From: Roseivivax jejudonensis
GTDB lineage: Bacteria; Pseudomonadota; Alphaproteobacteria; Rhodobacterales; Rhodobacteraceae
Direction of reading: 5' to 3'
NCBI RefSeq assembly: GCF_900172265.1
Contig: NZ_FWFK01000006.1
Coordinates: 62,001-126,000 of the forward strand
DNA: 64,000 nucleotides
Below, in pieces: positions 1 through 64,000 of this stretch (its first letter is position 1; every line of letters starts with the position of its first letter). Under the pieces are notes generated by a model. The model ran no database searches. It saw nothing but the letters and a program-made list of their open reading frames with translations, and was not told where the DNA came from. The translations under genes were made by a program, and so were the position numbers.

Positions 1-613
1 CGCGCGCCTCCTCGGGGGTCATGCCGGTCTTTTCGGCGATGTTGGCGACCGAGCGGTCGGTCATCTCGGTGTCGAGAAAGCCGGGGCAGAGCGCGTTGAC
101 GGTGATGCCGCTGCGCGCAAGCTCGAGCGCGGTGGATTTCACCAGCCCGACGACGCCGTGCTTGGCCGCGGCGTAGGCGGGCACGTAGGCGTAGCCCTTG
201 AGCCCGGCGGTGGAGGCGACGGCGACGAGGCGGCCCCAGTCGGCGCCCTTGAGCCGCGCCGCGCCCTCGCGCAGCGTCAGGAAGGCGCCGGTGAGGTTCA
301 CGTCGATCATCTGCTGCCAGGTGGCGAGGTTGGTCTTGGCCAGCGGCGCGCTGACCGAGGCGCCGGCATTGGCGACGACGATGTCGCAGGCGCCGGTGAA
401 GTCGAACATCGCCTGCACCGCGGTTTCGTCGGTGACGTCGACCTCGACCGCGTGCAGGCGGTCGTCGGTGGCCGCGAGCGCCTCGAGCGGTTCGGCCCGG
501 CGGCCGGCGATCCAGACCGTCGCGCCGGCGGCGGCGAGCCCGCGGGCGAGGTCGGCGCCGAGCCCGGCGCCGCCGCCGGTGACGAGCGCGGTGCGTCCGG
601 TCAGGTCGGTCAT
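1..613 (-). CDS. SDR family oxidoreductase (C-terminus outside window)
   Basis: This is a short-chain dehydrogenase/reductase reading on the minus strand and cut by the window start, so about 204 residues are visible. It shows the Rossmann cofactor loop TGGGAGLG (residues 12-19), an NAG motif near residue 86, and the catalytic YAAAKHG (Tyr-x3-Lys). SDRs with this layout carry out NAD(P)-dependent alcohol/ketone interconversion in the cytoplasm. Its ATG overlaps the stop codon of the upstream hydroxylase as ATGA, so the two are co-transcribed. In CoA-linked aromatic pathways such an SDR could oxidise a 3-hydroxyacyl-CoA formed after ring reduction; the substrate is inferred from context only. 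Confidence 0.9.
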
Positions 614-2898
614 ACGCGGATCCCCAGGCCCTCGCCGCGCTCGGCCAGGCGGCGCATCTGGTCGCGGCCGGGCAGGTAGGGCGCGGGCCACGCGGTGTCG
701 TCGTCGCCGAGCGCCGCGGCGGCGTGCAGCGTCCAGTAGGGATCGGCGAGGTGCGGCCGCGCGAGGCAGACGAGATCGGCGCGGCCCGCCATCAGGATGG
801 AATTGACGTGATCGGGTTCGTAGATGTTGCCGACCGCCATGGTGGGGATGCCCTTGTCGTTGCGGATGCGGTCCGAGAACGGGGTCTGGAACATGCGGCC
901 GTAGACGGGTTTCGCCTCCACGCTGGTCTGGCCGGCGGAGACGTCGACGATGTCGACGCCGGCGTCGCGGAACATCTGCGCGATCTCGACGGCCTCCTCG
1001 CCCTCGACGCCGCGGTCGCCGACCCAGTCGGTCGCGGAGATCCGCACCGACATCGGTTTGTCCTCGGGCCAGACGGCGCGCATGGCGCGGAACACCTCGA
1101 GCGGGTAGCGCATCCGGTTCTCGAGCGTGCCGCCGTATTCGTCCTCGCGCACGTTGGAGATGGGCGAGATGAACGACGACAGCAGGTAGCCGTGGGCGGC
1201 GTGCAGCTCGATCATGTCGAAGCCCGCGCGATCGGCCATCTCGGCGGCCTTCACGAACTGGTCCGTCACCGCGTCCATGTCGGCGCGGTCCAGTTCCCTG
1301 GGTGGCTCGTGGCCTGCGTCCCACGGGATCGGCGAGGCCGACAGGGTCGGCCAGTTGCCCTCCTTGAGAGGGGCGTCCATCTCCTCCCACCCGAGCTGGG
1401 TCGAGCCCTTGCGGCCGGAATGGCCGATCTGCATGCAGAGCTTGGCATCCGTTTCGGCGTGCACGAAGTCGCACAGGCGTTTCCATTGCGCCTCGTGCTC
1501 GGGGGCGTAGAGGCCCGGGCAGCCGGGAGTGATGCGGCCCTCGGGCGAGACGCAGGTCATCTCGATGTAGACGAGGCCGGCGCCGCCCTTGGCGCGCTCG
1601 GCGTAGTGCGAGAAGTGCCAGTCGGTCGGGCAGCCGTCGACGGCCTTGTACTGCGCCATCGGCGAGACGACGACGCGGTTCTTGAGGCGCATGTCGCGCA
1701 GCTGGAACGGCGCGAACATCGGCGCGCGGTGCACGCCGTTGGCACCGGCCTGCGCCTGGAACCACTCCTCGGCCGAGCGCAGCCAGTCGGCGTCGCGCAG
1801 GCGCAGGTTCTCGTGGCTGATCCGCTGCGACCGGGTGAGCAGCGAGTAGTTGAACTGCACCGGGTCGAGATGGAGGTAGCGCTCCACCTCCTCGAACCAC
1901 TCGGTCGAGTTGCGGGCCGCCGATTGCAGGCGCAGCACGTCGAGGCGCCGCTCCTCCTGGTAGGTCTCGAAGGCCTTTTCCAGCGAGGGCTCCTTCGTCA
2001 CGAGCTCGGCCAGCGCGATGGCCGATTCCAGGGCGAGCTTGGTGCCCGAGCCGATGGAGAAGTGCGCGGTGGCCGAGGAATCGCCCAGAAGGACGACGTT
2101 CTCGTGGTGCCATTTCTCGCATAGCACGCGGTTGAAGTTGAGCCACGCCGAGCCGCGCAGGTGCTTCATGTTCGACATCAGCGGGTGGCCGTCGAGGTGA
2201 TCGGCGAAGATCCTTTCGCACAGCGCGATCATCTCGTCCTGGCCCATCGTGTCGAAGCCGAGCCCGCGCCACGTGTCCTCGGCGCATTCGACGATGAACG
2301 TCGCGGTGTCGGCGTCGAACTGGTAGGCGTGCGCCCAGATCCAGCCGGCCTCGGTCTTCTTGAAGATGAAGGTGAAGGCGTCGTCGAACTTCGCGTGGGT
2401 GCCGAGCCAGACGAACTTGCAGGCGCGGGTGTCGATCTCGGGGCGGAAGGCGTGCTCGAAATGCTTGCGGGTCTTGGAATTGATGCCGTCGGCGGCGACC
2501 ACGAGATCGTAGTCGCGGGTGAGCGCGTCGATGTCGTCGACCTCGGTCTCGAACCGCAGGTCGACACCGAGCTCGCGCGCGCGCTCCTGCAGCAGGAGCA
2601 GCATCGTCTTGCGGCCAAGGCCGCAGAAGCCGTGGCCGGTCGAGGTGATCTCGACGTCTTCCTTCACGACCTTGATGTCGTCCCAGTAGGCGAAGTGGTC
2701 CCGGATCAGGCGGGCGCTCTTGGGATCGTTGCGTTCGAGGTTGTCGAGCGTCTCGTCCGACAGCACCACGCCCCAGCCGAACGTGTCGTCGGCGCGGTTG
2801 CGCTCGATCACCGTGACCTCGGAGTCGGGATCGCGAAGCTTGAGGCTGATGGCGAAGTAGAGGCCGGCCGGGCCGCCCCCGAGACAGACGGTCTTCAT
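610..2898 (-). CDS. Bifunctional salicylyl-CoA 5-hydroxylase / 2-aminobenzoyl-CoA monooxygenase-reductase type flavoprotein
   Basis: This 762-residue protein fuses two flavoenzymes. The N-terminal half (about 1-370) is an FAD aromatic monooxygenase with GGGPAGLY at the FAD ADP site, an AADGINS segment and the [12 protein letters not shown] flavin motif. The C-terminal half (about 390-750) is an old-yellow-enzyme (NADH:flavin oxidoreductase) barrel with [13 protein letters not shown] and VSPMAQYKA. This fusion is known from 2-aminobenzoyl-CoA monooxygenase/reductase and salicylyl-CoA 5-hydroxylases, which hydroxylate and may reduce the ring of an aryl-CoA thioester in the cytoplasm. I chose the ATG at 2898 because an AGGAGGAA ribosome site lies 6 nt upstream; an earlier in-frame ATG at 2955 has none. 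The divergent RidA gene favours an aminated substrate, but that is inference. Confidence 0.9.
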
Positions 2899-2959
2899 CG
2901 CGCTTCCTCCTCTGCGAAGCTGTGCCTTGGCCGCGAATGTCACATCGCGGGACATTCAT

Positions 2960-2985
2960 TTCAAGCCTAAAACTTTATGCTTGAA
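2960..2985. promoter_or_regulatory. Inverted repeat in divergent promoter (candidate operator)
   Basis: The arms TTCAAGC and GCTTGAA are perfect complements separated by 12 AT-rich bases. They sit between the hydroxylase operon (start 2898) and the thioesterase (start 3093), in one of the few AT-rich patches of the window. The dyad looks like a binding site for a MarR- or TetR-type repressor responding to an aryl-CoA, but no such regulator gene is in the window. Confidence 0.5.
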
Positions 2986-3092
2986 GTTTTTGTCGCACTG
3001 GCCGATGCTGCCGGGCGACGAGAGCGGGCCGGGGCACGTGCCGCGCGGCAAACGGAGGGCGCGATGCGGTCACGCGGCCAGGCAGGGGCGGG

Positions 3093-3512
3093 ATGAGCGT
3101 CTTTTCCCATCAGAACGCGGTGATGTTCCAGCACTGCGATCCCGCCGGGATCGTGTTCTATCCCCGATATTTCGAGATGATCAACGCGGTGGTCGAGACG
3201 TTCTTCGACCGCGCGGTGGGCTGGTCCTTCGCGCAGATGCATTCGGTCGAGCGGGTGGGCGTGCCGATGGGCCGGATCGCGGTGGACTTCCACGCGGCCT
3301 CGCGGCTGGGCGACGTGCTCGACTGGACGCTGGAGGTGACGCGGCTCGGCGGGGCGAGCTGCGATCTGGAGATCCGCGGCGCCTGCGGGCGCGAGGCGCG
3401 GCTGACGGTGACCGGCACGCTGGTGCTCGTCGATCTCGACCGGATGACATCCCTGCGCTGGCCGCGCGAGCGGCGGGCCAATCTGCAACGCTACATGGAG
3501 GGCGCGGCGTGA
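3093..3512 (+). CDS. Acyl-CoA thioesterase, 4-hydroxybenzoyl-CoA thioesterase family
   Basis: A 139-residue single hot-dog domain protein. Residues 14-27 read HCDPAGIVFYPRYF, the 4HBT signature with the catalytic Asp, and the length fits the family. It hydrolyses aryl- or acyl-CoA thioesters in the cytoplasm. Divergent to the aryl-CoA hydroxylase, it probably removes CoA from a product or relieves CoA trapping. The following RidA gene begins inside its stop codon (GTGA), so the pair is translationally coupled. Substrate is not visible from sequence. Confidence 0.88.
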   Translation: MSVFSHQNAVMFQHCDPAGIVFYPRYFEMINAVVETFFDRAVGWSFAQMHSVERVGVPMGRIAVDFHAASRLGDVLDWTLEVTRLGGASCDLEIRGACGREARLTVTGTLVLVDLDRMTSLRWPRERRANLQRYMEGAA

Positions 3513-3907
3513 GCACCATCACCATCCATCCCGAGGGCTGGACGCCCGCCAAGGGCTACGCCAACGGCATCGTGGCCGAGGGGCGGATGCTGTTCGTCGG
3601 CGGCCAGATCGGCTGGACCGCCGAGCAGAGGTTCGAGACGCACGACTTCATCGGGCAGATGCAGCAGGCGCTGGCCAACATCGCCGACGTGGTGCGCGCG
3701 GCGGGCGGCGAGGTCACCGACATCGTGCGGCTGACCTGGTACGTGACCGACAAGCGCGAATACCTCGCGCGGCAGAAGGAGATCGGCGCCGCCTACCGCG
3801 AGGTGATGGGCTACCACTTTCCCGCCATGACGATGGTCGTGGTCAGCGCCCTCGTCGAGGACGAGGCGCTGGTCGAGATCGAGGCGACGGCCGTCCTGAA
3901 CGACTGA
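3509..3907 (+). CDS. RidA family protein (enamine/imine deaminase)
   Basis: A 132-residue YjgF/YER057c/UK114-type protein; FVGGQIGW, the IADVVRAAGG helix and VEIEATAVL at the C-terminus are typical. RidA proteins form trimers and hydrolyse reactive enamine/imine intermediates. The start is a GTG at 3509 overlapping the thioesterase stop, since no ATG lies close upstream in this frame. Next to a possible 2-aminobenzoyl-CoA hydroxylase, a RidA protein would make sense for deaminating a 2-amino-enone-CoA product; this is inference from context. Confidence 0.88.
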   Translation: MSTITIHPEGWTPAKGYANGIVAEGRMLFVGGQIGWTAEQRFETHDFIGQMQQALANIADVVRAAGGEVTDIVRLTWYVTDKREYLARQKEIGAAYREVMGYHFPAMTMVVVSALVEDEALVEIEATAVLND

Positions 3908-4276
3908 GCCGGGCCGCGCCGCCGGCGACGTGGCGCCGCCGGGTGCGTGGCGTCGTGGCGCGGATGCTGGCGGGGCGTTCCGGTATCGCGCCGCGACCGT
4001 CCCGACGCGGGTGCGCAGCCCCGTGCCCGCGGCGTTTGCCCGTCCCTTGCCCGGTGGCGAGCTCTCCGCACGCGTTCCTCTGACCGGAACGGCGTTCCCG
4101 CAAGAGTTGCCAGCGCGGTCGTCCGGGCCGTAGCTTGAGCCCATCCCGCCGAACTGGAGGAGACTTTGGATCGGATGTGACGCCTCGTGCGCCACGTCCG
4201 CACCTGTCGGGCTGTGCGCGTGGAGGAGCACGCCGAACCGGACCGACCGAGGCGGGACCATGCCAGGGAGGACCAC
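3908..4276. other. Intergenic region before the molybdenum hydroxylase genes
   Basis: A 369-base stretch without a convincing gene. It begins with weak GC-rich hairpin material after the RidA stop, carries a perfect GGAA-N5-TTCC palindrome at 4086-4098, and ends with the AGGGAGGA ribosome site of the 2Fe-2S gene. Small open frames here overlap each other and lack ribosome sites. Confidence 0.5.
4086..4098. promoter_or_regulatory. GGAAC-GGC-GTTCC palindrome, IclR-type operator candidate
   Basis: A perfect 13-base inverted repeat GGAACGGCGTTCC about 180 bases upstream of the 2Fe-2S subunit gene. The GGAA-N5-TTCC geometry equals that of the known E. coli IclR operator and recurs at other promoters in this window (7141, 31825, 46499, 54232). 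Confidence 0.45.
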
Positions 4277-4747
4277 ATGACCAAGCAGACATTCGAGATC
4301 ACCGTGGACGGCGAGACCCGATCGGTCATCGCCGAGCCGGACATGCCGCTGCTCTATGCGCTGCGCGGCGCGCTGGAGAAGAAGGGCCCGAAATTCGGCT
4401 GCGGGCTCGCGCAGTGCGGCGCGTGCACGGTGCTGCTCGACGGCGAGCCGATCCGGTCGTGCGTGACGCCGATCGACAGCGTGTCCGGCGAGGTGCGCAC
4501 GCTGGACGGGCTGGCCACCGACGGAACGCCGCACCCGGTGCAGGCCGCCTTTATCGAGGAAGAGGCGCCGCAATGCGGCTACTGCACCAACGGCTGGATG
4601 ATGTATGCCGTCGCGATGCTGGAGAAGAACCCCGACGTGTCGGACCAGGAGATCCGGGACAATTTCGCCGGGCTGAAGTGCCGCTGCGGGACGCACATGG
4701 CGATCCTGCGAGCCACCAAGGCCGCCGCCGACGCGATGAAGGCCTGA
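4277..4747 (+). CDS. (2Fe-2S)-binding subunit of a molybdenum hydroxylase (IorA/CoxS type)
   Basis: This 156-residue protein has an N-terminal plant-type ferredoxin domain (CGLAQCGACTVLLDG, about 50-64, and a further Cys in RSCV near 73) and a C-terminal four-helix domain with CGYC (about 100) and CRC (about 137). That is the two-cluster pattern of xanthine-dehydrogenase-family small subunits. It passes electrons from the molybdenum site of its partner. The ATG at 4277 follows AGGGAGGA; upstream in-frame ATGs are not supported. The large subunit follows after 14 bases. It most resembles subunits of isoquinoline 1-oxidoreductase and nicotinate dehydrogenase, so N-heterocycle or aldehyde hydroxylation is possible. 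Confidence 0.92.
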   Translation: MTKQTFEITVDGETRSVIAEPDMPLLYALRGALEKKGPKFGCGLAQCGACTVLLDGEPIRSCVTPIDSVSGEVRTLDGLATDGTPHPVQAAFIEEEAPQCGYCTNGWMMYAVAMLEKNPDVSDQEIRDNFAGLKCRCGTHMAILRATKAAADAMKA

Positions 4748-4761
4748 GGGGAGGACACGTC

Positions 4762-7053
4762 ATGAACGAGATCGTCAAGGACCGCGCAGGCCTGACCCGC
4801 CGGGGTCTCCTGCAATCGGGCGGCGCGCTGGTCGTCGCGTTTTCCGTGCCCGCGGGGCTCGCCGGGACGGCCGGGCCGGCCGCGGCGCGCGAGCCGCACC
4901 GGCCGCTCGACCCCGCTGCGCTGGACAGCTGGATCGCCGTCGGCGAGGACGGCCGCGTGACCATCTACTGGGGCAAGATGGACATGGGGCAGGGCACCGA
5001 TACCGGCATCGCCATCATGGCCGCCGAGGAGCTCGACGTGGATGTCGACGTGGTGGACATCGTCGCCGGCGATACCGCGCTCTGCGTCGACCAGGGCGGC
5101 GCGTCGTCGTCGTCGGGCGTGCAGCGCTCGGGCGTCGCGATCCGCCATGCCGCGGCCGAGGCCCGGCGCCTTCTGCTGGAGTTGGCGGCCGAGGAACTGG
5201 AGGTGCCGGCGGCGGATCTGCGCGTGGAGAACGGCACCGTCGTCGCCGCGAGCGACGCGTCGAAATCGGTGAGCTACGGCGAGCTGGTCGGCGGGCAGCT
5301 GTTTTCCCACAAGCTCGACTGGAACGGCCGGCTGGGCAATTCTCTCGAACTTGCCGGCACGGCGCAGCCGAAGGATCCGTCCGAATACCGCCTCGTCGGC
5401 ACGCACATCCCGCGCAAGGACGTGCCGGGCAAGGTGATGGCGACGATGGACTTCGCGCATCACCTCGTGGTGCCGGGGATGCTGCACGGGCGCACGGTGC
5501 GCCCGCCGGTCGCGGGGGCGGTCCCCGAGGCGATCGACGACAGCTCCATCGCCGACACCGGCGCGCAGGTCGTGTGGAAAGGCAACTTCGTCGGCGTCGT
5601 GGCAGAGGATGAGTGGGACGCGATCCGCGCCGCGCGCGACCTCGCGGTCACCTGGTCCGAGCCGGGGCCGCAGCTTCAGACCGACACCGGCGGCGTGCAC
5701 GACTTCATCCGCCGGGCCGAGATCAAGTCGGAGGAGCACACCACCGACGACGGCGATTTCGATGGCGCGCTGGCGGGCGCGGCGACGGTCGTGGAGGCCG
5801 AGTACGAGTATCCCTTCCAGAGCCACGCGCGGATGGCGCCGGCCTTCGGGCTGGTCGACGTGCGCGACGGCGGCGCGACGATCTGGACCGACAGCCAGAA
5901 GCCGCACTCGGTGCGCCCGGGCGTCGCCGACGTGCTGGGCCTGCCGATCGAGAACGTGCGCGCGATCTGGATGCCGGGGCCGGGCTCCTACGGCCGGTCG
6001 GACGCCGACGACGGCGCCATCGACGCCGCGGTCATGTCGGCCGAGGTGGGTCGGCCGGTCCGGGTCCAGTGGATGCGCAACGAGGGCATCGCGTGGGATC
6101 CCAAGGGGGTCGCGTCGGTATCGACGGGCCGCGCCGCGATCGACGCGGACGGCAATGTCGTGGGCTATCACTACGGCATCAAGGGCTTCTCGCGGCAGAA
6201 CATGCGCTCGCGCGGGGACGAGGCGGGATCGGTGCTCGCCGGTCACCTGCTGGGGCGTGAGCCGCACAACGCCTATGCCGCACGCTCGCCCGAGCAGAGC
6301 TATGCCTTCGACGCGATGCGCTACACCGAGCAGGTGATCGACCCGCTGCTGAAGGTCGCCTCGCCGCTGCGGACGGCGCATTTCCGCGACCCGATGGGCA
6401 TGGAGGTGCATTTCGGGCAGGAGAGCTTCATCGACGAGGTGGCCGAGGCGGCGGGCGCCGACCCGGTGGCGTTCCGGCTGAAGCACCTGACCGAGCCGCG
6501 CGACCGCGCGGTGGTGGAGCTCGCGGCCGAGAAGGCGAACTGGCAGTCGCGCGTCGGGCCGAACCCCGACCCCGGCGACGGGGCCGTGCGGCGCGGGCGC
6601 GGCATCGCCTACGCGCAGCGCAACGGCGCGGTGAACGCGCTGGTGGCCGAGGTCGAGGTCAACCTGGAGACCGGCGAGGTCTACGTGCCGCGCTTCATCC
6701 TCGCGTCGGATCACGGGCAGATCATCAACCGCAAGTCGATGCGCACGACGCTCGAGGGCAACCTCATCATGGCGCTGAGCCGCACGCTGTTCGAGGAGGT
6801 CGAGTTCGACCCCGAGATGGTGCGGTCGGAGGACTGGGCGACCTACCCGATCCTCGAGATGGCGCAGGTGCCGCAGGCGATCGACATCCACATGATCGAC
6901 CGGACCGACATCGGCCCGCGCGGCGCCGGCGAGGCCTCGACGCGGATCGTGCCGGGCGCGGTGGCCAACGCGGTCTACGACGCGACCGGCATCCGCATCC
7001 GCAAGCTGCCGCTGACCAATGCCGGCGTGCGGGCCCAGTTGACCGGCGCCTGA
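4762..7053 (+). CDS. Molybdopterin-binding large subunit of a molybdenum hydroxylase (IorB type), Tat-exported
   Basis: A 763-residue protein with a twin-arginine signal (TRRGLLQSG at 13-21, then a hydrophobic stretch ending near AAAREP), followed by the aldehyde oxidase/xanthine dehydrogenase molybdopterin-binding domains. MDMGQGTDTG and the C-terminal GPRGAGEAST contact the cofactor in this family. IorB and nicotinate dehydrogenase large subunits share the Tat signal, so the complex is expected in the periplasm with the preceding 2Fe-2S subunit carried along. No cytochrome c subunit, the usual electron acceptor, is adjacent. Ribosome site GGGGAGGA precedes the ATG. Substrate unknown. Confidence 0.88.
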   Translation: MNEIVKDRAGLTRRGLLQSGGALVVAFSVPAGLAGTAGPAAAREPHRPLDPAALDSWIAVGEDGRVTIYWGKMDMGQGTDTGIAIMAAEELDVDVDVVDIVAGDTALCVDQGGASSSSGVQRSGVAIRHAAAEARRLLLELAAEELEVPAADLRVENGTVVAASDASKSVSYGELVGGQLFSHKLDWNGRLGNSLELAGTAQPKDPSEYRLVGTHIPRKDVPGKVMATMDFAHHLVVPGMLHGRTVRPPVAGAVPEAIDDSSIADTGAQVVWKGNFVGVVAEDEWDAIRAARDLAVTWSEPGPQLQTDTGGVHDFIRRAEIKSEEHTTDDGDFDGALAGAATVVEAEYEYPFQSHARMAPAFGLVDVRDGGATIWTDSQKPHSVRPGVADVLGLPIENVRAIWMPGPGSYGRSDADDGAIDAAVMSAEVGRPVRVQWMRNEGIAWDPKGVASVSTGRAAIDADGNVVGYHYGIKGFSRQNMRSRGDEAGSVLAGHLLGREPHNAYAARSPEQSYAFDAMRYTEQVIDPLLKVASPLRTAHFRDPMGMEVHFGQESFIDEVAEAAGADPVAFRLKHLTEPRDRAVVELAAEKANWQSRVGPNPDPGDGAVRRGRGIAYAQRNGAVNALVAEVEVNLETGEVYVPRFILASDHGQIINRKSMRTTLEGNLIMALSRTLFEEVEFDPEMVRSEDWATYPILEMAQVPQAIDIHMIDRTDIGPRGAGEASTRIVPGAVANAVYDATGIRIRKLPLTNAGVRAQLTGA

Positions 7054-7102
7054 GCGCCGGGGACGGACGGGCCGGGCGCCGTGCGCGCCCGGGCGGACAT
7101 GC

Positions 7103-7128
7103 GGCGGCGGGTCGGGGGATCCGCCGCC
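7103..7128 (+). terminator. GC-rich hairpin after the molybdenum hydroxylase genes
   Basis: Arms GGCGGCGG and CCGCCGCC pair perfectly around a 10-base loop, 50 bases after the stop at 7053. Only two T residues follow, so termination may be partial or factor-assisted. Confidence 0.5.
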
Positions 7129-7135
7129 GTTCTCG

Positions 7136-7153
7136 CATGCGGAACAACGTTCT
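7136..7153. promoter_or_regulatory. Operator candidate CATGCGGAACAACGTTCT
   Basis: This 18-base sequence occurs again, exactly, on the other strand at 46499-46516 and with one change at 54232-54249. It contains GGAA-N5-TTC and lies 58 bases upstream of the molybdopterin subunit gene at 7211. A weak sigma-70-like arrangement (TCGCAT, 17 bases, TCATTT) would place the motif in the spacer, as at 46491-46519. Confidence 0.6.
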
Positions 7154-7210
7154 ATTCATTTGCGTCCTGGGCTGCGCTACGTCTGGCGTAAGCCGAAGGG
7201 AGGGTGCGCC

Positions 7211-9436
7211 ATGACGGAGTGGACGGGCCGGGTCGAGGACCGGCGGCTTTTGACCGGGGCGGGGCGCTACGCGGCCGACGCTCTGGATCGCGGAACCTTG
7301 CATCTCGCGTTTCTGCGCGCGCCGGTCGCGGGCGCGCGGATCACCGGGCTGGACGTGGCCGAGGCGGCGGCGATGCCGGGCGTGGCGGCGGTGCTTACGG
7401 CAGCGGACCTCGCGGCGGACGGGATCGGGCCGATCGCGCACGAGGCGCTGGCGCGCGACGACGGCGGGCCGGCGGTGGACCGGCCGCAGCCGATCCTCGC
7501 GGGAGACGAGATCGGCTATGCCGGGCAGGCGGTGGCGGCGGTCGTCGCCGAGACGCGGGAGGCGGCGCAGGACGCGGCCGAGGCGATCGTGCTCGATACC
7601 GAGGACATCGATCCGCCGTCGGGCGTCGCGTTCCTGCGCCGGCACGGGTCGGCCGAGGACACCGAGGCGGCGCTGGCGCGCGCGGCGCATCGCGCGACGA
7701 TCGAGATCGAGGTGCCGCGGGTCACCGCCTTTGCGCTGGAGCCGCGGGCGGCGATCGCGTGGCCGCAGGACGACGGCCGGATGCTCTATCGCACGAGCAC
7801 GCAGAACCCGTTCGCGGTGCGCGGCCAGCTGGCGGCGCAGCTGAACTGGGCGCCGGAGCGGCTGCACGTGGTGGCCGAGGACGTCGGCGGATCGTTCGGG
7901 CTCAAGGGCTTCATGGCGCCGGAGGACGCGGTGCTGTGCTGGGCGGCGGACCGGCTGGGCCGGGCGATCGCGTGGCTGCCGGGCCGCAGTGAGACGATGC
8001 TGGGCGACGCGCAAGGGCGGGGCGCGCATGGCCGCGTGACCGTGGGGCTGGGCGCGGACCTCGAGATCCTCGCGATCGAGGCGGCGTTCGAGATCGACGC
8101 AGGGGCCTACCCGGGGCGGCGGGCCTACGGGGTGATGAACAACATCAACGGGCTGACCGGCATGTACCGCGTGCCGGTCCTGTCGGTGGAGATCGCCGGG
8201 ATGCTGAGTGCGCGGCCGCCGCTCGCGCCGTTCCGCGGCAACGGCCGGCCCGAGGCGACGCACGCGATCGAGCGCGCGCTCGACGCGGTGGCGCGCGCCG
8301 CCGGCGCCGACCCGGTGGAGATCCGGGCGCGCAACCTGATCGGCGCGGACGAGATGCCGGTGACCACGGCGCTCGGCGCGACGATCGATTGCGGCGACTT
8401 CGCGCGGGTGATGGCGGCGGCGCGGGCGCTGAACGGCGATCCCGCGCCGCGCCGCGCGGCGGCGGAGGCGCGCGGGCGGCTCTACGGCGTGGGGCTGGCC
8501 AATTGCATCGAGAGCGCGGGCGGCCCGATGCGCCAGCCCAAGCCCGACTGCGCGCGGCTCGACGTCGACGCGGACGGCCGGGTGACGGTCGCGCCCGGCG
8601 TGATGTCGGTGGGGCAGGGGCACGAGACCGGGCTGGGCGCGATGGTGGCCGCGCGGCTCGGCATCGACCGGTCGCGGATCGACTATCGCCACGGCGACAC
8701 CGAGGCGGTGCGCTTCGGGCGCGGCTCTGGCGGGTCGTCCGGCCTGACGGTCGCGGGATCGGCGCTGGCGGTCGCGCTCGACGCGCTGATCGCCGACGGC
8801 GCGGCGCGGGCGGCCGACATGCTGGGCTGCGACGCCGGCGACGTGAGCTTTCGCGACGGCGCGTTCCACCGCGACGGCAGCAACGAATCGGTCGACCTGG
8901 GCCGGATCGCGGCCGAGGCGGGCGGCTGGCGGATCGAGGAGACCTTCACCCCCGATGCCGCGACATTCCCGAACGGCACGCATCTGTGCGAGGTGGAAAT
9001 CGACCCCGAGACCGGGCGCACCGAGGTCGTGCGCTACGCCGCGGTCGAGGACGTGGGCACGGTGATGAACCCGGTCCTCGTCGAGGGGCAGCTGCACGGC
9101 GGCATCGCGCAGGGGCTGTCGCTCGGCCTGGGCGAGCGGATCGTGCACGACGCGGACGGCCAGCTCCTGACCGGATCGCTGATGGATTACGCGATGCTGC
9201 GGGCGTCCGACCTGCCGGGGCTGCGGCTCGGGACGGAGGAGGTGCCGACGGCGCTGAACCCGCTCGGGGTCAAGGGCGTGGGCGAGGCCGGCGCGGTCGG
9301 CGCGACGGCGGCGCTCGCCTCTGCGGTGAGCGACGCGCTGGCCCGCGCGGGCGTCACCGATTTCGACCTGCCGGCGAGCCCCTGCCGCGTGTGGGAGGCG
9401 CTGGCCGCGGCGGGCCGGGACGTGCCGGATGCTTGA
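7211..9436 (+). CDS. Xanthine dehydrogenase family molybdopterin-binding subunit (CoxL type)
   Basis: A 741-residue protein of the CoxL/aldehyde oxidase large-subunit family. The N-terminus (GRVEDRRLLTGAGRY) is the typical start of the a/b hammerhead domain; the molybdopterin domains include VAEDVGGSFGLKGF, APFRGNGRPEATHAIE and the late KGVGEAGAVG with the expected catalytic Glu. It has no signal peptide, unlike the 4762 protein, so it acts in the cytoplasm. No FAD (CoxM) or 2Fe-2S partner is next to it; partners may be encoded elsewhere or shared with 4277. The ATG follows AAGGGAGGG. Its end overlaps the next gene by 8 bases. Confidence 0.88.
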   Translation: MTEWTGRVEDRRLLTGAGRYAADALDRGTLHLAFLRAPVAGARITGLDVAEAAAMPGVAAVLTAADLAADGIGPIAHEALARDDGGPAVDRPQPILAGDEIGYAGQAVAAVVAETREAAQDAAEAIVLDTEDIDPPSGVAFLRRHGSAEDTEAALARAAHRATIEIEVPRVTAFALEPRAAIAWPQDDGRMLYRTSTQNPFAVRGQLAAQLNWAPERLHVVAEDVGGSFGLKGFMAPEDAVLCWAADRLGRAIAWLPGRSETMLGDAQGRGAHGRVTVGLGADLEILAIEAAFEIDAGAYPGRRAYGVMNNINGLTGMYRVPVLSVEIAGMLSARPPLAPFRGNGRPEATHAIERALDAVARAAGADPVEIRARNLIGADEMPVTTALGATIDCGDFARVMAAARALNGDPAPRRAAAEARGRLYGVGLANCIESAGGPMRQPKPDCARLDVDADGRVTVAPGVMSVGQGHETGLGAMVAARLGIDRSRIDYRHGDTEAVRFGRGSGGSSGLTVAGSALAVALDALIADGAARAADMLGCDAGDVSFRDGAFHRDGSNESVDLGRIAAEAGGWRIEETFTPDAATFPNGTHLCEVEIDPETGRTEVVRYAAVEDVGTVMNPVLVEGQLHGGIAQGLSLGLGERIVHDADGQLLTGSLMDYAMLRASDLPGLRLGTEEVPTALNPLGVKGVGEAGAVGATAALASAVSDALARAGVTDFDLPASPCRVWEALAAAGRDVPDA

Positions 9437-10337
9437 CGGGCCGGCCCTCGGGCAGCTTCTCGCGCTCGGGTCGGCCACGTCGTTCGCGGTGGCCAACAAC
9501 ATGATCTCGCGCACCACGCGGTCGGGCGGGGACAAGGGCGTGATGTTCTCGGTCCTCGTGACGATGGGGATCTCGGGGCTTCTGTGGCTGGCGCTGGAGG
9601 CCGGGCGCACCGGGCTGGGCGCGGGCGGGAGCGCGCGCATCGGCCTTGCGTGGTTCGCGTTCGCGGGGCTGATGGCGATGGTGTTCGGGCGCACGCTCGT
9701 CTTCGCGTCGATCCGCACGCTGGGCGTTGCGCGGTCGACGGCGGTGAAGCGGCTCAATCCGTTCTTCTCGGTCCTGCTCGCGGCGCTGATCCTGGGCGAG
9801 GTGGTGACCGGCACGGACATCGCCGGGATGGCGGCGATCGCCGTGTCCTTCGCGATCCTGATCCGCGAGAGCTTTGCCCGCGGCACGCGCGTCAAGGCGC
9901 CGCCGCCGGCGGCATACCTGCTGGGCGTCGCGGCGGCGTTGGCCTACGCGGTGTCCTACATCGCGCGCAAGCTGGGGCTGGAGACGCTGCCGACGCCGGC
10001 TTTCGGCACGTTCGTCAGCGCGGTCAGCGGCTTTGCCGTGTTCAGCGCGCTGGCCCTGGTGCTGCCCAGGCACAGGGCGAACTTCCGCCAGATGTTCGCG
10101 CATCTCGACCGCTGGATCGTCTTCGGCGCGGTGTTCGTGTCGGGCGGGCAGATCCTGCTGTTCGCCGCGCTCAACTACGAGAGCGTATCGACGGTGGTGA
10201 TGATCGCGTCTCTCGAGATCTTCATCTCGATCCTGCTGTCGGTGCTGGTGTTCCGCAGCGAGGCGCGGCCCGGGCCGCCGGTCCTGGCGGCCGCGGGGCT
10301 CGCGACGCTGGGCGTGGTGCTGGTGGCGGCGTCGTGA
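9429..10337 (+). CDS. EamA/DMT family transporter
   Basis: A 302-residue integral membrane protein with about ten hydrophobic segments in two EamA repeats, the usual drug/metabolite transporter fold. Each half contains the family pattern of short helices with a conserved Pro/Glu region (LNPFFSVLLAALILGEVV in the first repeat). It overlaps the upstream CoxL-type gene by 8 bases, so it is likely co-translated and may export a pathway metabolite or import the substrate. Substrate not predictable. Confidence 0.85.
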   Translation: MLDGPALGQLLALGSATSFAVANNMISRTTRSGGDKGVMFSVLVTMGISGLLWLALEAGRTGLGAGGSARIGLAWFAFAGLMAMVFGRTLVFASIRTLGVARSTAVKRLNPFFSVLLAALILGEVVTGTDIAGMAAIAVSFAILIRESFARGTRVKAPPPAAYLLGVAAALAYAVSYIARKLGLETLPTPAFGTFVSAVSGFAVFSALALVLPRHRANFRQMFAHLDRWIVFGAVFVSGGQILLFAALNYESVSTVVMIASLEIFISILLSVLVFRSEARPGPPVLAAAGLATLGVVLVAAS

Positions 10338-10639
10338 CGACGGCGTCGCGGGGCGCGGCGCGCGAAAAATTCGCGGGCTCATAAACGAATTCTGTTCCGT
10401 CATATGGACCGGCGTCCCATTGACCGGCAAAGATTTCCTTGCGTAGGCTCTTTGTCACGACGGAGGGTTCGTGCCGTGGGTCTGCGGGCCGCGCGGCCGG
10501 AAAAGACCGGCGGCCGGCCGAGGAGGCGCCCGGCCGCGACGCTCCGCACGTGCCCCGCGCCGGTGAACCGCCGGGCCGGGGAAGACCGGCCGGGGCACGC
10601 GCGTGGCCGGGCCGAACGGTTCACAGGGAGGAAAGAGAC
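10338..10639. other. Intergenic region ahead of the first TTT operon
   Basis: About 300 bases without a convincing gene. An AT-richer patch at 10370-10440 holds TTCC-N7-GGAC (10396-10409) and the near-palindrome at 10406-10418. The rest is GC-rich leader ending in the CAGGGAGGAAAG ribosome site of the TctC gene. A short frame at 10404-10643 has no ribosome site and I do not call it. Confidence 0.45.
10406..10418. promoter_or_regulatory. GGACC-GGC-GTCCC near-palindrome, possible operator
   Basis: GGACCGGCGTCCC followed directly by ATTGAC. A very similar arrangement (GGACC-GTC-GGTCC then ATTGAC) occurs at 62140-62158, between the second EutA-like and bicupin genes. It lies about 220 bases upstream of the TctC start. 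Which protein binds is unknown. Confidence 0.3.
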
Positions 10640-11680
10640 ATGAGAAGAACGTTTCTGAAGGGAGCCGCCGCCGCGCTGATGGCGACGACGATGCTCGGCA
10701 CCGCCGGCACCGCCGTGGCGCAGGAGGACGCCGAGAGCTTCTACGACGGCAAGTCGATTCGCTGGATCGTGCCCTACAACCCGGGCGGCGGTTACGACGA
10801 GTACAGCCGCGTGCTGGCGCCCTACTTCGAGAAGTATTCGGGCGCGCGCGTCGACATCGTGAACCTGCCCGGCTCGGGCGGGATGCGCGGCGCGGTCGAG
10901 ATCTTCAACTCGCCCGCGGACGGCCTGACCGTCGGCATCATCAACGGCTCGGCGATGGTGACCAACCAGCTCGCGGACATAGAGGGCGCGGATTACCGCG
11001 TCGGCGAATACAGCTATCTCGGCCGCATCGTCGCCGACCGCCGCGTGTTCGTGGCCGGCACCGCCAGCGGCATCGAGAGCTTCGAGCAGCTGCAGTCGGA
11101 CGGCGAGACCGCCGTGGTGGGCGCGACCGGCCTCGGCGGGTCGACCTACGTGGACGCGGTGATCGTCGGCGACGTGTTCGGCATGGACCAGAACGTCGTC
11201 CACGGCTTCAACTCGTCGGGCGACATCCGCACCGCGATGCTGCGCGGCGACGTCACCGCGATGTGGGGTTCGATCGGCTCCGCCATCGAGGGCGTCGAGG
11301 CGGGCGATCACAAGATCATCCTGCACGGCGAGCGCGAACCGGCCGGCATGCTCGAGGGCATCCCGTCGGTCTGGGACCTGGCCGCCGAGGCCGAGGACAG
11401 CGAGCGCGCGACCGCCGTTCTGGAGGCCTGGGACGCGCTGTCGGCCGTGGGCCGTCCTGTCGCGGGACCGCCGGGCATCCCGGAGGACCGGCTCGACTTC
11501 CTGCAATCGGCGTTCGAGCAGGCGATGAACGATCCCGAGTTCGTCGCCGATGCCGAGGCCGCGTCGCGCGACCTGTCCTACGCGTCGGGTGACGACATGA
11601 ACGGCATCGCCCGTGCGGCGACCGAGCTTCCCGAGGATATCGAGCAGCTCTTCGTCAGCGCGATCCGCGGCGAAATCTGA
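10640..11680 (+). CDS. TctC-type periplasmic substrate-binding protein of a TTT transporter
   Basis: A 346-residue protein with a Sec signal peptide (MRRTFLKG, hydrophobic core, cleavage near AVAQ at 28) and the TctC/Bug fold: IVPYNPGGGYDEYSR near 44 is the family's ligand-loop signature, and VAGPPGIPEDRL near 275 the second. Bug proteins bind carboxylates in the periplasm and deliver them to TctA/TctB. TctA and TctB follow, separated from it by a strong hairpin at 11702-11728. The ATG at 10640 follows GGGAGGAAAG. Given the surroundings an aromatic or dicarboxylic acid is likely; the exact ligand is unknown. Confidence 0.9.
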   Translation: MRRTFLKGAAAALMATTMLGTAGTAVAQEDAESFYDGKSIRWIVPYNPGGGYDEYSRVLAPYFEKYSGARVDIVNLPGSGGMRGAVEIFNSPADGLTVGIINGSAMVTNQLADIEGADYRVGEYSYLGRIVADRRVFVAGTASGIESFEQLQSDGETAVVGATGLGGSTYVDAVIVGDVFGMDQNVVHGFNSSGDIRTAMLRGDVTAMWGSIGSAIEGVEAGDHKIILHGEREPAGMLEGIPSVWDLAAEAEDSERATAVLEAWDALSAVGRPVAGPPGIPEDRLDFLQSAFEQAMNDPEFVADAEAASRDLSYASGDDMNGIARAATELPEDIEQLFVSAIRGEI

Positions 11681-11701
11681 CCTCGGCCTCAGGGCGACCA
11701 C

Positions 11702-11728
11702 ATCCCGCCGCCGGACTGGCGGCGGGAT
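11702..11728 (+). terminator. Perfect hairpin between TctC and TctA (attenuator or 3-prime stabiliser)
   Basis: An 11-base-pair perfect stem (ATCCCGCCGCC / GGCGGCGGGAT) with a 5-base loop, followed by CCCCGTTTT. It lies 21 bases after the TctC stop and 40 before the TctA start, so it can end or stabilise the binding-protein transcript while letting limited read-through to the membrane genes. The second TTT system has an equivalent hairpin at 36827-36855. Confidence 0.75.
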
Positions 11729-11767
11729 CCCCGTTTTCCGGCGAGCTTCGCTGACACAGGACACCCC

Positions 11768-13273
11768 ATGGGCATCATCGAAGGAATGGCGAGCGGCTTT
11801 TCGCAGTCGATCAGCTTCGCCGTTTTCCCCTACCTTTTCGTCGGGTCGCTGTTCGGCCTCATCATCGGCGTGATCCCGGGCCTCTCCGGGCACTTCGCGA
11901 TGGCGATGGCGGTGACCTTTCTCTACACGATGGAACCGAGCGCCGGCATCGCGTTCCTGCTGGGCGCGCACGCCACGGTGGCGCAGGGCGGGGGCCTGAC
12001 GGCGATCCTGTTCTCGACCCCCGGCACCGGCCAGAACGCCGCGACGCTGCTCGACGGGCCACCGATGCGCGACAAGGGGCAGGCGGGCCTCGCCGTCGGC
12101 GCGGCGATGGCGTCGTGCTTTCTCGGCGCGACGTTCGGCGCGGTGGTCCTGGCGATCCTGATCCCGATCCTGCGCGAGGTGGTGCTGTTCTTCGGCCCGC
12201 CCGAGGTCTTCGTGCTGGCCTTCCTGGCGCTGACCTTCGTCGCGGTTCTCGGCAAGGAGGACATGACCCGCAGCCTGATCGCGGCGATGCTGGGTCTGCT
12301 GCTGGCGATGATCGGCGTCGACAACGTGACCAACACCGCGCGGTTCACCTTCGGGTCCGAGCGGCTGGCCGACGGCCTGAGCCTCGTGCCGGTGATCCTC
12401 GGCCTCTTCGCCGTGGCCGAGATGATCGACCTGTGGGTGCGCGGCGGATCGCTGGCCAAGGAGATGCCCAAGGCGCTGTCGGCCAGGGAGACGCAGAAGC
12501 AGATCTTCCAGGGCATCGGGCTGGCCTTCAAGCACTGGTGGCTGGTGATGCGCTGCTCGGCGATCGGCACCGCGATGGGCCTGATCCCGGGCCTCGGCTC
12601 GGCGCCCGCGGCGTTCGTCGCCTACGGCCACGCCAAGCAGTCGTCGAAGGACAAGGACAGCTTCGGGTCGGGCAACGTGAAGGGCGTGATCGGCCCCGAG
12701 GCCGCGAACGACGCCGTGGAGGGCGGCGCGCTGGCCTCCACGCTGGCCTTCGGCATCCCCGGGTCGTCGTCGATGGCGATCCTTCTGTCGGGCCTGTTCA
12801 TCCTCGGGCTCGAGACCGGGCCGAAGATGCTCAACAGCCAGGTGGACCTCGTGTTCATCATGATCTTCACGATCATCCTGGGGAACCTGATCGGCACCGT
12901 GTTCGGCATGTTCCTGGTGAACCCGCTCAGCCGCGCGACCTCGATCCGCGCGGGCGTGATGGTGCCGCTCCTGACCGTCGTGATCGTCACCGGCGCGTTC
13001 GCCGGCGACCGGGCGGTGTTCGACATCGGCGTGGCGATCGTGTTCGGCATCCTCGGCTACGCGATGAAGGTGCTGAACTACTCGCGCGCGGCGCTCCTGA
13101 TCGGGTTCGTCCTCGGCTTCGCGGTGGAGAAGAACCTCTATCTCGCGCTGCTGCTCGACGGGCCGTACTTCATCCTGCAGCCGATCCCGCTGGGACTGAC
13201 GGTCGTGACCGTGGTGTTCCTCGGCTTCAACATCTGGACCATCTACCGTGACCGAAAGAGGTTCGTGGCATGA
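11768..13273 (+). CDS. TctA-type large membrane subunit of a TTT transporter
   Basis: A 501-residue protein with about 12 membrane segments and the TctA signatures: GVIPGLSGHFAMAMA near 35-50, STPGTGQNAATLLDG near 90-105, and repeated-half motifs LIPGLGSAPAAFVAYG and GIPGSSSMAILLSG. It forms the main transport channel with TctB, powered by the membrane ion gradient and fed by the TctC protein encoded upstream. Its stop overlaps the TctB start as ATGA. Length and topology are normal for the family. Confidence 0.92.
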   Translation: MGIIEGMASGFSQSISFAVFPYLFVGSLFGLIIGVIPGLSGHFAMAMAVTFLYTMEPSAGIAFLLGAHATVAQGGGLTAILFSTPGTGQNAATLLDGPPMRDKGQAGLAVGAAMASCFLGATFGAVVLAILIPILREVVLFFGPPEVFVLAFLALTFVAVLGKEDMTRSLIAAMLGLLLAMIGVDNVTNTARFTFGSERLADGLSLVPVILGLFAVAEMIDLWVRGGSLAKEMPKALSARETQKQIFQGIGLAFKHWWLVMRCSAIGTAMGLIPGLGSAPAAFVAYGHAKQSSKDKDSFGSGNVKGVIGPEAANDAVEGGALASTLAFGIPGSSSMAILLSGLFILGLETGPKMLNSQVDLVFIMIFTIILGNLIGTVFGMFLVNPLSRATSIRAGVMVPLLTVVIVTGAFAGDRAVFDIGVAIVFGILGYAMKVLNYSRAALLIGFVLGFAVEKNLYLALLLDGPYFILQPIPLGLTVVTVVFLGFNIWTIYRDRKRFVA

Positions 13274-13848
13274 CCGACGCGACCGATCCCGAAGCGACCC
13301 GCGGGAGCGCCGACAGCGCGCCCGCGACCCAGACCGGCCACGCGCCGGATGACGACCGCCGCGCCAACATGCTCTCGCTCGAGATCGTGTTCCTGGCCTT
13401 CGTCGGCATCGTCATCCTGATCGCGTTCTTCGAGGCGCTGACCTACCAGCTCGTGTCCTCGCGCACGCCGCTCGTCATCATGGTGCCGCTCGTGGCGCTG
13501 ATCGCGGTGCAGGCGCGGCGGATCTGGGTGCGGCGCGAAGATTCCGACCTGCGCGGGCGCATCGGAATGGCGCTGGCCGGCCGGGCGACGGAACTCAACA
13601 AGGTGCTCGCCTTCTGCGGCTGGATGATCGGGCTTCTCGTGTCGATCGTGGCCGTCGGCCACTACGTCGGCATGTTCGGCTTCTGCGTCGCGCTGATGCG
13701 CGGGGTGGCGCGCGAGAGCTGGATGCTGACGCTGCTGGTGTCGGCGGCGACGGTGCTGGCGATCTTCCTGATCTTCGAGGTCGGCTTCAACGTGGAGCTC
13801 TATCGCGGTCTCTTCTTCCGCTACCTGATGGGCTACCGCGACTTCTGA
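13270..13848 (+). CDS. TctB-type small membrane subunit of a TTT transporter
   Basis: A 192-residue protein with four predicted membrane segments after a hydrophilic, low-complexity extension of about 35 residues (Thr/Asp/Ala rich) that most TctB proteins lack. The C-terminal YRGLFFRYLMGYRDF is typical of TctB. It is translationally coupled to TctA by an ATGA overlap, and a strong terminator follows 25 bases later, ending the operon. Confidence 0.88.
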   Translation: MTDATDPEATRGSADSAPATQTGHAPDDDRRANMLSLEIVFLAFVGIVILIAFFEALTYQLVSSRTPLVIMVPLVALIAVQARRIWVRREDSDLRGRIGMALAGRATELNKVLAFCGWMIGLLVSIVAVGHYVGMFGFCVALMRGVARESWMLTLLVSAATVLAIFLIFEVGFNVELYRGLFFRYLMGYRDF

Positions 13849-13872
13849 TCCCGCTTAAACGGGCCCGATGCA

Positions 13873-13899
13873 GGGGCGCGCCGGTCAGCGGCGCGCCCC
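13873..13899 (+). terminator. Terminator of the first TTT operon
   Basis: Perfect 10-base-pair stem GGGGCGCGCC / GGCGCGCCCC with a 7-base loop, followed by GGTTTGCGTT, 25 bases after the TctB stop. Confidence 0.7.
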
Positions 13900-13994
13900 G
13901 GTTTGCGTTGGCGTTGAGGGGACATGATCGCTGGCGGCCGGGGCGGGAATGGGTCAGCGTTGCCGCAGACGGATCGCGCGACGGGGAGCCTTCG

Positions 13995-15287
13995 GTGCCG
14001 GAGCCTGCCTCTCTTCTGGATCTCGGTGCGGCGGATCTTCGGGATCGGCTCGCGGATGGTGCGCTGTCGGCGCGCGCGGTGGTGACCGCGTGCTGCGAGC
14101 GCATCGCGTCCCGCGACGGCGCGGTGGGGGCGTGGGCCTGGATCGACCCGGAGCGGGCGCTGGCGGCGGCCGAGCGGCTCGATGCACGGTTCGCGAGGTC
14201 GGGGCCCGTGGGGCCGCTGCACGGGCTGCCGGTGGGGCTGAAGGACATCATCGACACCGCCGGGATCCCGACCGAGAACGGCTGTGCGCGCGACCGCGGC
14301 CGGGTGCCCGAGCGGGACGCGGCTCTGGTGACGCGCCTGACGGCGGCGGGCGCGATCGTGCTGGGCAAGACGGTCACCACCGAACTGGCGTTTCTCGAGC
14401 CGGCGCGGACCCGCAACCCGCGGAACCTGCGGCACACGCCGGGCGGGTCGTCCTCGGGGTCGGCGGCGGCGGTGGCGGACGGGATGGTGCCGCTGGCCGT
14501 GGGCACGCAGACGGGCGGGTCGCTGCTGCGGCCGGCGGCGTATTGCGGGGTCACCGGATTCAAGCCGAGCTTCGGTGCGATCCCGCGCGCGGGGGTGCTC
14601 ACGCTGGCGCCGGGTCTCGATACCGCGGGAACGATGGCGCGGGACCCGGCCGGGGCGGCGCTGCTGGCCGGGGTGCTGGGCGCGCCGGTCGGGGGCGACG
14701 CGGGGCCGCGCGGCCGGGCGCCGACATTCGCGTTCGTCACGATGCCCGGCTGGGAGGCGGCGGATCCGGCGCTGCACCGCGCCTTCGCCGATCTGCGCAA
14801 GCGGCTCGGGGCGCGGGTGGTCGCGGCCGAACTGCCCGCGGCGTTCGCGCGGGCGCCAGAGGCCGCGCGGGACATCGCGCTGACGCAGATGGCGCGGTCC
14901 TGCAGCCGCTACATGACGGACGGGGGCCGGGGGCTCTCGGCGCGGACGCGGGGCGCGCTCGAAGCCGGCGCGCGGGTGCCGGAGGCGGCCTGTCGCGCGG
15001 CGGTCGAGGTGCAGGCGGCGCTGGGGCCTGCGCTCGCCCCGATCTTCGCGCGCTGCGATGCGATCCTGTGCGCCGCGGCGCCGGGCCCGGCGCCCGAGGG
15101 GCTTCACGACACCGGCGACGCGGCGTTCACGACGCCGTGGACGCTGGCCGGGACGCCGGCGATCACGCTGCCGCTCCTGTCGGCGCCGAACGGCCTGCCG
15201 ATGGGCGTGCAGCTCGTCGGGCCGGTGGGCGGCGATGCCCGGCTGCTGCGCGCCGCGGCATGGCTGTGGGCGGCGCTCAGAGGATGA
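13995..15287 (+). CDS. Amidase (amidase signature family)
   Basis: A protein of about 430 residues with the amidase signature Ser-cisSer-Lys triad: Lys in GLKDIIDTAG, the Gly/Ser-rich HTPGGSSSGSAAAVADG, and the nucleophile region QTGGSLLRPAAYCG. These enzymes hydrolyse amides (aryl-acetamides, ureides or short aliphatic amides) in the cytoplasm. I chose the GTG at 13995 because homologous domains begin shortly after it; an in-frame ATG at 13908 would add 29 unlikely residues right after the terminator. The gene meets the minus-strand TAXI permease end-to-end, overlapping it by 11 bases. Substrate unknown. Confidence 0.85.
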   Translation: MPEPASLLDLGAADLRDRLADGALSARAVVTACCERIASRDGAVGAWAWIDPERALAAAERLDARFARSGPVGPLHGLPVGLKDIIDTAGIPTENGCARDRGRVPERDAALVTRLTAAGAIVLGKTVTTELAFLEPARTRNPRNLRHTPGGSSSGSAAAVADGMVPLAVGTQTGGSLLRPAAYCGVTGFKPSFGAIPRAGVLTLAPGLDTAGTMARDPAGAALLAGVLGAPVGGDAGPRGRAPTFAFVTMPGWEAADPALHRAFADLRKRLGARVVAAELPAAFARAPEAARDIALTQMARSCSRYMTDGGRGLSARTRGALEAGARVPEAACRAAVEVQAALGPALAPIFARCDAILCAAAPGPAPEGLHDTGDAAFTTPWTLAGTPAITLPLLSAPNGLPMGVQLVGPVGGDARLLRAAAWLWAALRG

Positions 15288-17109
15288 CCGGCCAGAGGAT
15301 CAGCGCCAGCCCGAGGGCCGCCGCGACGCCGCGCAGCGCCGGCGGCAGCGGGCCGCGGACCCACCCGGCGAGCGCCACGGTCACGCCGACGATGCCGCAG
15401 AGGGTCAAGAGGATCGACAACGCCGTCTGTCCCGCCCCGCCGGCGAGCAGCAGCGCCGGGTTGTAGGCGAAGGCGAAGGGCAGGACGAAGGCCGGCCAGC
15501 CGAAGCGCAGCGCCGCCAGCGCGGTGCGCATGGGACCCGCCCCGCTCAGCGTCGCGGCGGCAAAGGCGGCGATGGCCACCGGCGGCGAGATCATCGACAT
15601 CATGCCGAAGTAGAGCACGAAGAGATGCGCCGCGACGGGCTCGATCCCGAGGCGGGTGAGGGCCGGGGCGACGAGCGAGGCCAACAGGACGTAGACCGCG
15701 ATGGTCGGCATCCCCATGCCGAGGACGATGGAGACCGCCGCGGCGAGGACCAGAAGGCCGAGGGCCTCGTCCCGCGCGAAGGTCACGAGGTAGGAGGTCA
15801 GGCCGAAGCTGAGCCCGGTCTCGTTCAGCACGCCGATGACGATGCCGGCGGCGGCGGTGATGACGACGATCTGCGCGAAGCTGGGGCCGCCGGAGGCGAT
15901 GGCGCCGAGAAGCCTGTCGGGGCGCAGGCCGCGGCGCCCCTCGGGCAGGACGAGGCTGACCCCGAGAAGGATCGCGCAGGCGACAAGCCCGGCGGTCGCC
16001 GGCTGGTAGTTCAGCGAGAACAGCGCCCAGACCAGCGCGACGAAGGGCACGACGAAGATCCAGCCGCGGCGCAGCACGGCGCCGGCCCGCGGGCGGTCGG
16101 CGGCGGGCATCCCGGCGATGCCCTCGCGCGCCGCGGTCAGGTCGGCCTGCAGGAACAGCGCGACGTAGTAGAAGGCGGCCGGCACCAGCGCGGCGAGAAC
16201 GACCTGCGAATAGGGGATGTTGAGGAACTCGGCCATCAGGAAGGCGGCCGCGCCCATGACCGGCGGCGTGAGCTGCCCGCCGGTGGAGGCGACGGCCTCG
16301 ATCCCGCCGGCGTGCTCGGCCCGGAAGCCCGATCTGCGCATCAGCGGGATGGTGATGACCCCGGTGGTGGCGACGTTCGACACCGCGCTGCCCGAGATCG
16401 AGCCGAAGAGGGCGGAGGCCGCGACCGAGATCTTGGCCGCGCCGCCGCGGAAGCCACCCATGACGGCCGCGGCGAGATCGGTGAAAAAGGCCGCGCCGCC
16501 GAGGTGATCGAGCAGCCGGCCGAACGCCACGAAGACCACGACGACGGTCGCGGCGATGGCGAGAGGCGTGCCGAGGATGCCGCCGGTGTCGAGCGCGAGC
16601 TGCGAGGCCAGCCGCTCGGGCGAGATCGGCAGCGCCTGGAACTGGCCGGGCAGGGCCGCGCCCCAGATGCCGTAGGCGCCGAAGACCACCACGACGATGG
16701 TCAGCGGCCAGCCGGCCACGCGGTAGAGCGCGAGAAGAAGCGTGACCAGCACGGCGACCGACACCCGGAGCGCGTCGCCGGGATCGATCGCGGCCGCGAG
16801 CGACAGGTCGGGATAGTAGAGCGCGAGCCATGCGCCGCCCGCAAGCGCGATGGCGGCCAGCGCCACGTCGACGACGCGGCCGAGCGCCGGGGGCAGGGAC
16901 CGCAGCGGCTGGGTCAGGAAGACGTAGGCCATCGCCAGACCGAGGACCGCCGCGAGGAACTGCTCGGTATAGATGCTGAGGCGCAGCATCCGGTGCAGGC
17001 CGGCGGCCCACGCGACGGCGATGCCGACCATCGCGACCGCGAGCACGTCGGCGGCCGGGCGGAGGCCCGGGCGGGCCTCCGCGGCGTTATCGGTGTCGGA
17101 GGGGGTCAC
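15277..17109 (-). CDS. TAXI-TRAP fused permease (DctQM fusion)
   Basis: A 610-residue membrane protein with about 16 or more hydrophobic segments. An N-terminal four-helix DctQ-like part (about 1-180) is fused to a DctM-like part with GSISGSAVSNVATTG, STGGQLTPPVMGAAAFLMAE and GMGMPTIAVYVLLA, the TRAP large-subunit signatures. This fusion is the standard permease of TAXI-type TRAP systems, which import carboxylates using a sodium gradient. The start is a GTG at 17109 that overlaps the stop of the upstream TAXI binding protein (GTGA), so the two are coupled. Confidence 0.92.
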   Translation of the reverse strand: MTPSDTDNAAEARPGLRPAADVLAVAMVGIAVAWAAGLHRMLRLSIYTEQFLAAVLGLAMAYVFLTQPLRSLPPALGRVVDVALAAIALAGGAWLALYYPDLSLAAAIDPGDALRVSVAVLVTLLLALYRVAGWPLTIVVVVFGAYGIWGAALPGQFQALPISPERLASQLALDTGGILGTPLAIAATVVVVFVAFGRLLDHLGGAAFFTDLAAAVMGGFRGGAAKISVAASALFGSISGSAVSNVATTGVITIPLMRRSGFRAEHAGGIEAVASTGGQLTPPVMGAAAFLMAEFLNIPYSQVVLAALVPAAFYYVALFLQADLTAAREGIAGMPAADRPRAGAVLRRGWIFVVPFVALVWALFSLNYQPATAGLVACAILLGVSLVLPEGRRGLRPDRLLGAIASGGPSFAQIVVITAAAGIVIGVLNETGLSFGLTSYLVTFARDEALGLLVLAAAVSIVLGMGMPTIAVYVLLASLVAPALTRLGIEPVAAHLFVLYFGMMSMISPPVAIAAFAAATLSGAGPMRTALAALRFGWPAFVLPFAFAYNPALLLAGGAGQTALSILLTLCGIVGVTVALAGWVRGPLPPALRGVAAALGLALILWPVIL

Positions 17110-18068
17110 TCGACGAGCCCGACCTCGCGGAAGAAGCGCAGGGCGCCGGGATGATACATCGCGCCCTCGACCTGCAGGGCCATGTCCTCGGGGTCGAAGC
17201 GGCGGAACGAGCCGTGCGACTCGGACAGCGCCTCCTTGTTCTCGTAGAGCGCCTTGACCACGGAATAGACGGTGTCCTCGTCGGCGTCGGCATGCGTCAG
17301 GAGCGCGTACTGGTAGCCGATGAGGTCCACGGGTTCGGTGATCTCGGGCAGGCGATCGACGGGCTCGACGCGCCCGACATAGCTGCCGGGCAGCGCCTCC
17401 GCGACGGCCGCCGCGGCCTCTTCCCCCTCGATCACGCTGATGAAGCGGACCGGCACCTGCGCCGCCGTCTGGCGCACGACGCCCGAGCCGGGCGCGAGCA
17501 TCACGCCGGCCACCGTGCCCTGCGCGAGCAGGTTCGCGCCCTCGACGAAGTTCGGCACCGGCACGCCGTCGAGATCGTCCGCGCTGAGGCCGGCGGCGTC
17601 GAGCACGGCCTCCTGCATCACGCCGACGAGGCGTTGGCGCGCGTAGTCGACCGGGAAGGGACGGCCGCGCAGATCGTCCAGCGAGGTGATGTCGCTGTCG
17701 GCGGCGACCATGATGCCGACCTCGAAGGGCTGCAGCATCGCCGCGACGCGCACGTCGGGATTGGCGTTGCCCTCGAAATTGCCGGTGCCCTGCGTGGCGA
17801 ACACGGCCTCGAAGGTGTTGGAGGTGGAGAAGTCGATCTCGCCGCGATTGAGCGCCGGGATGAATACCGACGAGCCGCCCTGGCCCACGGCGCGCATGCT
17901 GACGTCGGTGTTCTCGGACACCACCTGCGCGACGCCGGCGGCGATCGAATAGCCGAGCGAGCCCTGCGGCAGCGTGCCGATGGCCACCGGCCCCGATTGC
18001 GCCGAGACAGAGACTGTTCCGAGCGCCGCGAAGAGCGCCGCCAGTGCGCCTCTCTTCAATCCGATCAT
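17106..18068 (-). CDS. TAXI family TRAP periplasmic solute-binding protein
   Basis: A 320-residue protein with a signal peptide ending near VSAQ (about 23). IGTLPQGSLGYSIAAGVAQV and GGSSVFIPALNRGEIDFS are the N-terminal TAXI (TRAP-associated extracytoplasmic immunogenic) signatures. It binds a small organic acid in the periplasm for the permease encoded next. The ATG at 18068 follows GAGGAGTAAGACC. It sits directly downstream of a complete classical TRAP system on the same strand, so this operon may drive two different uptake systems. Confidence 0.9.
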   Translation of the reverse strand: MIGLKRGALAALFAALGTVSVSAQSGPVAIGTLPQGSLGYSIAAGVAQVVSENTDVSMRAVGQGGSSVFIPALNRGEIDFSTSNTFEAVFATQGTGNFEGNANPDVRVAAMLQPFEVGIMVAADSDITSLDDLRGRPFPVDYARQRLVGVMQEAVLDAAGLSADDLDGVPVPNFVEGANLLAQGTVAGVMLAPGSGVVRQTAAQVPVRFISVIEGEEAAAAVAEALPGSYVGRVEPVDRLPEITEPVDLIGYQYALLTHADADEDTVYSVVKALYENKEALSESHGSFRRFDPEDMALQVEGAMYHPGALRFFREVGLVE

Positions 18069-18151
18069 GGTCTTACTCCTCTGTTGGTGCGCGGTCCGCG
18101 CCGTGGGCCCCCGGAACCGCGCTTGTGTGCAGGGGACATGCAGCGCGCCGG

Positions 18152-19444
18152 TCACATCATGGTGGCCGGCAGCATCAGCGCGATCGCCGGAAACGCCAAG
18201 AGCAGGATGAGGCGCACGAGGTCGGCGATCACGAAGGGCCCGACGCCGCGGTAGACCTGCGACAGCGCGACGTCCGGCGCGACGGCGCGCAGGACGAAGA
18301 GGTTCATGCCCACGGGCGGGGTGATGAGCGAGATCTCGATCGCCACCACGACGACGATGCCGAACCAGATCGGATCGACGCCGAGCGCGGAGACCACCGG
18401 GAAGAACACCGGCACCGTCAGGAGCATCATCGAGATGCTCTCGAGCAGGCAGCCCAGAAGCAGGTAGATCAGCATGATGAGGCACACGACCGTCATCACC
18501 TGCAGGTCGAGCGACAGGATCCAGTCCGAAAGGAGGTCGGGCAGGCGGCCGAGATTGATGAGATTGGCGAAGATCAGCGCCCCGATCAGCACGCCGAAGA
18601 GCACGCCGGTGGTGCGCGCGCTGTCGATCAGGACGGTGACGAAGCCCGAGACCGTCAGCGTCCGGCGCGCGAGCGCGATCACGAAGGCGCCGGCCGCGCC
18701 GATGCCGGCGGCCTCGGTCGCGGCGAAGGCGCCCACGTAGAGCCCGCCGAGCACGAAGGTGAAGAGCGCGATCGTCGGCCACACCTTCACCAGCCGGCGG
18801 CGCTTTTCTGCGCGGTCCACCACGTCGCCGGACGGGCCGTGGCCCGGGTTGCGCCGGGTGACGAGCCAGACCGCGCCGAGATAGCACAGCATGCCGAGGA
18901 GCCCCGGCAGCACGCCGGCGAGGAACAGCTGTTCGATCGATTGCGAGGTGATGATGCCGTAGAGGATCAGCGCGGCGGAGGGCGGGATCAGGATTCCGAG
19001 CGTGCCGCCGGCGGCGATCGAGCCGGCGGCGAAGCCCGGATCGTACCGGAACTTGCGCATCGCCGGCAGCGCGACGCGCGTCATGGTGGCCGCCGTGGCC
19101 AGCGACGAGCCGCTGACGGCCGAAAAGCCGGTGCAGGCCACGATGGTCGCCGCCGCGAGCCCGCCCCGGCGGTGCCCGATATAGGCGTTGGCCGCGCCGA
19201 ACAGGTCGTCGGCCAGCCGCGCCGACGCGATCAGGTTGCCCATCAGCACGAAGAGCGGGATCACCGTCAGCTCGTATTGCTGCACGGTGGCGACGAGGGT
19301 CTGCGCCGCGATGCTGAGCGCGGGTTCGAGCCCGATCAGGGCAGACGTGCCGGCCACGCCGACCGCCATCATCGAGAATCCGACCGGAAATCCCGCGAGC
19401 AGCAGGATCAGAAGGATGCCGAACCCGAGGAGCGCCGCGGTCAT
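18152..19444 (-). CDS. TRAP transporter large permease subunit (DctM type)
   Basis: A 430-residue protein with about 12 membrane segments and the DctM signatures GFSAVSGSSLATAATMTR and GGTLGILIPPSAALILYG. It forms the sodium-coupled transport channel with the small subunit encoded just upstream, whose stop it overlaps (ATGA). Length is normal for the family. Confidence 0.92.
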   Translation of the reverse strand: MTAALLGFGILLILLLAGFPVGFSMMAVGVAGTSALIGLEPALSIAAQTLVATVQQYELTVIPLFVLMGNLIASARLADDLFGAANAYIGHRRGGLAAATIVACTGFSAVSGSSLATAATMTRVALPAMRKFRYDPGFAAGSIAAGGTLGILIPPSAALILYGIITSQSIEQLFLAGVLPGLLGMLCYLGAVWLVTRRNPGHGPSGDVVDRAEKRRRLVKVWPTIALFTFVLGGLYVGAFAATEAAGIGAAGAFVIALARRTLTVSGFVTVLIDSARTTGVLFGVLIGALIFANLINLGRLPDLLSDWILSLDLQVMTVVCLIMLIYLLLGCLLESISMMLLTVPVFFPVVSALGVDPIWFGIVVVVAIEISLITPPVGMNLFVLRAVAPDVALSQVYRGVGPFVIADLVRLILLLAFPAIALMLPATMM

Positions 19445-19953
19445 TCGGCGCCTTCACCGGGTTCGAGGATGAACGTGGCGGCGAACACCACCGACAGCAG
19501 CGCCGACAGCGCCGCGAGGACGCCCATCGCCGCGAGGAACGGCCAGGTCTGCAGGCCGAGCGTGAGGGTCGTGTAGCCGACCGAGGCCTCGAACGCCGCG
19601 ACCTTGAAGAGCCGCCACGCGATCACCGCCAGCACCACGCCGGAGAACACGCGGATCGCCGCCTCGTGCCAGCGCTGCGCCCGGGGCGGCAGGCGGTTGC
19701 TGAGAAGATCGAGCCGGATGTGCCGCCCGTCCCGCGCGAGGATCGGGAAGGTCGCGAAGACGAGGAATCCCAGCGCCAGTTCGGTGATCTCGAACGCACC
19801 GCCGAGCGGCGCGTTGAAGAGATACCGGCCCGACACGTCGAGAAAGGTGAGCGCCATCATCGCGAAGAGGGCCAGCGCGACGAGTCGCATCAGGCCCCAT
19901 TCCAGCGCGAAGACCGCGCCGGACAGGCGTCGCGGGAGGGGCGTGGCGCTCAT
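19441..19953 (-). CDS. TRAP transporter small permease subunit (DctQ type)
   Basis: A 170-residue protein with four membrane segments and the DctQ pattern around DVSGRYLFNAPLGGAFEITE (residues about 44-63). It pairs with DctM. The ATG at 19953 overlaps the DctP stop and its own stop overlaps the DctM start, giving a tight P-Q-M gene string. Confidence 0.9.
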   Translation of the reverse strand: MSATPLPRRLSGAVFALEWGLMRLVALALFAMMALTFLDVSGRYLFNAPLGGAFEITELALGFLVFATFPILARDGRHIRLDLLSNRLPPRAQRWHEAAIRVFSGVVLAVIAWRLFKVAAFEASVGYTTLTLGLQTWPFLAAMGVLAALSALLSVVFAATFILEPGEGAE

Positions 19954-20969
19954 CCCTCCTCCTCGATCTGGGCGCGCAGGAAGGACAGCGCGGCGGCGCC
20001 GTCGACGCCGATGGTCTGCGCCTCTTCGAGATACGCCGCTTCGCTGGGCGCGATCACGGCCTCCTGCATGGCCGCGAGGTAGTCGCCCGACGCCTCGACG
20101 ACCGCCACGTCGTTCTCGGCCATCTGCTCCATCGCGATGCGGCTTTCGTCGTCCCAGTTGGCGCCGGCCGTCCGGGCGAGGCTTTCGCCGGCGAGCTCCT
20201 CGATCGCGGCCTTGTCGGCGTCCGAGAGCGCGGTCCACTTGTCCTCGTTCATCACCACGTAGAAGGTCGCGGCGTAAATCCCGCGGGGCGTTTCGGTGGC
20301 GTTGGTCACGAAGGGCTGGAGCCGGAAATCCTTGTAGCTCGAATGGTCGATGAACGCGGCATCGACGATCTTCTTTTCCAGCATCTCGCGCACCTGCGGG
20401 CCCGGACGCTGGACCGGCACGGCGCCGAGCCGCTCGACCAGCGCGCAGGAATTTCGCACGCCGCAGAACACCTTGGCGCCGTCCCAGTCCTCCATCGACG
20501 CGAAGGCGCGGGAGTGGCTCCAGACCGCGCCGGGTCGGGCGGCGAAGACGGCCAGCACCTTGGTCCCGGCGTATTCGTTGGCCTCTTCGAAGTATTCCGC
20601 GTGGGTCCGCCACAGCGCCACCGACAGGGGCTCGGCGTCGCGGGCGAGGAACGGCAGTTCGCCGATGAGCGAGGCGCGGAAGCGGCCCGGCGTGTGGCCG
20701 TGGACCGCCAGCGCGAAGTCCACCGCGCCGCTGGCGACGGCATCGATCTGGCGCGGCGGCGGCACGAGGCTCGCGGCGGTGTAGGAGATGTCCACCCGGC
20801 CCTCCGTGGCCTCGCGCACGGCGTCGAACCACGGCATCAGCGTGCGCGCGTTGACCGGATGCTGGTCGGGCAGCCAACGGTGGAAGGTGTAGTCCTCGGC
20901 CTGGGCGGCGGTGGCCCCCAGAAGGGTGCCGGCCGCCAGCAGTGCCGACCAGAATCGCTTCGTCATCAT
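19950..20969 (-). CDS. TRAP periplasmic solute-binding protein (DctP type)
   Basis: A 339-residue protein with a signal peptide ending near AAQAED (about 25). The mature start YTFHRWLPDQHPVN and the later QVREMLEKKIVDAA match the DctP family, which binds carboxylates in the periplasm. Start 20969 (or the next codon, 20966) follows AGGAGAGACC. It is the first of the P-Q-M genes and lies 106 bases after the flavin monooxygenase. Ligand unknown; an acid degraded by the same operon is likely. Confidence 0.9.
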   Translation of the reverse strand: MMTKRFWSALLAAGTLLGATAAQAEDYTFHRWLPDQHPVNARTLMPWFDAVREATEGRVDISYTAASLVPPPRQIDAVASGAVDFALAVHGHTPGRFRASLIGELPFLARDAEPLSVALWRTHAEYFEEANEYAGTKVLAVFAARPGAVWSHSRAFASMEDWDGAKVFCGVRNSCALVERLGAVPVQRPGPQVREMLEKKIVDAAFIDHSSYKDFRLQPFVTNATETPRGIYAATFYVVMNEDKWTALSDADKAAIEELAGESLARTAGANWDDESRIAMEQMAENDVAVVEASGDYLAAMQEAVIAPSEAAYLEEAQTIGVDGAAALSFLRAQIEEEG

Positions 20970-21075
20970 GGGTGGTCTCTCCTGTTGCTGTGCGGATGGC
21001 TCTGCGGGGCGTCGATCGCCTCCCGGCTCCGCATCGGTTGATCCCTGAACGGGCGCATCCCCCGGGCGGCGCGGG

Positions 21076-22353
21076 TCACGAGGCCCGGCGCTCCAGCTGG
21101 TCCTTGGCGTAGCCCGCGAGCTTGGCGTAGGCGTGCACGATCTCGCGGCGTTCCTCGACGGGGATGTCCTCGGGTGCCACGCCGTCGCGGCGCATGCGCT
21201 CCTCGACCACGTCGATGACGCGCTCGGGCCCGCCCTTGCGGTTGGTCAGGACCACCTCGTAGACCCGTTCGCGCCGCGCCTCCTCGTAGACCCGGAGCGC
21301 CTGGACCGGGTCGGGCGCGTGGCTGAGCGCCTCGGCGAGGGCGCGCGCGTCGAGCGCCGCCTGCGCCGAGCCGTTGCCGCCGAAGGGATACATCGGGTGC
21401 GCCGCGTCGCCCAGGAGCGTGACGCGCCCAAAGCTCCATGCCTCCAGCGGGTCGCGGTCGCTCATCGGGTATTCGAGGATGTCGCCGGTGGCCGCCACCA
21501 GGGCCGACACGTCGAGGTCGGGCAGGTCGAAGGACCGCACGGCGGCGAGGCACTGGTCGCGGTCGGCCCGGTTCTGCCAGTCCTGCGTGCCCTCCCAGGC
21601 GGCGCCGTCCTCGGCCATGCGGTGCACGAGCACCCAATTGGTCAGGCGGGTGTCGGGGCTCTCTCCGGCGCCGATGGGAAAGAGCACCAGGCGGGTGTCG
21701 ATGTCGCCGGCGATGACGAAGCTGCGGCCGTCGCCGAAGGCGGGCCAGTCGGCCGTGCCGCGCCACATGATGCGCCCGCTCCAGCGGGGGCGGCCCTCGT
21801 CGCGGTAGAGCCTTGCGCGGAGCGCGGAGTGGATCCCGTCGGCGCCGATCAGGACCTGGCCCTCCACGGTGTAACGGCTGCCGTCGCGGGCCTCGAAGGT
21901 CGCGATGACGCACTCCTCGCGCTCCTCGTAGCCGACGAACTTGCGGTCGCAGTGGACGTGGCCCGGGCGGCGCGCCTCGTAGGCGCGGTGGAGCACCCCC
22001 TGCAGCCGGCCGCGGTGGATCGACACCTGCGGATAGGGCAGGCCGGCCGCCCGCCCGCGCGGTTCGTCCCACGCGGTCGCCCCGGATTTCGTGCGGTAAT
22101 ACAGGTGGTCGGGCGCGATGCCGGCGGCCTCGATATCGTCGAGAAGCCCGATCTCGGCCCAGGTGGCGATCGCCTGCGGCATCAGGTTGATGCCGACGCC
22201 GAGCTCGTTGATCGCGGCGGAGCGTTCGAAGACCTCGGCCGGGATGCCGTGACGTTCGAGAAAGAGCGCGGCGGTCAGGCCGCCGATGCCGCCGCCGATG
22301 ACGATGGCGTCGGTGACGAGGTCGGGCGTGTCGGTCTGGTGTGCATGCGTCAT
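21076..22353 (-). CDS. FAD-dependent aromatic monooxygenase (flavin-dependent oxidoreductase)
   Basis: A 425-residue class A flavoprotein hydroxylase. It carries the dinucleotide fold IGGGIGGLTAA (about 19-29), the DG motif LIGADGIHSALR (about 170) and the GD motif VTLLGDAAHPMYPFGGNG (about 305). Such enzymes use NAD(P)H and oxygen to hydroxylate an aromatic ring in the cytoplasm; this sequence resembles the PhzS/salicylate-hydroxylase branch. The start overlaps the stop of the VOC gene (ATGA). Operon neighbours are hydrolase, VOC protein and TRAP importers, so it probably attacks the imported acid first. Confidence 0.88.
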   Translation of the reverse strand: MTHAHQTDTPDLVTDAIVIGGGIGGLTAALFLERHGIPAEVFERSAAINELGVGINLMPQAIATWAEIGLLDDIEAAGIAPDHLYYRTKSGATAWDEPRGRAAGLPYPQVSIHRGRLQGVLHRAYEARRPGHVHCDRKFVGYEEREECVIATFEARDGSRYTVEGQVLIGADGIHSALRARLYRDEGRPRWSGRIMWRGTADWPAFGDGRSFVIAGDIDTRLVLFPIGAGESPDTRLTNWVLVHRMAEDGAAWEGTQDWQNRADRDQCLAAVRSFDLPDLDVSALVAATGDILEYPMSDRDPLEAWSFGRVTLLGDAAHPMYPFGGNGSAQAALDARALAEALSHAPDPVQALRVYEEARRERVYEVVLTNRKGGPERVIDVVEERMRRDGVAPEDIPVEERREIVHAYAKLAGYAKDQLERRAS

Positions 22354-22775
22354 TGGGACTCTCCCTCGGTCCGGCGGCTGTCGGTGCCGAGCCAGCCGTG
22401 GTGCGAGATGTCGAAGACGATGCCGTCGGGATCCTTGAACTTGCGCTCGAAGTTGCCTTTGCGCGTGTCGCCGAGATCGAAGTAGAAGGTGCCGCCCGAG
22501 GACTCGATCACCTCGCGCATGGCGTCGATGTCGTCGACCTGCACGCCGAAATGATCGGTGCCGGCGGTGTCGGCGGCGCCCTCGGACGCGGCGCCCTCCT
22601 GTCCGTAGTAGTTCAGCAGGGCGAGGTTGATGACGCCGTCGCTGAGGTAGACCGCGGCGCCGATGGGTATTTCTTCGCGCCCGACCCGTTCGAAGCCGAA
22701 GACGCTTTCGTAGAAGGTCGCGGAGGCCTCGAGGTCCTTGACGCGCAGGGCGATGTGTCGAAGGCGGGGTTTCAT
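22350..22775 (-). CDS. VOC family protein (glyoxalase/extradiol-dioxygenase fold)
   Basis: A 141-residue single VOC domain with the two beta-alpha-beta-beta-beta modules: LRHIALRVKDLEASATFYES at the start and DHFGVQVDDIDAMREVI in the second module, with candidate metal ligands His7, a His near 77 and an acidic residue in FKDPDGIVFDI. The family includes dioxygenases, isomerases and lactoylglutathione lyases. Next to a ring hydroxylase, ring cleavage or isomerisation is plausible but not proven. Confidence 0.8.
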   Translation of the reverse strand: MKPRLRHIALRVKDLEASATFYESVFGFERVGREEIPIGAAVYLSDGVINLALLNYYGQEGAASEGAADTAGTDHFGVQVDDIDAMREVIESSGGTFYFDLGDTRKGNFERKFKDPDGIVFDISHHGWLGTDSRRTEGESQ

Positions 22776-22794
22776 CGGTGCCTCTCCGTTCTGG

Positions 22795-23787
22795 CTAGGG
22801 ATGCGTCGGGCCGGGGCCCGGCGCCGGGCCGCCGACCGGTGGCAGATCGGCGGCGGAATGGGGCATGGTGAGCAGCTTGGTCAGCCAGAAGCCGACGTCG
22901 CTGTCGTGGCTGCCGAGCTGGTCGGCCACCTCGAAATGGTTGGCCCCGGCGACCTCGACGCAGGCGGCGAGCTTGCCCTCGCCCGCGAGCGCGGCGGCAA
23001 AGGCGCGGGACTGGCGGACGAACTCGGGCGACTCGCGGCTGCCGAAGATCAGGTGCAGCGGCACACGGGTCTGGGCGACGCGGCGGATCGGGCTGAGCCG
23101 CTCGGCCTCGGCCGGGGTCAGGTCGATGTAGCTGCGCCGCGTGCTGAGCAGGACCGGGTAGAGGTCGTAGGGCCCGCTGATGCACAGCACCGCGCGCAAC
23201 GCCGACACCGGCAGCGCCGGGCCGAAATCGTGCGAGGCCACCAGCGCCGCCATGTGCGCGCCGGAGGAATGGCCCGACACCACGATGCCCTCGGCGCGTC
23301 CGCTGGCCACGTAGGTCTGGTAGGTCCAGACCATCGCCGCGACGATCTGGTCGAAGACCTCGGGCATGCGCTGGTCCGGCAGGCGGCCGAACTCGGGAAC
23401 GACGAACGGCACGTCGAGGCGGCGCATCGCCGGGGCGATGAAGCTGCAATCCTCCTTGGACTGGCGCTGCCACGCGCCCCCGTGGAGATGCAGGTGGACG
23501 ATCGGGCCGGCGGCGTCGAAGACGTCGAGCCGCTCGCAGTCGCGGGGGCCATAGGCATGTTCGGCATAGCCGTGACCTGGGTCGCGGCAGGCGGCGCCGT
23601 CGCGTGTCCAGCCGTCGATCAGGCTTTGCATGTTGGGGGCCCAGAGGGCCTGCGTGTAGGCGCGGTCCAGCTCTTCCTGGCTGTAGTCGAGGTAGACAGA
23701 CCCCGATCGTCGTTCGGCAGACCCCTGCACGCGCACCCCCTTGCGGTAGACTTCGGTCAAGTAAGACCGGCCGGGGCGCGCTTGCAT
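22795..23787 (-). CDS. Alpha/beta hydrolase (esterase/formamidase-like)
   Basis: An alpha/beta hydrolase of about 330 residues with the HGGAW oxyanion motif, the nucleophile elbow GHSSGAHMAALVA, and a late ANHFEV that supplies the catalytic His. This is the layout of kynurenine-formamidase-like and carboxylesterase families. The start is uncertain: an ATG at 23811 lies inside the divergent LysR operator, 23787 has no clear ribosome site, and a GTG near 23740 is also possible. It heads an operon of hydrolase, VOC protein, flavin monooxygenase and transporters. Confidence 0.78.
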   Translation of the reverse strand: MQARPGRSYLTEVYRKGVRVQGSAERRSGSVYLDYSQEELDRAYTQALWAPNMQSLIDGWTRDGAACRDPGHGYAEHAYGPRDCERLDVFDAAGPIVHLHLHGGAWQRQSKEDCSFIAPAMRRLDVPFVVPEFGRLPDQRMPEVFDQIVAAMVWTYQTYVASGRAEGIVVSGHSSGAHMAALVASHDFGPALPVSALRAVLCISGPYDLYPVLLSTRRSYIDLTPAEAERLSPIRRVAQTRVPLHLIFGSRESPEFVRQSRAFAAALAGEGKLAACVEVAGANHFEVADQLGSHDSDVGFWLTKLLTMPHSAADLPPVGGPAPGPGPTHP

Positions 23788-23807
23788 ATTGCATTGTGAG
23801 GCCGAAG

Positions 23808-23826
23808 GCATAACATTTTGTAATGC
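23808..23826. promoter_or_regulatory. Imperfect palindrome overlapping the LysR start codon
   Basis: GCATAACA-TTT-TGTAATGC, matching at 7 of 8 pairs, in an AT-rich patch that includes the LysR start at 23823. A further short repeat (TGCATATTGCA) lies 25 bases away. Position between divergent genes fits a LysR site for autoregulation and activation of the hydrolase operon. Confidence 0.45.
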
Positions 23827-24755
23827 TTCTGAACCATCGCGAGCTGCGCGTCTTCCTGTCCATCACGCATGCGGGGTCGATCAACGCCGCGGCGGAGGTG
23901 ATGGGCATGACCCAGCCGGCGCTGAGCCGGTCGCTGCGCCGGCTGGAAGCCACGCTCGGCGCGGCTCTGTTCGAGCGTCATCCCCACGGCATGACGCTCA
24001 CGCCGTTCGGCGAGACCCTGCGCCGGCACGCGGAGATGGTCGAGTTCGAGACCTCGCGCGTGGTCGAGGAGATCCGGATGCTCAACGGCGCGGCCTCGGG
24101 CTTCGTGCGCGTGGGCCTCGTGCCGAGCGCGGTGTCGACGCTGTTGCAGCCGACGCTGGCGGCGGTGAACGCCAAGGCGCCGCAGATCCAGGTGCAGGTG
24201 ATCGAGGGCGCGGGTGATGCGATGCTCGCCGCCGTCGCGACCGGGTCGGTCGATTTCGCGCTGATCGGCAGCATCACCGCCGACATCGCGCCGGACGTGT
24301 CGGTCACGCCCATCGGAACGGAGGAGGTCTGCGTCGCCGCGCGGCCCGGGCATCCGCTGTTCCGGCTCGAGGCGCCCACGCTCGAAGACCTGACGCGCTA
24401 TCGCTGGGTCCTGCCGGAGAAGGGCAACGCGATCTGGGTGGGCTTCGACGGCCTGTTCCGCCGCAACGGGCTCGAACCGCCGCGGCCGGTGGTGGCGACG
24501 AACTCGATCCACACGATCAAGTCGATCGTCTGCGCGGAGGATTACCTGACGATGATGACCCGGGTGATCTTTGCGCCCGAGGAGGCGCGGGATCTGATCC
24601 GCCCGGTGCCGCTTCCGCAGGCGCACTGGCACCGCGAGATCGTGCTGGCCCGCCGCTACCGCCCGCAGGTGATGCCGGCGGAAAAGCTGTTCCTCGACGA
24701 GCTGATGCGCGAGGCGCGGCATTTCGGCGAGGCGGCGGCGGCGATGCCGGGCTAG
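23823..24755 (+). CDS. LysR family transcriptional regulator
   Basis: A 310-residue LysR protein. The N-terminal winged helix-turn-helix spans about 5-63 (INAAAEVMGMTQPALSRSLR is the HTH), followed by an effector domain in which FVRVGLVPSAVSTLL begins the periplasmic-binding-like fold. It is divergent to the hydrolase-monooxygenase-TRAP operon and most likely activates it in response to the substrate. No clear ribosome site precedes the ATG. Confidence 0.9.
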   Translation: MLLNHRELRVFLSITHAGSINAAAEVMGMTQPALSRSLRRLEATLGAALFERHPHGMTLTPFGETLRRHAEMVEFETSRVVEEIRMLNGAASGFVRVGLVPSAVSTLLQPTLAAVNAKAPQIQVQVIEGAGDAMLAAVATGSVDFALIGSITADIAPDVSVTPIGTEEVCVAARPGHPLFRLEAPTLEDLTRYRWVLPEKGNAIWVGFDGLFRRNGLEPPRPVVATNSIHTIKSIVCAEDYLTMMTRVIFAPEEARDLIRPVPLPQAHWHREIVLARRYRPQVMPAEKLFLDELMREARHFGEAAAAMPG

Positions 24756-24905
24756 CCGGTTTCCGTCATGGGGCCCTGGGTGACGGCGCGGCGCACGAGC
24801 TGTGTGCCCGAGGTCGAGGTCGGACAGGCCGCCGGGCCGGTCGGGTCCCGGGCGCGCGACGGGGCGCCCGGTGTGCTTCGCCCGCGGCGCCCGCCGCCCG
24901 GGAGG

Positions 24906-25202
24906 TCAGCGCAGGTAGGCGCTGGAAACGTAGCCCTCGAGCGTGGGTGCGGTTTCCATCGCGACGCGGCACCAGCGCGTGGTGTCGACCATCGTGCAGT
25001 CGCGCACGCGGACGTTCGTGCCGTTTGGAAGGCCGGCCAGCACCATCTGGTCGATCCCCGGGCCCGCGCGCAGCTTGAGCATGTCCTCGCCCTCGACGCC
25101 GGCCACTGTCATCGTGTTCTGGTCACCCGCCACGGTCGGCACCGTGCTCGCGCAGCCCTGTGCGAGCCCGAGCGCCAGGAGGATCGCTAGCAGTCTTGTC
25201 AT
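24906..25202 (-). CDS. Small secreted SH3-domain protein (probable lipoprotein)
   Basis: A 98-residue protein with a hydrophobic N-terminus ending in LAQGC, a possible lipoprotein cleavage site at Cys17, followed by a bacterial SH3-like domain (LKLRAGPG, WCRVAM, GYVSSAYL). Such proteins sit in the envelope and may bind peptidoglycan or partner proteins. It stands alone between the LysR gene and the RND pump. Confidence 0.7.
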   Translation of the reverse strand: MTRLLAILLALGLAQGCASTVPTVAGDQNTMTVAGVEGEDMLKLRAGPGIDQMVLAGLPNGTNVRVRDCTMVDTTRWCRVAMETAPTLEGYVSSAYLR

Positions 25203-25234
25203 TGTCGGTTCCCGTTCGTTGTCCTGCTTCGATT

Positions 25235-25275
25235 CGGTCCGGGCGGGGCCGCCCCGCGGCGGCGGGCCCGGACCG
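25235..25275. terminator. Long GC-rich hairpin downstream of the RND operon
   Basis: Arms CGGTCCGGGC and GCCCGGACCG pair perfectly, with further GC pairing possible inside the 21-base loop. It lies about 70 bases beyond the RND pump stop on the minus strand, in the 141-base gap before the SH3 gene. Confidence 0.5.
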
Positions 25276-25343
25276 GCCCGCCCTTTCCTTAACGAGGAAG
25301 CGGTGACCGGATCCAGCCCCTCGCCGGCGGGACGCCATCGCGG

Positions 25344-28300
25344 TCAGGTCGCGTCGGCGGCGAGAAGTTCGGTTTCGAGCTTCTGCTCCTCCGCCGCCCG
25401 GGGCGGCGAGAACCGCGCGAGGAGGAAATACGCGACGGGCGTGAGGTAGAGCGTCGAGACGGTGGCGAGCCCGAGCCCGCCGACGATGACCCAGCCGAGC
25501 GCCTCGCGCGCCTCGGCGCCGGCGCCGGTCGACAGGATCAGCGGCACGCCCCCAAGCACCGTGGAGACCATGGTCATCATCACCGGGCGCAGCCGGACGG
25601 TGGACGCCTCGAGGATCGCGCTGCCCACGTCCTGCCCGCGATCGCGCAGCTGGTTGGCGAACTCGACGATCAGGATCCCGTTCTTGGCCATGATCCCCAC
25701 CAGCATCACGAGGCCGATCTGCGAGTAGACGTTGAGGCTGAGCCCGGTGAAGCGCAGCGCGAAGGCCGCGCAGGCCAGCCCGATCGGGACCGTGACCATG
25801 ATGACGATTGCGGAGACGAAGCTTTCGAACTGCGCCGACAGGACGAGCAGGACCACCACGATCGCGAAGCCGAATGTGATGAGCAGGCCGCCCGAGGTCT
25901 GGTCGAGCTCGGCGGCCTCGGCCAGCGGCACGATGCGGTTCTGCTCGGCGAGGATGTCCCCGGCGAGGCGCTCGACCTCGGCGAGGGCGGTTCCGAGCGC
26001 CAGCTCGGGCGTCAGGCCGGCCGAGATCTCGACCGATCGATTCTGGTCTTCGCGGTCGAGCTCCGGGGCCACCGCGCGTTCCTCGAGGCGCACGAAGCTC
26101 GCCATCGGGACCATCTGCCCGTCGCCGGTCTGCACGAAGATGTTTTCGAGGTCGCCGGGGTCGTTGACCGGGGTGGCGGTGGAGAGCATCTGCACGTCGT
26201 AGCTGGTGTCGTCCAGGAAGACCGACCCGACGGAGCGGCCGTCGAGCACGGCGCGCAGCGCGTCGCCGAGGCCGGTGATGTTGATGCCGAGGTCGGAGGC
26301 GCGCGAGCGGTCGATCTCGATGAAAAGCTGCGGCTGCGTCGTTTCGTATTCGAGCCGGACCTGTCCCATCGCGGGGTTCTCCTGCATCCGCGCGACGAGC
26401 CGTTCGGCCACGTCCGAGAGCTGCGCGTAGCTGTCGCCGGTGACGGCGAATGTCAGGCCGCGCCCGGCGCCGCGGATCCCCAGAGAGTTCGGCTGGATCG
26501 CGAAGGCGCGCACGCCGATGACGCCGCGGAGCTTGCCGTTGATCTCGCCCACGATCTCCTGCTGGCTGCGCTCGCGCTGGTCCCATTGCGACAGCGAGAA
26601 CACCATGAAGCCGCGGTTCTCGGCGCCGAAGCCGGTGATCGAGAAGACGTTGGTGATCTCTCCGCTCTCGCGCAGGGGCTGCACGAGGGTCTCGATCTCG
26701 CGCATTTTCGACGTCGTGTAGTCGAGCGACACGCCCTGCGGGGCGGTGATGCTGAGAAGCGCGACGGCGCGGTCCTCGGAGGGGGTGAGCTCCTGCCGGA
26801 TGCCGCCGGCGACGAAGACGGCGGTGAGCGCGAAGAGCGCGGCCACGAGCACGACCACGAACGGCATCGCCAGCGCCACGCGCAGCGTCGCCGCGTAGCC
26901 CGCGGACAGCCGGTTGCCGAGCCAGATCAGCGGCCCGCGCGGATCGGTGTCGGGTGGGCGGCGCAGGAGCTTGCTCGCCAGAACGGGGCAGAGGGACAGC
27001 GCCACGATCGAGGACAGGAGAACCGCCATCGCCAGCGTGAACCCGAATTCGCGGAACAGCCCGCCGGCCTGTCCGGGCAGGAACGACAAGGGCACGAAGA
27101 CCGCCGCGAGCGTCGCCGTGGTGGTGATGACGGCGAAGAAGACCTGCCGGGTGCCGAGCACTGCCGCGGCGCGCGGGCCGATCCCCTCGGACCGGCGGCG
27201 CACGATGTTCTCGAGCACGACGATGGCGTCGTCGACGACCATCCCGGTCGCGAGGACGAGCGCCAGAAGGGTCAGGATGTTGACCGAGAAGCCGACGAGG
27301 TAGATCGCCGCGAGCGTGCCGATCAGGGCGACCGGCAGCGTGAAGGCGGGGATCAGCGTCGCGCGCACGTCGCGCAGGAACAGGAAGATCACCGCGACGA
27401 CGATCGCGACGGCGAGGCCCAGCGTCTTCAGCACCTCCTGGATCGAGCCGCGGATGAAGGTCGCGTCGTCGGAGGTGACGAAGATCGACACGTCGTCGGG
27501 CAGCGTCTGGTCGAGCTCGGCGACCACGGCGCGCACGTCCTCGGAAATCTCGAGCGTGTTGCTCGTCGCCTGCCGGACGATGCCGATGCCGATGCCGGTC
27601 TGGCCGTTGGCGCGCAGCACGGTTTCGTCGGGCTCGGGCCCGAGGGTCACCCGCGCGAGATCGCCGAGGACCACGTCCTCGCTGATCTGGAGCGCCTCGA
27701 ACGCCTCGGGGGTGGCCACGGTGGCGGTCGTGCGGACGTTGATCGTCTGGCGGTTCCCGGTCAGGCCGCCGGCCGGCGCGTCGTAGGCGACGTTGGCCAG
27801 CGCAGAGCGGATGTCGGCGAGCGTCAGGCCGCGGCTGGCCAGTTCGAGCTGGTCGATATCGACCCGGAAGATCGGCTCGCGGTCGCCGTAGATCTGCAGG
27901 TCCGCGACGCCCGCGACCGAGATCAGGCGATCCTCGACCCGCTCCTGCACCAGCCGCGTGAGGTCCTGCGGCGAGCGGCCCGGCGAGGTCACGGCGATCC
28001 GCATGACCGGCTGCGCGTCGGAATCGGCCTTCACCACCTCGGGCGCCTCGGCGGCCTCGGGCAATTCGTTGGCGATCCGGGCGATGACGTCGCGGGTGTC
28101 GGTGGCGGCCACGTCGATATCGACGCTGTCCTCGAATTCCAGCGTGACGCGGCTGCGCCCGAAGCGCGAGTTGGACGAGATGTTGCGCACGCCCGAGACG
28201 CGGCCGGCGGCGCCCTCGATCCGTCCGGTCAGCTCCTGGTCGACCGTCTGCGGCGAGGCGCCGGAGAACTCGGTCGTGATCGAGATGACGGGCCGGTCGA

Positions 28301-28448
28301 CGTTGGGCAGCTCGCGGATCTCGACGCCGAAATAGGCCGCGATGCCGGCGATCACGATCAGCGCGCTGAGAACGAAGGCGAGGATCGGCCGCCGCACGAA
28401 GAGCGCGATGCCCGAGGCGCCGGCGGCGGAGGGGGGCGCGTCAGACAC
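25344..28448 (-). CDS. RND efflux pump inner-membrane permease
   Basis: A 1034-residue HAE1-type RND transporter with 12 predicted membrane segments and two large periplasmic loops. FFGV-like start IAAYFGVEIRELPNVDRPVISITTEF is interrupted only by normal family variation, and GMVVDDAIVVLENIVRR contains the proton-relay aspartates of segment 4. It exports drugs, solvents or aromatic metabolites by proton antiport. The adaptor gene lies 6 bases upstream, forming a two-gene operon without an outer-membrane channel gene, so a shared TolC is expected. Confidence 0.93.
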   Translation of the reverse strand: MSDAPPSAAGASGIALFVRRPILAFVLSALIVIAGIAAYFGVEIRELPNVDRPVISITTEFSGASPQTVDQELTGRIEGAAGRVSGVRNISSNSRFGRSRVTLEFEDSVDIDVAATDTRDVIARIANELPEAAEAPEVVKADSDAQPVMRIAVTSPGRSPQDLTRLVQERVEDRLISVAGVADLQIYGDREPIFRVDIDQLELASRGLTLADIRSALANVAYDAPAGGLTGNRQTINVRTTATVATPEAFEALQISEDVVLGDLARVTLGPEPDETVLRANGQTGIGIGIVRQATSNTLEISEDVRAVVAELDQTLPDDVSIFVTSDDATFIRGSIQEVLKTLGLAVAIVVAVIFLFLRDVRATLIPAFTLPVALIGTLAAIYLVGFSVNILTLLALVLATGMVVDDAIVVLENIVRRRSEGIGPRAAAVLGTRQVFFAVITTTATLAAVFVPLSFLPGQAGGLFREFGFTLAMAVLLSSIVALSLCPVLASKLLRRPPDTDPRGPLIWLGNRLSAGYAATLRVALAMPFVVVLVAALFALTAVFVAGGIRQELTPSEDRAVALLSITAPQGVSLDYTTSKMREIETLVQPLRESGEITNVFSITGFGAENRGFMVFSLSQWDQRERSQQEIVGEINGKLRGVIGVRAFAIQPNSLGIRGAGRGLTFAVTGDSYAQLSDVAERLVARMQENPAMGQVRLEYETTQPQLFIEIDRSRASDLGINITGLGDALRAVLDGRSVGSVFLDDTSYDVQMLSTATPVNDPGDLENIFVQTGDGQMVPMASFVRLEERAVAPELDREDQNRSVEISAGLTPELALGTALAEVERLAGDILAEQNRIVPLAEAAELDQTSGGLLITFGFAIVVVLLVLSAQFESFVSAIVIMVTVPIGLACAAFALRFTGLSLNVYSQIGLVMLVGIMAKNGILIVEFANQLRDRGQDVGSAILEASTVRLRPVMMTMVSTVLGGVPLILSTGAGAEAREALGWVIVGGLGLATVSTLYLTPVAYFLLARFSPPRAAEEQKLETELLAADAT

Positions 28449-28454
28449 CGGAGG

Positions 28455-29663
28455 TCACAGCCGGGGCGAAGGGGATTGCCCTTCGCGCGAGACGGCGGTG
28501 CCGTCGGAGATGGTCACCTCGCTGCCCGGGCGCAGGGTCTGGACCCCTTCGATCACCACGGGTTCGCCGGCGTCGATGTCGGCGTCGATCAGGACGGACT
28601 CGCTGTTGCGCTGCTGGATCGTGGCGGCGACCCTCCGGGCGGTGCCGTCGCGCACCACCCAGACGAAGGCGCCGTCGCTCGACCATTGCAGGGCGAGCGG
28701 GTCGATGGCGATGAGCGTCTCGCCCGGGTAGGTCAGCGCGACAGAGAAGGCCATGCCGGCGCGCAGCCGGTCGTCGGCATTGTCGACCTCGGCCTGCACG
28801 CGCAGGGTCCGGCTGGCGCGGTCCACGACGGTGTCGATCGCGCTGATCGTGCCCTCGAGCGTGGTGCCGGCGATGCCGAGCGGCGAGACCTCGATGGCCA
28901 TGCCGGTGGTGGTCCGGCTGATGACCCGTTCGGGGATGCGGAAGTCGATCACGATGACCGAGCGGTCGGTGATCGTGGCGAGCGCCTCCTGCGCGGCGAT
29001 GCGGTCGCCGATCTCCACGTCGAGGATGCCGACGACGCCGGCGATCGGCGCCGTCACCTGCCGCTGCTGCAGATCGAAGGTGGCCTCGCGCTCGGCCAGC
29101 TCGGCGGTGCGGAGCGCGAGCTGCGCTTCGCGGAAGGCGACCTCGGTGATGGCGCCCGAGGCGCGCAGCTGGTTGATGCGTTCGTTGTCGGCGCGGGCGT
29201 CCTCGAGGATGAGGCGCGCGCGCTCCAGCGCGATCGTCTCGGCCTCGTCGTCGAGCCGGGCGACAACGTCGCCGGCCTCCACCCGCTGGCCCGCGGTGAT
29301 CGGCAGATCGGTGATGAGGCCTACGGCGCGCGAGCGGACGGTGACGGAGCGCACGGCGCGTCCGTCGCCGATCGCGGTCACCCGGTCCTCGAGCATGCGT
29401 TCCTCGACCTCGGACACGACGACGGGCGTGCCCTGGTCCGACCCGCGGCCGCTCCGGGCGAGCGCGGCATCCACCGGGGCCATCTCGATCCCGAGCGCGT
29501 CGAGGACGCCGAGCCGGTCGAGCATCGGCTGCGAGGCCGGCACATGCGCGATCCAGACGTATAGCGCCCCGCCGAGCACGGCGGCGGAGATCAGCGATTG
29601 GCCAATGAATGACATCTGGGGTCGGATCCGCGTCTGTGGCCCGAGACTATCCTCGTCCTGCAT
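28455..29663 (-). CDS. RND efflux periplasmic adaptor (membrane fusion protein)
   Basis: A 402-residue membrane fusion protein with one N-terminal membrane anchor (about 17-35), a split biotinyl-lipoyl domain (VGLITDLPITAGQRVEAGD and QVTAPIAGVVGILDVEIGD), a coiled-coil hairpin between them, and a beta-barrel. It links the RND pump to an outer-membrane channel. Start 29663 has no clear ribosome site; ATG 29615 is the alternative and would place the anchor at the very N-terminus. Confidence 0.88.
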   Translation of the reverse strand: MQDEDSLGPQTRIRPQMSFIGQSLISAAVLGGALYVWIAHVPASQPMLDRLGVLDALGIEMAPVDAALARSGRGSDQGTPVVVSEVEERMLEDRVTAIGDGRAVRSVTVRSRAVGLITDLPITAGQRVEAGDVVARLDDEAETIALERARLILEDARADNERINQLRASGAITEVAFREAQLALRTAELAEREATFDLQQRQVTAPIAGVVGILDVEIGDRIAAQEALATITDRSVIVIDFRIPERVISRTTTGMAIEVSPLGIAGTTLEGTISAIDTVVDRASRTLRVQAEVDNADDRLRAGMAFSVALTYPGETLIAIDPLALQWSSDGAFVWVVRDGTARRVAATIQQRNSESVLIDADIDAGEPVVIEGVQTLRPGSEVTISDGTAVSREGQSPSPRL

Positions 29664-29872
29664 CAGTATACGACCGCCGGGGCGATGTGATGCGCCAACA
29701 CGTTGATGTGATGGGCCGGCGGCGGATCGGCGTGACGTGGATGCGACAGGTCGGCCGGGGCGCGTGGCCCCGCGGCGCGCGCGAGCCCGGCCGCCGCGCG
29801 GCGATCCGACGAGGTCTTCCGGGCGCCTCTGCGGAGCGTTCGGAGCCGTTGCCCCTTGGCAGATCGGGGGGT

Positions 29873-29903
29873 GGCCCGCCCGCCGGGGGCTGGCGGACGG
29901 GCC
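29873..29903 (-). terminator. Hairpin after the ThDP enzyme gene
   Basis: Arms GGCCCGCCCGCC and GGCGGACGGGCC pair with one mismatch around a 7-base loop, 11 bases beyond the stop of the ThDP enzyme on the minus strand. Confidence 0.55.
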
Positions 29904-29913
29904 GGGCACCGCC

Positions 29914-31707
29914 TCAGGCGGCGCCCTTGGTGTTGCGCTTGACCTCCTTCTCGCGGCCCTGGCGCGGGTCGATGTGCACGTCGACGAGGCAGGGGCGGCC
30001 GGCACGGAGCGTGGCGACGGCGCTCTGCATCGCGACCTCGAGGCCGGCGAGATCGGTGACCGGGCCGATCGCCTCGACCCCCTGGCCGCGGGCGAGGGCG
30101 GCGAGGTCCGGGGCGGGGCCGTCGATCCGCTGGCCGACCCAGGCGTTCGCGGGGTTGCGGCCGCGCACGCGCGCCACGTTCTCCTGGTGCAGCTCGTCGT
30201 TGAAGTAGCTGCGGTTGTTGGCGACGAGGAACAGCGCCGGGATGCGATACTTCGCGGCGGTCCAGAGCGCGTTGATGCTCATCAGCGTGTCGCCGTCGCC
30301 GAGCGAGCCGACCACCAGCCGGCCGCTGTCGCGCAGCGCGAGCGCCGCGCCAATGGTCAGGCCGGGGCCCGAGCCGATGCCGCCGCCGCCGTCCTTGCCG
30401 AGGTAGTCGAGCGGGTGGGTGTGCGGCAGGATGTCGACGGGAAAGCCCCGCGCCAGCGCCGAGAAGGTGATCGGCTGGCCGTCGGCGGCGGTCTTGAGCG
30501 CGCGGGCCACGTCGCGGTTGGTGAGCGTGGTGCCGTCCCCCTCGGCCGGGGGGGCGACCTCGGGCATCGCCGGGCGGCGCGGCGCGCCCTCGGGCAGCGC
30601 GGCCAGAAGCGCGGCGACCGCGCTGTCGGACGACACGGCAAGCTCCACGTCCACGGGCGGGAGCGCGAAATGCTCCTGGTTCCAGCCGGAGTGAAGCTGG
30701 TGGTCGAGGCTCGCGTGCACGATGGCGACGTGGTCGGGCGGCGTGCCGTAGGCCTGCTTCAGCAGCCCGCCGAGATCGGTCCAGCCGAGCGACACGATCA
30801 GGTCGGCCTCCTCCAGCACCGCGCGGGCGGGGGCCGAGAGCTTGTTGAACGGCGGGCCCGCGTGCAGCGGATGGGTCGTCGGGACCATCGCGCCGGTCTT
30901 GAGATCCGACAGCATCGGCGCGCCGAGCCGTTCGGCCAGCGCGACGCGGGCGTCCATCGCGGCCTCGGTGCGGGCGCCGCGCCCGAACAGCAGGACCGGC
31001 CGTGCCGCGCGGGAGATCGCCGCGACGGCCCGGTCCAGCGCGTCGGGGTCCGGCGCGGTGTCGGCCGGCGGCGCGTAGCGCGCGGGATCGGGCAGGGTGG
31101 TGCCCGCGGGCAGCGGCGCCTCCTGGTCCGAGGCGTCGAGATTGATGTAGACCGGCCCGCCCGGCGCGGTGTTCGCCGCCTTCCAGCCGCGCAGCATCGC
31201 CTCGGGCGTGGCGAGGGCCGAGGCCGGCTGGTCGTCCCACTTGATGAAGTGGCGCACCAGCGCCGCCTGGTCCTGCGTGGTGTGCAGCCAGTCGATCCAG
31301 GGGCGCCGCTCGGTCGCGTCCATCGGCCCGGTCGCGCCGAGGATGAGCATCGGCGCCCGGTCGGCGAAGGCGTTGAAGATCGCCATCGTGCCGTGCATCA
31401 GCCCGACATTGGAGTGCAGCGCCACCGCCATCGCGCGGCCCGTCGCCTTGGCGTAGCCGTGGGCGATGGCGACGGCATGTTCCTCGTGCAGGCAGACCAG
31501 CATTTCGGGGCGCTCGTTGCCGAGGTGGTTCACCAGGCTGTCGTGCAGGCCGCGGTAGCTGGCCCCCGGCGTCAGCGCGATGAACGGGATGCCGAGCCGG
31601 CGCAGCATCGCCGCGGGAATGTCGGACCCCCATGACAGCGAATCGTCGATCGGTCCCTCGACCGGTTCGGCGCGCCAGTCGGGGGGCGGAAAATCGGTGC
31701 TGTCCAT
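29914..31707 (-). CDS. Thiamine diphosphate-dependent enzyme (decarboxylase/synthase family)
   Basis: A 597-residue three-domain ThDP enzyme like acetolactate synthase or benzoylformate decarboxylase. The pyrimidine domain has the activating Glu in LVCLHEEHAVAIAHGYA (about 68-84); the pyrophosphate domain has the ThDP motif GDGDTLM...ANNRSY (about 490-522). These enzymes decarboxylate 2-oxo acids and may ligate the resulting carbanion. Start 31707 follows GAGGAGGAG. It is divergent from the bicupin-EutA operon across a promoter with two palindromes, so the two probably belong to one pathway. The N-terminal extension (about 25 residues) is longer than usual. Substrate unknown. Confidence 0.85.
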   Translation of the reverse strand: MDSTDFPPPDWRAEPVEGPIDDSLSWGSDIPAAMLRRLGIPFIALTPGASYRGLHDSLVNHLGNERPEMLVCLHEEHAVAIAHGYAKATGRAMAVALHSNVGLMHGTMAIFNAFADRAPMLILGATGPMDATERRPWIDWLHTTQDQAALVRHFIKWDDQPASALATPEAMLRGWKAANTAPGGPVYINLDASDQEAPLPAGTTLPDPARYAPPADTAPDPDALDRAVAAISRAARPVLLFGRGARTEAAMDARVALAERLGAPMLSDLKTGAMVPTTHPLHAGPPFNKLSAPARAVLEEADLIVSLGWTDLGGLLKQAYGTPPDHVAIVHASLDHQLHSGWNQEHFALPPVDVELAVSSDSAVAALLAALPEGAPRRPAMPEVAPPAEGDGTTLTNRDVARALKTAADGQPITFSALARGFPVDILPHTHPLDYLGKDGGGGIGSGPGLTIGAALALRDSGRLVVGSLGDGDTLMSINALWTAAKYRIPALFLVANNRSYFNDELHQENVARVRGRNPANAWVGQRIDGPAPDLAALARGQGVEAIGPVTDLAGLEVAMQSAVATLRAGRPCLVDVHIDPRQGREKEVKRNTKGAA

Positions 31708-31820
31708 GCGTTCTCCTCCTCGGGGTTGCGTTCCGCCACAGGGAACGCCGGTCCAGAATTACGGCGTCGCGCGGAAAGCTGTCAAAAGATCGCGGGCCCT
31801 GCGTGGCCTCTGTTCCCTCA

Positions 31821-31839
31821 TGCGGAATGGCATTCCGCA
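31821..31839. promoter_or_regulatory. Perfect palindrome TGCGGAATGGCATTCCGCA (IclR-type operator candidate)
   Basis: A 19-base perfect palindrome with a single central base. It contains GGAA-N5-TTCC, the geometry of IclR operators, and lies between the divergent ThDP enzyme (31707) and bicupin (31903) genes. It is the strongest of the recurrent motifs in this window. Confidence 0.65.
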
Positions 31840-31843
31840 ATGC

Positions 31844-31872
31844 TTGACGAGGCGTTCCGCCATACGCAATGC
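31844..31872 (+). promoter_or_regulatory. Candidate promoter of the bicupin-EutA operon with a second operator-like site
   Basis: TTGACG, a 17-base spacer, then CAATGC resembles a sigma-70 promoter with a good -35 and poor -10. The spacer contains TTCCG-CCATA-CGCAA (31855-31869), similar to TTCCG-CATGA-CGGAA at 54241-54255, so a regulator bound here would block polymerase. Confidence 0.4.
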
Positions 31873-31902
31873 TCCGGCCAACAGCGATGGGAGGAGAGCC
31901 GC

Positions 31903-33111
31903 ATGCCGCACGATCTGGACGGTGCGCTGCACTGGCACGAGCCGACGAAGGGCGAACGCGCGGGCTTCGGCAAGTTCGGCCAGCCGCAATCGGACTACGA
32001 CCGGTTCATGGAAGAGGACGGCGTGCCCGTCTTCCGCGGCGTCGGAATCGAGAAGGTGCAGAACCTGCCGCTGCACCCCTGGCCCCGGATGGGCGGGCGC
32101 GGACATTACATCCAGCTGCACGGCACCGAGGGGAAGTGGGGCAACTACGTCGTCGAGGTGCCGGCGGCCGGCGCGCTCAACGTCGAAAAGCACATCTACG
32201 AGGAGATCTACCTCGTGGTCGAAGGGCGCGGCGCGACCGAGGTCTGGCTCGAGGAGGGCGGCCCGGTGCACACCTTCGAGTGGCAGGAGGGCTCGCTCTT
32301 CTCGATCCCGGTCAACGCCTACCACCGCATCGTCAACGCGACCAATTCGCCGGCGCTGCTGCTGGGCGGGACGACGGCGCCGAACCTGATGAACCTGATC
32401 GGCGACACGAAGGCGATCTTCGAGAACCCGTTCAAGTTCACCGACCGGTTCTCGGGCGATCCGGACTTCTACAAGCCGAACGACGATCTCGAGCCGGACC
32501 CGATCCGCGGGCTCGCCATGCGGCGCACCAACCTCGTGCCGGACGTGATGAACTGCGAGCTGCCGCTCGATAACCGCCGCTCGCCGGGGTACCGCCGGGT
32601 GGAGCCGTTCATGACCGGCAACAAGTTCTACCTGTGGATCGGCCAGCACGAGACCGGCAAGTATTCCAAGGCACATGCCCACACCTCGGCGGCCGTGCTC
32701 GTCTGCGTGAAGGGCAAGGGCTACACCTACACCTGGCCCGAGGAGTGCGGCGTGAACCCGTGGCAGGACGGCCACGGCGACAAGGTGAAGCGGGTCGACT
32801 ACGAGCCCGTGGGACTCGTGTCGGCGGCGCCGGGCGGCGCGCGCTGGTATCACCAGCACTTCAATACCTCGAACGAGCCGTTCCGCCTGTCGGCGTGGTT
32901 CGGGCCGAACCACCCGAGCCTCGTGACCGGCCTACCGCCGGGCGAGAAGCAGATCGACTACACCGCGATGGACGTCACCGAGGGCGGCACCTCGATCCCC
33001 TACTGGATGGAGGATCCGCACATCCGCGCCGAGTTCGAGGCGCATATCGCCCGCAACGGCGGCGAGACGCGGATGGATCCGGCGCTTTACGACAAGCCAG
33101 AGGGCGCGTGA
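31903..33111 (+). CDS. Bicupin protein with HQHFN signature (bicupin 1)
   Basis: A 402-residue protein with two cupin barrels. The first (about 85-165) keeps His/Glu in VEKHIYEEIYLVVEGRG and a His in IPVNAYHRIV; the second (about 245-350) has HAHTSAAVLVCVKGKG, where the usual Glu is replaced, and WYHQHFNTS. The HQHFN string recurs in the three other cupins of this window. Bicupins include gentisate dioxygenase and other metal-dependent enzymes; what this one does is unknown. ATG 31903 follows GGGAGGAG. Its stop overlaps the start of the EutA-like gene, so cupin and ATPase are made together. Confidence 0.85.
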   Translation: MPHDLDGALHWHEPTKGERAGFGKFGQPQSDYDRFMEEDGVPVFRGVGIEKVQNLPLHPWPRMGGRGHYIQLHGTEGKWGNYVVEVPAAGALNVEKHIYEEIYLVVEGRGATEVWLEEGGPVHTFEWQEGSLFSIPVNAYHRIVNATNSPALLLGGTTAPNLMNLIGDTKAIFENPFKFTDRFSGDPDFYKPNDDLEPDPIRGLAMRRTNLVPDVMNCELPLDNRRSPGYRRVEPFMTGNKFYLWIGQHETGKYSKAHAHTSAAVLVCVKGKGYTYTWPEECGVNPWQDGHGDKVKRVDYEPVGLVSAAPGGARWYHQHFNTSNEPFRLSAWFGPNHPSLVTGLPPGEKQIDYTAMDVTEGGTSIPYWMEDPHIRAEFEAHIARNGGETRMDPALYDKPEGA

Positions 33112-34586
33112 ACCGGGCGGCCGATATCGGCGATCCGGAGGCGGGCGGCCGGGTCTTCTTCTCGCAGGCGGGACGCAGCCTGATCGAGGAGGACCAGCTC
33201 GAGCTGACGAGCGTCGGCGTCGATATCGGCTCGTCGACCTCGCACCTTCTGGTGTCGACGCTGCTGCTCGACCGGCTCGATACCCGCTACGTCGTGGTCG
33301 AGCGCAACGTGCGATTCGAATCCGAGATCCTGCTGACGCCCTATGCCGAGGGCAACACCATCGACGCCGAGGCGCTGGGGGCGTTCATCGAGGCGCAGTA
33401 TGCCCGGGCGGGCATCACGCCCGAGGAGATCGACACCGGCGCGCTGATCCTGACCGGGGTCGCCGCGCGGCGGGCCAATGCCCGCGCCATCGGCGAGCTG
33501 TTCGCGGCGCAGGCCGGAACGTTCGTGGCGCTGAGCGCGGGCGACGGGCTCGAGACGATGATGGCCGCGCACGGGTCGGGCGCGGTCGCGCTGTCGAACC
33601 GGGGCGGCCCGGTCCTCAACATCGACGTGGGCGGCGGCACGACGAAGATCGCGCTCTGCGCGGGCGGCGACGTGGTGGCGCGCACGGCGCTCGACGCCGG
33701 CGCGCGGCTGGTCGCGTTCGACGACGCGGGGCGGATCGCGCGGCTCGAACCGTTCGGCCGGCGCCACATCGCCGATGCCGGGCTGGACGCGGGGCTCGGC
33801 GATCCGCTGGCGCCGGAGGCGCGGCGCCGCGTGGCCGAGGCGATGACCGGGTGCATCATCGACGCCGCGCAGGGCGAGGACGTGGACGGCTTCATGCGGT
33901 TGCCGCCGCTCGATGCGGCCGAGTCGCCGCGCGTCGTGCTGTCGGGCGGGGCGTCGGAATACCTCGAAGGCGCGGCGGGGCCCGCCGACGACCTCGGGCC
34001 GGAGCTGATCGCCGCGCTGGCGGCGCGGCTGGAGGCGATCGCGGCCGAGGTCGTGCCGGCGCGCCAGCGCATCCGCGCCACCGTCGTCGGCGCCTCGCAA
34101 TATTCGGTGCAGGTCAGCGGCTCGACGATCTTCCTCGATCCGGCCGACGCGCTGCCGCTGCGCAACCTGCCGGTGGTCGCGCCGAAGCTCGACCTCGGGC
34201 CCGAGATCGACCCGGACGCGGTGGCGCAGGCGGTGACCGACGCGCTCGGCCGGATGGAGATGGGCGACGGCGAAACGCCGGTCGCGGTGGCGCTGCCCTG
34301 GCAGGGCTCGGCGCTCTATGGCCGGCTGAAGGCGCTCGGCGCCGGGCTGGTCCGGGGGCTCGCGCCGCTGATCGCCGCGGGCCATCCGCTCGTTCTGGTG
34401 ATCGACGGCGACGTGGGCGGGCTCCTCGGGATGCAGATCCGGACGGAGGAGGACGTGCCGGGCGCGATCGTGTCGGTCGACGGGATCGCGCTGTCGGAGT
34501 TCGATTTCATCGACATCGGCGCGGTGATCCGTGCCACCGGGGCCGCGCCGGTCGTGGTAAAGTCCCTTCTGTTTCCGGAGGCCTGA
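33108..34586 (+). CDS. EutA-like ASKHA ATPase (reactivating-factor family), copy 1
   Basis: A 492-residue protein of the EutA family, whose characterised member reactivates ethanolamine ammonia-lyase by ATP-driven exchange of damaged adenosylcobalamin. The actin-like ATPase motifs are clear: VGVDIGSSTSHLL (about 35-47) and NIDVGGGTTKIAL (about 170-182), with a later VLSGGASEYLEG. The GTG start at 33108 overlaps the bicupin stop. No EutB/EutC or other cobalamin enzyme lies in this window; instead the partner is a bicupin, and a TctB gene follows after 3 bases. It therefore probably services a different enzyme. A paralogue with the same type of neighbour lies at 60329. Confidence 0.85.
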   Translation: MNRAADIGDPEAGGRVFFSQAGRSLIEEDQLELTSVGVDIGSSTSHLLVSTLLLDRLDTRYVVVERNVRFESEILLTPYAEGNTIDAEALGAFIEAQYARAGITPEEIDTGALILTGVAARRANARAIGELFAAQAGTFVALSAGDGLETMMAAHGSGAVALSNRGGPVLNIDVGGGTTKIALCAGGDVVARTALDAGARLVAFDDAGRIARLEPFGRRHIADAGLDAGLGDPLAPEARRRVAEAMTGCIIDAAQGEDVDGFMRLPPLDAAESPRVVLSGGASEYLEGAAGPADDLGPELIAALAARLEAIAAEVVPARQRIRATVVGASQYSVQVSGSTIFLDPADALPLRNLPVVAPKLDLGPEIDPDAVAQAVTDALGRMEMGDGETPVAVALPWQGSALYGRLKALGAGLVRGLAPLIAAGHPLVLVIDGDVGGLLGMQIRTEEDVPGAIVSVDGIALSEFDFIDIGAVIRATGAAPVVVKSLLFPEA

Positions 34587-34589
34587 GAC

Positions 34590-35084
34590 ATGTCCGAGAC
34601 CGCCCCGCGCAAGATCCGCTCGATCTGGCCGCCGCTGCTGCTGATCGCGGTGTCCGTGGGCTACGTCGTCTGGGCGCAGCGCTACGGCGCGACGCCGCGG
34701 ATGATGCCGACGATCGTCGGCGTGGCGACGGCGATCCTGTCGGTGCTCGACCTTCTGTCGCGGTTCGACAACGGGCTTGGATCGGCGCTGCGCGCCGCGC
34801 TCGGCGCGGATTTCCGCAACCGCGAGATGGCGCACGACCCGCCGCTCCGGAGCGAGGCGGCGATGCTGGGCTGGATGCTCGTCGCGATCGCGGCGGTCTG
34901 GGTCATCGGCCTGTTGCCGACGGTGCCGCTCTTCATTGCCGCGTTCATGCGGGTGTGGGGCGGGCAGTCGTGGCGCGCGTCGCTGCTGACAGCCGCCGGC
35001 GTGCTCGTCTTCGTGGTCCTGGTGTTCGAGGTGCTGCTCGACTACTCGCTCTATCGCGGCATCGTCTGGGAGACGCTGGCGTGA
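34590..35084 (+). CDS. TctB-type small membrane subunit of a second TTT transporter
   Basis: A 164-residue protein with four membrane segments and the TctB ending LLDYSLYRGIVWETLA. It directly follows the EutA-like gene (3 bases) and so is co-transcribed with bicupin and ATPase. Its TctC and TctA partners are 0.8 kb and 1.8 kb further on, beyond an oppositely oriented hydrolase gene whose 3-prime end overlaps it by 34 bases. Confidence 0.85.
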   Translation: MSETAPRKIRSIWPPLLLIAVSVGYVVWAQRYGATPRMMPTIVGVATAILSVLDLLSRFDNGLGSALRAALGADFRNREMAHDPPLRSEAAMLGWMLVAIAAVWVIGLLPTVPLFIAAFMRVWGGQSWRASLLTAAGVLVFVVLVFEVLLDYSLYRGIVWETLA

Positions 35085-35776
35085 TCCCCGGACAGAAGCG
35101 CGACCGCCGCCCCGGTGTCGACGAGATCGGCATATTTGGCCTGCAGGTCGAAGAGCGCGAGCGCGTGGCTCGACTCGAACCGGTCGAAGACCGCGTCGGC
35201 GACGACGAGGCAGGGCAGGTCGCGGTTGTAGGCGTCGACCGCGGTGGCGCGGACGCAGCCCGAGCTGGTGCAGCCGGCGACGATCACGCCGTCCGCGCCG
35301 AGCGCGGCGAGCCGGTCGTCGAGGTCGGTGGCCCAGAACGCGCTCGGCTTCGACTTGCCCAGCACGACGTCCCCGGGCGCGGGGGCGAGCGGGGCCACGA
35401 TCTCGTTGCCGGCGGGGTCGTCCTCTGCGCCGCGGGCGGTCTTGGTCCGGCGCGCGGCGAGGCGCGCGGCGTCGCGCCGCGTGTAGATCACCGGCACGCC
35501 GGCGGCGCGCGCGGCCGCGATCAGCTGCGCGATGCGCGGCACCGCGGCCCAGGCGGCCGGCCCGCAGGCGGTGCGGACGGCGCGCGCCGCGCTCACCGCG
35601 TCGGCGCCCTCGGGGCCGCAGAAATCGTAGGTCATGTCGATGACCAGGAGCACCGGGCGCGCCGGGCGCGGGCCGTCGGCGCCGTAGCCTGCCACCTCGC
35701 GCACGCGCCGGTCGGCGTCGGTGAGGAATGCCTCCCACGGCGCTGCCGGGGTCGTCGTATCATCAGGTCGGGTCAT
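35051..35776 (-). CDS. Isochorismatase-family cysteine hydrolase
   Basis: A 241-residue protein with the catalytic triad of the family: Asp in LLVIDMTYDF (about 58), Lys in VLGKSKPSAF (about 142) and Cys in GCTSSGCVRATAVDAYN (about 177). Relatives include N-carbamoylsarcosine amidase, maleamate amidase and nicotinamidase, which hydrolyse amides in the cytoplasm. The ATG at 35776 is preferred to an upstream one. It is inserted, in reverse, between TctB and TctC of the second TTT system, so it may act on the imported compound. Exact substrate not deducible. Confidence 0.85.
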   Translation of the reverse strand: MTRPDDTTTPAAPWEAFLTDADRRVREVAGYGADGPRPARPVLLVIDMTYDFCGPEGADAVSAARAVRTACGPAAWAAVPRIAQLIAAARAAGVPVIYTRRDAARLAARRTKTARGAEDDPAGNEIVAPLAPAPGDVVLGKSKPSAFWATDLDDRLAALGADGVIVAGCTSSGCVRATAVDAYNRDLPCLVVADAVFDRFESSHALALFDLQAKYADLVDTGAAVALLSGDHASVSQTMPR

Positions 35777-35868
35777 GCGCGGAGCATGGCCCGGACCCAA
35801 CCGGAAACACAAGAAGCCGCCGCATGCAGACAGGCAAGGCGGACCGTCCCATCAGAGAGGAGACTGAC

Positions 35869-36810
35869 ATGAGACATCTATCCCTGCTCACCGCGCTTGC
35901 CGCGCTGGTCGCCGCGCCGGCGCTGGCGCAGGACGACTGGCCGTCCGAGCCGATCACCTTCGTGGTGCCCTACAGCCCCGGTGGCGGCTTCGACGAATAC
36001 GCCCGCGCGGTCGCGCCCGAGATGGAGCGCATCCTCGGCACCGAGGTGGTGATTGAGAACATTCCGGGCGCCGGCGGCCAGCGCGGCGCCTCGACCGTCT
36101 ACCGCGCCGATCCCGACGGCTACACGATCGGGATCTGGAACGTGCCCGGCCTGACCGTGCCGCAGCTGATGGGCCAGTCGTCGGGCTACGACCTGACGGA
36201 CGTGACCTGGATCGGCAACCTCGCGACGTCGCGCTACGCGCTCGCGGTGCAGCCCGACAGCGGCTACGAGAGCCTCGAGGACCTGTGCAGCATGGGCGAG
36301 CCGTTCAAGCACTCCGATACCGGCCCGGCCTCGACCTCGTCGGTGACCGCGCGGATCGCGATGAGCCTGATCGACTGCCCGATCCAGAACATCACCGGCT
36401 ACAAGGGCTCGACCGACACGATCATCGGCCTGATGCGCGGCGAGGTCGACGCGACGATCAAGCCGATCGCGTCGCTCTACAACTACGCCGAATCCGGTGA
36501 CGTGAAGATGCTGATGACGCTCGAGGACGAGCGGTCGCTGCCGGACGTGCCGACCTCGACCGAGCTCGGCTACGAGGATTTCGCCAACTTCACCCTGCGC
36601 CGGATCGTCGGTGGCCCTCCGGGCATCCCCGCCGAGATCCAGCAGCGGCTGTCGGATGCGCTGATCGAGGCGGCCAATTCCGAGGCGGTGCAGGAATGGT
36701 CCGAGAGCTCGAACCGTCCGCTCGACCCCGTCGGCTACGAGGAGGCGTCGGCCGAGATGACCGAGCTGATGGACTTCTACACGCAGTACAAGGACGTGCT
36801 GGCCGAGTGA
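35869..36810 (+). CDS. TctC-type periplasmic substrate-binding protein (second TTT system)
   Basis: A 313-residue Bug/TctC protein with a signal peptide ending near APALAQDD (about 22) and the ligand-loop signature FVVPYSPGGGFDEYAR near 32-47; VGGPPGIPAEIQQRL is the second signature. It resembles the 10640 protein, so the two systems may take related acids. ATG 35869 follows AGAGAGGAGA. A strong terminator hairpin separates it from TctA. Confidence 0.9.
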   Translation: MRHLSLLTALAALVAAPALAQDDWPSEPITFVVPYSPGGGFDEYARAVAPEMERILGTEVVIENIPGAGGQRGASTVYRADPDGYTIGIWNVPGLTVPQLMGQSSGYDLTDVTWIGNLATSRYALAVQPDSGYESLEDLCSMGEPFKHSDTGPASTSSVTARIAMSLIDCPIQNITGYKGSTDTIIGLMRGEVDATIKPIASLYNYAESGDVKMLMTLEDERSLPDVPTSTELGYEDFANFTLRRIVGGPPGIPAEIQQRLSDALIEAANSEAVQEWSESSNRPLDPVGYEEASAEMTELMDFYTQYKDVLAE

Positions 36811-36826
36811 GCCGCACGACCGCCGA

Positions 36827-36855
36827 CCGGGGCGCGCGCATCACGCGCGCCCCGG
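36827..36855 (+). terminator. Strong terminator-like hairpin between TctC and TctA (second system)
   Basis: A 12-base-pair perfect stem (CCGGGGCGCGCG / CGCGCGCCCCGG) with a 5-base loop, then AGCTTTTTCC. It lies 16 bases after the TctC stop and 36 before the TctA start, mirroring the hairpin at 11702-11728. Read-through would set a low TctA level relative to the binding protein. Confidence 0.8.
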
Positions 36856-36891
36856 AGCTTTTTCCGATCGGCCCGCTCTGGAACGGAACAC

Positions 36892-38397
36892 ATGGGATTT
36901 GACGCTCTACTAGACGCGCTTCTGACGGTCGCCACCGGCGGCTCCGCCATCTACGTGCTGCTGGGCGTGATGCTCGGCCTGTGTTTCGGGGTGATCCCGG
37001 GGCTCGGGGGCACGACCGCGCTGGCGCTGCTGATCCCGGTGACCTTCACGATGGAGTCGCTCGACGCGATGTACCTCGCGGGCGGGGTCATGGGGGCCAC
37101 CTCCTTTGGCGGGTCGCTGACGGCGATCCTGCTGAACACGCCGGGCACCGCGCCGAACGCGGCCACCACCTTCGACGGCTATCCCCTGGCCAAGCAGGGC
37201 AAGGCCGGCCTCGCCATCGGGGCGGCGGCCACGGCCTCGGCCTCGGGCGGGGTGCTGGGGCTGCTGACGCTGCTCCTGGTGATCCCGATCGCGCGCGATC
37301 TCGTGCTGGCCTTCGGGCCGGCGGAATTCTTTCTGCTGACGATCCTCGGCCTCGCCGCGATCGCGGTGTCGGCGCGGGGCAAGCTGTTGCGCGGGCTGAT
37401 CGCCGGGGGCGTCGGCCTGATGCTGGCCTTCGTCGGCTCCGACACGGTGTCCGGCGAGCTGCGCTTCACGCTGGGCAGCGACTACCTCTGGGACGGCATC
37501 CCGCTGGTGCCGGTGCTGACCGGGATGTTCGCGCTCAGCCAGATGATCGAGCTCGGCCTCAAGGGCGGATCGGTCGCCGCAGCGATCGAGGAGGGCCAGA
37601 CCCGCATCGCCGGCATCCGCGACGGCGTGGTGTCGGTGTTCCGGCACTGGACGGTGCTGGTGCGGGGATCGGCCATCGGCACGCTGATCGGGGCCATTCC
37701 GGGCCTCGGCGGGACGGTGGCGTCGTTCATCGCCTACACCTCGACGGTGCAGAGCTCGCGCGATCCCGAGAGCTTCGGCAAGGGCAACATCGTCGGGGTC
37801 ATCGCGCCCGAGGCGGCCAACAACGCCAAGGACGGCGGGTCGCTGGTGCCGACGGTGGCCTTCGGCATTCCCGGCAGCGCCGAGACGGCGCTGTTCCTGG
37901 GGATCCTCGTGCTGCACGGCATCGACCCGGGGCCGTCGATCCTTCTGGACAACCAGCGCGAGGTCTACGGCCTGATCGTGGCGCTGACGCTGTCGGCGAT
38001 CGGCGCGTCGATCCTCGGGCTGATCTTAGCCCGATGGCTTGTGCTCATCACCTTCATCAACGTGCACGTTCTCGTGCCGGTCGTCGTGACCGTGTCGCTT
38101 ACCGGGGTTTTCGTGCTCGAGGGGCGGATGGGCGACGTGATCCTCGCCATGGTCATGGGGATCGTCGGCTACCTGATGCTGCGCTTCGATTATCCGCGCC
38201 TGACGCTGGTGATCGCGCTGGTGCTCGGGGAAACGGCGGAGCGGTCGTTCCACCAGACCCAGATGATCAGCGACTATGATATGCTCGGCTTCATGGCGGC
38301 GCGGCCGCAATCGCTGATCCTGATCGCGCTGATCGTTCTGACGCTGCTGCTGCCGGGGCTCCGGCGGCTGCCCGTGTTCCGGAGGAAGGCCGCATGA
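36892..38397 (+). CDS. TctA-type large membrane subunit (second TTT system)
   Basis: A 501-residue protein with about 12 membrane segments; GVIPGLGGTTALALLIPVTF (about 38-57), NTPGTAPNAATTFDGYPL and the second-half IPGLGGTVASFIAY and GIPGSAETALFLGI are TctA signatures. It is the transport channel for the TctC/TctB proteins encoded upstream. Its stop overlaps the methyltransferase start (ATGA). Confidence 0.92.
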   Translation: MGFDALLDALLTVATGGSAIYVLLGVMLGLCFGVIPGLGGTTALALLIPVTFTMESLDAMYLAGGVMGATSFGGSLTAILLNTPGTAPNAATTFDGYPLAKQGKAGLAIGAAATASASGGVLGLLTLLLVIPIARDLVLAFGPAEFFLLTILGLAAIAVSARGKLLRGLIAGGVGLMLAFVGSDTVSGELRFTLGSDYLWDGIPLVPVLTGMFALSQMIELGLKGGSVAAAIEEGQTRIAGIRDGVVSVFRHWTVLVRGSAIGTLIGAIPGLGGTVASFIAYTSTVQSSRDPESFGKGNIVGVIAPEAANNAKDGGSLVPTVAFGIPGSAETALFLGILVLHGIDPGPSILLDNQREVYGLIVALTLSAIGASILGLILARWLVLITFINVHVLVPVVVTVSLTGVFVLEGRMGDVILAMVMGIVGYLMLRFDYPRLTLVIALVLGETAERSFHQTQMISDYDMLGFMAARPQSLILIALIVLTLLLPGLRRLPVFRRKAA

Positions 38398-38999
38398 GCG
38401 AACTCGAGCGGTGGGAGGGCCGCTTCGCGGCCGAGGAGTACGTCTTCGGCACCGCGCCCAACGCCTTCCTGTCGCGGCAGGCGGACCTTCTGAAACCGGG
38501 GATGCGCGCGCTCAGCATCGCCGACGGCGAGGGACGCAACGGGGTCTGGCTGGCCGAGCAGGGGCTCGAGGTGACGTGGCAGGATTTCTCGCCGCGCGCG
38601 CAGGACAAGGCGCAGGCGCTGGCCCGGGCACGGGGCGTGACGCTCGACTGGGTGCTGTGCGACCTCGAGGACTTCGCGTTTCCGGACGCCGCCTACGACG
38701 TGGTCGTCGGCGTGTTCTTCCAGTTCCTGGCTCCCGAGGCGCGCGCGCGGGTCTTTGCCGGCATGCGGCGCGCGCTGAAGCCCGGCGGCCTCCTGCTGAT
38801 CGAGGGCTACGGCCCGAAGCAGCTGGACTATGGCACCGGCGGGCCGAAGGCGCTGGAGAACCTCTATACCGAGCCGCTCCTGCGCGAGGCGTTCGGCGAC
38901 ATGGCCGATTGCCGGATCATGGCCTATGACGCGGAGGTGTCCGAGGGCGCCGGGCACGCGGGCATGTCCGCGCTCGTCGACCTCGTGGCCTGGAAGTAG
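38394..38999 (+). CDS. Class I SAM-dependent methyltransferase
   Basis: A 201-residue Rossmann-fold methyltransferase similar to the TehB/thiopurine group. ALSIADGEGRNGVWLAEQG (about 39-57) is the SAM-binding motif I, and ALKPGGLLLIEGYG (about 125) the later conserved strand. It starts inside the TctA stop codon. Substrate unknown; TehB-like enzymes often detoxify metalloids or small nucleophiles. A short hairpin terminator follows. Confidence 0.82.
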   Translation: MSELERWEGRFAAEEYVFGTAPNAFLSRQADLLKPGMRALSIADGEGRNGVWLAEQGLEVTWQDFSPRAQDKAQALARARGVTLDWVLCDLEDFAFPDAAYDVVVGVFFQFLAPEARARVFAGMRRALKPGGLLLIEGYGPKQLDYGTGGPKALENLYTEPLLREAFGDMADCRIMAYDAEVSEGAGHAGMSALVDLVAWK

Positions 39000-39008
39000 G
39001 GCCGCGCC

Positions 39009-39025
39009 GGCGGGCAAGGCCCGCC
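39009..39025 (+). terminator. Short hairpin terminator after the methyltransferase
   Basis: Perfect 7-base-pair stem GGCGGGC / GCCCGCC with a 3-base loop, 9 bases after the stop codon, followed by CTTGACTG. Confidence 0.5.
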
Positions 39026-39080
39026 CTTGACTGTCGCGTCCGCCGCCCCGACACAGACCGCGGTGCAGGAGAGGTGACGC

Positions 39081-40169
39081 ATGGCGGTATCGCTGACCGA
39101 CATCCGCAAGACCTTCGGCGATCGGGCGGCGGTCGACGGCGTGACCGCCGAGATCGAGGATGGCGAGTTCTTCGTCGTGCTCGGACCCTCGGGCTGCGGC
39201 AAGTCGACCCTTCTGCGGATGATCTCGGGGCTGGAGACGCTCGACGGCGGCAGGGTCGCGCTCGACGGGCGGCCGGTGGCGGGGCCGGGCACGCACGTGC
39301 CGCCCGAGGCGCGCAATGTCGGCGTGGTGTTCCAGTCCTACGCGCTGTGGCCGCACATGGATGTGCGCGACAACGTGGCATTCCCGATCGAGAGCGCGGG
39401 CGGCGGCCGACGCGCGGCCCGCGCCGATGCGGAGCGGCACCTCGCGACGGTGGCGCTGGAGGAGTTCGCGGCGCGCCGGCCGGCGGAGCTTTCGGGCGGC
39501 CAGCGCCAGCGCGTCGCGCTCGCGCGGTGCCTCGCGGGCGGCGCGCGGACGATCCTGATGGACGAGCCGCTGGCGAACCTCGACCCGCACCTGCGCGCCA
39601 GCATGGAGGAGGAGATCCACGCCTTTCACCGGCGGGCCGGTGCGACGACGCTGTATATCACGCACGACCAGCGCGAGGCGATGGCGCTCGCGAGCCGCGT
39701 CGCCGTCATGGCGCGCGGCCGGTTCCAGCAGGTCGCGACGCCGCAGGCGCTGCACGACCGGCCCGGGACCGAGGAGGTCGCGCGCTTCATCGGCCGCGCC
39801 GCCGTCCTGCCGGCGACGCTGGAGGCGGACGGGCAGGCGACGCTGGCCGGTCAGCGCGTGGCGGTGGCGACGGCCGGACCGACGGCGCCGGGCCCGGTGT
39901 CGGTGGTGATCCGCCCGGGGGACGTGCGGCTCGGCGACGGGCCGCTGACCGCGCGGCTGGAGCGGGTGTTCTACCGCGGCGGCGCCTGGGAGGCGATGGC
40001 CGCGGTCGAGGGACTGCCCGAGGCGTTGCCGGTGACGAGCGCGCGCCCGCTGCGCACGGGTGAGACGGCCCCGCTGACGCTGACGGGCGGCTGGGTCCTG
40101 CCGGCGCCGGCGTCAGAGACGCCAGGGCACGACGCCGGGCGGCAGACGCTGTCCGAGCCGGTCGAGTAG
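39081..40169 (+). CDS. ABC transporter ATP-binding protein (iron(III)/polyamine type)
   Basis: A 362-residue ATPase with Walker A GPSGCGKST (about 36-44), signature LSGGQRQRVALAR (about 136), Walker B TILMDEP (about 157) and a C-terminal TOBE region (about 280-345), like FbpC/PotA. It energises import by the permease and binding protein on the opposite strand. It is encoded convergently to them and its last 57 bases overlap the permease 3-prime end, an unusual arrangement for one transporter. ATG 39081 follows AGGAGAGG. Confidence 0.9.
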   Translation: MAVSLTDIRKTFGDRAAVDGVTAEIEDGEFFVVLGPSGCGKSTLLRMISGLETLDGGRVALDGRPVAGPGTHVPPEARNVGVVFQSYALWPHMDVRDNVAFPIESAGGGRRAARADAERHLATVALEEFAARRPAELSGGQRQRVALARCLAGGARTILMDEPLANLDPHLRASMEEEIHAFHRRAGATTLYITHDQREAMALASRVAVMARGRFQQVATPQALHDRPGTEEVARFIGRAAVLPATLEADGQATLAGQRVAVATAGPTAPGPVSVVIRPGDVRLGDGPLTARLERVFYRGGAWEAMAAVEGLPEALPVTSARPLRTGETAPLTLTGGWVLPAPASETPGHDAGRQTLSEPVE

Positions 40170-41804
40170 CGTCATCAGCGCGATCGTCGCCAGCACGGTG
40201 ATCGACGACATCGCCGCCGCCAGCGTGGTGTAGCCGCCGTCCTCGTAGTTGAAGATCGTCGTTCCGATGGTCTCGTTCCCGCGCGACCACAGGAGCGCCG
40301 ACACCGTGACCTCGTTGTAGGCGGTGAGAAAGACGAGGATCGCGCCCGAGGCCGCCGCTGGCGCGAGAAGCGGAAGGTGCACCCGCCAGAGCCGCCGGCC
40401 GAAGCGCGCGCCGGATACGCGGGCGGCGTCGTCGAGCGCGGGATCGAGCTGGCCGGCCGCGGCGGCCACGGGCTTGAGCCCGACGGCGAAATAGGCCGTC
40501 AGGTAGGCCAGCAGGATCAGCGCCAGCGTGTTGTAGAGCGACACGCCGATGCCCGGGATCGGCCGGATGTAGACGAGGATGAACGCGATCGAGATGACGA
40601 TGCCGGGAATGGCGTAGCTCATCTCGGCCAGAGTCGCGACGCCGCCGCCGGTCGCGCGCCCGAGCCGGTCGCGCCGCGCGCCGAAGAGCGCCACGAGCGC
40701 CGACAGCCCCGCGAGGGCCAGCGCCGCCGTCCCGGCCAGGAGCGTGGAGTTGAAAAAGGCGCGGGCCGGCGCGCCCTGGCGCAGGAGGACCTCGGCGAAG
40801 TTGTCCCATGTCAGGCTCTGCAGGGTCAGGGGCACGCCGTAGGTCGGCACCAGCGCGGTGGCGACGAGCGACGCGAGTGGCAGCGCCAGCACGCCCGCGA
40901 CGAAAAGCGCCAGCGCCGCCTCGACCCCCGGCCGGGCGCGGCCGAGCGCGATGCGCAGCGCCGGCTGCGGCGGGCCGATCAGCCCCGAGCGCGCGCGGCG
41001 CTGCAGCCAGCCCTGCAGCGTCACGGCGAGGACCGCGACCACCGCCAGCATCATCGCGAGCACCGCCACGTCGGTCAGGACGCTGGGTCCGAAGCCCGCG
41101 AGCCGGCGCCAGATCAGCACCGGCAGCGTGACGTAGCGGCCCGGGATGCCCAGAAGCGCCGGGATGCCGAAATTGCCGAGCGCCGAGACGAAGGCGAGCG
41201 CCAGCGCCGCGATCAGCGACGGCGCGAGAAGCGGCAGCAGGATCCGCCGCAAGAGCCGCGCCGGTCCGGCCCCGGCGATGCGCGCGGCCTCGATCACCTC
41301 GCGCGGGAGGCCGCGCAGCGCGGCCAGGACCACGAGAAAGACGAGCGGCGTGTGCTGAAGGGTCAGAAGGCCGATCACTCCCTCGCGGGAATAGAGCGGG
41401 TGCGCGACGCCGATCTCGGGCTGCAGCCCGACCCAGCCGAGCACCGGGCTCGACGGCCCGAGCGCCTGGATCCACGCGATCGCCGTGACGTGCGGCGGGA
41501 TCATCATCGGCAGGAGCAGCAGGAAGACGAAGACGCCCTTGGCCCGTAGATCCGTCAGCCCGATGACGAAGGCGAGGACCGTGCCGAGGACGAGCGCGCA
41601 GAGCGCCGAGACCGACGCGCTGTCGAGGCTGTTGAGAAGCGCGCCGCGCGCCGCGTCCGACCCCAGCGTCTCGACGATCGGGCCGGCCCCGCCTGCGAGG
41701 CCGGTCGAGAACAGCCGCGCCAGCGGCAGCACGAACAGCGCCGCCGCCACCGCGAGGAGCAGGGCGAGGGCGAGGCCCTCGCCGCGGGGTCGGCCGACCC
41801 TCAC
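40113..41804 (-). CDS. ABC transporter permease, two fused transmembrane domains (FbpB type)
   Basis: A 563-residue membrane protein with about 12 segments in two halves, each ending in an EAA-type loop (EAARIAGAGPARLLRRILLP in the first, DDAARVSGARFGRRLWRVHL in the second), the pattern of fused FbpB/ThiP permeases. The start is a GTG at 41804 overlapping the binding-protein stop (GTGA). With the 41801 and 39081 proteins it forms a complete importer, probably for ferric iron or a small organic compound. Confidence 0.9.
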   Translation of the reverse strand: MRVGRPRGEGLALALLLAVAAALFVLPLARLFSTGLAGGAGPIVETLGSDAARGALLNSLDSASVSALCALVLGTVLAFVIGLTDLRAKGVFVFLLLLPMMIPPHVTAIAWIQALGPSSPVLGWVGLQPEIGVAHPLYSREGVIGLLTLQHTPLVFLVVLAALRGLPREVIEAARIAGAGPARLLRRILLPLLAPSLIAALALAFVSALGNFGIPALLGIPGRYVTLPVLIWRRLAGFGPSVLTDVAVLAMMLAVVAVLAVTLQGWLQRRARSGLIGPPQPALRIALGRARPGVEAALALFVAGVLALPLASLVATALVPTYGVPLTLQSLTWDNFAEVLLRQGAPARAFFNSTLLAGTAALALAGLSALVALFGARRDRLGRATGGGVATLAEMSYAIPGIVISIAFILVYIRPIPGIGVSLYNTLALILLAYLTAYFAVGLKPVAAAAGQLDPALDDAARVSGARFGRRLWRVHLPLLAPAAASGAILVFLTAYNEVTVSALLWSRGNETIGTTIFNYEDGGYTTLAAAMSSITVLATIALMTLLDRLGQRLPPGVVPWRL

Positions 41805-42793
41805 CCGCCGAAGGTCTCGGCGAACCGCTCCTTGTTCTCGGCGTCGTTGGCCAGCGCCTCGGCCGGGTCGAAGGTGATGACCTCGATGCCCGAGCGGTCG
41901 GGGAAGTAGTCGGGCGCGGCCACGTCGGGATGCGCCGGCAGGTAGCCCTGCCGCGCGGCCAGTTCCTGACCCTGCTCGGACAGCAGGAAGTCGACGAAGG
42001 CCTGCGCCGCCTCGACGTTCTGCGCCGTCTCGAGGATCGCCACCGGCTCGGTCACCGCCGAGACGCCCTCTTCGGGGAAGACGAAGCCGACCGGCGCGCC
42101 GTCCTGGATGTTGCGCAGCGCGAGGAAGTCCACGACGAAGCCGTAGAGCGCCTGGCCGCCGGCGACCGCCTGGTAGGTGCCGCCGTTGCCGCCCTGCGCG
42201 ATCGCGCCCTGTTCGGCGAGGCCCTCGTAATAATCCCAGCCGAGATCGGGCAGGCCGGTGAGCGACACCATGTGGATCGTCGCGGCGCCCGATTCCAGCG
42301 GCGAGGGCATGACGATGTTGTTCTCCGCCGCGGGCTCGAGCAGGTCGGCATAGCTCTCGGGCACCATCTCGGCAGCCTCGTTGTAGACGATGCCGGTGGT
42401 GATGAGCTTGGTCGAGAAGTAATAGCCCTCGGGGTCCATCAGCCCGTCGTCGTAGGCCGAGACGTCGGCGTCGGGATAGGCCATGAGGCGTCCGTCCCGT
42501 TCGAGGCTTTCCATCGTCACCGTGTCGGCGATGAGCAGCACGTCGGGCTGCGGCTGGCCGGCCTCGAACTCGGCGCGCAGGCGCGCCATCATCTGGGTCG
42601 TGCCGTCGCGGACCCATTCAACGTCCACGTCCGGATAGACCTCGTTGAAGGCGTCCACGGTCTGTTGCGCGTCCTGGTCGGGCTGCGAGGTGTAGAGCAC
42701 GAGCGTGCCGGACACGGACTCGTCGGCGTCCTGCGCGAGGGCCGGACCGGCCAGCGCGGCCGTCACGAGGGCAAGGGCGGCGGTGCGATGCAT
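41801..42793 (-). CDS. ABC transporter periplasmic substrate-binding protein (iron/2-aminoethylphosphonate type)
   Basis: A 330-residue extracellular solute-binding protein with a signal peptide ending near GPALAQDA (about 21). LVLYTSQPDQDAQQTVDAF at the mature start is the FbpA/PhnS-like signature, and FVDFLLSEQGQELAARQGY near the end is typical. The start at 42793 follows GGGAGAGATCC; the longer frame upstream lacks a signal peptide. It feeds the fused permease. Ligand could be ferric iron, a phosphonate or a related small ion. Confidence 0.88.
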   Translation of the reverse strand: MHRTAALALVTAALAGPALAQDADESVSGTLVLYTSQPDQDAQQTVDAFNEVYPDVDVEWVRDGTTQMMARLRAEFEAGQPQPDVLLIADTVTMESLERDGRLMAYPDADVSAYDDGLMDPEGYYFSTKLITTGIVYNEAAEMVPESYADLLEPAAENNIVMPSPLESGAATIHMVSLTGLPDLGWDYYEGLAEQGAIAQGGNGGTYQAVAGGQALYGFVVDFLALRNIQDGAPVGFVFPEEGVSAVTEPVAILETAQNVEAAQAFVDFLLSEQGQELAARQGYLPAHPDVAAPDYFPDRSGIEVITFDPAEALANDAENKERFAETFGG

Positions 42794-42916
42794 GGATCTC
42801 TCCCGAAGTTGTTCCGGTGACGCGCTACCAGCGGGATGTGACAGGTCTGCGACTGTCGGGGTGATCGCAAGCTCGCGCCGCCGGTGCAACACCGTCGCGG
42901 GCCGGCGCCGCCGGTG

Positions 42917-42949
42917 CCGGGTCGCGCGCCCGGGCGGTGCGCGACCCGG
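42917..42949 (-). terminator. Hairpin terminator after the DUF2252 gene
   Basis: Arms CCGGGTCGCGC and GCGCGACCCGG pair perfectly around an 11-base loop, 10 bases beyond the DUF2252 stop on the minus strand. Confidence 0.6.
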
Positions 42950-42959
42950 TGAGCGTTGG

Positions 42960-44441
42960 TCAGCGATAGACCATGTCGATGCTGTCGAACGCGCCGCGCT
43001 CGAAATCCTCGATGAAGGCCTCGTGGTCCGCCTTCAACCGGTCCGCCGTCTCGACCGTGAAGTGCAGGAGATCCTCCACGAAAAGCTCGCGCGGCTTGCA
43101 CGCGGCGAGGATCGACGGCTCCACGTCGTAGTCGACCTGGCCGAGGTCGTCCGACAGCGCGTGCGCCTGCGCCAGCGCCTGTCCGCAGACATGGGCGTAG
43201 TCGCGCCATGTCGACTTGGACAATTCGTCGAGGTCGATGTCGTCGCGGAACGGCGCGCGCTCGCGGCTCATGAAGCTCTCGCCCCCGATCTTGACCGCGC
43301 CGAAGAACACGTCGCCATGCGCGAGCTGCACCTGCTGGCCGTGGGCGATGCGCTCGCCCTTTTCGCCCGCGTCGAAATCCGACGGCGGGGTGAGGCCGGC
43401 GAGCGCCGAGCGGCGCGCCTTCTTGAACTCCACGATGATGTCGTCGGTGGCGTTCTTCGACGGGCCCTCGAGCAGCACGTAGTAGCGCGGCAGCCCGAGC
43501 GACGACGTGCCCTGCCCGTGGCGGACGCACACGTCCTTGACCTTCAGCTCGGGCGAGCGGTCCGGCACATCGAGCTTGTTGGCCTTGGCGAGGTCGTTCA
43601 CGGCCTTCTGGAACGTGTCGATCTCCGACGAGATCGGCTGCAGCTCGTCGTCGGCGCGAAAGCCCTTGCCGGACGGCTTGAGGTAGTCGTCCCAGAGCCA
43701 GTCCTTGCGCTCTTCCCAGGCTTCCTTGAACAGGCGCTGGATCACCTTGGGCGAGTTGTCCATGCGGAAGGCATCGGCCTTTTCCGTCTCCTTCGCGGCG
43801 TATTGCTCCATCGCCTCGAGATAGCCGTGGACGAAGGCGCGGACGATCTTGCGGCGCTGCTTGCGGCTGAGGTCGCCCTCCTCCTGTGCGGCGACCCAGA
43901 AGCCGACGGCGGCGCGCTTCATGTCCCAGGTGAACGGGGCGTAGATCGCCTCGTCGAAGTCGTTGACCGAGAAGATCGGCACGCCGTCACGATTCGGCAT
44001 GACGCCGAAATTCTCGGGGTGCACGTCGCCGAGCGCCAGCACGGTGGGCATGTGCGCGTCGGCGCCGACCATGTCGCGGTAGAACAGCAGCTGTGTGCCG
44101 CGGAAGAAGCTGAAGCGGGACTTGGCCAGTTTCTCGAACTTCGTGCGCGCGCCGTGCGACTGCGCCTCGATCCGGTTCTGGTGATCCTCCCGCAGGGTGG
44201 AGCGGACGTGGTGGCGCCGGTCGATCCCGGTCAGCAGGTTCGGCGGCACGATCTGCTCGCCGTTGGCGATGCGGGTGGCGAGATCGCGGAACGATTCGAC
44301 CCGTCCGTCGGACTTCACCACCGGCTGGACGATCTTTTCGTCCCCGCCGGATTTGGACCCGGATCCGGACGCGCGGGACGTCGTCCCGGTCTTCGCGGAT
44401 GTCTTCGCGGGGGTCTTCGCCTTGGTCTTGGTGTCAGCCAT
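42960..44441 (-). CDS. DUF2252 domain protein (kinase-like fold)
   Basis: A 493-residue DUF2252 protein. After a Lys/Thr/Ser-rich disordered N-terminus (about 1-35) it shows TRFSFFRGTQLLF-like text (SRFSFFRGTQLLFYRDM), then LGDVHPENFGV and VNDFDEA, which resemble the catalytic HxxN and DFD elements of kinase-like phosphotransferases. The family has no established function. It is a single gene with its own terminator, unrelated in context to the catabolic operons. Confidence 0.85.
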   Translation of the reverse strand: MADTKTKAKTPAKTSAKTGTTSRASGSGSKSGGDEKIVQPVVKSDGRVESFRDLATRIANGEQIVPPNLLTGIDRRHHVRSTLREDHQNRIEAQSHGARTKFEKLAKSRFSFFRGTQLLFYRDMVGADAHMPTVLALGDVHPENFGVMPNRDGVPIFSVNDFDEAIYAPFTWDMKRAAVGFWVAAQEEGDLSRKQRRKIVRAFVHGYLEAMEQYAAKETEKADAFRMDNSPKVIQRLFKEAWEERKDWLWDDYLKPSGKGFRADDELQPISSEIDTFQKAVNDLAKANKLDVPDRSPELKVKDVCVRHGQGTSSLGLPRYYVLLEGPSKNATDDIIVEFKKARRSALAGLTPPSDFDAGEKGERIAHGQQVQLAHGDVFFGAVKIGGESFMSRERAPFRDDIDLDELSKSTWRDYAHVCGQALAQAHALSDDLGQVDYDVEPSILAACKPRELFVEDLLHFTVETADRLKADHEAFIEDFERGAFDSIDMVYR

Positions 44442-44604
44442 GCGTCGCTCCTATCGCCGTGAGGTGCCAACGTGCCGGCCAAGACGCGGGTTCCGGCGCG
44501 GTGGGCGCGTCGCGATGGGGCGTTGGGAGTCGGGACCGTCCGATCATCGTAGACAATGGCGCCTTCGCGCTGCCAGATGAAGCGCGAGAAAAAGCGGGGT
44601 TCCG

Positions 44605-45402
44605 ATGGCGCACGAGCAGAACCAGACGCTGGCGTTGTTGATCGACGGCGACAATGCCACGCCATCGATCGTAGACGGATTGCTGGCCGAGATCGCGAAT
44701 TACGGAATTGCGAGCGTAAAGCGAATATACGGGGATTGGACAAGCCCCCGGCTCTCGACCTGGAAGGACTGCCTGCTCGAGCACTCGATCCAGCCAATTC
44801 AGCAATTCGCCTACACCAGCGGCAAGAACGCGACCGACGGGGCCATGATCATCGACGCGATGGACTTGCTCTACACGGCGCGGTTCTCGGCATTCTGCAT
44901 CGTGTCGAGCGACAGCGATTTCACGCGGCTCGCCTCTCGGGTCCGCGAACAGGGTGTGGCGGTCTATGGCTTCGGTGAGCGCAAGACGCCTCGGGCCTTC
45001 ATCGCCGCATGCGACAAGTTCGTTTTTTTCGATGTGCTGATGGCGCGGGACAGCGGCCAATTGCTGTCGGAGCAAGGCGTCAACGACAGCCGAGTTTCCT
45101 CTCCTGGCCAACAGGCGGTCAAGGCGGCCTCCGGAGGACCGGCACTCGACATCGCTGCGGTCGATATGCTGGCACAGGCCATCGTCGCGACGGCGGAAGA
45201 GGACGGTCGGGCCAACCTTGCCGGGGTGGGGTCGCATCTTGCCAAACAGATGCCTGACTTTGACGCGCGAAACTTCGGATTTCCGCGTCTCACGGATCTG
45301 GTGCAGGCGTCGGGCATCGCCGAAGTCGAGCGCGGCGGCCAAAACCCCACAATCGTTCGAGTGCGTCTTCGCCCAGACTACAAGACCAGCCAACGCGGCT
45401 AG
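44605..45402 (+). CDS. NYN domain ribonuclease-like protein with C-terminal OST-HTH domain
   Basis: A 265-residue LabA-like protein. The NYN (PIN-like nuclease) domain spans about 8-150 with acidic motifs LLIDGDNATPS, ATDGAMIIDAMDLL and VSSDSDFTRLA; a C-terminal OST-HTH/LOTUS domain (about 185-258) probably binds RNA. Related proteins degrade or modify RNA. The gene is less GC-biased than its neighbours and uses rarer codons, which hints at a different history. It is a single gene divergent from DUF2252. Confidence 0.85.
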   Translation: MAHEQNQTLALLIDGDNATPSIVDGLLAEIANYGIASVKRIYGDWTSPRLSTWKDCLLEHSIQPIQQFAYTSGKNATDGAMIIDAMDLLYTARFSAFCIVSSDSDFTRLASRVREQGVAVYGFGERKTPRAFIAACDKFVFFDVLMARDSGQLLSEQGVNDSRVSSPGQQAVKAASGGPALDIAAVDMLAQAIVATAEEDGRANLAGVGSHLAKQMPDFDARNFGFPRLTDLVQASGIAEVERGGQNPTIVRVRLRPDYKTSQRG

Positions 45403-45543
45403 GAAGACGGCGAGCGCCGTGTCGGCGGGTTTCCGGCTGTCCCGGGGCTTATCCTCGTGCGCCCCGCGACCGGCCGCGGCGCCGTACCCATTCGCGCCAC
45501 AAAGCGGGTGTAGGAGGCGGGCGGATCGACGGGAGGATGGTTC

Positions 45544-46020
45544 ATGTCACATGTCGCAGCGCCTCGGCGCGCCGTGTTCGGGTGGTCGGGGTTCGCCGTC
45601 GGTGCGGTCGCGCTCGTGCTGACGCTGGCGACGCTCTGGTCGGGGCCGTTCGCGGCGTCGCAGAGCGCCGGCGTCACGGTGGGCGAGCTGGCGACGGAGA
45701 TCGCGCAATCGGCGGCGCGGTCGCTGGCCGGCGTGCCGCAGCCGGCGCCGGTCGCGGAGCCGCGGACGATCGACGATCACCTCGCGCTGGCGGTCGGCAT
45801 CCTGTCGGGGCTGGCCATCGCGCTCGGCGTCGGTGCGGTCGTGCGGCGGGAAGGGGCGCGGGCGGCGGCCGCGGGGATCGCGCTCGGCGGGCTGGCGGTC
45901 GGGCTGCAGCTCTTTGCCTGGACGGTCGCGATGCTCGTGGGCGCGGTGGTGATCTCGGCGGTGATCTACGCGCTGCGCGACGCGTTCGGAGACCTGTTCG
46001 GCGGGCTCTTCGACGGCTGA
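45544..46020 (+). CDS. Small hypothetical membrane protein
   Basis: A 158-residue protein with three or four hydrophobic segments: about 12-35, 78-100, 107-128 and possibly 130-145. A Pro/Ala-rich linker (about 40-75) faces one side. It ends in DLFGGLFDG. I do not recognise a family. The ATG follows GGGAGGATGG, so translation is well supported. A perfect hairpin follows. Confidence 0.65.
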   Translation: MSHVAAPRRAVFGWSGFAVGAVALVLTLATLWSGPFAASQSAGVTVGELATEIAQSAARSLAGVPQPAPVAEPRTIDDHLALAVGILSGLAIALGVGAVVRREGARAAAAGIALGGLAVGLQLFAWTVAMLVGAVVISAVIYALRDAFGDLFGGLFDG

Positions 46021-46045
46021 GCCCGGGGCGGGTCCGCGTGGCGCG

Positions 46046-46069
46046 GGCCGGCGCGGTGGCGCGCCGGCC
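46046..46069. terminator. Bidirectional hairpin between convergent genes
   Basis: Perfect 10-base-pair stem GGCCGGCGCG / CGCGCCGGCC with a 4-base loop, between the stops of the small membrane protein (+) and the Rieske ferredoxin (-); it can serve both. Confidence 0.65.
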
Positions 46070-46076
46070 GCGGGTC

Positions 46077-46406
46077 TCATTCGTCCTTCGGGGCCTCGAT
46101 GACCACGGCGGTGTCGTGGGGCACGACCTTGTAGGTCTTGACCGCGAGGATGCAGGGCGGGGCCACAACCTCGCCGTTGCGGATGTCGAACTGGCCGGCG
46201 TGGAAGTCGCACTCGATCACGTGGCCCTCGAGATAGCCCTCGGACAGCTCGCCCGGGCCGTGGGTGCAGGCGTTGTCGGTCACGTAGAACCGGTCCTCGA
46301 CATGATAGACGGCGAGTTCGAGATCGCCCTTGTCGACGCGGATCACCTCGCCCTCGGGCACCTCGTCCTTGGGGCACAGCTCGATCAGGTTGTCGGTCTG
46401 AGACAT
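46077..46406 (-). CDS. Rieske [2Fe-2S] ferredoxin of a ring-hydroxylating oxygenase
   Basis: A 109-residue Rieske ferredoxin. The cluster ligands are in ACTHGPGE (Cys-x-His, about 47-49) and ECDFHAGQFD (Cys-x2-His, about 66-69), the spacing seen in biphenyl/naphthalene dioxygenase ferredoxins. It carries electrons from a reductase to a Rieske oxygenase; candidates for both are at 58387 and 63452. Two ATGs occur in a row; the second (46406) has the better distance from AAGGAGGA. It stands alone, 17 kb from the oxygenase, with its own promoter. Confidence 0.88.
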   Translation of the reverse strand: MSQTDNLIELCPKDEVPEGEVIRVDKGDLELAVYHVEDRFYVTDNACTHGPGELSEGYLEGHVIECDFHAGQFDIRNGEVVAPPCILAVKTYKVVPHDTAVVIEAPKDE

Positions 46407-46726
46407 CATTCCTCCTTGTCGTCGTTCGGCGGGCCGGGACACGATCGTGCCCGGCCCGCCATCGCCCGGCTGCACCGGACAGTTAGGGCTTGATTAGAAG
46501 AACGTTGTTCCGCATGCAAGAAAATGTGCCACGTTTTTCCGCTCCGCGGGACGGACGCGACGGCAGGGGCGATCGCGGCCGGCCGAGATAACTTGCATGA
46601 AAATCAGGTGCTTGCTCGTTCACGGACGCGCCGTGTCGCGTCCGGACGGGCAGGCGTTCCGCATGACAGAAAGTTGTTCCCCTTTTCGCGGCTTGCTACA
46701 AGATCCGCGAGAGAGGAGGCCCAGCC
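46407..46726. other. Divergent promoter region between Rieske ferredoxin and the cupin pair
   Basis: About 320 bases with no gene. It carries a sigma-70-like promoter for the ferredoxin with an operator in its spacer (46491-46519), a second operator-like half-site group at 46654-46680, and a candidate forward promoter (TTGTTC at 46675, 17 bases, TACAAG) just ahead of the cupin pair. Confidence 0.5.
46491..46519 (-). promoter_or_regulatory. Promoter of the Rieske ferredoxin with operator in the spacer
   Basis: On the minus strand TTGCAT, exactly 17 bases, then TAATCA gives a good sigma-70 match. The spacer is filled by the recurrent motif (46499-46516; read on minus CATGCGGAACAACGTTCT), identical over 18 bases to 7136-7153. 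A bound regulator would directly control polymerase access. Confidence 0.6.
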
Positions 46727-47353
46727 ATGGACAAGAAGACCGACGACGCCCCGCAGGCCGAGGCCGAGACCGCCGAGGACGGCACCGAGATCGGGCCGAA
46801 GGGGTACTATCATTCCAACAAGAACCGCATCTTCGTCCGCGCGATCCAGGGCGAATACAATCTGCAGCAGAAGCTCGACGAACTGCGGGCGCAGCCGCGC
46901 GTGCGCAAGGCGCGCGAGATCAAGTTCGTCGACGGCCCGCAGGCCTACAGCCGGCACTACGTGGAGCCCAAGGACAACATCACCCAGCTGTTCCACATCC
47001 ACCTCGAGGAATACGGGCCGGGCGGCAAGAGCCAGAAGCACGGCCACGTCAACGAGGCGGCGTTCTACATCCTCGACGGCGCGGGCTACGAGATCCACGA
47101 CGAGCAGCGCTACGACTGGCAGGCCGGTGACGTGGCGATCGTGCACAACAACTGCGTGCACCAGCATTTCAACGCCTCGGACACCAAGCCCGCGCGCGCG
47201 CTCGTGCTGAAGACCAAGCCGATGTTCATGTTCATGAACATGCTCTTCCAGAAGACGGTCGAGCCGCGCTCGACCGAGCCGGCGCCCGGCGGCGAGGACT
47301 TCGAGGTCCGCGAGGAAGAGGACGATCACAACCATCCCGAGGGAGGCTACTGA
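46727..47353 (+). CDS. Single-domain cupin with HQHFN signature (first of a pair)
   Basis: A 208-residue protein with one cupin barrel (about 85-165). KHGHVNEAAFYILDGAG gives the His-x-His-x3-Glu metal set, and CVHQHFNAS the fourth ligand within the HQHFN string shared by all cupins here. An acidic/His tail (EEEDDHNHPEGG) ends the protein. Ribosome site AGAGAGGAGG is strong. The next cupin begins in its stop codon, so the two may form a heteromer equivalent to a bicupin. Enzymatic role unknown. Confidence 0.82.
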   Translation: MDKKTDDAPQAEAETAEDGTEIGPKGYYHSNKNRIFVRAIQGEYNLQQKLDELRAQPRVRKAREIKFVDGPQAYSRHYVEPKDNITQLFHIHLEEYGPGGKSQKHGHVNEAAFYILDGAGYEIHDEQRYDWQAGDVAIVHNNCVHQHFNASDTKPARALVLKTKPMFMFMNMLFQKTVEPRSTEPAPGGEDFEVREEEDDHNHPEGGY

Positions 47354-47955
47354 TGGCGTGGGGAGAGACCTCCGTCTGGATCGACGGCACCGAGAACGCG
47401 CCGCTCTACCAGGATCTGCTGGATGACGCCGCGGCGCGGCCGGCGCGCGACGCCGAGCGCAAGAAGATCATCCGCCCGAACGAGATGCCGTGGGAGATGT
47501 CGCGCCAGGGGCTTCTGAAGCATCTCATCAACGAGCAGATGAACACGCGGATGGAGACGGTCGACGCCTACATGCAGATCGTTCCGCCGGGATCGAAGTC
47601 GGGCAAGCACCGGCACCTCGCGGAAGAATGCCTCTACGTGCTGGAAGGCCGCGGCTACGACCTGCACCAGGATTGCGACGTCGAGATCACCGACGAGTAT
47701 TTCTGGAAGCCGCAGGAGGAGGTGAAGCGGTTCGAGTACGAGGCGGGCGACGTCGTCTACGTGCCGCCGAACACGATTCACCAGCACTTCAACGCCGATC
47801 CCGACCGGCCGCTTCGGCTGATCTCGACGATCAACCGCATCTTCAAGCAATGCGGGCTGAACGATCTCGAGCAGATCGAGAACGCGCCGGAATACGATCC
47901 GTCGCTGACGCTGACCCCGGAGGTCATCCGCGGCTTCCTGCGCGGCGAGCGCTGA
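47353..47955 (+). CDS. Single-domain cupin with HQHFN signature (second of a pair)
   Basis: A 200-residue cupin. KHRHLAEECLYVLEGRG carries His-x-His-x3-Glu and NTIHQHFNAD the fourth His, so the metal site looks complete. Unlike its neighbour it has an extended segment between the motifs (about 112-135). It starts one base inside the upstream stop (TGATG), so the two cupins are coupled. A GC-rich hairpin region (47961-47994) follows. Function unknown; see the bicupins at 31903 and 62238. Confidence 0.82.
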   Translation: MAWGETSVWIDGTENAPLYQDLLDDAAARPARDAERKKIIRPNEMPWEMSRQGLLKHLINEQMNTRMETVDAYMQIVPPGSKSGKHRHLAEECLYVLEGRGYDLHQDCDVEITDEYFWKPQEEVKRFEYEAGDVVYVPPNTIHQHFNADPDRPLRLISTINRIFKQCGLNDLEQIENAPEYDPSLTLTPEVIRGFLRGER

Positions 47956-48022
47956 CCGGCGCGGGCCGCCGGCGCGGTGCCGCCGGGGGCCCGCCGACCC
48001 CTTTCACATTCGGAATCCCGTC

Positions 48023-49003
48023 ATGTTCGGTGCGTTGCTCGCCTTCGCTTCGGCGGCCTTCTTCGGCCTCAACAACGCCACGGTGCGCCGCGGCGTGCTC
48101 AAGTCGACCGTGCTGCAGGGCATGGCGATCACGGTGCCTCTCGGGGTGCCTCTCTTCGTGGCCTGCGCGCTGTTCATGGGCGGGTTCGAGGCGATGGCCG
48201 GCTGGCCGGTGCCCACCTACCTCTGGATGATCGCCGCCGGCGTGATCCACTTCGTCGTCGGGCGCTACGGCAACTACCGCGCCACGCAGGCGCTGGGGGC
48301 GACGCTGTCGACCCCGGTGCAGCAGCTGTCGATCCTGATCGCGCTGGTGCTGGGGTTCATGTTCCTCGGCGAGACGGTGAACGCGGTGAACGTGCTGGGC
48401 ATCGTTCTGGTGATCGTCGGGCCGATGATGCTGATGCGGCGCAAGCGCGCGGTGACGAAGGCCGGCAGCGCCAAGGCCTTCGTGCCGGAGTACGGGCCGG
48501 GCCTGTTCTGGGGCGCTGTCTGCGCCTTCGGCTACGGCACCTCGCCGCTGTTCATCGCGCTCGGGATCGAGGCGGCGGGCGGCGACCTCGCCGACGGGGT
48601 CGCGGGGCTTCTGGTGTCCTACGTCGCGGCGACGCTGGTGGTCGCGGTGCTGGTGCTGCTGGCGGGCGGCCGGAGCTACATGCAGGGGCTCGACGGCGGC
48701 TCGCGCGGGTGGTTCCTCGCGTCGGCGCTCTTCGTGGCGCTGTCGCAGCTCTTTCGTTATCTCGCGCTGGCGGTGGCGCCGGTCGCGGTCGTGGTGCCGA
48801 TCCAGCGGTTGTCGGTGGTGTTCCGGCTGATCTTCAATGCCATGATCAACCGCGAACACGAGGTGTTCGACGCTTGGGTGATCGCGTCGATCCTCTTGGC
48901 GGTGCTGGGGGCCGTTGCACTGGCCGGCGACACCGCCATGCTGCTCGGGGCGCTCGGCGTCGGGCAGGACGCGATCGCGGTGCTGTCGGCGCCGCTGGTC
49001 TGA
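48023..49003 (+). CDS. EamA/DMT family transporter
   Basis: A 326-residue membrane protein with about ten segments in two EamA repeats; STPVQQLSILIALVLGFMFL and VVPIQRLSVVFRLIFNAMIN are the equivalent conserved stretches of the two halves. It follows the cupin pair on the same strand after 67 bases and precedes a LysR gene. Export or import of a pathway metabolite is likely; substrate unknown. Confidence 0.83.
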   Translation: MFGALLAFASAAFFGLNNATVRRGVLKSTVLQGMAITVPLGVPLFVACALFMGGFEAMAGWPVPTYLWMIAAGVIHFVVGRYGNYRATQALGATLSTPVQQLSILIALVLGFMFLGETVNAVNVLGIVLVIVGPMMLMRRKRAVTKAGSAKAFVPEYGPGLFWGAVCAFGYGTSPLFIALGIEAAGGDLADGVAGLLVSYVAATLVVAVLVLLAGGRSYMQGLDGGSRGWFLASALFVALSQLFRYLALAVAPVAVVVPIQRLSVVFRLIFNAMINREHEVFDAWVIASILLAVLGAVALAGDTAMLLGALGVGQDAIAVLSAPLV

Positions 49004-49040
49004 GGCAGATGCGCCGCGCGGGTTCGAGGAGGGCAGGGCG

Positions 49041-49961
49041 ATAAACGTCAAGCAGCTGATCTATTTTCGCAAGGCGGTGGAGACCGGGAACCTGACCCGC
49101 GCCGCGCAGGAGCTGAACGTGGCGCAGACCGCGCTCGGGCTGCAGATCCGCAATCTCGAGCAGGAGCTGGGCGTCACGCTGATCGAGCGGTATTCGCGCG
49201 GCGTGACGGTGACGCCCTGCGGCGCGATCCTGAACCGGCATGCCGCCGAGATCCTCGAGCGGATCGACGCGGCCAAGGCCGCGGTGCGCGCGCGGGCCGG
49301 GCTGTCGACGGCGACGCTCCGGTTCGGGCTGACGCCGAGCATCGTGCGGCTCGTGGGCGACGCGATCCTGCAGGAATTCGCGCCGATGCTGGGCGGGACG
49401 GAGCTGAACCTGGTGGAAGAGTTCAGCTTCATCCTCGCGCAGCAGATGGCGCAGGGCGAGCTGTCCTGCGCGCTCAGTTACTCGGCCGACACCGATCCGC
49501 GCTACGACCGGCGGGCGCTGCTGGAAGAGGACCTGTTCCTGATGGTGCCGGGCGACGATCCGCAGGGCGGCGCGCCGGTCGCGTTCCGCGAGATCGCGGG
49601 CTACGACCTCGTGCTGACGGCCAAGCAGGACGTGCTGACGAAGAGCGTGGAGGAAATCGCGGCACGGCTCGGCGTGACGCTCAACATCGCCTACCAGGTG
49701 CAGTCGCTGCGGGCGGTGAAGGATCTGGTGGTCAAGCGCGCGGCGGCGACGGTCATGCCCTTCGGCGCGGCCGAGGGCGAGATCCGCAGCGGGCTGATCG
49801 TGCCCCGGCCGATCGTGTCGCCGTCGGTGGTGCGGACACTGGTGTTCCTGTCGCCCAAGGACCGCGAGGCGGCCGGGCTGGGCCCGGAGGTCGATGCGTT
49901 CGTGGATGCGATCGCAGAGCGCCTGCATGCGGCGCCGGGCCCGGTCACGCGGCGGCTGTGA
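49041..49961 (+). CDS. LysR family regulator with apparent ATA start codon
   Basis: A LysR protein of about 306 residues: HTH in TRAAQELNVAQTALGLQIR (about 19-37), then an effector-binding domain (ATLRFGLTPSIVRL onward). Homologous proteins begin Met-x-x-Lys-Gln-Leu; here the matching codon is ATA at 49041, placed 7 bases after AGGAGG at 49028-49033. The frame stays open upstream but without ATG, GTG or TTG near by, so either ATA is used, a rare start, or a G-to-A change has damaged the start. It lies just after the EamA gene and may control the cupin-EamA unit. Confidence 0.82.
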   Translation: MNVKQLIYFRKAVETGNLTRAAQELNVAQTALGLQIRNLEQELGVTLIERYSRGVTVTPCGAILNRHAAEILERIDAAKAAVRARAGLSTATLRFGLTPSIVRLVGDAILQEFAPMLGGTELNLVEEFSFILAQQMAQGELSCALSYSADTDPRYDRRALLEEDLFLMVPGDDPQGGAPVAFREIAGYDLVLTAKQDVLTKSVEEIAARLGVTLNIAYQVQSLRAVKDLVVKRAAATVMPFGAAEGEIRSGLIVPRPIVSPSVVRTLVFLSPKDREAAGLGPEVDAFVDAIAERLHAAPGPVTRRL

Positions 49962-49983
49962 CCGCCGCCGGACCGGAAAGCGT

Positions 49984-50226
49984 TCAGGCGTCGCGGTTCT
50001 GGAAGACCGCTTCCATCGCCACGCGCGGCAGGTCGGTGCGCGCGATGCCGAGCTCGGCCAGTTCCGCGTCGCTCTTGGCGGCGAGGCGGGTGTAGATTGT
50101 GTACGAGCGGTAGCCCGACACGAGGCCCAGCGGGTCGAACTTGAACTTGCGTGGCGCGATCGCCGAGACGATGTCACTCAGGCTGCGGGTTTGGGAGGTC
50201 CCGGCGTCAAACGTCGAAATGGTCAT
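49984..50226 (-). CDS. DUF1127 small protein
   Basis: An 80-residue protein whose C-terminal half (YTRLAAKSDAELAELGIARTDLP) is the DUF1127 motif common in alphaproteobacteria. Small DUF1127 proteins have been linked to phosphate and RNA metabolism in other species. The N-terminal Ser/Thr-rich part is variable. The 23 bases before the next gene make it the convergent neighbour of the LysR gene; it lies downstream of ligJ by 113 bases and likely has its own promoter. Confidence 0.82.
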   Translation of the reverse strand: MTISTFDAGTSQTRSLSDIVSAIAPRKFKFDPLGLVSGYRSYTIYTRLAAKSDAELAELGIARTDLPRVAMEAVFQNRDA

Positions 50227-50339
50227 AACAGTTTCCCCTTTTGCTGCAGTGCAATATAACCTCGTCCGGCGACCGGACAAGCCTGCAAAACAAGGCGGAT
50301 AACGGCTATGTCGCTGGTGCAATACGCCGGCGGCGCGGG

Positions 50340-51362
50340 TCAGAGACCCCGCGCCGCGAGCGCCTTGTCGAGGCGCGGATAGACCCGCCGGGCATTGCCC
50401 TCGAACACCTTGGCGCGGTCGGCCGCGTCCAGCCCGAGGTTGTCGATGTAGCGCTTGGTGTCGTCGAAGTTGTGCCCGGTCTCGGGATCGACGCCCTTGA
50501 CCGCGCCGAACATCTCGGACGCGAAGAGGATGTTGTCGATGTCGATCACCTCGAACAGGCAGTCGATGCCGGCCTGGTGATAGACGCAGGTGTCGAAGAA
50601 CACGTTGCGCATGACATGCTCGCGCAGCGGCGGCTTGCCCATCATGTCGGCGAGGCCCCGGTAGCGGCCCCAGTGATACGGCACCGCCCCGCCGCCATGC
50701 GGGATGATGAGCCGCAGGTCCGGGAAATCGGCGAACAGGTCGCCCTGCAGGAACTGCATGAACGCCGTCGTGTCGGCGTTGATGTAGTGCGCGCCGGTCA
50801 TGTGGAAGTTGGGGTTGCACGAGCCCGACACGTGGATCATCGCCGGCACGTCGAGCTCAACCATCTTCTCGAAGAACGGATACCACGCGCGGTCGGTCAG
50901 CGGCACGCCCGTCCACATCCCGCCCGAGGGATCGGGGTTCAGGTTGCAGCCGACGAAGCCCAGGTCGACGCAGCGCTCCAGCTCCTCGATCGCGTTGGCG
51001 ATGGGCGCCTGCGGGTTCTGCGGCAGCTGGCAGACGCCGATGAAGTTGTCCGGAAAGAGCTGCACGACCCGGTGGATCATGTCGTTGGACAGCCTCGTCC
51101 ATTCCTTCGACATCGCCTCGTCGCCGACATGGTGGCCCATGCCCGACGCCCGGGGCGAAAAGATCGTCATGTCGCCGCCGCGCTCCTTGAGCGCGCGCAG
51201 CTGGTTGTCGGCGATGGAGCTGCGGATCTCGTCGTCCGGGATCGCCTCCAGTTCGGGCTTCGGGTTGGCCTTGGGGTCCTCGAAATGCGCGATCTGCGCC
51301 TTGCGAAAGTCCATGAAGGCCTTGGGTTCGGTCGTGTAGTGCCCGTGGCAGTCGATGATCAT
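50340..51362 (-). CDS. ligJ: 4-oxalomesaconate hydratase (LigJ type)
   Basis: A 340-residue amidohydrolase-fold protein. The start MIIDCHGHYTTEPKAF with the metal pair His-x-His is characteristic of LigJ, and the length matches the Sphingobium enzyme (about 341). LigJ hydrates 4-oxalomesaconate to 4-carboxy-4-hydroxy-2-oxoadipate in the protocatechuate 4,5-cleavage and gallate pathways. Later metal/substrate regions include PHGGGAVPYHWGRY and FASEMFGAVKG. Its start overlaps the ligK stop (ATGA), so hydratase and aldolase are coupled, as expected for consecutive steps. Confidence 0.88.
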   Translation of the reverse strand: MIIDCHGHYTTEPKAFMDFRKAQIAHFEDPKANPKPELEAIPDDEIRSSIADNQLRALKERGGDMTIFSPRASGMGHHVGDEAMSKEWTRLSNDMIHRVVQLFPDNFIGVCQLPQNPQAPIANAIEELERCVDLGFVGCNLNPDPSGGMWTGVPLTDRAWYPFFEKMVELDVPAMIHVSGSCNPNFHMTGAHYINADTTAFMQFLQGDLFADFPDLRLIIPHGGGAVPYHWGRYRGLADMMGKPPLREHVMRNVFFDTCVYHQAGIDCLFEVIDIDNILFASEMFGAVKGVDPETGHNFDDTKRYIDNLGLDAADRAKVFEGNARRVYPRLDKALAARGL

Positions 51363-52060
51363 CTGCGCCCTCCCTCGTAGTCGGCCTGGGTCATGTAGGT
51401 CAGGCCCTTTTCGGCCAGTCGCGGCCGCATGTCGTTGATGTCGATGCCGAGCTCGCCCGCGGCGTAGCGCGCGCGCACCGTCTCCTCGCGCTCGATGCGC
51501 GCCTGCGCCTTTTCCGCCACCGACGCCGCGTCGGCGCGCGGCACCACGACGACGCCGTCGTTGTCGGCGACGATGACGTCGCCCGGGTTCACCAGCGTGT
51601 CGCCGCAGGAAACCGGCACGTTCACGTCGCCCACGGTCTCCTTGACCGTGCCGTGCGCGCAGATCGACCGCGCCCAGACCGGAAAGCCCATCTTCTCGAG
51701 GTCGTCGACGTCGCGGCAGCCGGCATCGATGATGAGCCCGCGCACCCCCTTGTTCTGGAACAGCGTGCCGAGCAGATCGCCGAAATAGCCCGAATGCGCC
51801 TCCGCGATCGGGGCGGCGACGAGGATGTCGCCCTCCTGCACCTGCTCGGCGGCGACGTGGATCATCCAGTTGTCGCCCGGCGGGAGCGTGCAGGTGACCG
51901 CCGTGCCGCTGATCGGGCCGGTGCGGAAGATCGGGCGCAGGCGCTGGTGCATCAGGCCGGTGCGGCCCTGCGCCTCGTGCACGGTGGCGACGCCGTAGCG
52001 CCCGAGCGCATCGGCGGCGGCGCGGTCGGCGCGGGTGATGTCGGTGACGCAGATCGGCAT
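51359..52060 (-). CDS. ligK: 4-carboxy-4-hydroxy-2-oxoadipate aldolase / oxaloacetate decarboxylase (LigK type)
   Basis: A 233-residue RraA-fold protein. The active-site features of the HMG/CHA aldolase group are present: GDLLGTLFQNKGVRGLIID (metal/phosphate side) and DAGCRDVDDL with the Arg-Asp pair. LigK cleaves the LigJ product to pyruvate and oxaloacetate and can decarboxylate oxaloacetate. It lies 25 bases after the CobW-type gene in the order dehydrogenase, CobW, ligK, ligJ. Confidence 0.88.
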   Translation of the reverse strand: MPICVTDITRADRAAADALGRYGVATVHEAQGRTGLMHQRLRPIFRTGPISGTAVTCTLPPGDNWMIHVAAEQVQEGDILVAAPIAEAHSGYFGDLLGTLFQNKGVRGLIIDAGCRDVDDLEKMGFPVWARSICAHGTVKETVGDVNVPVSCGDTLVNPGDVIVADNDGVVVVPRADAASVAEKAQARIEREETVRARYAAGELGIDINDMRPRLAEKGLTYMTQADYEGGRR

Positions 52061-52085
52061 GGTCTCTCCTTCGGTCAGGGGGCGA

Positions 52086-53060
52086 TCAGGCGGGCAGGCG
52101 GGCGCGGCAGGCCGACAGGCCCGCCCGCAGCGCGTCGGGGTCGAGGTTGCGGCCGATGAAGACGAGCCGCGAGCGATGCGGCGGTGGCGTTTCCCAGGGC
52201 GTGGTGAAATCGCCCTCGAGCAGCATGTGCACCGCCTGCACCACGAGCCGTCGCTCGTCGCCGGCGGCCCAGAGGATCCCCTTGGTGCGCAGGATGTCCT
52301 CGCCGCGGACGCTCAGAAGCTCGGTCAGCCAGGCCTCCACCGCGACCGGGTCCAGCGGCGTGTCCTCGGTCAGCGACACCGACCCGATGCCCGAGACGTG
52401 GTCGTGCCCGTGGGCGTGGTCGTGGTCGTCCAGTGGCTCCAGCCGCTCGGCGACCCGGTCGAGGTCGAAGCCGTGGGTGTCGAGAAGCGCGCCCGGATCG
52501 ACGCGTCCGCGGTCGATCCGGTGGATCGGTGCGAAGCGGTTGAGCGCGCGCAGGCGGGTCTCGGCGGTATCCGGGTCGGGCGCGTCGGACGCCTTGTTGA
52601 GCAGGATGACGCTCGCCAGCGCGGCCTGCTCGGCGGCGTCGCGGTGCTCCGCCACCTGTGCGGCGACGTGGTGCGCGTCGGCCACCGTGACCACGGCGTC
52701 GAGCCGGCACTGCGCCGCCAGCACCTGGTCGGCGGTGAAGGTCTGGATGACCGGCGAGGGATTGGCCACGCCGGTCGTCTCGATGACGATCCCGTCGAGC
52801 TCCGCCGCGCGGTCCAGGAGCCGCCGCAGCGTGCGGATCAGGTCGCCCCGCACGACGCAGCAGATGCAGCCCGAGCTCAGCTCGATCAGCTCCTCGTCGC
52901 CGCTCTCGATCAGGTCGCCGTCGATCCCCGCCTCGCCGAACTCGTTGACGATCACCGCCAGCCGGCGCGTGTCCTGCGCGAGCAGGTGATTGACCAGCGT
53001 CGTCTTGCCGGCGCCGAGATAACCGGTCACCACCGTGACGGGGAGGCGGGCATCCTCCAC
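52086..53060 (-). CDS. CobW/COG0523 family GTPase (metal chaperone type)
   Basis: A 324-residue G3E GTPase: Walker A GYLGAGKTT (about 13-21), the metal-binding CxCC motif in SSGCICCVV (about 63-71), Walker B region IVIETTGVANP, and a guanine-specificity segment LLNKAS where Asp is expected after NKx. A His/Asp-rich loop DDHDHAHGHDH (about 207-217) adds metal-binding capacity. The family delivers zinc, iron or cobalt to target proteins. The GTG start at 53060 is 4 bases after the zinc dehydrogenase stop, so it may load that enzyme or another metalloenzyme of the pathway. Confidence 0.88.
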   Translation of the reverse strand: MEDARLPVTVVTGYLGAGKTTLVNHLLAQDTRRLAVIVNEFGEAGIDGDLIESGDEELIELSSGCICCVVRGDLIRTLRRLLDRAAELDGIVIETTGVANPSPVIQTFTADQVLAAQCRLDAVVTVADAHHVAAQVAEHRDAAEQAALASVILLNKASDAPDPDTAETRLRALNRFAPIHRIDRGRVDPGALLDTHGFDLDRVAERLEPLDDHDHAHGHDHVSGIGSVSLTEDTPLDPVAVEAWLTELLSVRGEDILRTKGILWAAGDERRLVVQAVHMLLEGDFTTPWETPPPHRSRLVFIGRNLDPDALRAGLSACRARLPA

Positions 53061-53064
53061 CGCG

Positions 53065-54171
53065 TCATTCCCAGGGCATCAGCGAGACGTGGATCGTCTC
53101 TCCGGAGGCGCCGACGGCCTTGATCGCGTCGTGGGTCTGTTCCAGCCCGAAGCGGTGGGTGGTGATGAGGTCGAGCGGGAAGCGGTCGGAGTTGAGCTGC
53201 TGCAGGCCGAGCTCGCAGCTTTCGTAGTTGTGCCCGCGCGCGGCCTTCACCGTGATGTACTTGTTGGCGATCTTGCCGAACGGGAAGTTCGGGAACTCCG
53301 CCAGCCCCTCGCCCTGGATCAGCAGCGTGCCGCCCTTGCGCTTGAGCGCCTCGATGCCGAGCAGCGTGGGAATCGTGCCCGCCCCGGCTGTGCAGTCGAG
53401 CGCCACGTCCACGCCCTCGCCGCCGGTGATCGCGCTGATCCGCTCGAGCGGGTCCTCCTCCTCGACGTTGATCGTGTGGTCGGCACCGAGCTGCCTGGCG
53501 ACCTCGAGGCGCTTTTCGTCCTTCGACGTGCCGGTGACGATGATCAGCGACGCGCCGGCCTGCTTGCAGGCGACGACCTGGCTCAGCCCCTGCTGGCCGG
53601 GCCCCTGCACCAGAACGCGCGAATTGTAGCCGACCCCGCAGTCGAACAGCGCCCACTGGATGCCGTTGGCCATCGGCGTGACGACACCGGCGAGTTCGGC
53701 CGACAGCCCGTCGGGCACCTTGTGCAGCACGGCGTTCCACGGCAGGTACATGTACTGCGCGAAGCCGCCCCAGAGATGCGGCGCCCGCGTCATCGGCGTG
53801 TAGCCGAAGCGGATGCCCTCGGGGTTCTTGCGCCAGTCCGTGGCGATGCAGAGCCGGTAGTCGCCGCGGTGGCAATGTTCGCAGTTCATGCAGCCCACGT
53901 AATGCTCGGCGAAGACGAGGTCGCCCTCCTTCAGGCCGCGCCGCTTCTGGAAGGTCTTGCCGGCCTTGGCGATGCGGCCGATGTTCTCGTGACCCATGAT
54001 CACCGGCTCGTCGATCGGCGGCTTGGAATAGAACTTCACGTCCGTCCCGCAGATGCCCGCCACCTCGACCTTGAGCAGCGCCGCGTCGTCGGGCACGTCG
54101 GGCATGTCGAACTCGCGGAACTCGGTCACCTCCGGGGCGGTGCGGACCGCGGCAACTACTTTCTCGGCCAA
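53065..54171 (-). CDS. Zinc-dependent medium-chain alcohol dehydrogenase
   Basis: A 368-residue MDR protein. Catalytic zinc ligands: Cys in AGICGTDVKFY and His-Glu in MGHENIGR; structural zinc: CMNCEHCHRGDYRLC (four Cys). The cofactor fold follows with LVQGPGQQGLSQ, a variant of GxGxxG. The TTG start at 54171 is chosen because GGAGGA lies 9 bases upstream; an ATG at 54228 would overlap the operator at 54232. It heads the operon with CobW, ligK and ligJ, so it probably oxidises an alcohol or dihydrodiol of the same pathway. Confidence 0.85.
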   Translation of the reverse strand: MAEKVVAAVRTAPEVTEFREFDMPDVPDDAALLKVEVAGICGTDVKFYSKPPIDEPVIMGHENIGRIAKAGKTFQKRRGLKEGDLVFAEHYVGCMNCEHCHRGDYRLCIATDWRKNPEGIRFGYTPMTRAPHLWGGFAQYMYLPWNAVLHKVPDGLSAELAGVVTPMANGIQWALFDCGVGYNSRVLVQGPGQQGLSQVVACKQAGASLIIVTGTSKDEKRLEVARQLGADHTINVEEEDPLERISAITGGEGVDVALDCTAGAGTIPTLLGIEALKRKGGTLLIQGEGLAEFPNFPFGKIANKYITVKAARGHNYESCELGLQQLNSDRFPLDLITTHRFGLEQTHDAIKAVGASGETIHVSLMPWE

Positions 54172-54231
54172 GGGCGGGCTCCTCCGTCTCTGTCGTTGAC
54201 GAAGGGGTAGCAAAGAGCCAGACTGCATTCA

Positions 54232-54249
54232 AGAACGTGGTTCCGCATG
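54232..54249. promoter_or_regulatory. Operator candidate AGAACGTGGTTCCGCATG in divergent promoter
   Basis: Differs by one base from the 18-base motif at 46499-46516 and, on the other strand, 7136-7153. It is followed at once by TTCCG-CATGA-CGGAA (54241-54255), a second overlapping palindrome. It lies between the dehydrogenase operon (-) and the 96-residue protein (+), so it can control both. Confidence 0.6.
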
Positions 54250-54283
54250 ACGGAACAATGAGGCGAAGACCCCGGGGAGGGCG

Positions 54284-54574
54284 ATGTTCCAGAGGCTGTC
54301 GGGCGATCCCGCGACGCTGCCGCACCTGCGGCGGATCGAGTCGGCGGTGCGCGCGCGCTTCGGCGTGCCCGACGACGCGCTCGTGCTGGTGCGCGAGGAG
54401 CGCACGCGGCTGCCGGGCGTTCCCGCGCGCGAGACGCTGGTGCGCTTCTGGATCGGCCACGCGCGCTACCGCCTGCGGGTGTTCAAACCCCTCGCCGAGG
54501 TCGGCGAGGCCGACCTGCCCGTCGCGTGGCTCCTGCCGGGCCTCGTCGACGACGGCGACCCCGATTGCTGCTGA
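54284..54574 (+). CDS. Unknown 96-residue protein
   Basis: A small protein without signal peptide or membrane segment. It has an alternating charged/hydrophobic pattern (RFWIGHARYRLRVFKPL, about 58-74) compatible with a small alpha/beta domain, and ends with Asp-Cys-Cys. I do not recognise a family. A good ribosome site (GGGGAGGG) and a 20-base gap to the following decarboxylase-like gene show it is a real first gene of a two-gene operon. A terminal Cys-Cys could bind metal or sulfur. Confidence 0.65.
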   Translation: MFQRLSGDPATLPHLRRIESAVRARFGVPDDALVLVREERTRLPGVPARETLVRFWIGHARYRLRVFKPLAEVGEADLPVAWLLPGLVDDGDPDCC

Positions 54575-54594
54575 GAGACCCGGAAAGGACGACC

Positions 54595-55539
54595 ATGCCC
54601 AAGACCCGCCTGAGCGCCGTGAGCCGCACGCAGGGAAACAACCGCGCGCTGAAGGAGGGGGCGGTCGGCCTGCCCGATTTCGAGCTCGACTTCGAGGAGG
54701 TGAACCCGCTGCCGCGCGCCTTCCGCCGCATGGTGCGCGAGGGCGCCTACGACGTCTCGGAAATGGCGCTGACGACGTTTCTCTGCGCGCGCGCGCACGG
54801 CGCGCCGCTGACCGGGCTGCCGATCTTCCTGGTGCGCGACTTCCACCACAAGTCGATGGCGATGAACGCCGCCGCTTGCCTGTCCGGCCCGAAGGATCTC
54901 GAGGGCCGCCGCGTCGGCGTGATGCGCGGCTACACCGTGACCACCGGCGTCTGGGCCCGCACCATCCTCGCCGAGGAGCACGGCGTCGATCTCGGCCAGG
55001 TGACCTGGGCGCGATCGGACGACGAGCACGTGGCGAGCTTCGTGCCGCCGCCGAACGTCGAGGAGCTGGGCGGCGAGGGGTCGCTGGAGGACCAGATCCG
55101 CGCCGGCGACCCGGTCGCCGGGGTCGGCCTGCCGGCAAAAGGCGAGGGCCTCGTGCCGGTGATCGCCGATCCGTTCGAGGCCGGCCTCGCCGCCTGCCGC
55201 GACCGCGGCTTCTATCCGATCAATCACCTCGTCGTGGTCCGCGACGACGTGCTGGCGGCGCATCCCGGCCTCGCGGATCAGCTCTTCGACGCCTTCGCCG
55301 CGTCGCGCGATCTCTACCTCGCCGATCTCGCGGCCGGGCGCATCGCCGAGCCCGCGCCGACCGACCGCGTGCACGCGGCGGTGAGCGCCGCCGGCCACGC
55401 GCCGCTGCCCTACGGGATCGCGCCCAACCGCGCCGTGCTCGAGACGCTGATGGCCCAGGCGGTCGCGCAGCGCATCGTCGACGCGCCGATCCCGCTCGAG
55501 GATCTCTTCGCCCCCGAGCTCCACGACCGTGCCGCCTGA
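54595..55539 (+). CDS. 4,5-dihydroxyphthalate decarboxylase-like protein (divergent copy)
   Basis: A 314-residue protein of the Pht5/ABC-binding-protein-like fold without signal peptide. RRMVREGAYDVSEMALTTFL and PIFLVRDFHHKSMAMN parallel MLRNREFDVSEMSMSSYL and PVFPSRFFRHSCIYVN of the 57319 protein, so the two are paralogues. In Pht5 this fold decarboxylates 4,5-dihydroxyphthalate to protocatechuate. The lower similarity suggests another substrate. The ATG follows GGAAAGGAC and is preferred to an upstream in-frame ATG. Confidence 0.8.
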   Translation: MPKTRLSAVSRTQGNNRALKEGAVGLPDFELDFEEVNPLPRAFRRMVREGAYDVSEMALTTFLCARAHGAPLTGLPIFLVRDFHHKSMAMNAAACLSGPKDLEGRRVGVMRGYTVTTGVWARTILAEEHGVDLGQVTWARSDDEHVASFVPPPNVEELGGEGSLEDQIRAGDPVAGVGLPAKGEGLVPVIADPFEAGLAACRDRGFYPINHLVVVRDDVLAAHPGLADQLFDAFAASRDLYLADLAAGRIAEPAPTDRVHAAVSAAGHAPLPYGIAPNRAVLETLMAQAVAQRIVDAPIPLEDLFAPELHDRAA

Positions 55540-55604
55540 CGCCCACACCCCGAACCGCCCCGGGCGCCGGCTCTTCTTCTTGGCGCAAGTACTCCGGGGG
55601 TGAA

Positions 55605-55638
55605 TTGGCCGCAGGCCAAGAGGGGGCAGCGCCCCCTC
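55605..55638. terminator. Double hairpin between convergent genes, possible dispersed intergenic repeat
   Basis: TTGGCC-GCA-GGCCAA is followed immediately by GAGGGGGC-AGC-GCCCCCTC, two perfect stems in a row between the stops at 55539 (+) and 55648 (-). The surrounding text from about 55571 (CTTCTTCTTGGCGCAAGTAC) looks unlike the rest of the region. I recall similar intergenic strings from rhodobacterial genomes, but cannot check that here. Confidence 0.6.
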
Positions 55639-55647
55639 ACGCACCCC

Positions 55648-56499
55648 TCAGCCCGCCGCGCGCAGGAAGTCGAGCACGCGCGCCGGGGCGGTCTCCTCGG
55701 TCTGGGCGTCGGGGGGGACATCCCAGTATTCCGCGCCGGACAGGCATTCGTGCATGTAGCGCGCCGCGGAGGTGGCGTGGAAGCCGTCGGCGCCGGGCAC
55801 CACGAGGGCGGGGATCGACAGGCGCATCAGGTCCTCGGGCTCGGCGCCGGGCGAGGTGTCGCGGTCGATCAGGCCGCGCATCATGCCGCGGACCGTCAGC
55901 AGGTAGCGCTCGAGGTCGAGCGCCGCATATTCCGCCGCGAAGCTGTCCGAGTTGCGGATCGGCTGGCCCCAGGGCCCGCCGCGCGGGTCGCCCGAGAAGT
56001 TCTTGTCGTGGCTCTTCACCAGGTCGACGACCGCCTGCAGCCCGTTCTCCTCGGCGAAGGCGAGGTGGCGGGCGAAGCGCTGGTGCCCGGAGATGCGGTA
56101 GTTGGCGCCGCCCACGGGCCAGTAATGCACCATCGAGATCACGCGGTGGGGCAGGGTCGCGGCGAAGGCCGAGACCGGGCAGCAGCCCATGCATCCGCCC
56201 ATCAGGTGCGCGCGATCGTGCCCGAGATGATCGAGAAGCCCCGCGCCCTGGCGCACGTAGTGGTCCCAGGTGACGCGCTCGACCCGGCCGCCCGACTGGC
56301 CGTTCTCGCGCCGGTCGAACAGGATGCAGGTGAAGTGCCGGGGCAGGTGATCCAGCAGGCGGATGCGCTTGTAGACGCCGAGGTCCGTCCATTTCTCGAT
56401 CCGGGCGTCGAAGCCGCCGGGCGAGAACATCAGCAGCGGCGGTCCCTCGCCCGTCACCTCGTAGCGCGTCGAAATTCCGTCGATCTCGGCGAACGGCAT
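55648..56499 (-). CDS. Alpha/beta hydrolase with cysteine at the nucleophile position
   Basis: A 283-residue alpha/beta hydrolase. The nucleophile elbow reads HLMGGCMGCCPV, that is Gly-x-Cys-x-Gly, so Cys replaces the usual Ser. The oxyanion region is FSPGGFDAR, and candidate acid and His are in VPGADGFHAT. Cys nucleophiles are known in dienelactone hydrolase. The ATG at 56499 is the last before the conserved domain, 4 bases after the PanB-like stop. It closes the IclR-reductase-decarboxylase-PanB operon and may hydrolyse a lactone or ring-cleavage product. Confidence 0.83.
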   Translation of the reverse strand: MPFAEIDGISTRYEVTGEGPPLLMFSPGGFDARIEKWTDLGVYKRIRLLDHLPRHFTCILFDRRENGQSGGRVERVTWDHYVRQGAGLLDHLGHDRAHLMGGCMGCCPVSAFAATLPHRVISMVHYWPVGGANYRISGHQRFARHLAFAEENGLQAVVDLVKSHDKNFSGDPRGGPWGQPIRNSDSFAAEYAALDLERYLLTVRGMMRGLIDRDTSPGAEPEDLMRLSIPALVVPGADGFHATSAARYMHECLSGAEYWDVPPDAQTEETAPARVLDFLRAAG

Positions 56500-56503
56500 G
56501 GCG

Positions 56504-57322
56504 TTACCTCCCCGGCTGTCCCTTGATCTGGCGCGCGTCGCGCACGTCGCCGGCGCATTCGGCCAGCGCGTCGTGCATGATCTGCGCCACGTTGGCGTAG
56601 CCCTTGGCCTCCTGGCCGACGAGGCTCGCGTCGTACCCAACCGCGGCCTGCGCGAGCCGCACCCGGCCGTCGAGCCAGGGCCCGCCGCCGAAGCCGCCGA
56701 TCACCGGGATCGACACCGCCTCGACGACCTTGGGCCCGACGACGGGCCCCGAATTGGTGAAGTCGAGCAGGACCGCGCCGGCGGCTTCGAGCATCCGGGC
56801 CTCCTCGATCATCCGCGCCTCCATCCCGGCGACGAGGTCGGACCCGGCCTTGGCCTGGTTCTCGTAGGGGATGCCCATCGCCAGGGCGGTCTGCGGCGTC
56901 AGGCCGAACTGCGCCCAGACCGGGATGCCCGCGCGGGCGAGCGCGCTGACCGCCTCGGGGTAGTCCGCCGCGCCGTCGAGCTTCAGCAGGTCGATGCCGG
57001 CCTCCTTGACCAGCCGGATGCCGGCGCGCACGGCGGCGTCGACGCCCTCCTGCAGCGGACCGTAGGGAAAGTCGGCGGAGAGCAGCGCGCGTTTCACGCC
57101 GCGGCGGGCGGCCTTGGTGACGATCACCATCTCGTCCATGGTGATCTCGAACATGGTGTCGCGGCCCCAGAGGTTCTTGCCCACGGTGTCGCCCACCGAC
57201 ACGATCTCGGCGCCGATGCCGTCGGCGATCGCGGCCATGTGGGTGTCCCAGCAGACGACGCCGAAGATCTTCTGGCCGTCGCGCTTCATCTGGTGCAGCC
57301 GCGGGATGGTGACGCCGCTCAT
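56504..57322 (-). CDS. PanB-like lyase/aldolase (ketopantoate hydroxymethyltransferase superfamily)
   Basis: A 272-residue protein aligned by eye with PanB: VSVGDTVG matches the magnesium Asp region (VGDSLG), SADFPY matches LADLPF, and FGLTPQ matches LGLTPQ. But the residues equivalent to the metal-ligand Glu (KxEGG, here KLDGA) and the catalytic Glu (here LLDFTN) are Asp. It is therefore a diverged member, probably an aldolase or lyase on a catabolic intermediate rather than a pantothenate enzyme. Its start overlaps the decarboxylase stop (ATGA). Confidence 0.78.
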   Translation of the reverse strand: MSGVTIPRLHQMKRDGQKIFGVVCWDTHMAAIADGIGAEIVSVGDTVGKNLWGRDTMFEITMDEMVIVTKAARRGVKRALLSADFPYGPLQEGVDAAVRAGIRLVKEAGIDLLKLDGAADYPEAVSALARAGIPVWAQFGLTPQTALAMGIPYENQAKAGSDLVAGMEARMIEEARMLEAAGAVLLDFTNSGPVVGPKVVEAVSIPVIGGFGGGPWLDGRVRLAQAAVGYDASLVGQEAKGYANVAQIMHDALAECAGDVRDARQIKGQPGR

Positions 57323-58305
57323 ATGACGAACTCCTCGAGGGTTTCGGGTGCGAACATGTCGTCGACCGACAGCTTGTGCGGGCTCAGCCCCTGTTCGTGG
57401 TGGTAGCGCAGGAAGGTGTCGAGCGTGGCGCGGTTGGGCTCCACGCCGTAGGGCCAGAAATCGTCGCCCATCGTGTCGAAGGTCTCTTCCACGTGGGCGT
57501 TGAACCACGGCAGCATCCCCTTGAGCGCCGCGGTCTCCTTCAGGCCCTCGTAGGTCAGGCGCTGCGCCTCGCGGAACGCCTGGAACAGGTTCATGGCGAT
57601 CCAGCGGTTGGCCTCGTAGACCTCGCGGCGGATGGCGACGACGTGCATGATCGGGAAGATCCCGGTGTCGCGCCAGTAGGCCTTTTCGACCTCGACGTAG
57701 TCGGGAAAGAGCCGTTTCACCCTCACCCCGTCGTAGGTCGAGGGCTTGCGCGCGGTGTGAAAGGCGTCGATCCGGCCGTCGGCGAGCATCTGCGCCAGCG
57801 TGTCGGTGGGGCCGATCCGCTCCACCCGGAAATTCGGCGGCAGGTCGAGCGGCACCTTTTCCTGGCGGTTGGGCTCTTCCTCGCCGCCGGTGACGTAGGT
57901 CGGCCCGTCCACCGGCACGCCGTAATGGTCCGACAGGATCCCGCGGATCCAGACCGGCGCGGTCATCTGGTATTCGGGGCAGCCGAAGCGCTTGCCGACG
58001 AGGTCCGCCGGGCTGTCGATGCCGGCGTCCGCGTTCACGTAGATGCACGAGTGGCGGAAGAAGCGGCTGGGAAAGACCGGGATCGCCACGAACGGGCGGT
58101 CGGGCTTGGTCAGCGACACGAGGTAGGACGACATCGACATCTCGGAGACGTCGAATTCGCGGTTGCGCAACATGCGGAAGAAGGTTTCCTCGACCACCAT
58201 GTTGAGGAACGTCAGGTCGATCCCCTCGGGCCGCACGCGGCCGTCCATCAGCGCCTGGACACGGTCGTAGTCCCAGCAGCCGAGCGTGAGTGGCAGATTT
58301 GGCAT
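57319..58305 (-). CDS. 4,5-dihydroxyphthalate decarboxylase family protein
   Basis: A 328-residue protein without signal peptide, of the family that decarboxylates 4,5-dihydroxyphthalate to protocatechuate (Pht5). Visible family text: LGCWDYDRVQALMDG at the start, REFDVSEMSMSSYL (about 50), FRHSCIYVN (about 88), and PYGVEPNRATLDTFLRYHHEQGL near the C-terminus. With a phthalate-dioxygenase-like oxygenase and LigJ/LigK in the window, a phthalate-type route is consistent. It lies between the reductase and the PanB-like gene. The fold is shared with periplasmic binding proteins, so annotation as a transporter part would be wrong here. Confidence 0.85.
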   Translation of the reverse strand: MPNLPLTLGCWDYDRVQALMDGRVRPEGIDLTFLNMVVEETFFRMLRNREFDVSEMSMSSYLVSLTKPDRPFVAIPVFPSRFFRHSCIYVNADAGIDSPADLVGKRFGCPEYQMTAPVWIRGILSDHYGVPVDGPTYVTGGEEEPNRQEKVPLDLPPNFRVERIGPTDTLAQMLADGRIDAFHTARKPSTYDGVRVKRLFPDYVEVEKAYWRDTGIFPIMHVVAIRREVYEANRWIAMNLFQAFREAQRLTYEGLKETAALKGMLPWFNAHVEETFDTMGDDFWPYGVEPNRATLDTFLRYHHEQGLSPHKLSVDDMFAPETLEEFVI

Positions 58306-58386
58306 GGTCCCTCCCCGGATGCCCGCTGGCCGCGGGTCTGAATGGTCGATGACGTCGGCCGGTCGGCCTCTCGGCCAGCCGCGGCG

Positions 58387-59385
58387 TCAGTAGAATTCGT
58401 CGAAATGCATCCGCTCGGGGGGCAGGCCGGCCTCGTGGGCCATGAGCTGCACCGCCTGGCTCATCGCGGCGGGGCCGGCGAAGTAGAGTTCGCACGCGGC
58501 GAGCGCGTCGCCGAGCGTGTCGCGTGCCACGTCGGGCAGGAGCCCGGTTGCGCCGCTCCAGTCGGCCGAGGGCTCCATCAGCGCGGTGGTGACCGTGACC
58601 TTGGGCGCGAGGTCGCCGCCGAGGACGGTCGCCGGGTCGAAAAGGTCGGCCTCGCTTCGCGCGCCGTAGAGGAGGTGGATCCGGCGGTCGCCGAGCATGC
58701 CGGCCGCGTCGGCGCCGCGGGCGATCGACACCATCGGCGACAGGCCCGAGCCGCCGGCGAGCAGAACGATGTCGCGCGGGCTGTCCTCGCGCAGCCACGC
58801 GGTGCCGTAGGGCCCGTCGAGGGTGACCGTGCCGCCGGGTTCGAGCGTGTCGAAGAGATGCGCGGTCACCGCGCCGCCGGGCTTGCGCTTGACGATGAAG
58901 TCCCACGTGCCGTCGCCGGGCAGGTTCGACATCGAGTAGGCGCGGCCGCCGGTGATGCCGGGCGCGCCGATCAGCGCGTATTGCCCGGGGCGGAAGCCGT
59001 CCGCGCCGTCGATGCGGAAGGAGAACTCGGTGAGGTCGTGCGCGACCGGCGTCGCGCTCAGAAGCTCGGCCTCGCGCAGGGCGGGGCGGTCGCGGCTGAC
59101 GGCCTCGGGGTCGGGGCGCAGCTTGATGACGCAATCGACCAGCGGTTCGGCCTGGCAGCCGAGCCAGCGGCCGCGCTTGAGGTCCTTCTTTTCGGACCAC
59201 GCGGGCGGATCGTCGCGGGTGTGGCGCACCTCGCCCTTGATCAGCTGGAACTTGCAGTTCCCGCATTCGCCCACGTTGCACGAATAGGGCACGCCCAGCC
59301 CCGCCCGGAGCGCCGCGCGGAGGATGGTGTCCCCCGGCGCGCACTCGAACTGGGTGCCATCGGACTGCAGCGTGATCGTGGGCAT
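58387..59385 (-). CDS. Reductase component of a ring-hydroxylating oxygenase (2Fe-2S / FAD / NAD)
   Basis: A 332-residue protein with an N-terminal plant-type 2Fe-2S domain (SCNVGECGNCKFQ, about 35-47, with a fourth Cys in WLGCQAEP), an FAD domain (RAYSMSN, about 148) and an NAD domain (LLAGGSGLSPMVSIA, about 208). This order is that of BenC/XylZ-type reductases. It supplies electrons from NADH to the Rieske ferredoxin or oxygenase. It follows the IclR gene by 24 bases. Confidence 0.9.
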   Translation of the reverse strand: MPTITLQSDGTQFECAPGDTILRAALRAGLGVPYSCNVGECGNCKFQLIKGEVRHTRDDPPAWSEKKDLKRGRWLGCQAEPLVDCVIKLRPDPEAVSRDRPALREAELLSATPVAHDLTEFSFRIDGADGFRPGQYALIGAPGITGGRAYSMSNLPGDGTWDFIVKRKPGGAVTAHLFDTLEPGGTVTLDGPYGTAWLREDSPRDIVLLAGGSGLSPMVSIARGADAAGMLGDRRIHLLYGARSEADLFDPATVLGGDLAPKVTVTTALMEPSADWSGATGLLPDVARDTLGDALAACELYFAGPAAMSQAVQLMAHEAGLPPERMHFDEFY

Positions 59386-59409
59386 GGTGCGGGCGGCTCC
59401 TTCGGGCGG

Positions 59410-60249
59410 TCAGACGTAGATCGGTTGTCGGCGGATGTAGCCCAGGCGCTCGGAGATCTGCTGCGCGGCCTCGATGGCCTGCGGTCCGAGCTTGGGAAAC
59501 ATGTTCTTGCGGATGCGCACGCGGGGGCCGGCGATGCCGACGGCGGCGACGATGCGGCCTTCGCCGTTGTAGATCGGCGCGGCGATGCAGCGGGTGCCCT
59601 CGTCGCATTCCTCGTCCTCGACCGCGTAGCCGTGACGCTTGGCCTTGCGGATGCGCGCGCGCAGCTCGTCCTCGTCGGTGACCGACCGCTCGGTGCGCGC
59701 GGTGCGCGGCATGGCGAGGAAGGATTCGAACTCGTCGTCGCGCAGGCCCGACAGCAGGCAATGCCCCTCGGCGGTGCAGAAGGCGGGCTTCAGCTGGCCG
59801 GTCCGCGAGCGCAGGCGCAGGGTCTGCGGGCTTTCGAAGTCGTGCAGGAACACCACCCGGTCGCGTTCGAGCACGGCGAGGCGGGTGTTTTCCTGCGTCG
59901 CGTCCCGCAGCTCGTTCAGGATGGTCTTGCTCTCGCTCGTGACGTCGAGCCGCGAACGCACCAGCGAGCCGAGCGAGAACAGCCCGACGCCGAGCGAGTA
60001 GCGCCCGTTCTCGGGGTTCTGCTGGAGCAGGTTTTCCTCGAGCAGCGTGCCGGCCAGCCGGTGCACGGTGCTCTTGGCGACGTTGAGTCGCTTGGCGAGT
60101 TCGGATATCCCGAGCTCGGTGTCCTCCTCGGTGAACGTCTTGAGGAGATGGATCGCCGTCGCGACCGAGGACAACCGCGAGCTGTCGCGCCGTGGGTTGC
60201 GGTTCAGCTCCTTGCGGCCGCCGGGTTTGAGATCGTCAGCTTCTTCCAT
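59410..60249 (-). CDS. IclR family transcriptional regulator
   Basis: A 279-residue IclR protein: winged HTH at about 28-85 (ISELAKRLNVAKSTVHRLAGTL) and a C-terminal effector domain ending in GPRVRIRKNMFPKLG. IclR proteins bind as dimers of dimers and respond to aromatic or short organic acids. It is the first gene of the reductase-decarboxylase operon and the only IclR in the window, so it is the prime candidate for the GGAA-N5-TTCC sites seen at several promoters. Start 60249 follows GGAG at a normal distance. Confidence 0.9.
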   Translation of the reverse strand: MEEADDLKPGGRKELNRNPRRDSSRLSSVATAIHLLKTFTEEDTELGISELAKRLNVAKSTVHRLAGTLLEENLLQQNPENGRYSLGVGLFSLGSLVRSRLDVTSESKTILNELRDATQENTRLAVLERDRVVFLHDFESPQTLRLRSRTGQLKPAFCTAEGHCLLSGLRDDEFESFLAMPRTARTERSVTDEDELRARIRKAKRHGYAVEDEECDEGTRCIAAPIYNGEGRIVAAVGIAGPRVRIRKNMFPKLGPQAIEAAQQISERLGYIRRQPIYV

Positions 60250-60260
60250 CACGCACTCCG

Positions 60261-60286
60261 TTCCACTGGAAAGAACTCCATTCCAG
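60261..60286. promoter_or_regulatory. TTCC/GGAA half-sites upstream of the IclR gene (autoregulatory candidate)
   Basis: TTCCA-C-TGGAA is a perfect 11-base palindrome, followed by a further TTCCAG that pairs with CTGGAA. They lie 12-37 bases upstream of the IclR start, over the ribosome site and likely promoter. Half-site sequence agrees with the operators elsewhere in the window, but spacing differs. Confidence 0.45.
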
Positions 60287-60328
60287 TTTCCCGGTCGCGA
60301 GTCCACGCTGTCAATGATGGCGCCGCGT

Positions 60329-62122
60329 TCACCGGTCGCTTCCGTCGTCGTCGTGACCGTGATGCGCATGAGAGTGGCCATGCGCGGGGTCGTGGTCGTG
60401 ATGATGGTGGTGGTGCCCGTGGTCGTGGTCATGCTCGTGGTCGTGATGATGGTGATGGTGCCCGTCACCGTGGTGGTGATGGCCGTGGCCGGCGGCGGGC
60501 GCCGGCTGGAACTGGATGCGCTCCTGCCGGCGGGGGCCGCGCGGATCCTCGGAGAACAGCAGCGATTTCACCGTGACCGGCACCGTGTAGGAGGGCAGGC
60601 GCACCTTGCCGAGGTCGATGTAGTCGAAATCGCGCAGCTCGATCCCGTCTAGGATGAGCAGATCGTTGTTGAGCCCGATCTCGTCGCGCAGGATGCCGCC
60701 GAGGGTCTGGGCGATGTCGCCGTCGATCATCACGTGCAGCGGACGCCCGGCCTCGAGCCAGGGCCGCATCGCCGCGACGATGCCGTCGGCGAGCGCGCGG
60801 ATCGCGCGGTATTCCGGCGGGCCGTTGAACTCGAAGGCGAGCGCGACCTCGTTGTCCGACGGCGCGAGATCGAAGGACTCGAAGTGCTGCAGGATCGCGC
60901 GGGCGATCGGCGGCGCGGTGGGCGCCTGCGACAGGTCGATGTCGGGCTTGAGCACCTGCATCGACCGGCGCGGCAGCACCCGGCCCGGTCGGGTGATCGT
61001 CGAGGTCTGGCCCGAAAGCTGGACCGAGTATTCCGACGCGCCGAGCGCGGTGGCGCGGATGCAGGCGGCGGCGTGCATGTAGGGCGCGCCGAGATCGCCC
61101 GCGTCGATGCGCGCGCGCAGCCGCTTGCCGAGCGGCAGGCCGATGTCGCCGAAATCGCGGGTCTCGCGCCCCGACACGTATTCGCCCACGCCGCCCGACA
61201 CCACGATGCCGTCGATATCGCCGATGTCGTCGGGAATGTCGGTCAGGAACAGCTCGGCCACGTCGCGCGGCAGCGGCCGCGCGGTCAGCGCGGTGACCAC
61301 GATATCGGCCATGCGCGTAGCCACGCGGTCGAGCGCCTCGGGCGGGCAGGGCGCGCCGACGGCCAGGTCGAGCCCCGCCGCGGCGGCGTGGTGGCGCCCG
61401 GTGGGCTCCGCCCGGGTGACGCGGCCGTCCTCGGTCGCGATCAGCCGTCCGCCGACGCCGAGCGCGGCGGTCCAGACGACCCGCCCGGCCTCGCACAGGG
61501 CGAGCTTCGTCGTGCCGCCGCCGATATCGACGTTGAGGATGCGGTTGCCGCCCTCGTGGCTGGTCTTGGCGGCGCCAGAGCCGTAGGCGGCGAGCATCGC
61601 CTCCATGTGGTTGCCGGCGGTCGCGGTGACGAAGTCGCCACCCTTTTCCGACACCACGTCGGCGATCGCCTCGGCGTTCTGGCGGCGCAGCGCCTCGCCG
61701 GTGAGGATCACCACCCCGGTGTCGATGTCGGAGGGCCGGACCGCGGCCTCGGCATAGGCGTCGTCGATGATCGCGCCGAGCGCGGCGGCGTCGATCTCGG
61801 TCTCGCCGGCATAGGGCGTGAACGACACCGGCGACTCGTAGGCGGTCTGCCGGTCGACGATCACGTAGCGCGAGGCATGGCTGTCGGCGACGCGCTGCAG
61901 GTGGATCGTGGAAAAGATCACCTGCGTGCCGGCGCTGCCGATGTCGATCCCGACCGAGGTCAGCGCCACGTTGTCGCGCTGCCAGATCGGATTCTCCTCG
62001 AGCGGGCCGGGGTCGATGTCGTCGTGATCGTGGTCGGCGTCGTCGCCATGCTCGTGAGGGTAGAAATCCCCGAACATGTGGTCGTCGATCGTGTGCCTGG
62101 GGGGACGCTTCTCGTCGGCCAT
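60329..62122 (-). CDS. EutA-like ASKHA ATPase with histidine-rich tail, copy 2
   Basis: A 597-residue EutA-family protein, longer than the 492-residue copy at 33108. ATPase motifs: VGIDIGSAGTQVIFS (about 60-74), NVDIGGGTTKLAL (about 202-214), VVSGGVGEYVSG. It adds an N-terminal acidic/His segment (HEHGDDADHDHDD, about 23-35) and a tail of 53 residues of which 28 are His, broken by Asp, Gly and Glu. Such tails bind zinc, nickel or cobalt in metallochaperones. ATG 62122 follows AGGAACAGTTG. It is divergent from bicupin 2; no ethanolamine ammonia-lyase or other cobalamin enzyme is present in the window. Probably a reactivase or metal-loading ATPase. Confidence 0.85.
   Translation of the reverse strand: MADEKRPPRHTIDDHMFGDFYPHEHGDDADHDHDDIDPGPLEENPIWQRDNVALTSVGIDIGSAGTQVIFSTIHLQRVADSHASRYVIVDRQTAYESPVSFTPYAGETEIDAAALGAIIDDAYAEAAVRPSDIDTGVVILTGEALRRQNAEAIADVVSEKGGDFVTATAGNHMEAMLAAYGSGAAKTSHEGGNRILNVDIGGGTTKLALCEAGRVVWTAALGVGGRLIATEDGRVTRAEPTGRHHAAAAGLDLAVGAPCPPEALDRVATRMADIVVTALTARPLPRDVAELFLTDIPDDIGDIDGIVVSGGVGEYVSGRETRDFGDIGLPLGKRLRARIDAGDLGAPYMHAAACIRATALGASEYSVQLSGQTSTITRPGRVLPRRSMQVLKPDIDLSQAPTAPPIARAILQHFESFDLAPSDNEVALAFEFNGPPEYRAIRALADGIVAAMRPWLEAGRPLHVMIDGDIAQTLGGILRDEIGLNNDLLILDGIELRDFDYIDLGKVRLPSYTVPVTVKSLLFSEDPRGPRRQERIQFQPAPAAGHGHHHHGDGHHHHHHDHEHDHDHGHHHHHHDHDPAHGHSHAHHGHDDDGSDR
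60332..60490 (-). repeat. Histidine-codon low-complexity repeat in the EutA-like gene
   Basis: The sequence encoding the His/Asp tail is a run of CAC/CAT/GAC/GGC codons, giving near-repeats of GTGGTC and GATGATG on the plus strand. It is in frame and ends at the stop codon, so it is coding low complexity, prone to length change by slippage. Confidence 0.7.
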
Positions 62123-62139
62123 CAACTGTTCCTCTATGC

Positions 62140-62152
62140 GGACCGTCGGTCC
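62140..62152. promoter_or_regulatory. Palindrome GGACC-GTC-GGTCC in the EutA/bicupin divergent promoter
   Basis: A 13-base perfect inverted repeat followed by ATTGAC, in the 115-base gap between the divergent genes at 62122 (-) and 62238 (+). Spacing equals that of the GGAA-N5-TTCC sites with GGAC/GTCC arms; it is similar to 10406-10424. Confidence 0.4.
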
Positions 62153-62237
62153 ATTGACGTGACCGTAGCCGCCGACGTATCTTTTGCGCAACCGAAAAAT
62201 CCGGCGCGAGGAGCGCCGTTGCCGGGAGGGAGAAGAA

Positions 62238-63353
62238 ATGAACACCCATGCGCGCGTGTCCGACCAGCTGGCCGAGAAGTTCAAGACCGAGAAGGAGACG
62301 CCCTATACGCGCTTTCTCAAGGACGAGGGTCTCGAGCTCATCAACGGCAACTACGTGCCGTCGCTGCACGAGGTCGAGCTGAAGCCGTGGGCGCGGCGGG
62401 GTGGCAACGCGGTCTTCATGAACCACGACGCCAGCCGGACGACGAACGACTGCTACGTCATGGAGATCCCCGCCGGCGGCAAGCTCGAGCCGCACCGCCA
62501 GCTCTTCGAGGAGACGGTGCTGATCCTGTCGGGCCGCGGATCGACCGTGGTGTGGGACGACAAGGGCAACCGCACCAGCTTCGAATGGGGGCCGGGCGCG
62601 ATCTTCGGGATCCCGCTCAACGCCAATCACCAGCACTTCAACGGCTCGGGCACCGAGCCCGCGCGGTATATCGGCGTGACCAACATGCCGCCGCTGATGA
62701 ACGTGTTCGAGGATCCGAACTTCCTCTTCCACACCGCCTACGACTTCGAGGGGCGGTTCTCGGGCGAGCCCGACTACTTCGCGGAGTCCAAGCAGATGCA
62801 GGGCCTGCTGCTCGAGACCAACTACGTCGCGGACGCGGTGAACCTGCCGCTGGTCGAGGCCAAGGAGCGCGGCGCCGGTGGCGGACACATCCGCTTCCAG
62901 CTCGCCAAGTGCTCGATGAACAGCCACATCAGCCAGTTCCCGGTCGGCACCTACAAGAAGTGCCACCGCCACGGGCCGGGCGCGCACGTCATCATCCTGT
63001 CGGGCGAGGGCTATTCGCTGATGTGGCCCGAGGGCGCGGAGCCCAAGCGCTACGACTGGAAGCCGGGCTCGATGATCGTGCCGCCGAACATGTGGTACCA
63101 CCAGCATTTCAATACCGGAACGACGCCGGCGCGCTATCTCGCCTTCAAGTACGAGGGCGTGGCGATCCGCAACGAACAGGGCGTGCCGAAGGCGTGGATC
63201 AGCCAGCGCATCGGCGGCGACCAGATCGACTATGCCGACGAGAGCGACCTGGTGCGGACGATGTTCGCCGACTCTCTTGCCGAGAACGGGCTCGAGTCGA
63301 AGATGGAGCCCGCCTACGAGGCCGAGAAGGCGGACCTGCCGCCCAAGGGCTGA
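62238..63353 (+). CDS. Bicupin protein with HQHFN signatures (bicupin 2)
   Basis: A 371-residue protein with two cupin barrels. First (about 80-165): LEPHRQLFEETVLILSGRG and NANHQHFNGSG; second (about 235-325): KKCHRHGPGAHVIILSGEG and MWYHQHFNTG. Both domains therefore keep the HQHFN string, and the second has His-x-His but no Glu at the usual site. ATG 62238 follows GGGAGGGAGAAG. It is divergent from the second EutA-like ATPase and precedes a Rieske oxygenase gene by 98 bases, so it may act on the oxygenase product. The reaction is unknown; gentisate dioxygenase is only a distant structural parallel. Confidence 0.85.
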   Translation: MNTHARVSDQLAEKFKTEKETPYTRFLKDEGLELINGNYVPSLHEVELKPWARRGGNAVFMNHDASRTTNDCYVMEIPAGGKLEPHRQLFEETVLILSGRGSTVVWDDKGNRTSFEWGPGAIFGIPLNANHQHFNGSGTEPARYIGVTNMPPLMNVFEDPNFLFHTAYDFEGRFSGEPDYFAESKQMQGLLLETNYVADAVNLPLVEAKERGAGGGHIRFQLAKCSMNSHISQFPVGTYKKCHRHGPGAHVIILSGEGYSLMWPEGAEPKRYDWKPGSMIVPPNMWYHQHFNTGTTPARYLAFKYEGVAIRNEQGVPKAWISQRIGGDQIDYADESDLVRTMFADSLAENGLESKMEPAYEAEKADLPPKG

Positions 63354-63451
63354 CCGCCGTCGCGGGCATGAGGGATGCATGACGAAGGCCGCGGCGCCCG
63401 TCGGAACGGGACGAGGCGCCGGGCGCGACGATCGAAGGAGGAGGCGGCACG

Positions 63452-64000
63452 ATGCTGCGCAAGGAAGTCAACGACCTGCTGACCCAGACCGATCCGGGCA
63501 CCACGATGGGCGAAATGTTCCGTCAGTACTGGATCCCCGCGCTCCTGGCGCGCGAACTTCCCGAGGACGATTGCCCGCCGGTGCGGGTGAAGCTCCTCGG
63601 CGAGCGGCTGATCGCGTTTCGCGACAGCAAGGGCCGCTACGGCCTGATGGACGAGTTCTGTGCCCACCGCGGCGTGTCGCTGTGGTTCGGCCGGAACGAG
63701 GAAGGCGGCCTGCGCTGCCCCTATCACGGCTGGAAATACGACGTGAACGGGCAGTGCATCGAGGTGCCGTCCGAGCCCGAGGAATCGGGCTTCTGCGAGA
63801 AGATCAAGCTCAAGGCCTACCCGCTCATCAAGGTGGGCGACGTGCTCTGGACGCACATGGGCGACAAGGAGAACCGGCCGCCGGAGCCCGAGTGGGAGTT
63901 CGCGACCGTTCCCGAGGACCAGACCTACACCTCCAAGCGCTGGCAGGAATGCAACTGGCTGCAGGCGATGGAGGGCGGCATCGACTCGAGCCACGTGTCG
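63452..64000 (+). CDS. Rieske oxygenase alpha subunit, phthalate 4,5-dioxygenase type (cut by window end)
   Basis: The first 183 residues of a Rieske non-haem iron oxygenase; the frame runs off the window. The Rieske ligands are in EFCAHRGVSLWFG (Cys-x-His, about 69-71) and LRCPYHGWKYD (Cys-x2-His, about 89-92). The following ECNWLQAMEGGIDSSHVS is the phthalate-4,5-dioxygenase/VanA-like bridge to the catalytic domain. It would hydroxylate an aromatic acid with electrons from the 58387 reductase, possibly via the 46077 ferredoxin. ATG 63452 follows AAGGAGGAGG. Confidence 0.92.
   Translation, partial: MLRKEVNDLLTQTDPGTTMGEMFRQYWIPALLARELPEDDCPPVRVKLLGERLIAFRDSKGRYGLMDEFCAHRGVSLWFGRNEEGGLRCPYHGWKYDVNGQCIEVPSEPEESGFCEKIKLKAYPLIKVGDVLWTHMGDKENRPPEPEWEFATVPEDQTYTSKRWQECNWLQAMEGGIDSSHVS

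Follow-up and report, generated by a model that had tools for sequence, protein, structure and literature searches.

EutA is the ATP-driven reactivase of EutBC, in which it swaps damaged cobalamin in ethanolamine ammonia-lyase. Nickel and cobalt have metallochaperones of their own, among them HypB, UreE, CooJ and CobW, which carry His-rich stretches. We know of no ATPase partner for the cupins gentisate 1,2-dioxygenase, quercetinase, oxalate decarboxylase or MncA. A question of current interest is how a cupin comes to hold the metal it needs in place of iron. Cupins do mis-metalate: MncA, a Mn cupin, is reported to take up Fe when produced in E. coli (PMC11742986), and quercetinase QueD, with a site of three His and one Glu, is reported not to be supported by Fe (PMC4416304).

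The stretch of Roseivivax jejudonensis DNA analyzed here (64,000 nucleotides; "the window") contains two pairs of genes, each encoding a bicupin and an ATPase of the EutA family. An earlier note on this DNA, made from the letters alone, took the pair for a reactivation or metal-loading system for cupin metalloenzymes. In the open-licence full-text literature, judged by titles and abstracts, no publication on a bicupin paired with an EutA-type protein was found.

Results

Two bicupin–ATPase pairs in one window

Copy 1 is composed of a type 1 bicupin (31903–33111, plus strand; 402 aa, from ATG at 31903 to TGA at 33111), a predicted two-domain cupin, and a type 1 EutA-family ASKHA ATPase (33108–34586, plus strand; 492 aa, GTG start). 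The overlap of the bicupin stop with the ATPase start, on which the earlier note had built, was confirmed and comprises 4 bases (33108–33111). In Pfam, the bicupin matched Cupin_2 (9e-9), with one domain only above the cut-off, and the ATPase matched EutA (PF06277; 3e-99) over its full length (residues 32–489). Three bases past the ATPase stop begins tctB, the first of the tripartite tricarboxylate transporter genes (34590–38397, plus strand; tctB 34590–35084, tctC 35869–36810, tctA 36892–38397, all by Pfam), which likely serve substrate uptake. On the other side of copy 1 lies a gene for a thiamine-diphosphate enzyme (29914–31707, minus strand; Pfam). No Ni/Co transporter gene was found within 30 kb of copy 1, and its ATPase, like other type 1 ATPases, is devoid of a His tail.

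The earlier note had the pairing recur at 60–63 kb. A second pair is indeed present there, but its genes are divergent, 115 bases apart and without overlap. The type 2 ATPase of copy 2 (60329–62122, minus strand; 597 aa; PF06277, 1.7e-112) carries the motif HEHGDDADHDHDD at its N-terminus and a C-terminal tail with 28 His; its partner is a type 2 bicupin (62238–63353, plus strand; 371 aa). Next to this bicupin is a Rieske oxygenase gene of the LigXa_C type (63452–64000, plus strand), which is cut by the window end and was read whole beyond the edge; it is followed by a single-copy HupE/UreJ nickel/cobalt transporter gene (about 65391–65990). The only HupE/UreJ gene of the genome is therefore found 2 kb past the copy 2 bicupin, and the single NicO gene is on another contig. 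An RraA-like aldolase, an alcohol dehydrogenase and a ferredoxin reductase surround copy 2, and the cluster also encodes a CobW-type GTPase with a His-rich stretch (52086–53060, minus strand), of which BLAST found a relative in only one other stretch (L052).

The ATPase is of the EutA family but not EutA

The ATPase could be an ordinary EutA serving a distant B12 enzyme, its linkage to cupins being incidental, and the Pfam match of 3e-99 is what such a protein would give. However, the genome has no EutB by a search that does find EutB in E. coli, and EutB is equally absent from all six genomes of the class sample (see below) that have full-length EutA, whereas the other five EutA of the phylum sample all lie beside EutB. 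Within the window, as the earlier note had stated, no B12-enzyme family was encountered in the 53 of 58 called genes scanned with Pfam; the five genes outside this count are the ferredoxin reductase, matched against NCBIfam only, the Rieske gene at the window end, which was read in its full length, and three ORFs shorter than 100 aa. The "equivalog" models for EutA of NCBIfam matched far below their cut-off, with 267.1 bits against 598 for copy 1 and 305.6 against 598 for copy 2. A FastTree tree separated six EutB-linked EutA from 103 cupin-type ATPases by a single branch with a local support of 98 (long branches were flagged, and L123, from the same contig as L034, was omitted). Because the EutB, score and tree tests all failed, the ATPase is considered a member of the EutA family that is not EutA. 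With the co-occurrence of the bicupin (next section) added to the tree branch and the absence of EutB from the genomes tested, this reading was rejected as scarcely credible.

The predicted structure of the copy 1 ATPase (pLDDT 84.8) matched ASKHA proteins, whose fold is not that of P-loop GTPases; the ASKHA fold is also that of PilM and MreB. Among the PDB sequence matches of the ATPase, no chain was named EutA. Of the alignment columns with at least 97% invariance in the cupin-type ATPases, 58 are shared by all five EutB-linked EutA compared, including D39, G41, D173, G175–T178 and S279–G281, which we take to be ATP-binding places; another 10 near-invariant columns are the cupin type's own. 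This conservation bears on the idea of a sensing or scaffolding role for the ATPase, such as in substrate uptake or assembly, that leaves the cupin active site unchanged. The frequent linkage to tripartite tricarboxylate transporters and the fold shared with PilM and MreB are compatible with it, but the columns common with EutB-linked EutA, those for ATP binding included, have been kept, and the type-matched pairing and metal-linked features described below point to the cupin; this role is thus quite improbable.

Bicupin and ATPase occur together

Two genome samples were searched, one of the class (289 genomes, evenly drawn) and one of the phylum (398 genomes). In the class sample, full-length EutA was present in 6 of 289 genomes (15 genes) and the bicupin in 7 of 289. 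In the seventh bicupin genome (G226), the start of EutA is cut by the contig end, 120 bases after the bicupin, so that both genes are confined to the same seven genomes (Fisher P 3e-14, or 9e-12 when G226 is counted as lacking EutA). The bicupin adjoins 10 of 13 EutA loci in the five other class genomes. Two loci (L033 and L038) have no bicupin in the stretch examined but a UbiD-family gene beside EutA and a single-domain cupin nearby; in a third (L041), EutA stands without a bicupin beside a P-type ATPase operon, which we read as kdp. In the phylum sample, EutA was found in 6 of 398 genomes, five times beside EutB; the sixth is the genome of the window, the only one of this sample with the bicupin, and there EutA is beside bicupins.

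A wider set of 80 loci, found via EutA alone, comprises the best 80 of 487 relatives and leans to type 1. The bicupin was the direct neighbor in 61 of these best 80 of 487 and lay somewhere in the stretch in 72, leaving 8 with no bicupin in the stretch examined. These same best 80 come from Alpha-, Beta- and Gammaproteobacteria, Chloroflexota, Myxococcota and Binatota, and include an Acidobacteriota MAG and one Microbacterium. Plasmids gave 25 records with an EutA relative; the bicupin was present in four, exactly those with the nearest EutA (rhizobial records, two places each), and absent from the other 21. Taken together, the 61 direct neighbors among the best 80 of 487 relatives, the identical 7 of 289 genomes and the plasmid match led us to reject chance neighborhood. 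The earlier note had asked for such a survey of EutA genes lacking eutBC, and the outcome (61 of the best 80; the same 7 of 289 genomes) is favorable to it; what it had named as contrary evidence was not seen. EutB is missing in 6 of 6 class genomes with full-length EutA, and the cupin association is conserved.

In 94 stretches, of which 83 contain the bicupin, the bicupin directly adjoins 79 of 108 EutA genes (L123, from the same contig as L034, is counted in the 80-locus, neighbor-family and 108-gene figures). It is upstream on the same strand in 70 cases, divergent in 3 and downstream in 6. The 70 upstream pairs have a median gap of 12 bases and 16 of them overlap, ten by exactly 4 bases by the caller's starts; the gene caller being a simple script, start positions and gap sizes are to be taken as estimates. 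Among 77 typed neighbor pairs, 65 were type 1 with type 1, 6 type 2 with type 2, 4 an intermediate ATPase with a type 2 bicupin, and 2 other. In the mixed-type pair of L062, the neighbor named by the caller belongs to the other unit.

The neighborhood might instead hold the true target of the ATPase: a Rieske oxygenase, a UbiD-family decarboxylase or a thiamine-diphosphate enzyme, the bicupin being a frequent pathway mate. L033 and L038, where a UbiD-family gene adjoins the ATPase and the stretch examined lacks a bicupin, fit this, and across the 94 stretches UbiD-family enzymes occur in 7, Rieske oxygenases in 14 and thiamine-diphosphate enzymes, relatives of the one upstream of copy 1, in 9 (UbiD and Rieske oxygenase labels were checked on examples). 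All of these candidates are far rarer than the bicupin, and where an EutA locus of the class sample is without a bicupin, the genome (three cases) has bicupins elsewhere, which renders another enzyme as the target improbable. Further neighbors in the 94 stretches were TctC-like (38) and TctA-like proteins (18), Rieske ferredoxins (16) and amidohydrolases (12). The gene set beside a Phyllobacterium type 1 unit resembles the surroundings of copy 2. From the neighbors in the stretches, the surroundings of copy 2 and this similar Phyllobacterium set, the unit seems to belong to a pathway for the aerobic breakdown of an aromatic acid, and many carriers of the unit appear to degrade aromatic compounds.

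A predicted metal site in the second cupin domain

The copy 1 bicupin was modeled with a pLDDT of 92.1; its best structural matches were two-domain cupins, and the matches include 2vqa, 5hi0, 3bu7 and 1y3t. Domain 2 contains H258-x-H260 and H317-Q-H319, of which we take H258, H260 and H317, by motif reading, to be the metal-ligand places of the cupin motifs. All 23 type 2 bicupins retain these three together with H319, as do 61 of the 67 of type 1 (84 of 90). In five bicupins, all from one clade, Tyr and Pro take the His places of HxH, the ATPase still being present, and in the bicupin of L125 the second His is replaced by Leu. The place of the usual cupin Glu is mostly Ala in domain 2, and domain 1 is variable; as read from the sequences, the complete predicted ligand set, three His, is in domain 2 only. 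The string HQHFN, by which the earlier note would recognize these cupins, holds for its first four residues, which are near-invariant in 90 bicupins (H 90, Q 83, H 89, F 90); the N is found in just 13 of 67 type 1 bicupins.

Membership of the bicupin in a named dioxygenase family could not be established. NCBIfam returned no family match for copy 1 and a weak match to 5-aminosalicylate dioxygenase for copy 2 (32 bits against a cut-off of 650), and the bicupin profile matched gentisate 1,2-dioxygenase 3bu7 weakly (E 1e-4), over profile positions 237–299 only. In the explanation that we favor, the bicupin would be a metalloenzyme of aerobic aromatic-acid catabolism, probably a dioxygenase; a role in ring cleavage is our reading from context. 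A cupin site with three His and without Glu is typical of Fe(II) oxygenases, and the bicupin's predicted site argues for iron as well as for nickel or cobalt. The bicupin need not be an oxygenase at all, given that LumY, a cupin of riboflavin catabolism, is described as a hydratase (PMC12746152). The pathway outlined there includes Rieske, thiamine-diphosphate and cupin enzymes, and the passages on it mention neither ethanolamine nor nickel.

His-rich tails and nickel/cobalt transporters

Each of the 13 tree members of the type 2 subclade bears, besides a His/Asp-rich motif at the N-terminus, a C-terminal tail containing 4 to 29 His. Such a tail was found in none of the 90 other aligned ATPases (that of L043 has a His-rich start) and in none of the six EutB-linked EutA. 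When ATPases were typed by best match, 13 of 14 type 2 and none of 94 others had a His-rich tail.

Ni/Co transporter genes (HoxN, HupE/UreJ and NicO, all identified by Pfam) accompany the ATPase in 10 of 94 stretches and also in L171; 84 of the 94 stretches have none. NicO follows EutA after 9 bases in L038, and in L109 it shares 4 bases with the end of the type 2 ATPase gene (caller's start); it is 1 kb away from the ATPase in L079 and 5 kb in L094 and L095. In Phyllobacterium (L074 and L171), a gap of 8 bases separates EutA from HoxN, and nikR follows. HupE/UreJ and EutA converge in L060 and L082; in L071 and L088, they are 1.8–1.9 kb apart. The background frequency was taken from 50 named genomes, which provide 50 of the 80 loci (the best 80 of 487 relatives): across 202 Mb, these contain 69 genes for NicO or HupE, matches less than 1.2 kb apart being merged. 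In their 0.87 Mb of EutA stretches, 8 such genes were present, matched by hand via coordinates, where 0.30 were expected, an excess of ∼27-fold (P 1e-9); reduced to four lineages by the analyst's own grouping, P is 2.5e-4. When every ORF of the stretches was searched with profiles, no further NicO or HupE genes came up.

Discussion

The His tails of the copy 2 clade, the Ni/Co transporters and, in one genus, NikR lend support to metal loading. The earlier note's reading of a reactivation or metal-loading system for cupins has gained on its metal-loading side; that the ATPase acts on the cupin is, now as then, what we infer. We propose a bicupin with a dedicated ATP-driven activase, which would load or exchange the metal of the cupin, perhaps Ni or Co, and consider this nearly an even call. 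The EutA-family ATPase would bind the bicupin and use ATP to open or remodel it, whereupon the wrong or spent metal would leave and be replaced by the correct one, which may be Ni or Co; the logic of cobalamin exchange by EutA would thereby be carried over to a bare metal ion on a cupin. The His-rich tails of type 2 ATPases may be a metal store, and the linked HupE/UreJ, NicO or HoxN transporters may supply the metal. Such an activase would explain why the two genes are so strictly paired and why the ATPase core has been kept, and it would account for the tails and transporters as well. Sequence comparison establishes the conserved pairing, the ATPase core, the type 2 His tails, a minority linkage to transporters and, where tested, the lack of EutB; physical binding, metal transfer, metal identity and the bicupin's reaction are what we infer beyond this. 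Against the activase stand the 84 of 94 stretches that lack a Ni/Co transporter, the absence of one within 30 kb of copy 1, the tailless type 1 and the reduction of the transporter excess to four lineages. The three-His site typical of Fe(II) oxygenases, the six bicupins with altered ligand places and the EutA loci where no bicupin was found (3 of 13 in the other class genomes, 8 of the best 80 of 487 relatives) also count against it.

Its chief rival is reactivation of an Fe dioxygenase: the ATPase would eject an inhibitor, a suicide product or oxidized Fe(III) from the bicupin, with ordinary Fe(II) as the cofactor and no choice of metal. Nearest to the function of EutA, this explanation likewise suits the conserved ATPase core, a three-His site of the kind known from Fe dioxygenases and the weak profile match to 3bu7 (E 1e-4). 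It leaves the 13 of 13 type 2 His tails and the excess of Ni/Co transporters unexplained, and appears rather unlikely. The metal-loading activase can be taken a step further, to a new class of metal insertases. In this more speculative proposal, which we would sooner expect to fail than to hold, EutA-family ASKHA ATPases would insert or exchange the Ni or Co of bicupin oxygenases, drawing on the tail as the store and on a linked importer, whereby the cupin would escape mis-metalation by iron; EutA would be the cobalamin branch of an older family for metal and cofactor exchange.

A dedicated cupin ATPase, if true, would answer the question of metal choice for one group of cupins and would mean that the exchange chemistry of EutA is not tied to vitamin B12. 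There is also a consequence for annotation. The cupin-type ATPase spans Proteobacteria to Chloroflexota (among the best 80 of 487 relatives), and in the phylum sample five of six genomes with full-length EutA have it beside EutB and one beside bicupins; it follows that the label "ethanolamine ammonia-lyase reactivating factor", as borne by a cupin-type gene of Phyllobacterium, very likely names a reaction that cupin-type proteins do not perform. The pair is, moreover, a handle on uncharacterized aromatic-acid pathways.

With MncA, oxalate decarboxylase, gentisate dioxygenase and quercetinase, the bicupin has the predicted two-domain cupin fold in common; it differs from the known bicupin enzymes in that its predicted three-His set is solely in domain 2, with Ala at the place of the Glu. 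The cupin-type ATPase shares with EutA, such as that encoded by E. coli eutA, PF06277 over the full length and 58 near-invariant columns, but mean identity to EutB-linked EutA is ∼33%, compared with 51% inside the cupin type. It is further distinguished by its bicupin partner, its separate branch, scores below the NCBIfam cut-offs and the absence of EutB from the tested genomes, and type 2 has a His-rich tail, whereas the six EutB-linked EutA have none. New here are the His-rich tails of the copy 2 subclade and the excess of Ni/Co transporters near the unit. From HypB, UreG and CobW, the ATPase is set apart by an ASKHA fold in place of a P-loop GTPase, by a target that would be a cupin and by the tailless type 1. 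Type 2 nevertheless resembles the Ni/Co metallochaperones in combining nucleotide binding with a His-rich extension and in having Ni/Co transporters nearby, and NikR near the unit in one genus adds to the likeness of the setting.

Number and variation of the bicupins

Bicupins may outnumber the EutA-family ATPases with which they are paired. In one of the 94 DNA stretches analyzed around EutA-family genes (L044), three tandem bicupin genes (L044:4614-8165) precede a single ATPase gene, and four genomes of the class sample (289 genomes) contain at least six bicupins versus two to four ATPases, with only six bicupin candidates scored. Thus, one ATPase may serve several bicupins. The bicupins also differ in the histidine ligand pair (HxH) of their second domain: both histidines are replaced, by Tyr and Pro, in a group of five (L116:6733-7956, L117:6750-7973, L121:4752-5975, L034:9944-11173, and L036:7493-8716), which have retained the pairing with the ATPase. 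A second bicupin lies close by in four of these five stretches. The bicupin–ATPase unit was also present in L111 and L120, from MAGs labeled Bordetella parapertussis and Klebsiella pneumoniae, species labels which look doubtful.

Other genes within and beyond the window

Two tandem single-domain cupins of ∼200 aa each, overlapping by 1 base, are encoded at 46727-47955 and have relatives in 11 of the 94 stretches; by inspection, a pair at L172:9059-10244, on the stretch of the same genome reaching past the window end, resembles them. A ketopantoate hydroxymethyltransferase-family gene (56504-57322) lies within a catabolic cluster. Outside the window, the Rieske oxygenase gene of the copy 2 cluster is followed by a gene for a HupE/UreJ nickel/cobalt transporter (L172:2092-2691; ∼65391-65990 in window numbering), of which this genome has no other. 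Between the two, a 193-aa protein is encoded (L172:1447-2028) for which no Pfam match was found; relatives occur in 10 further stretches, several adjoining Rieske genes.

EutB without EutA

EutB, the enzyme reactivated by characterized EutA, was detected in 79 of the 398 genomes of the phylum sample, only five of which also encode EutA (cut-off, E 1e-15). Thus, the majority of EutB-containing genomes in this sample are without a detected EutA.
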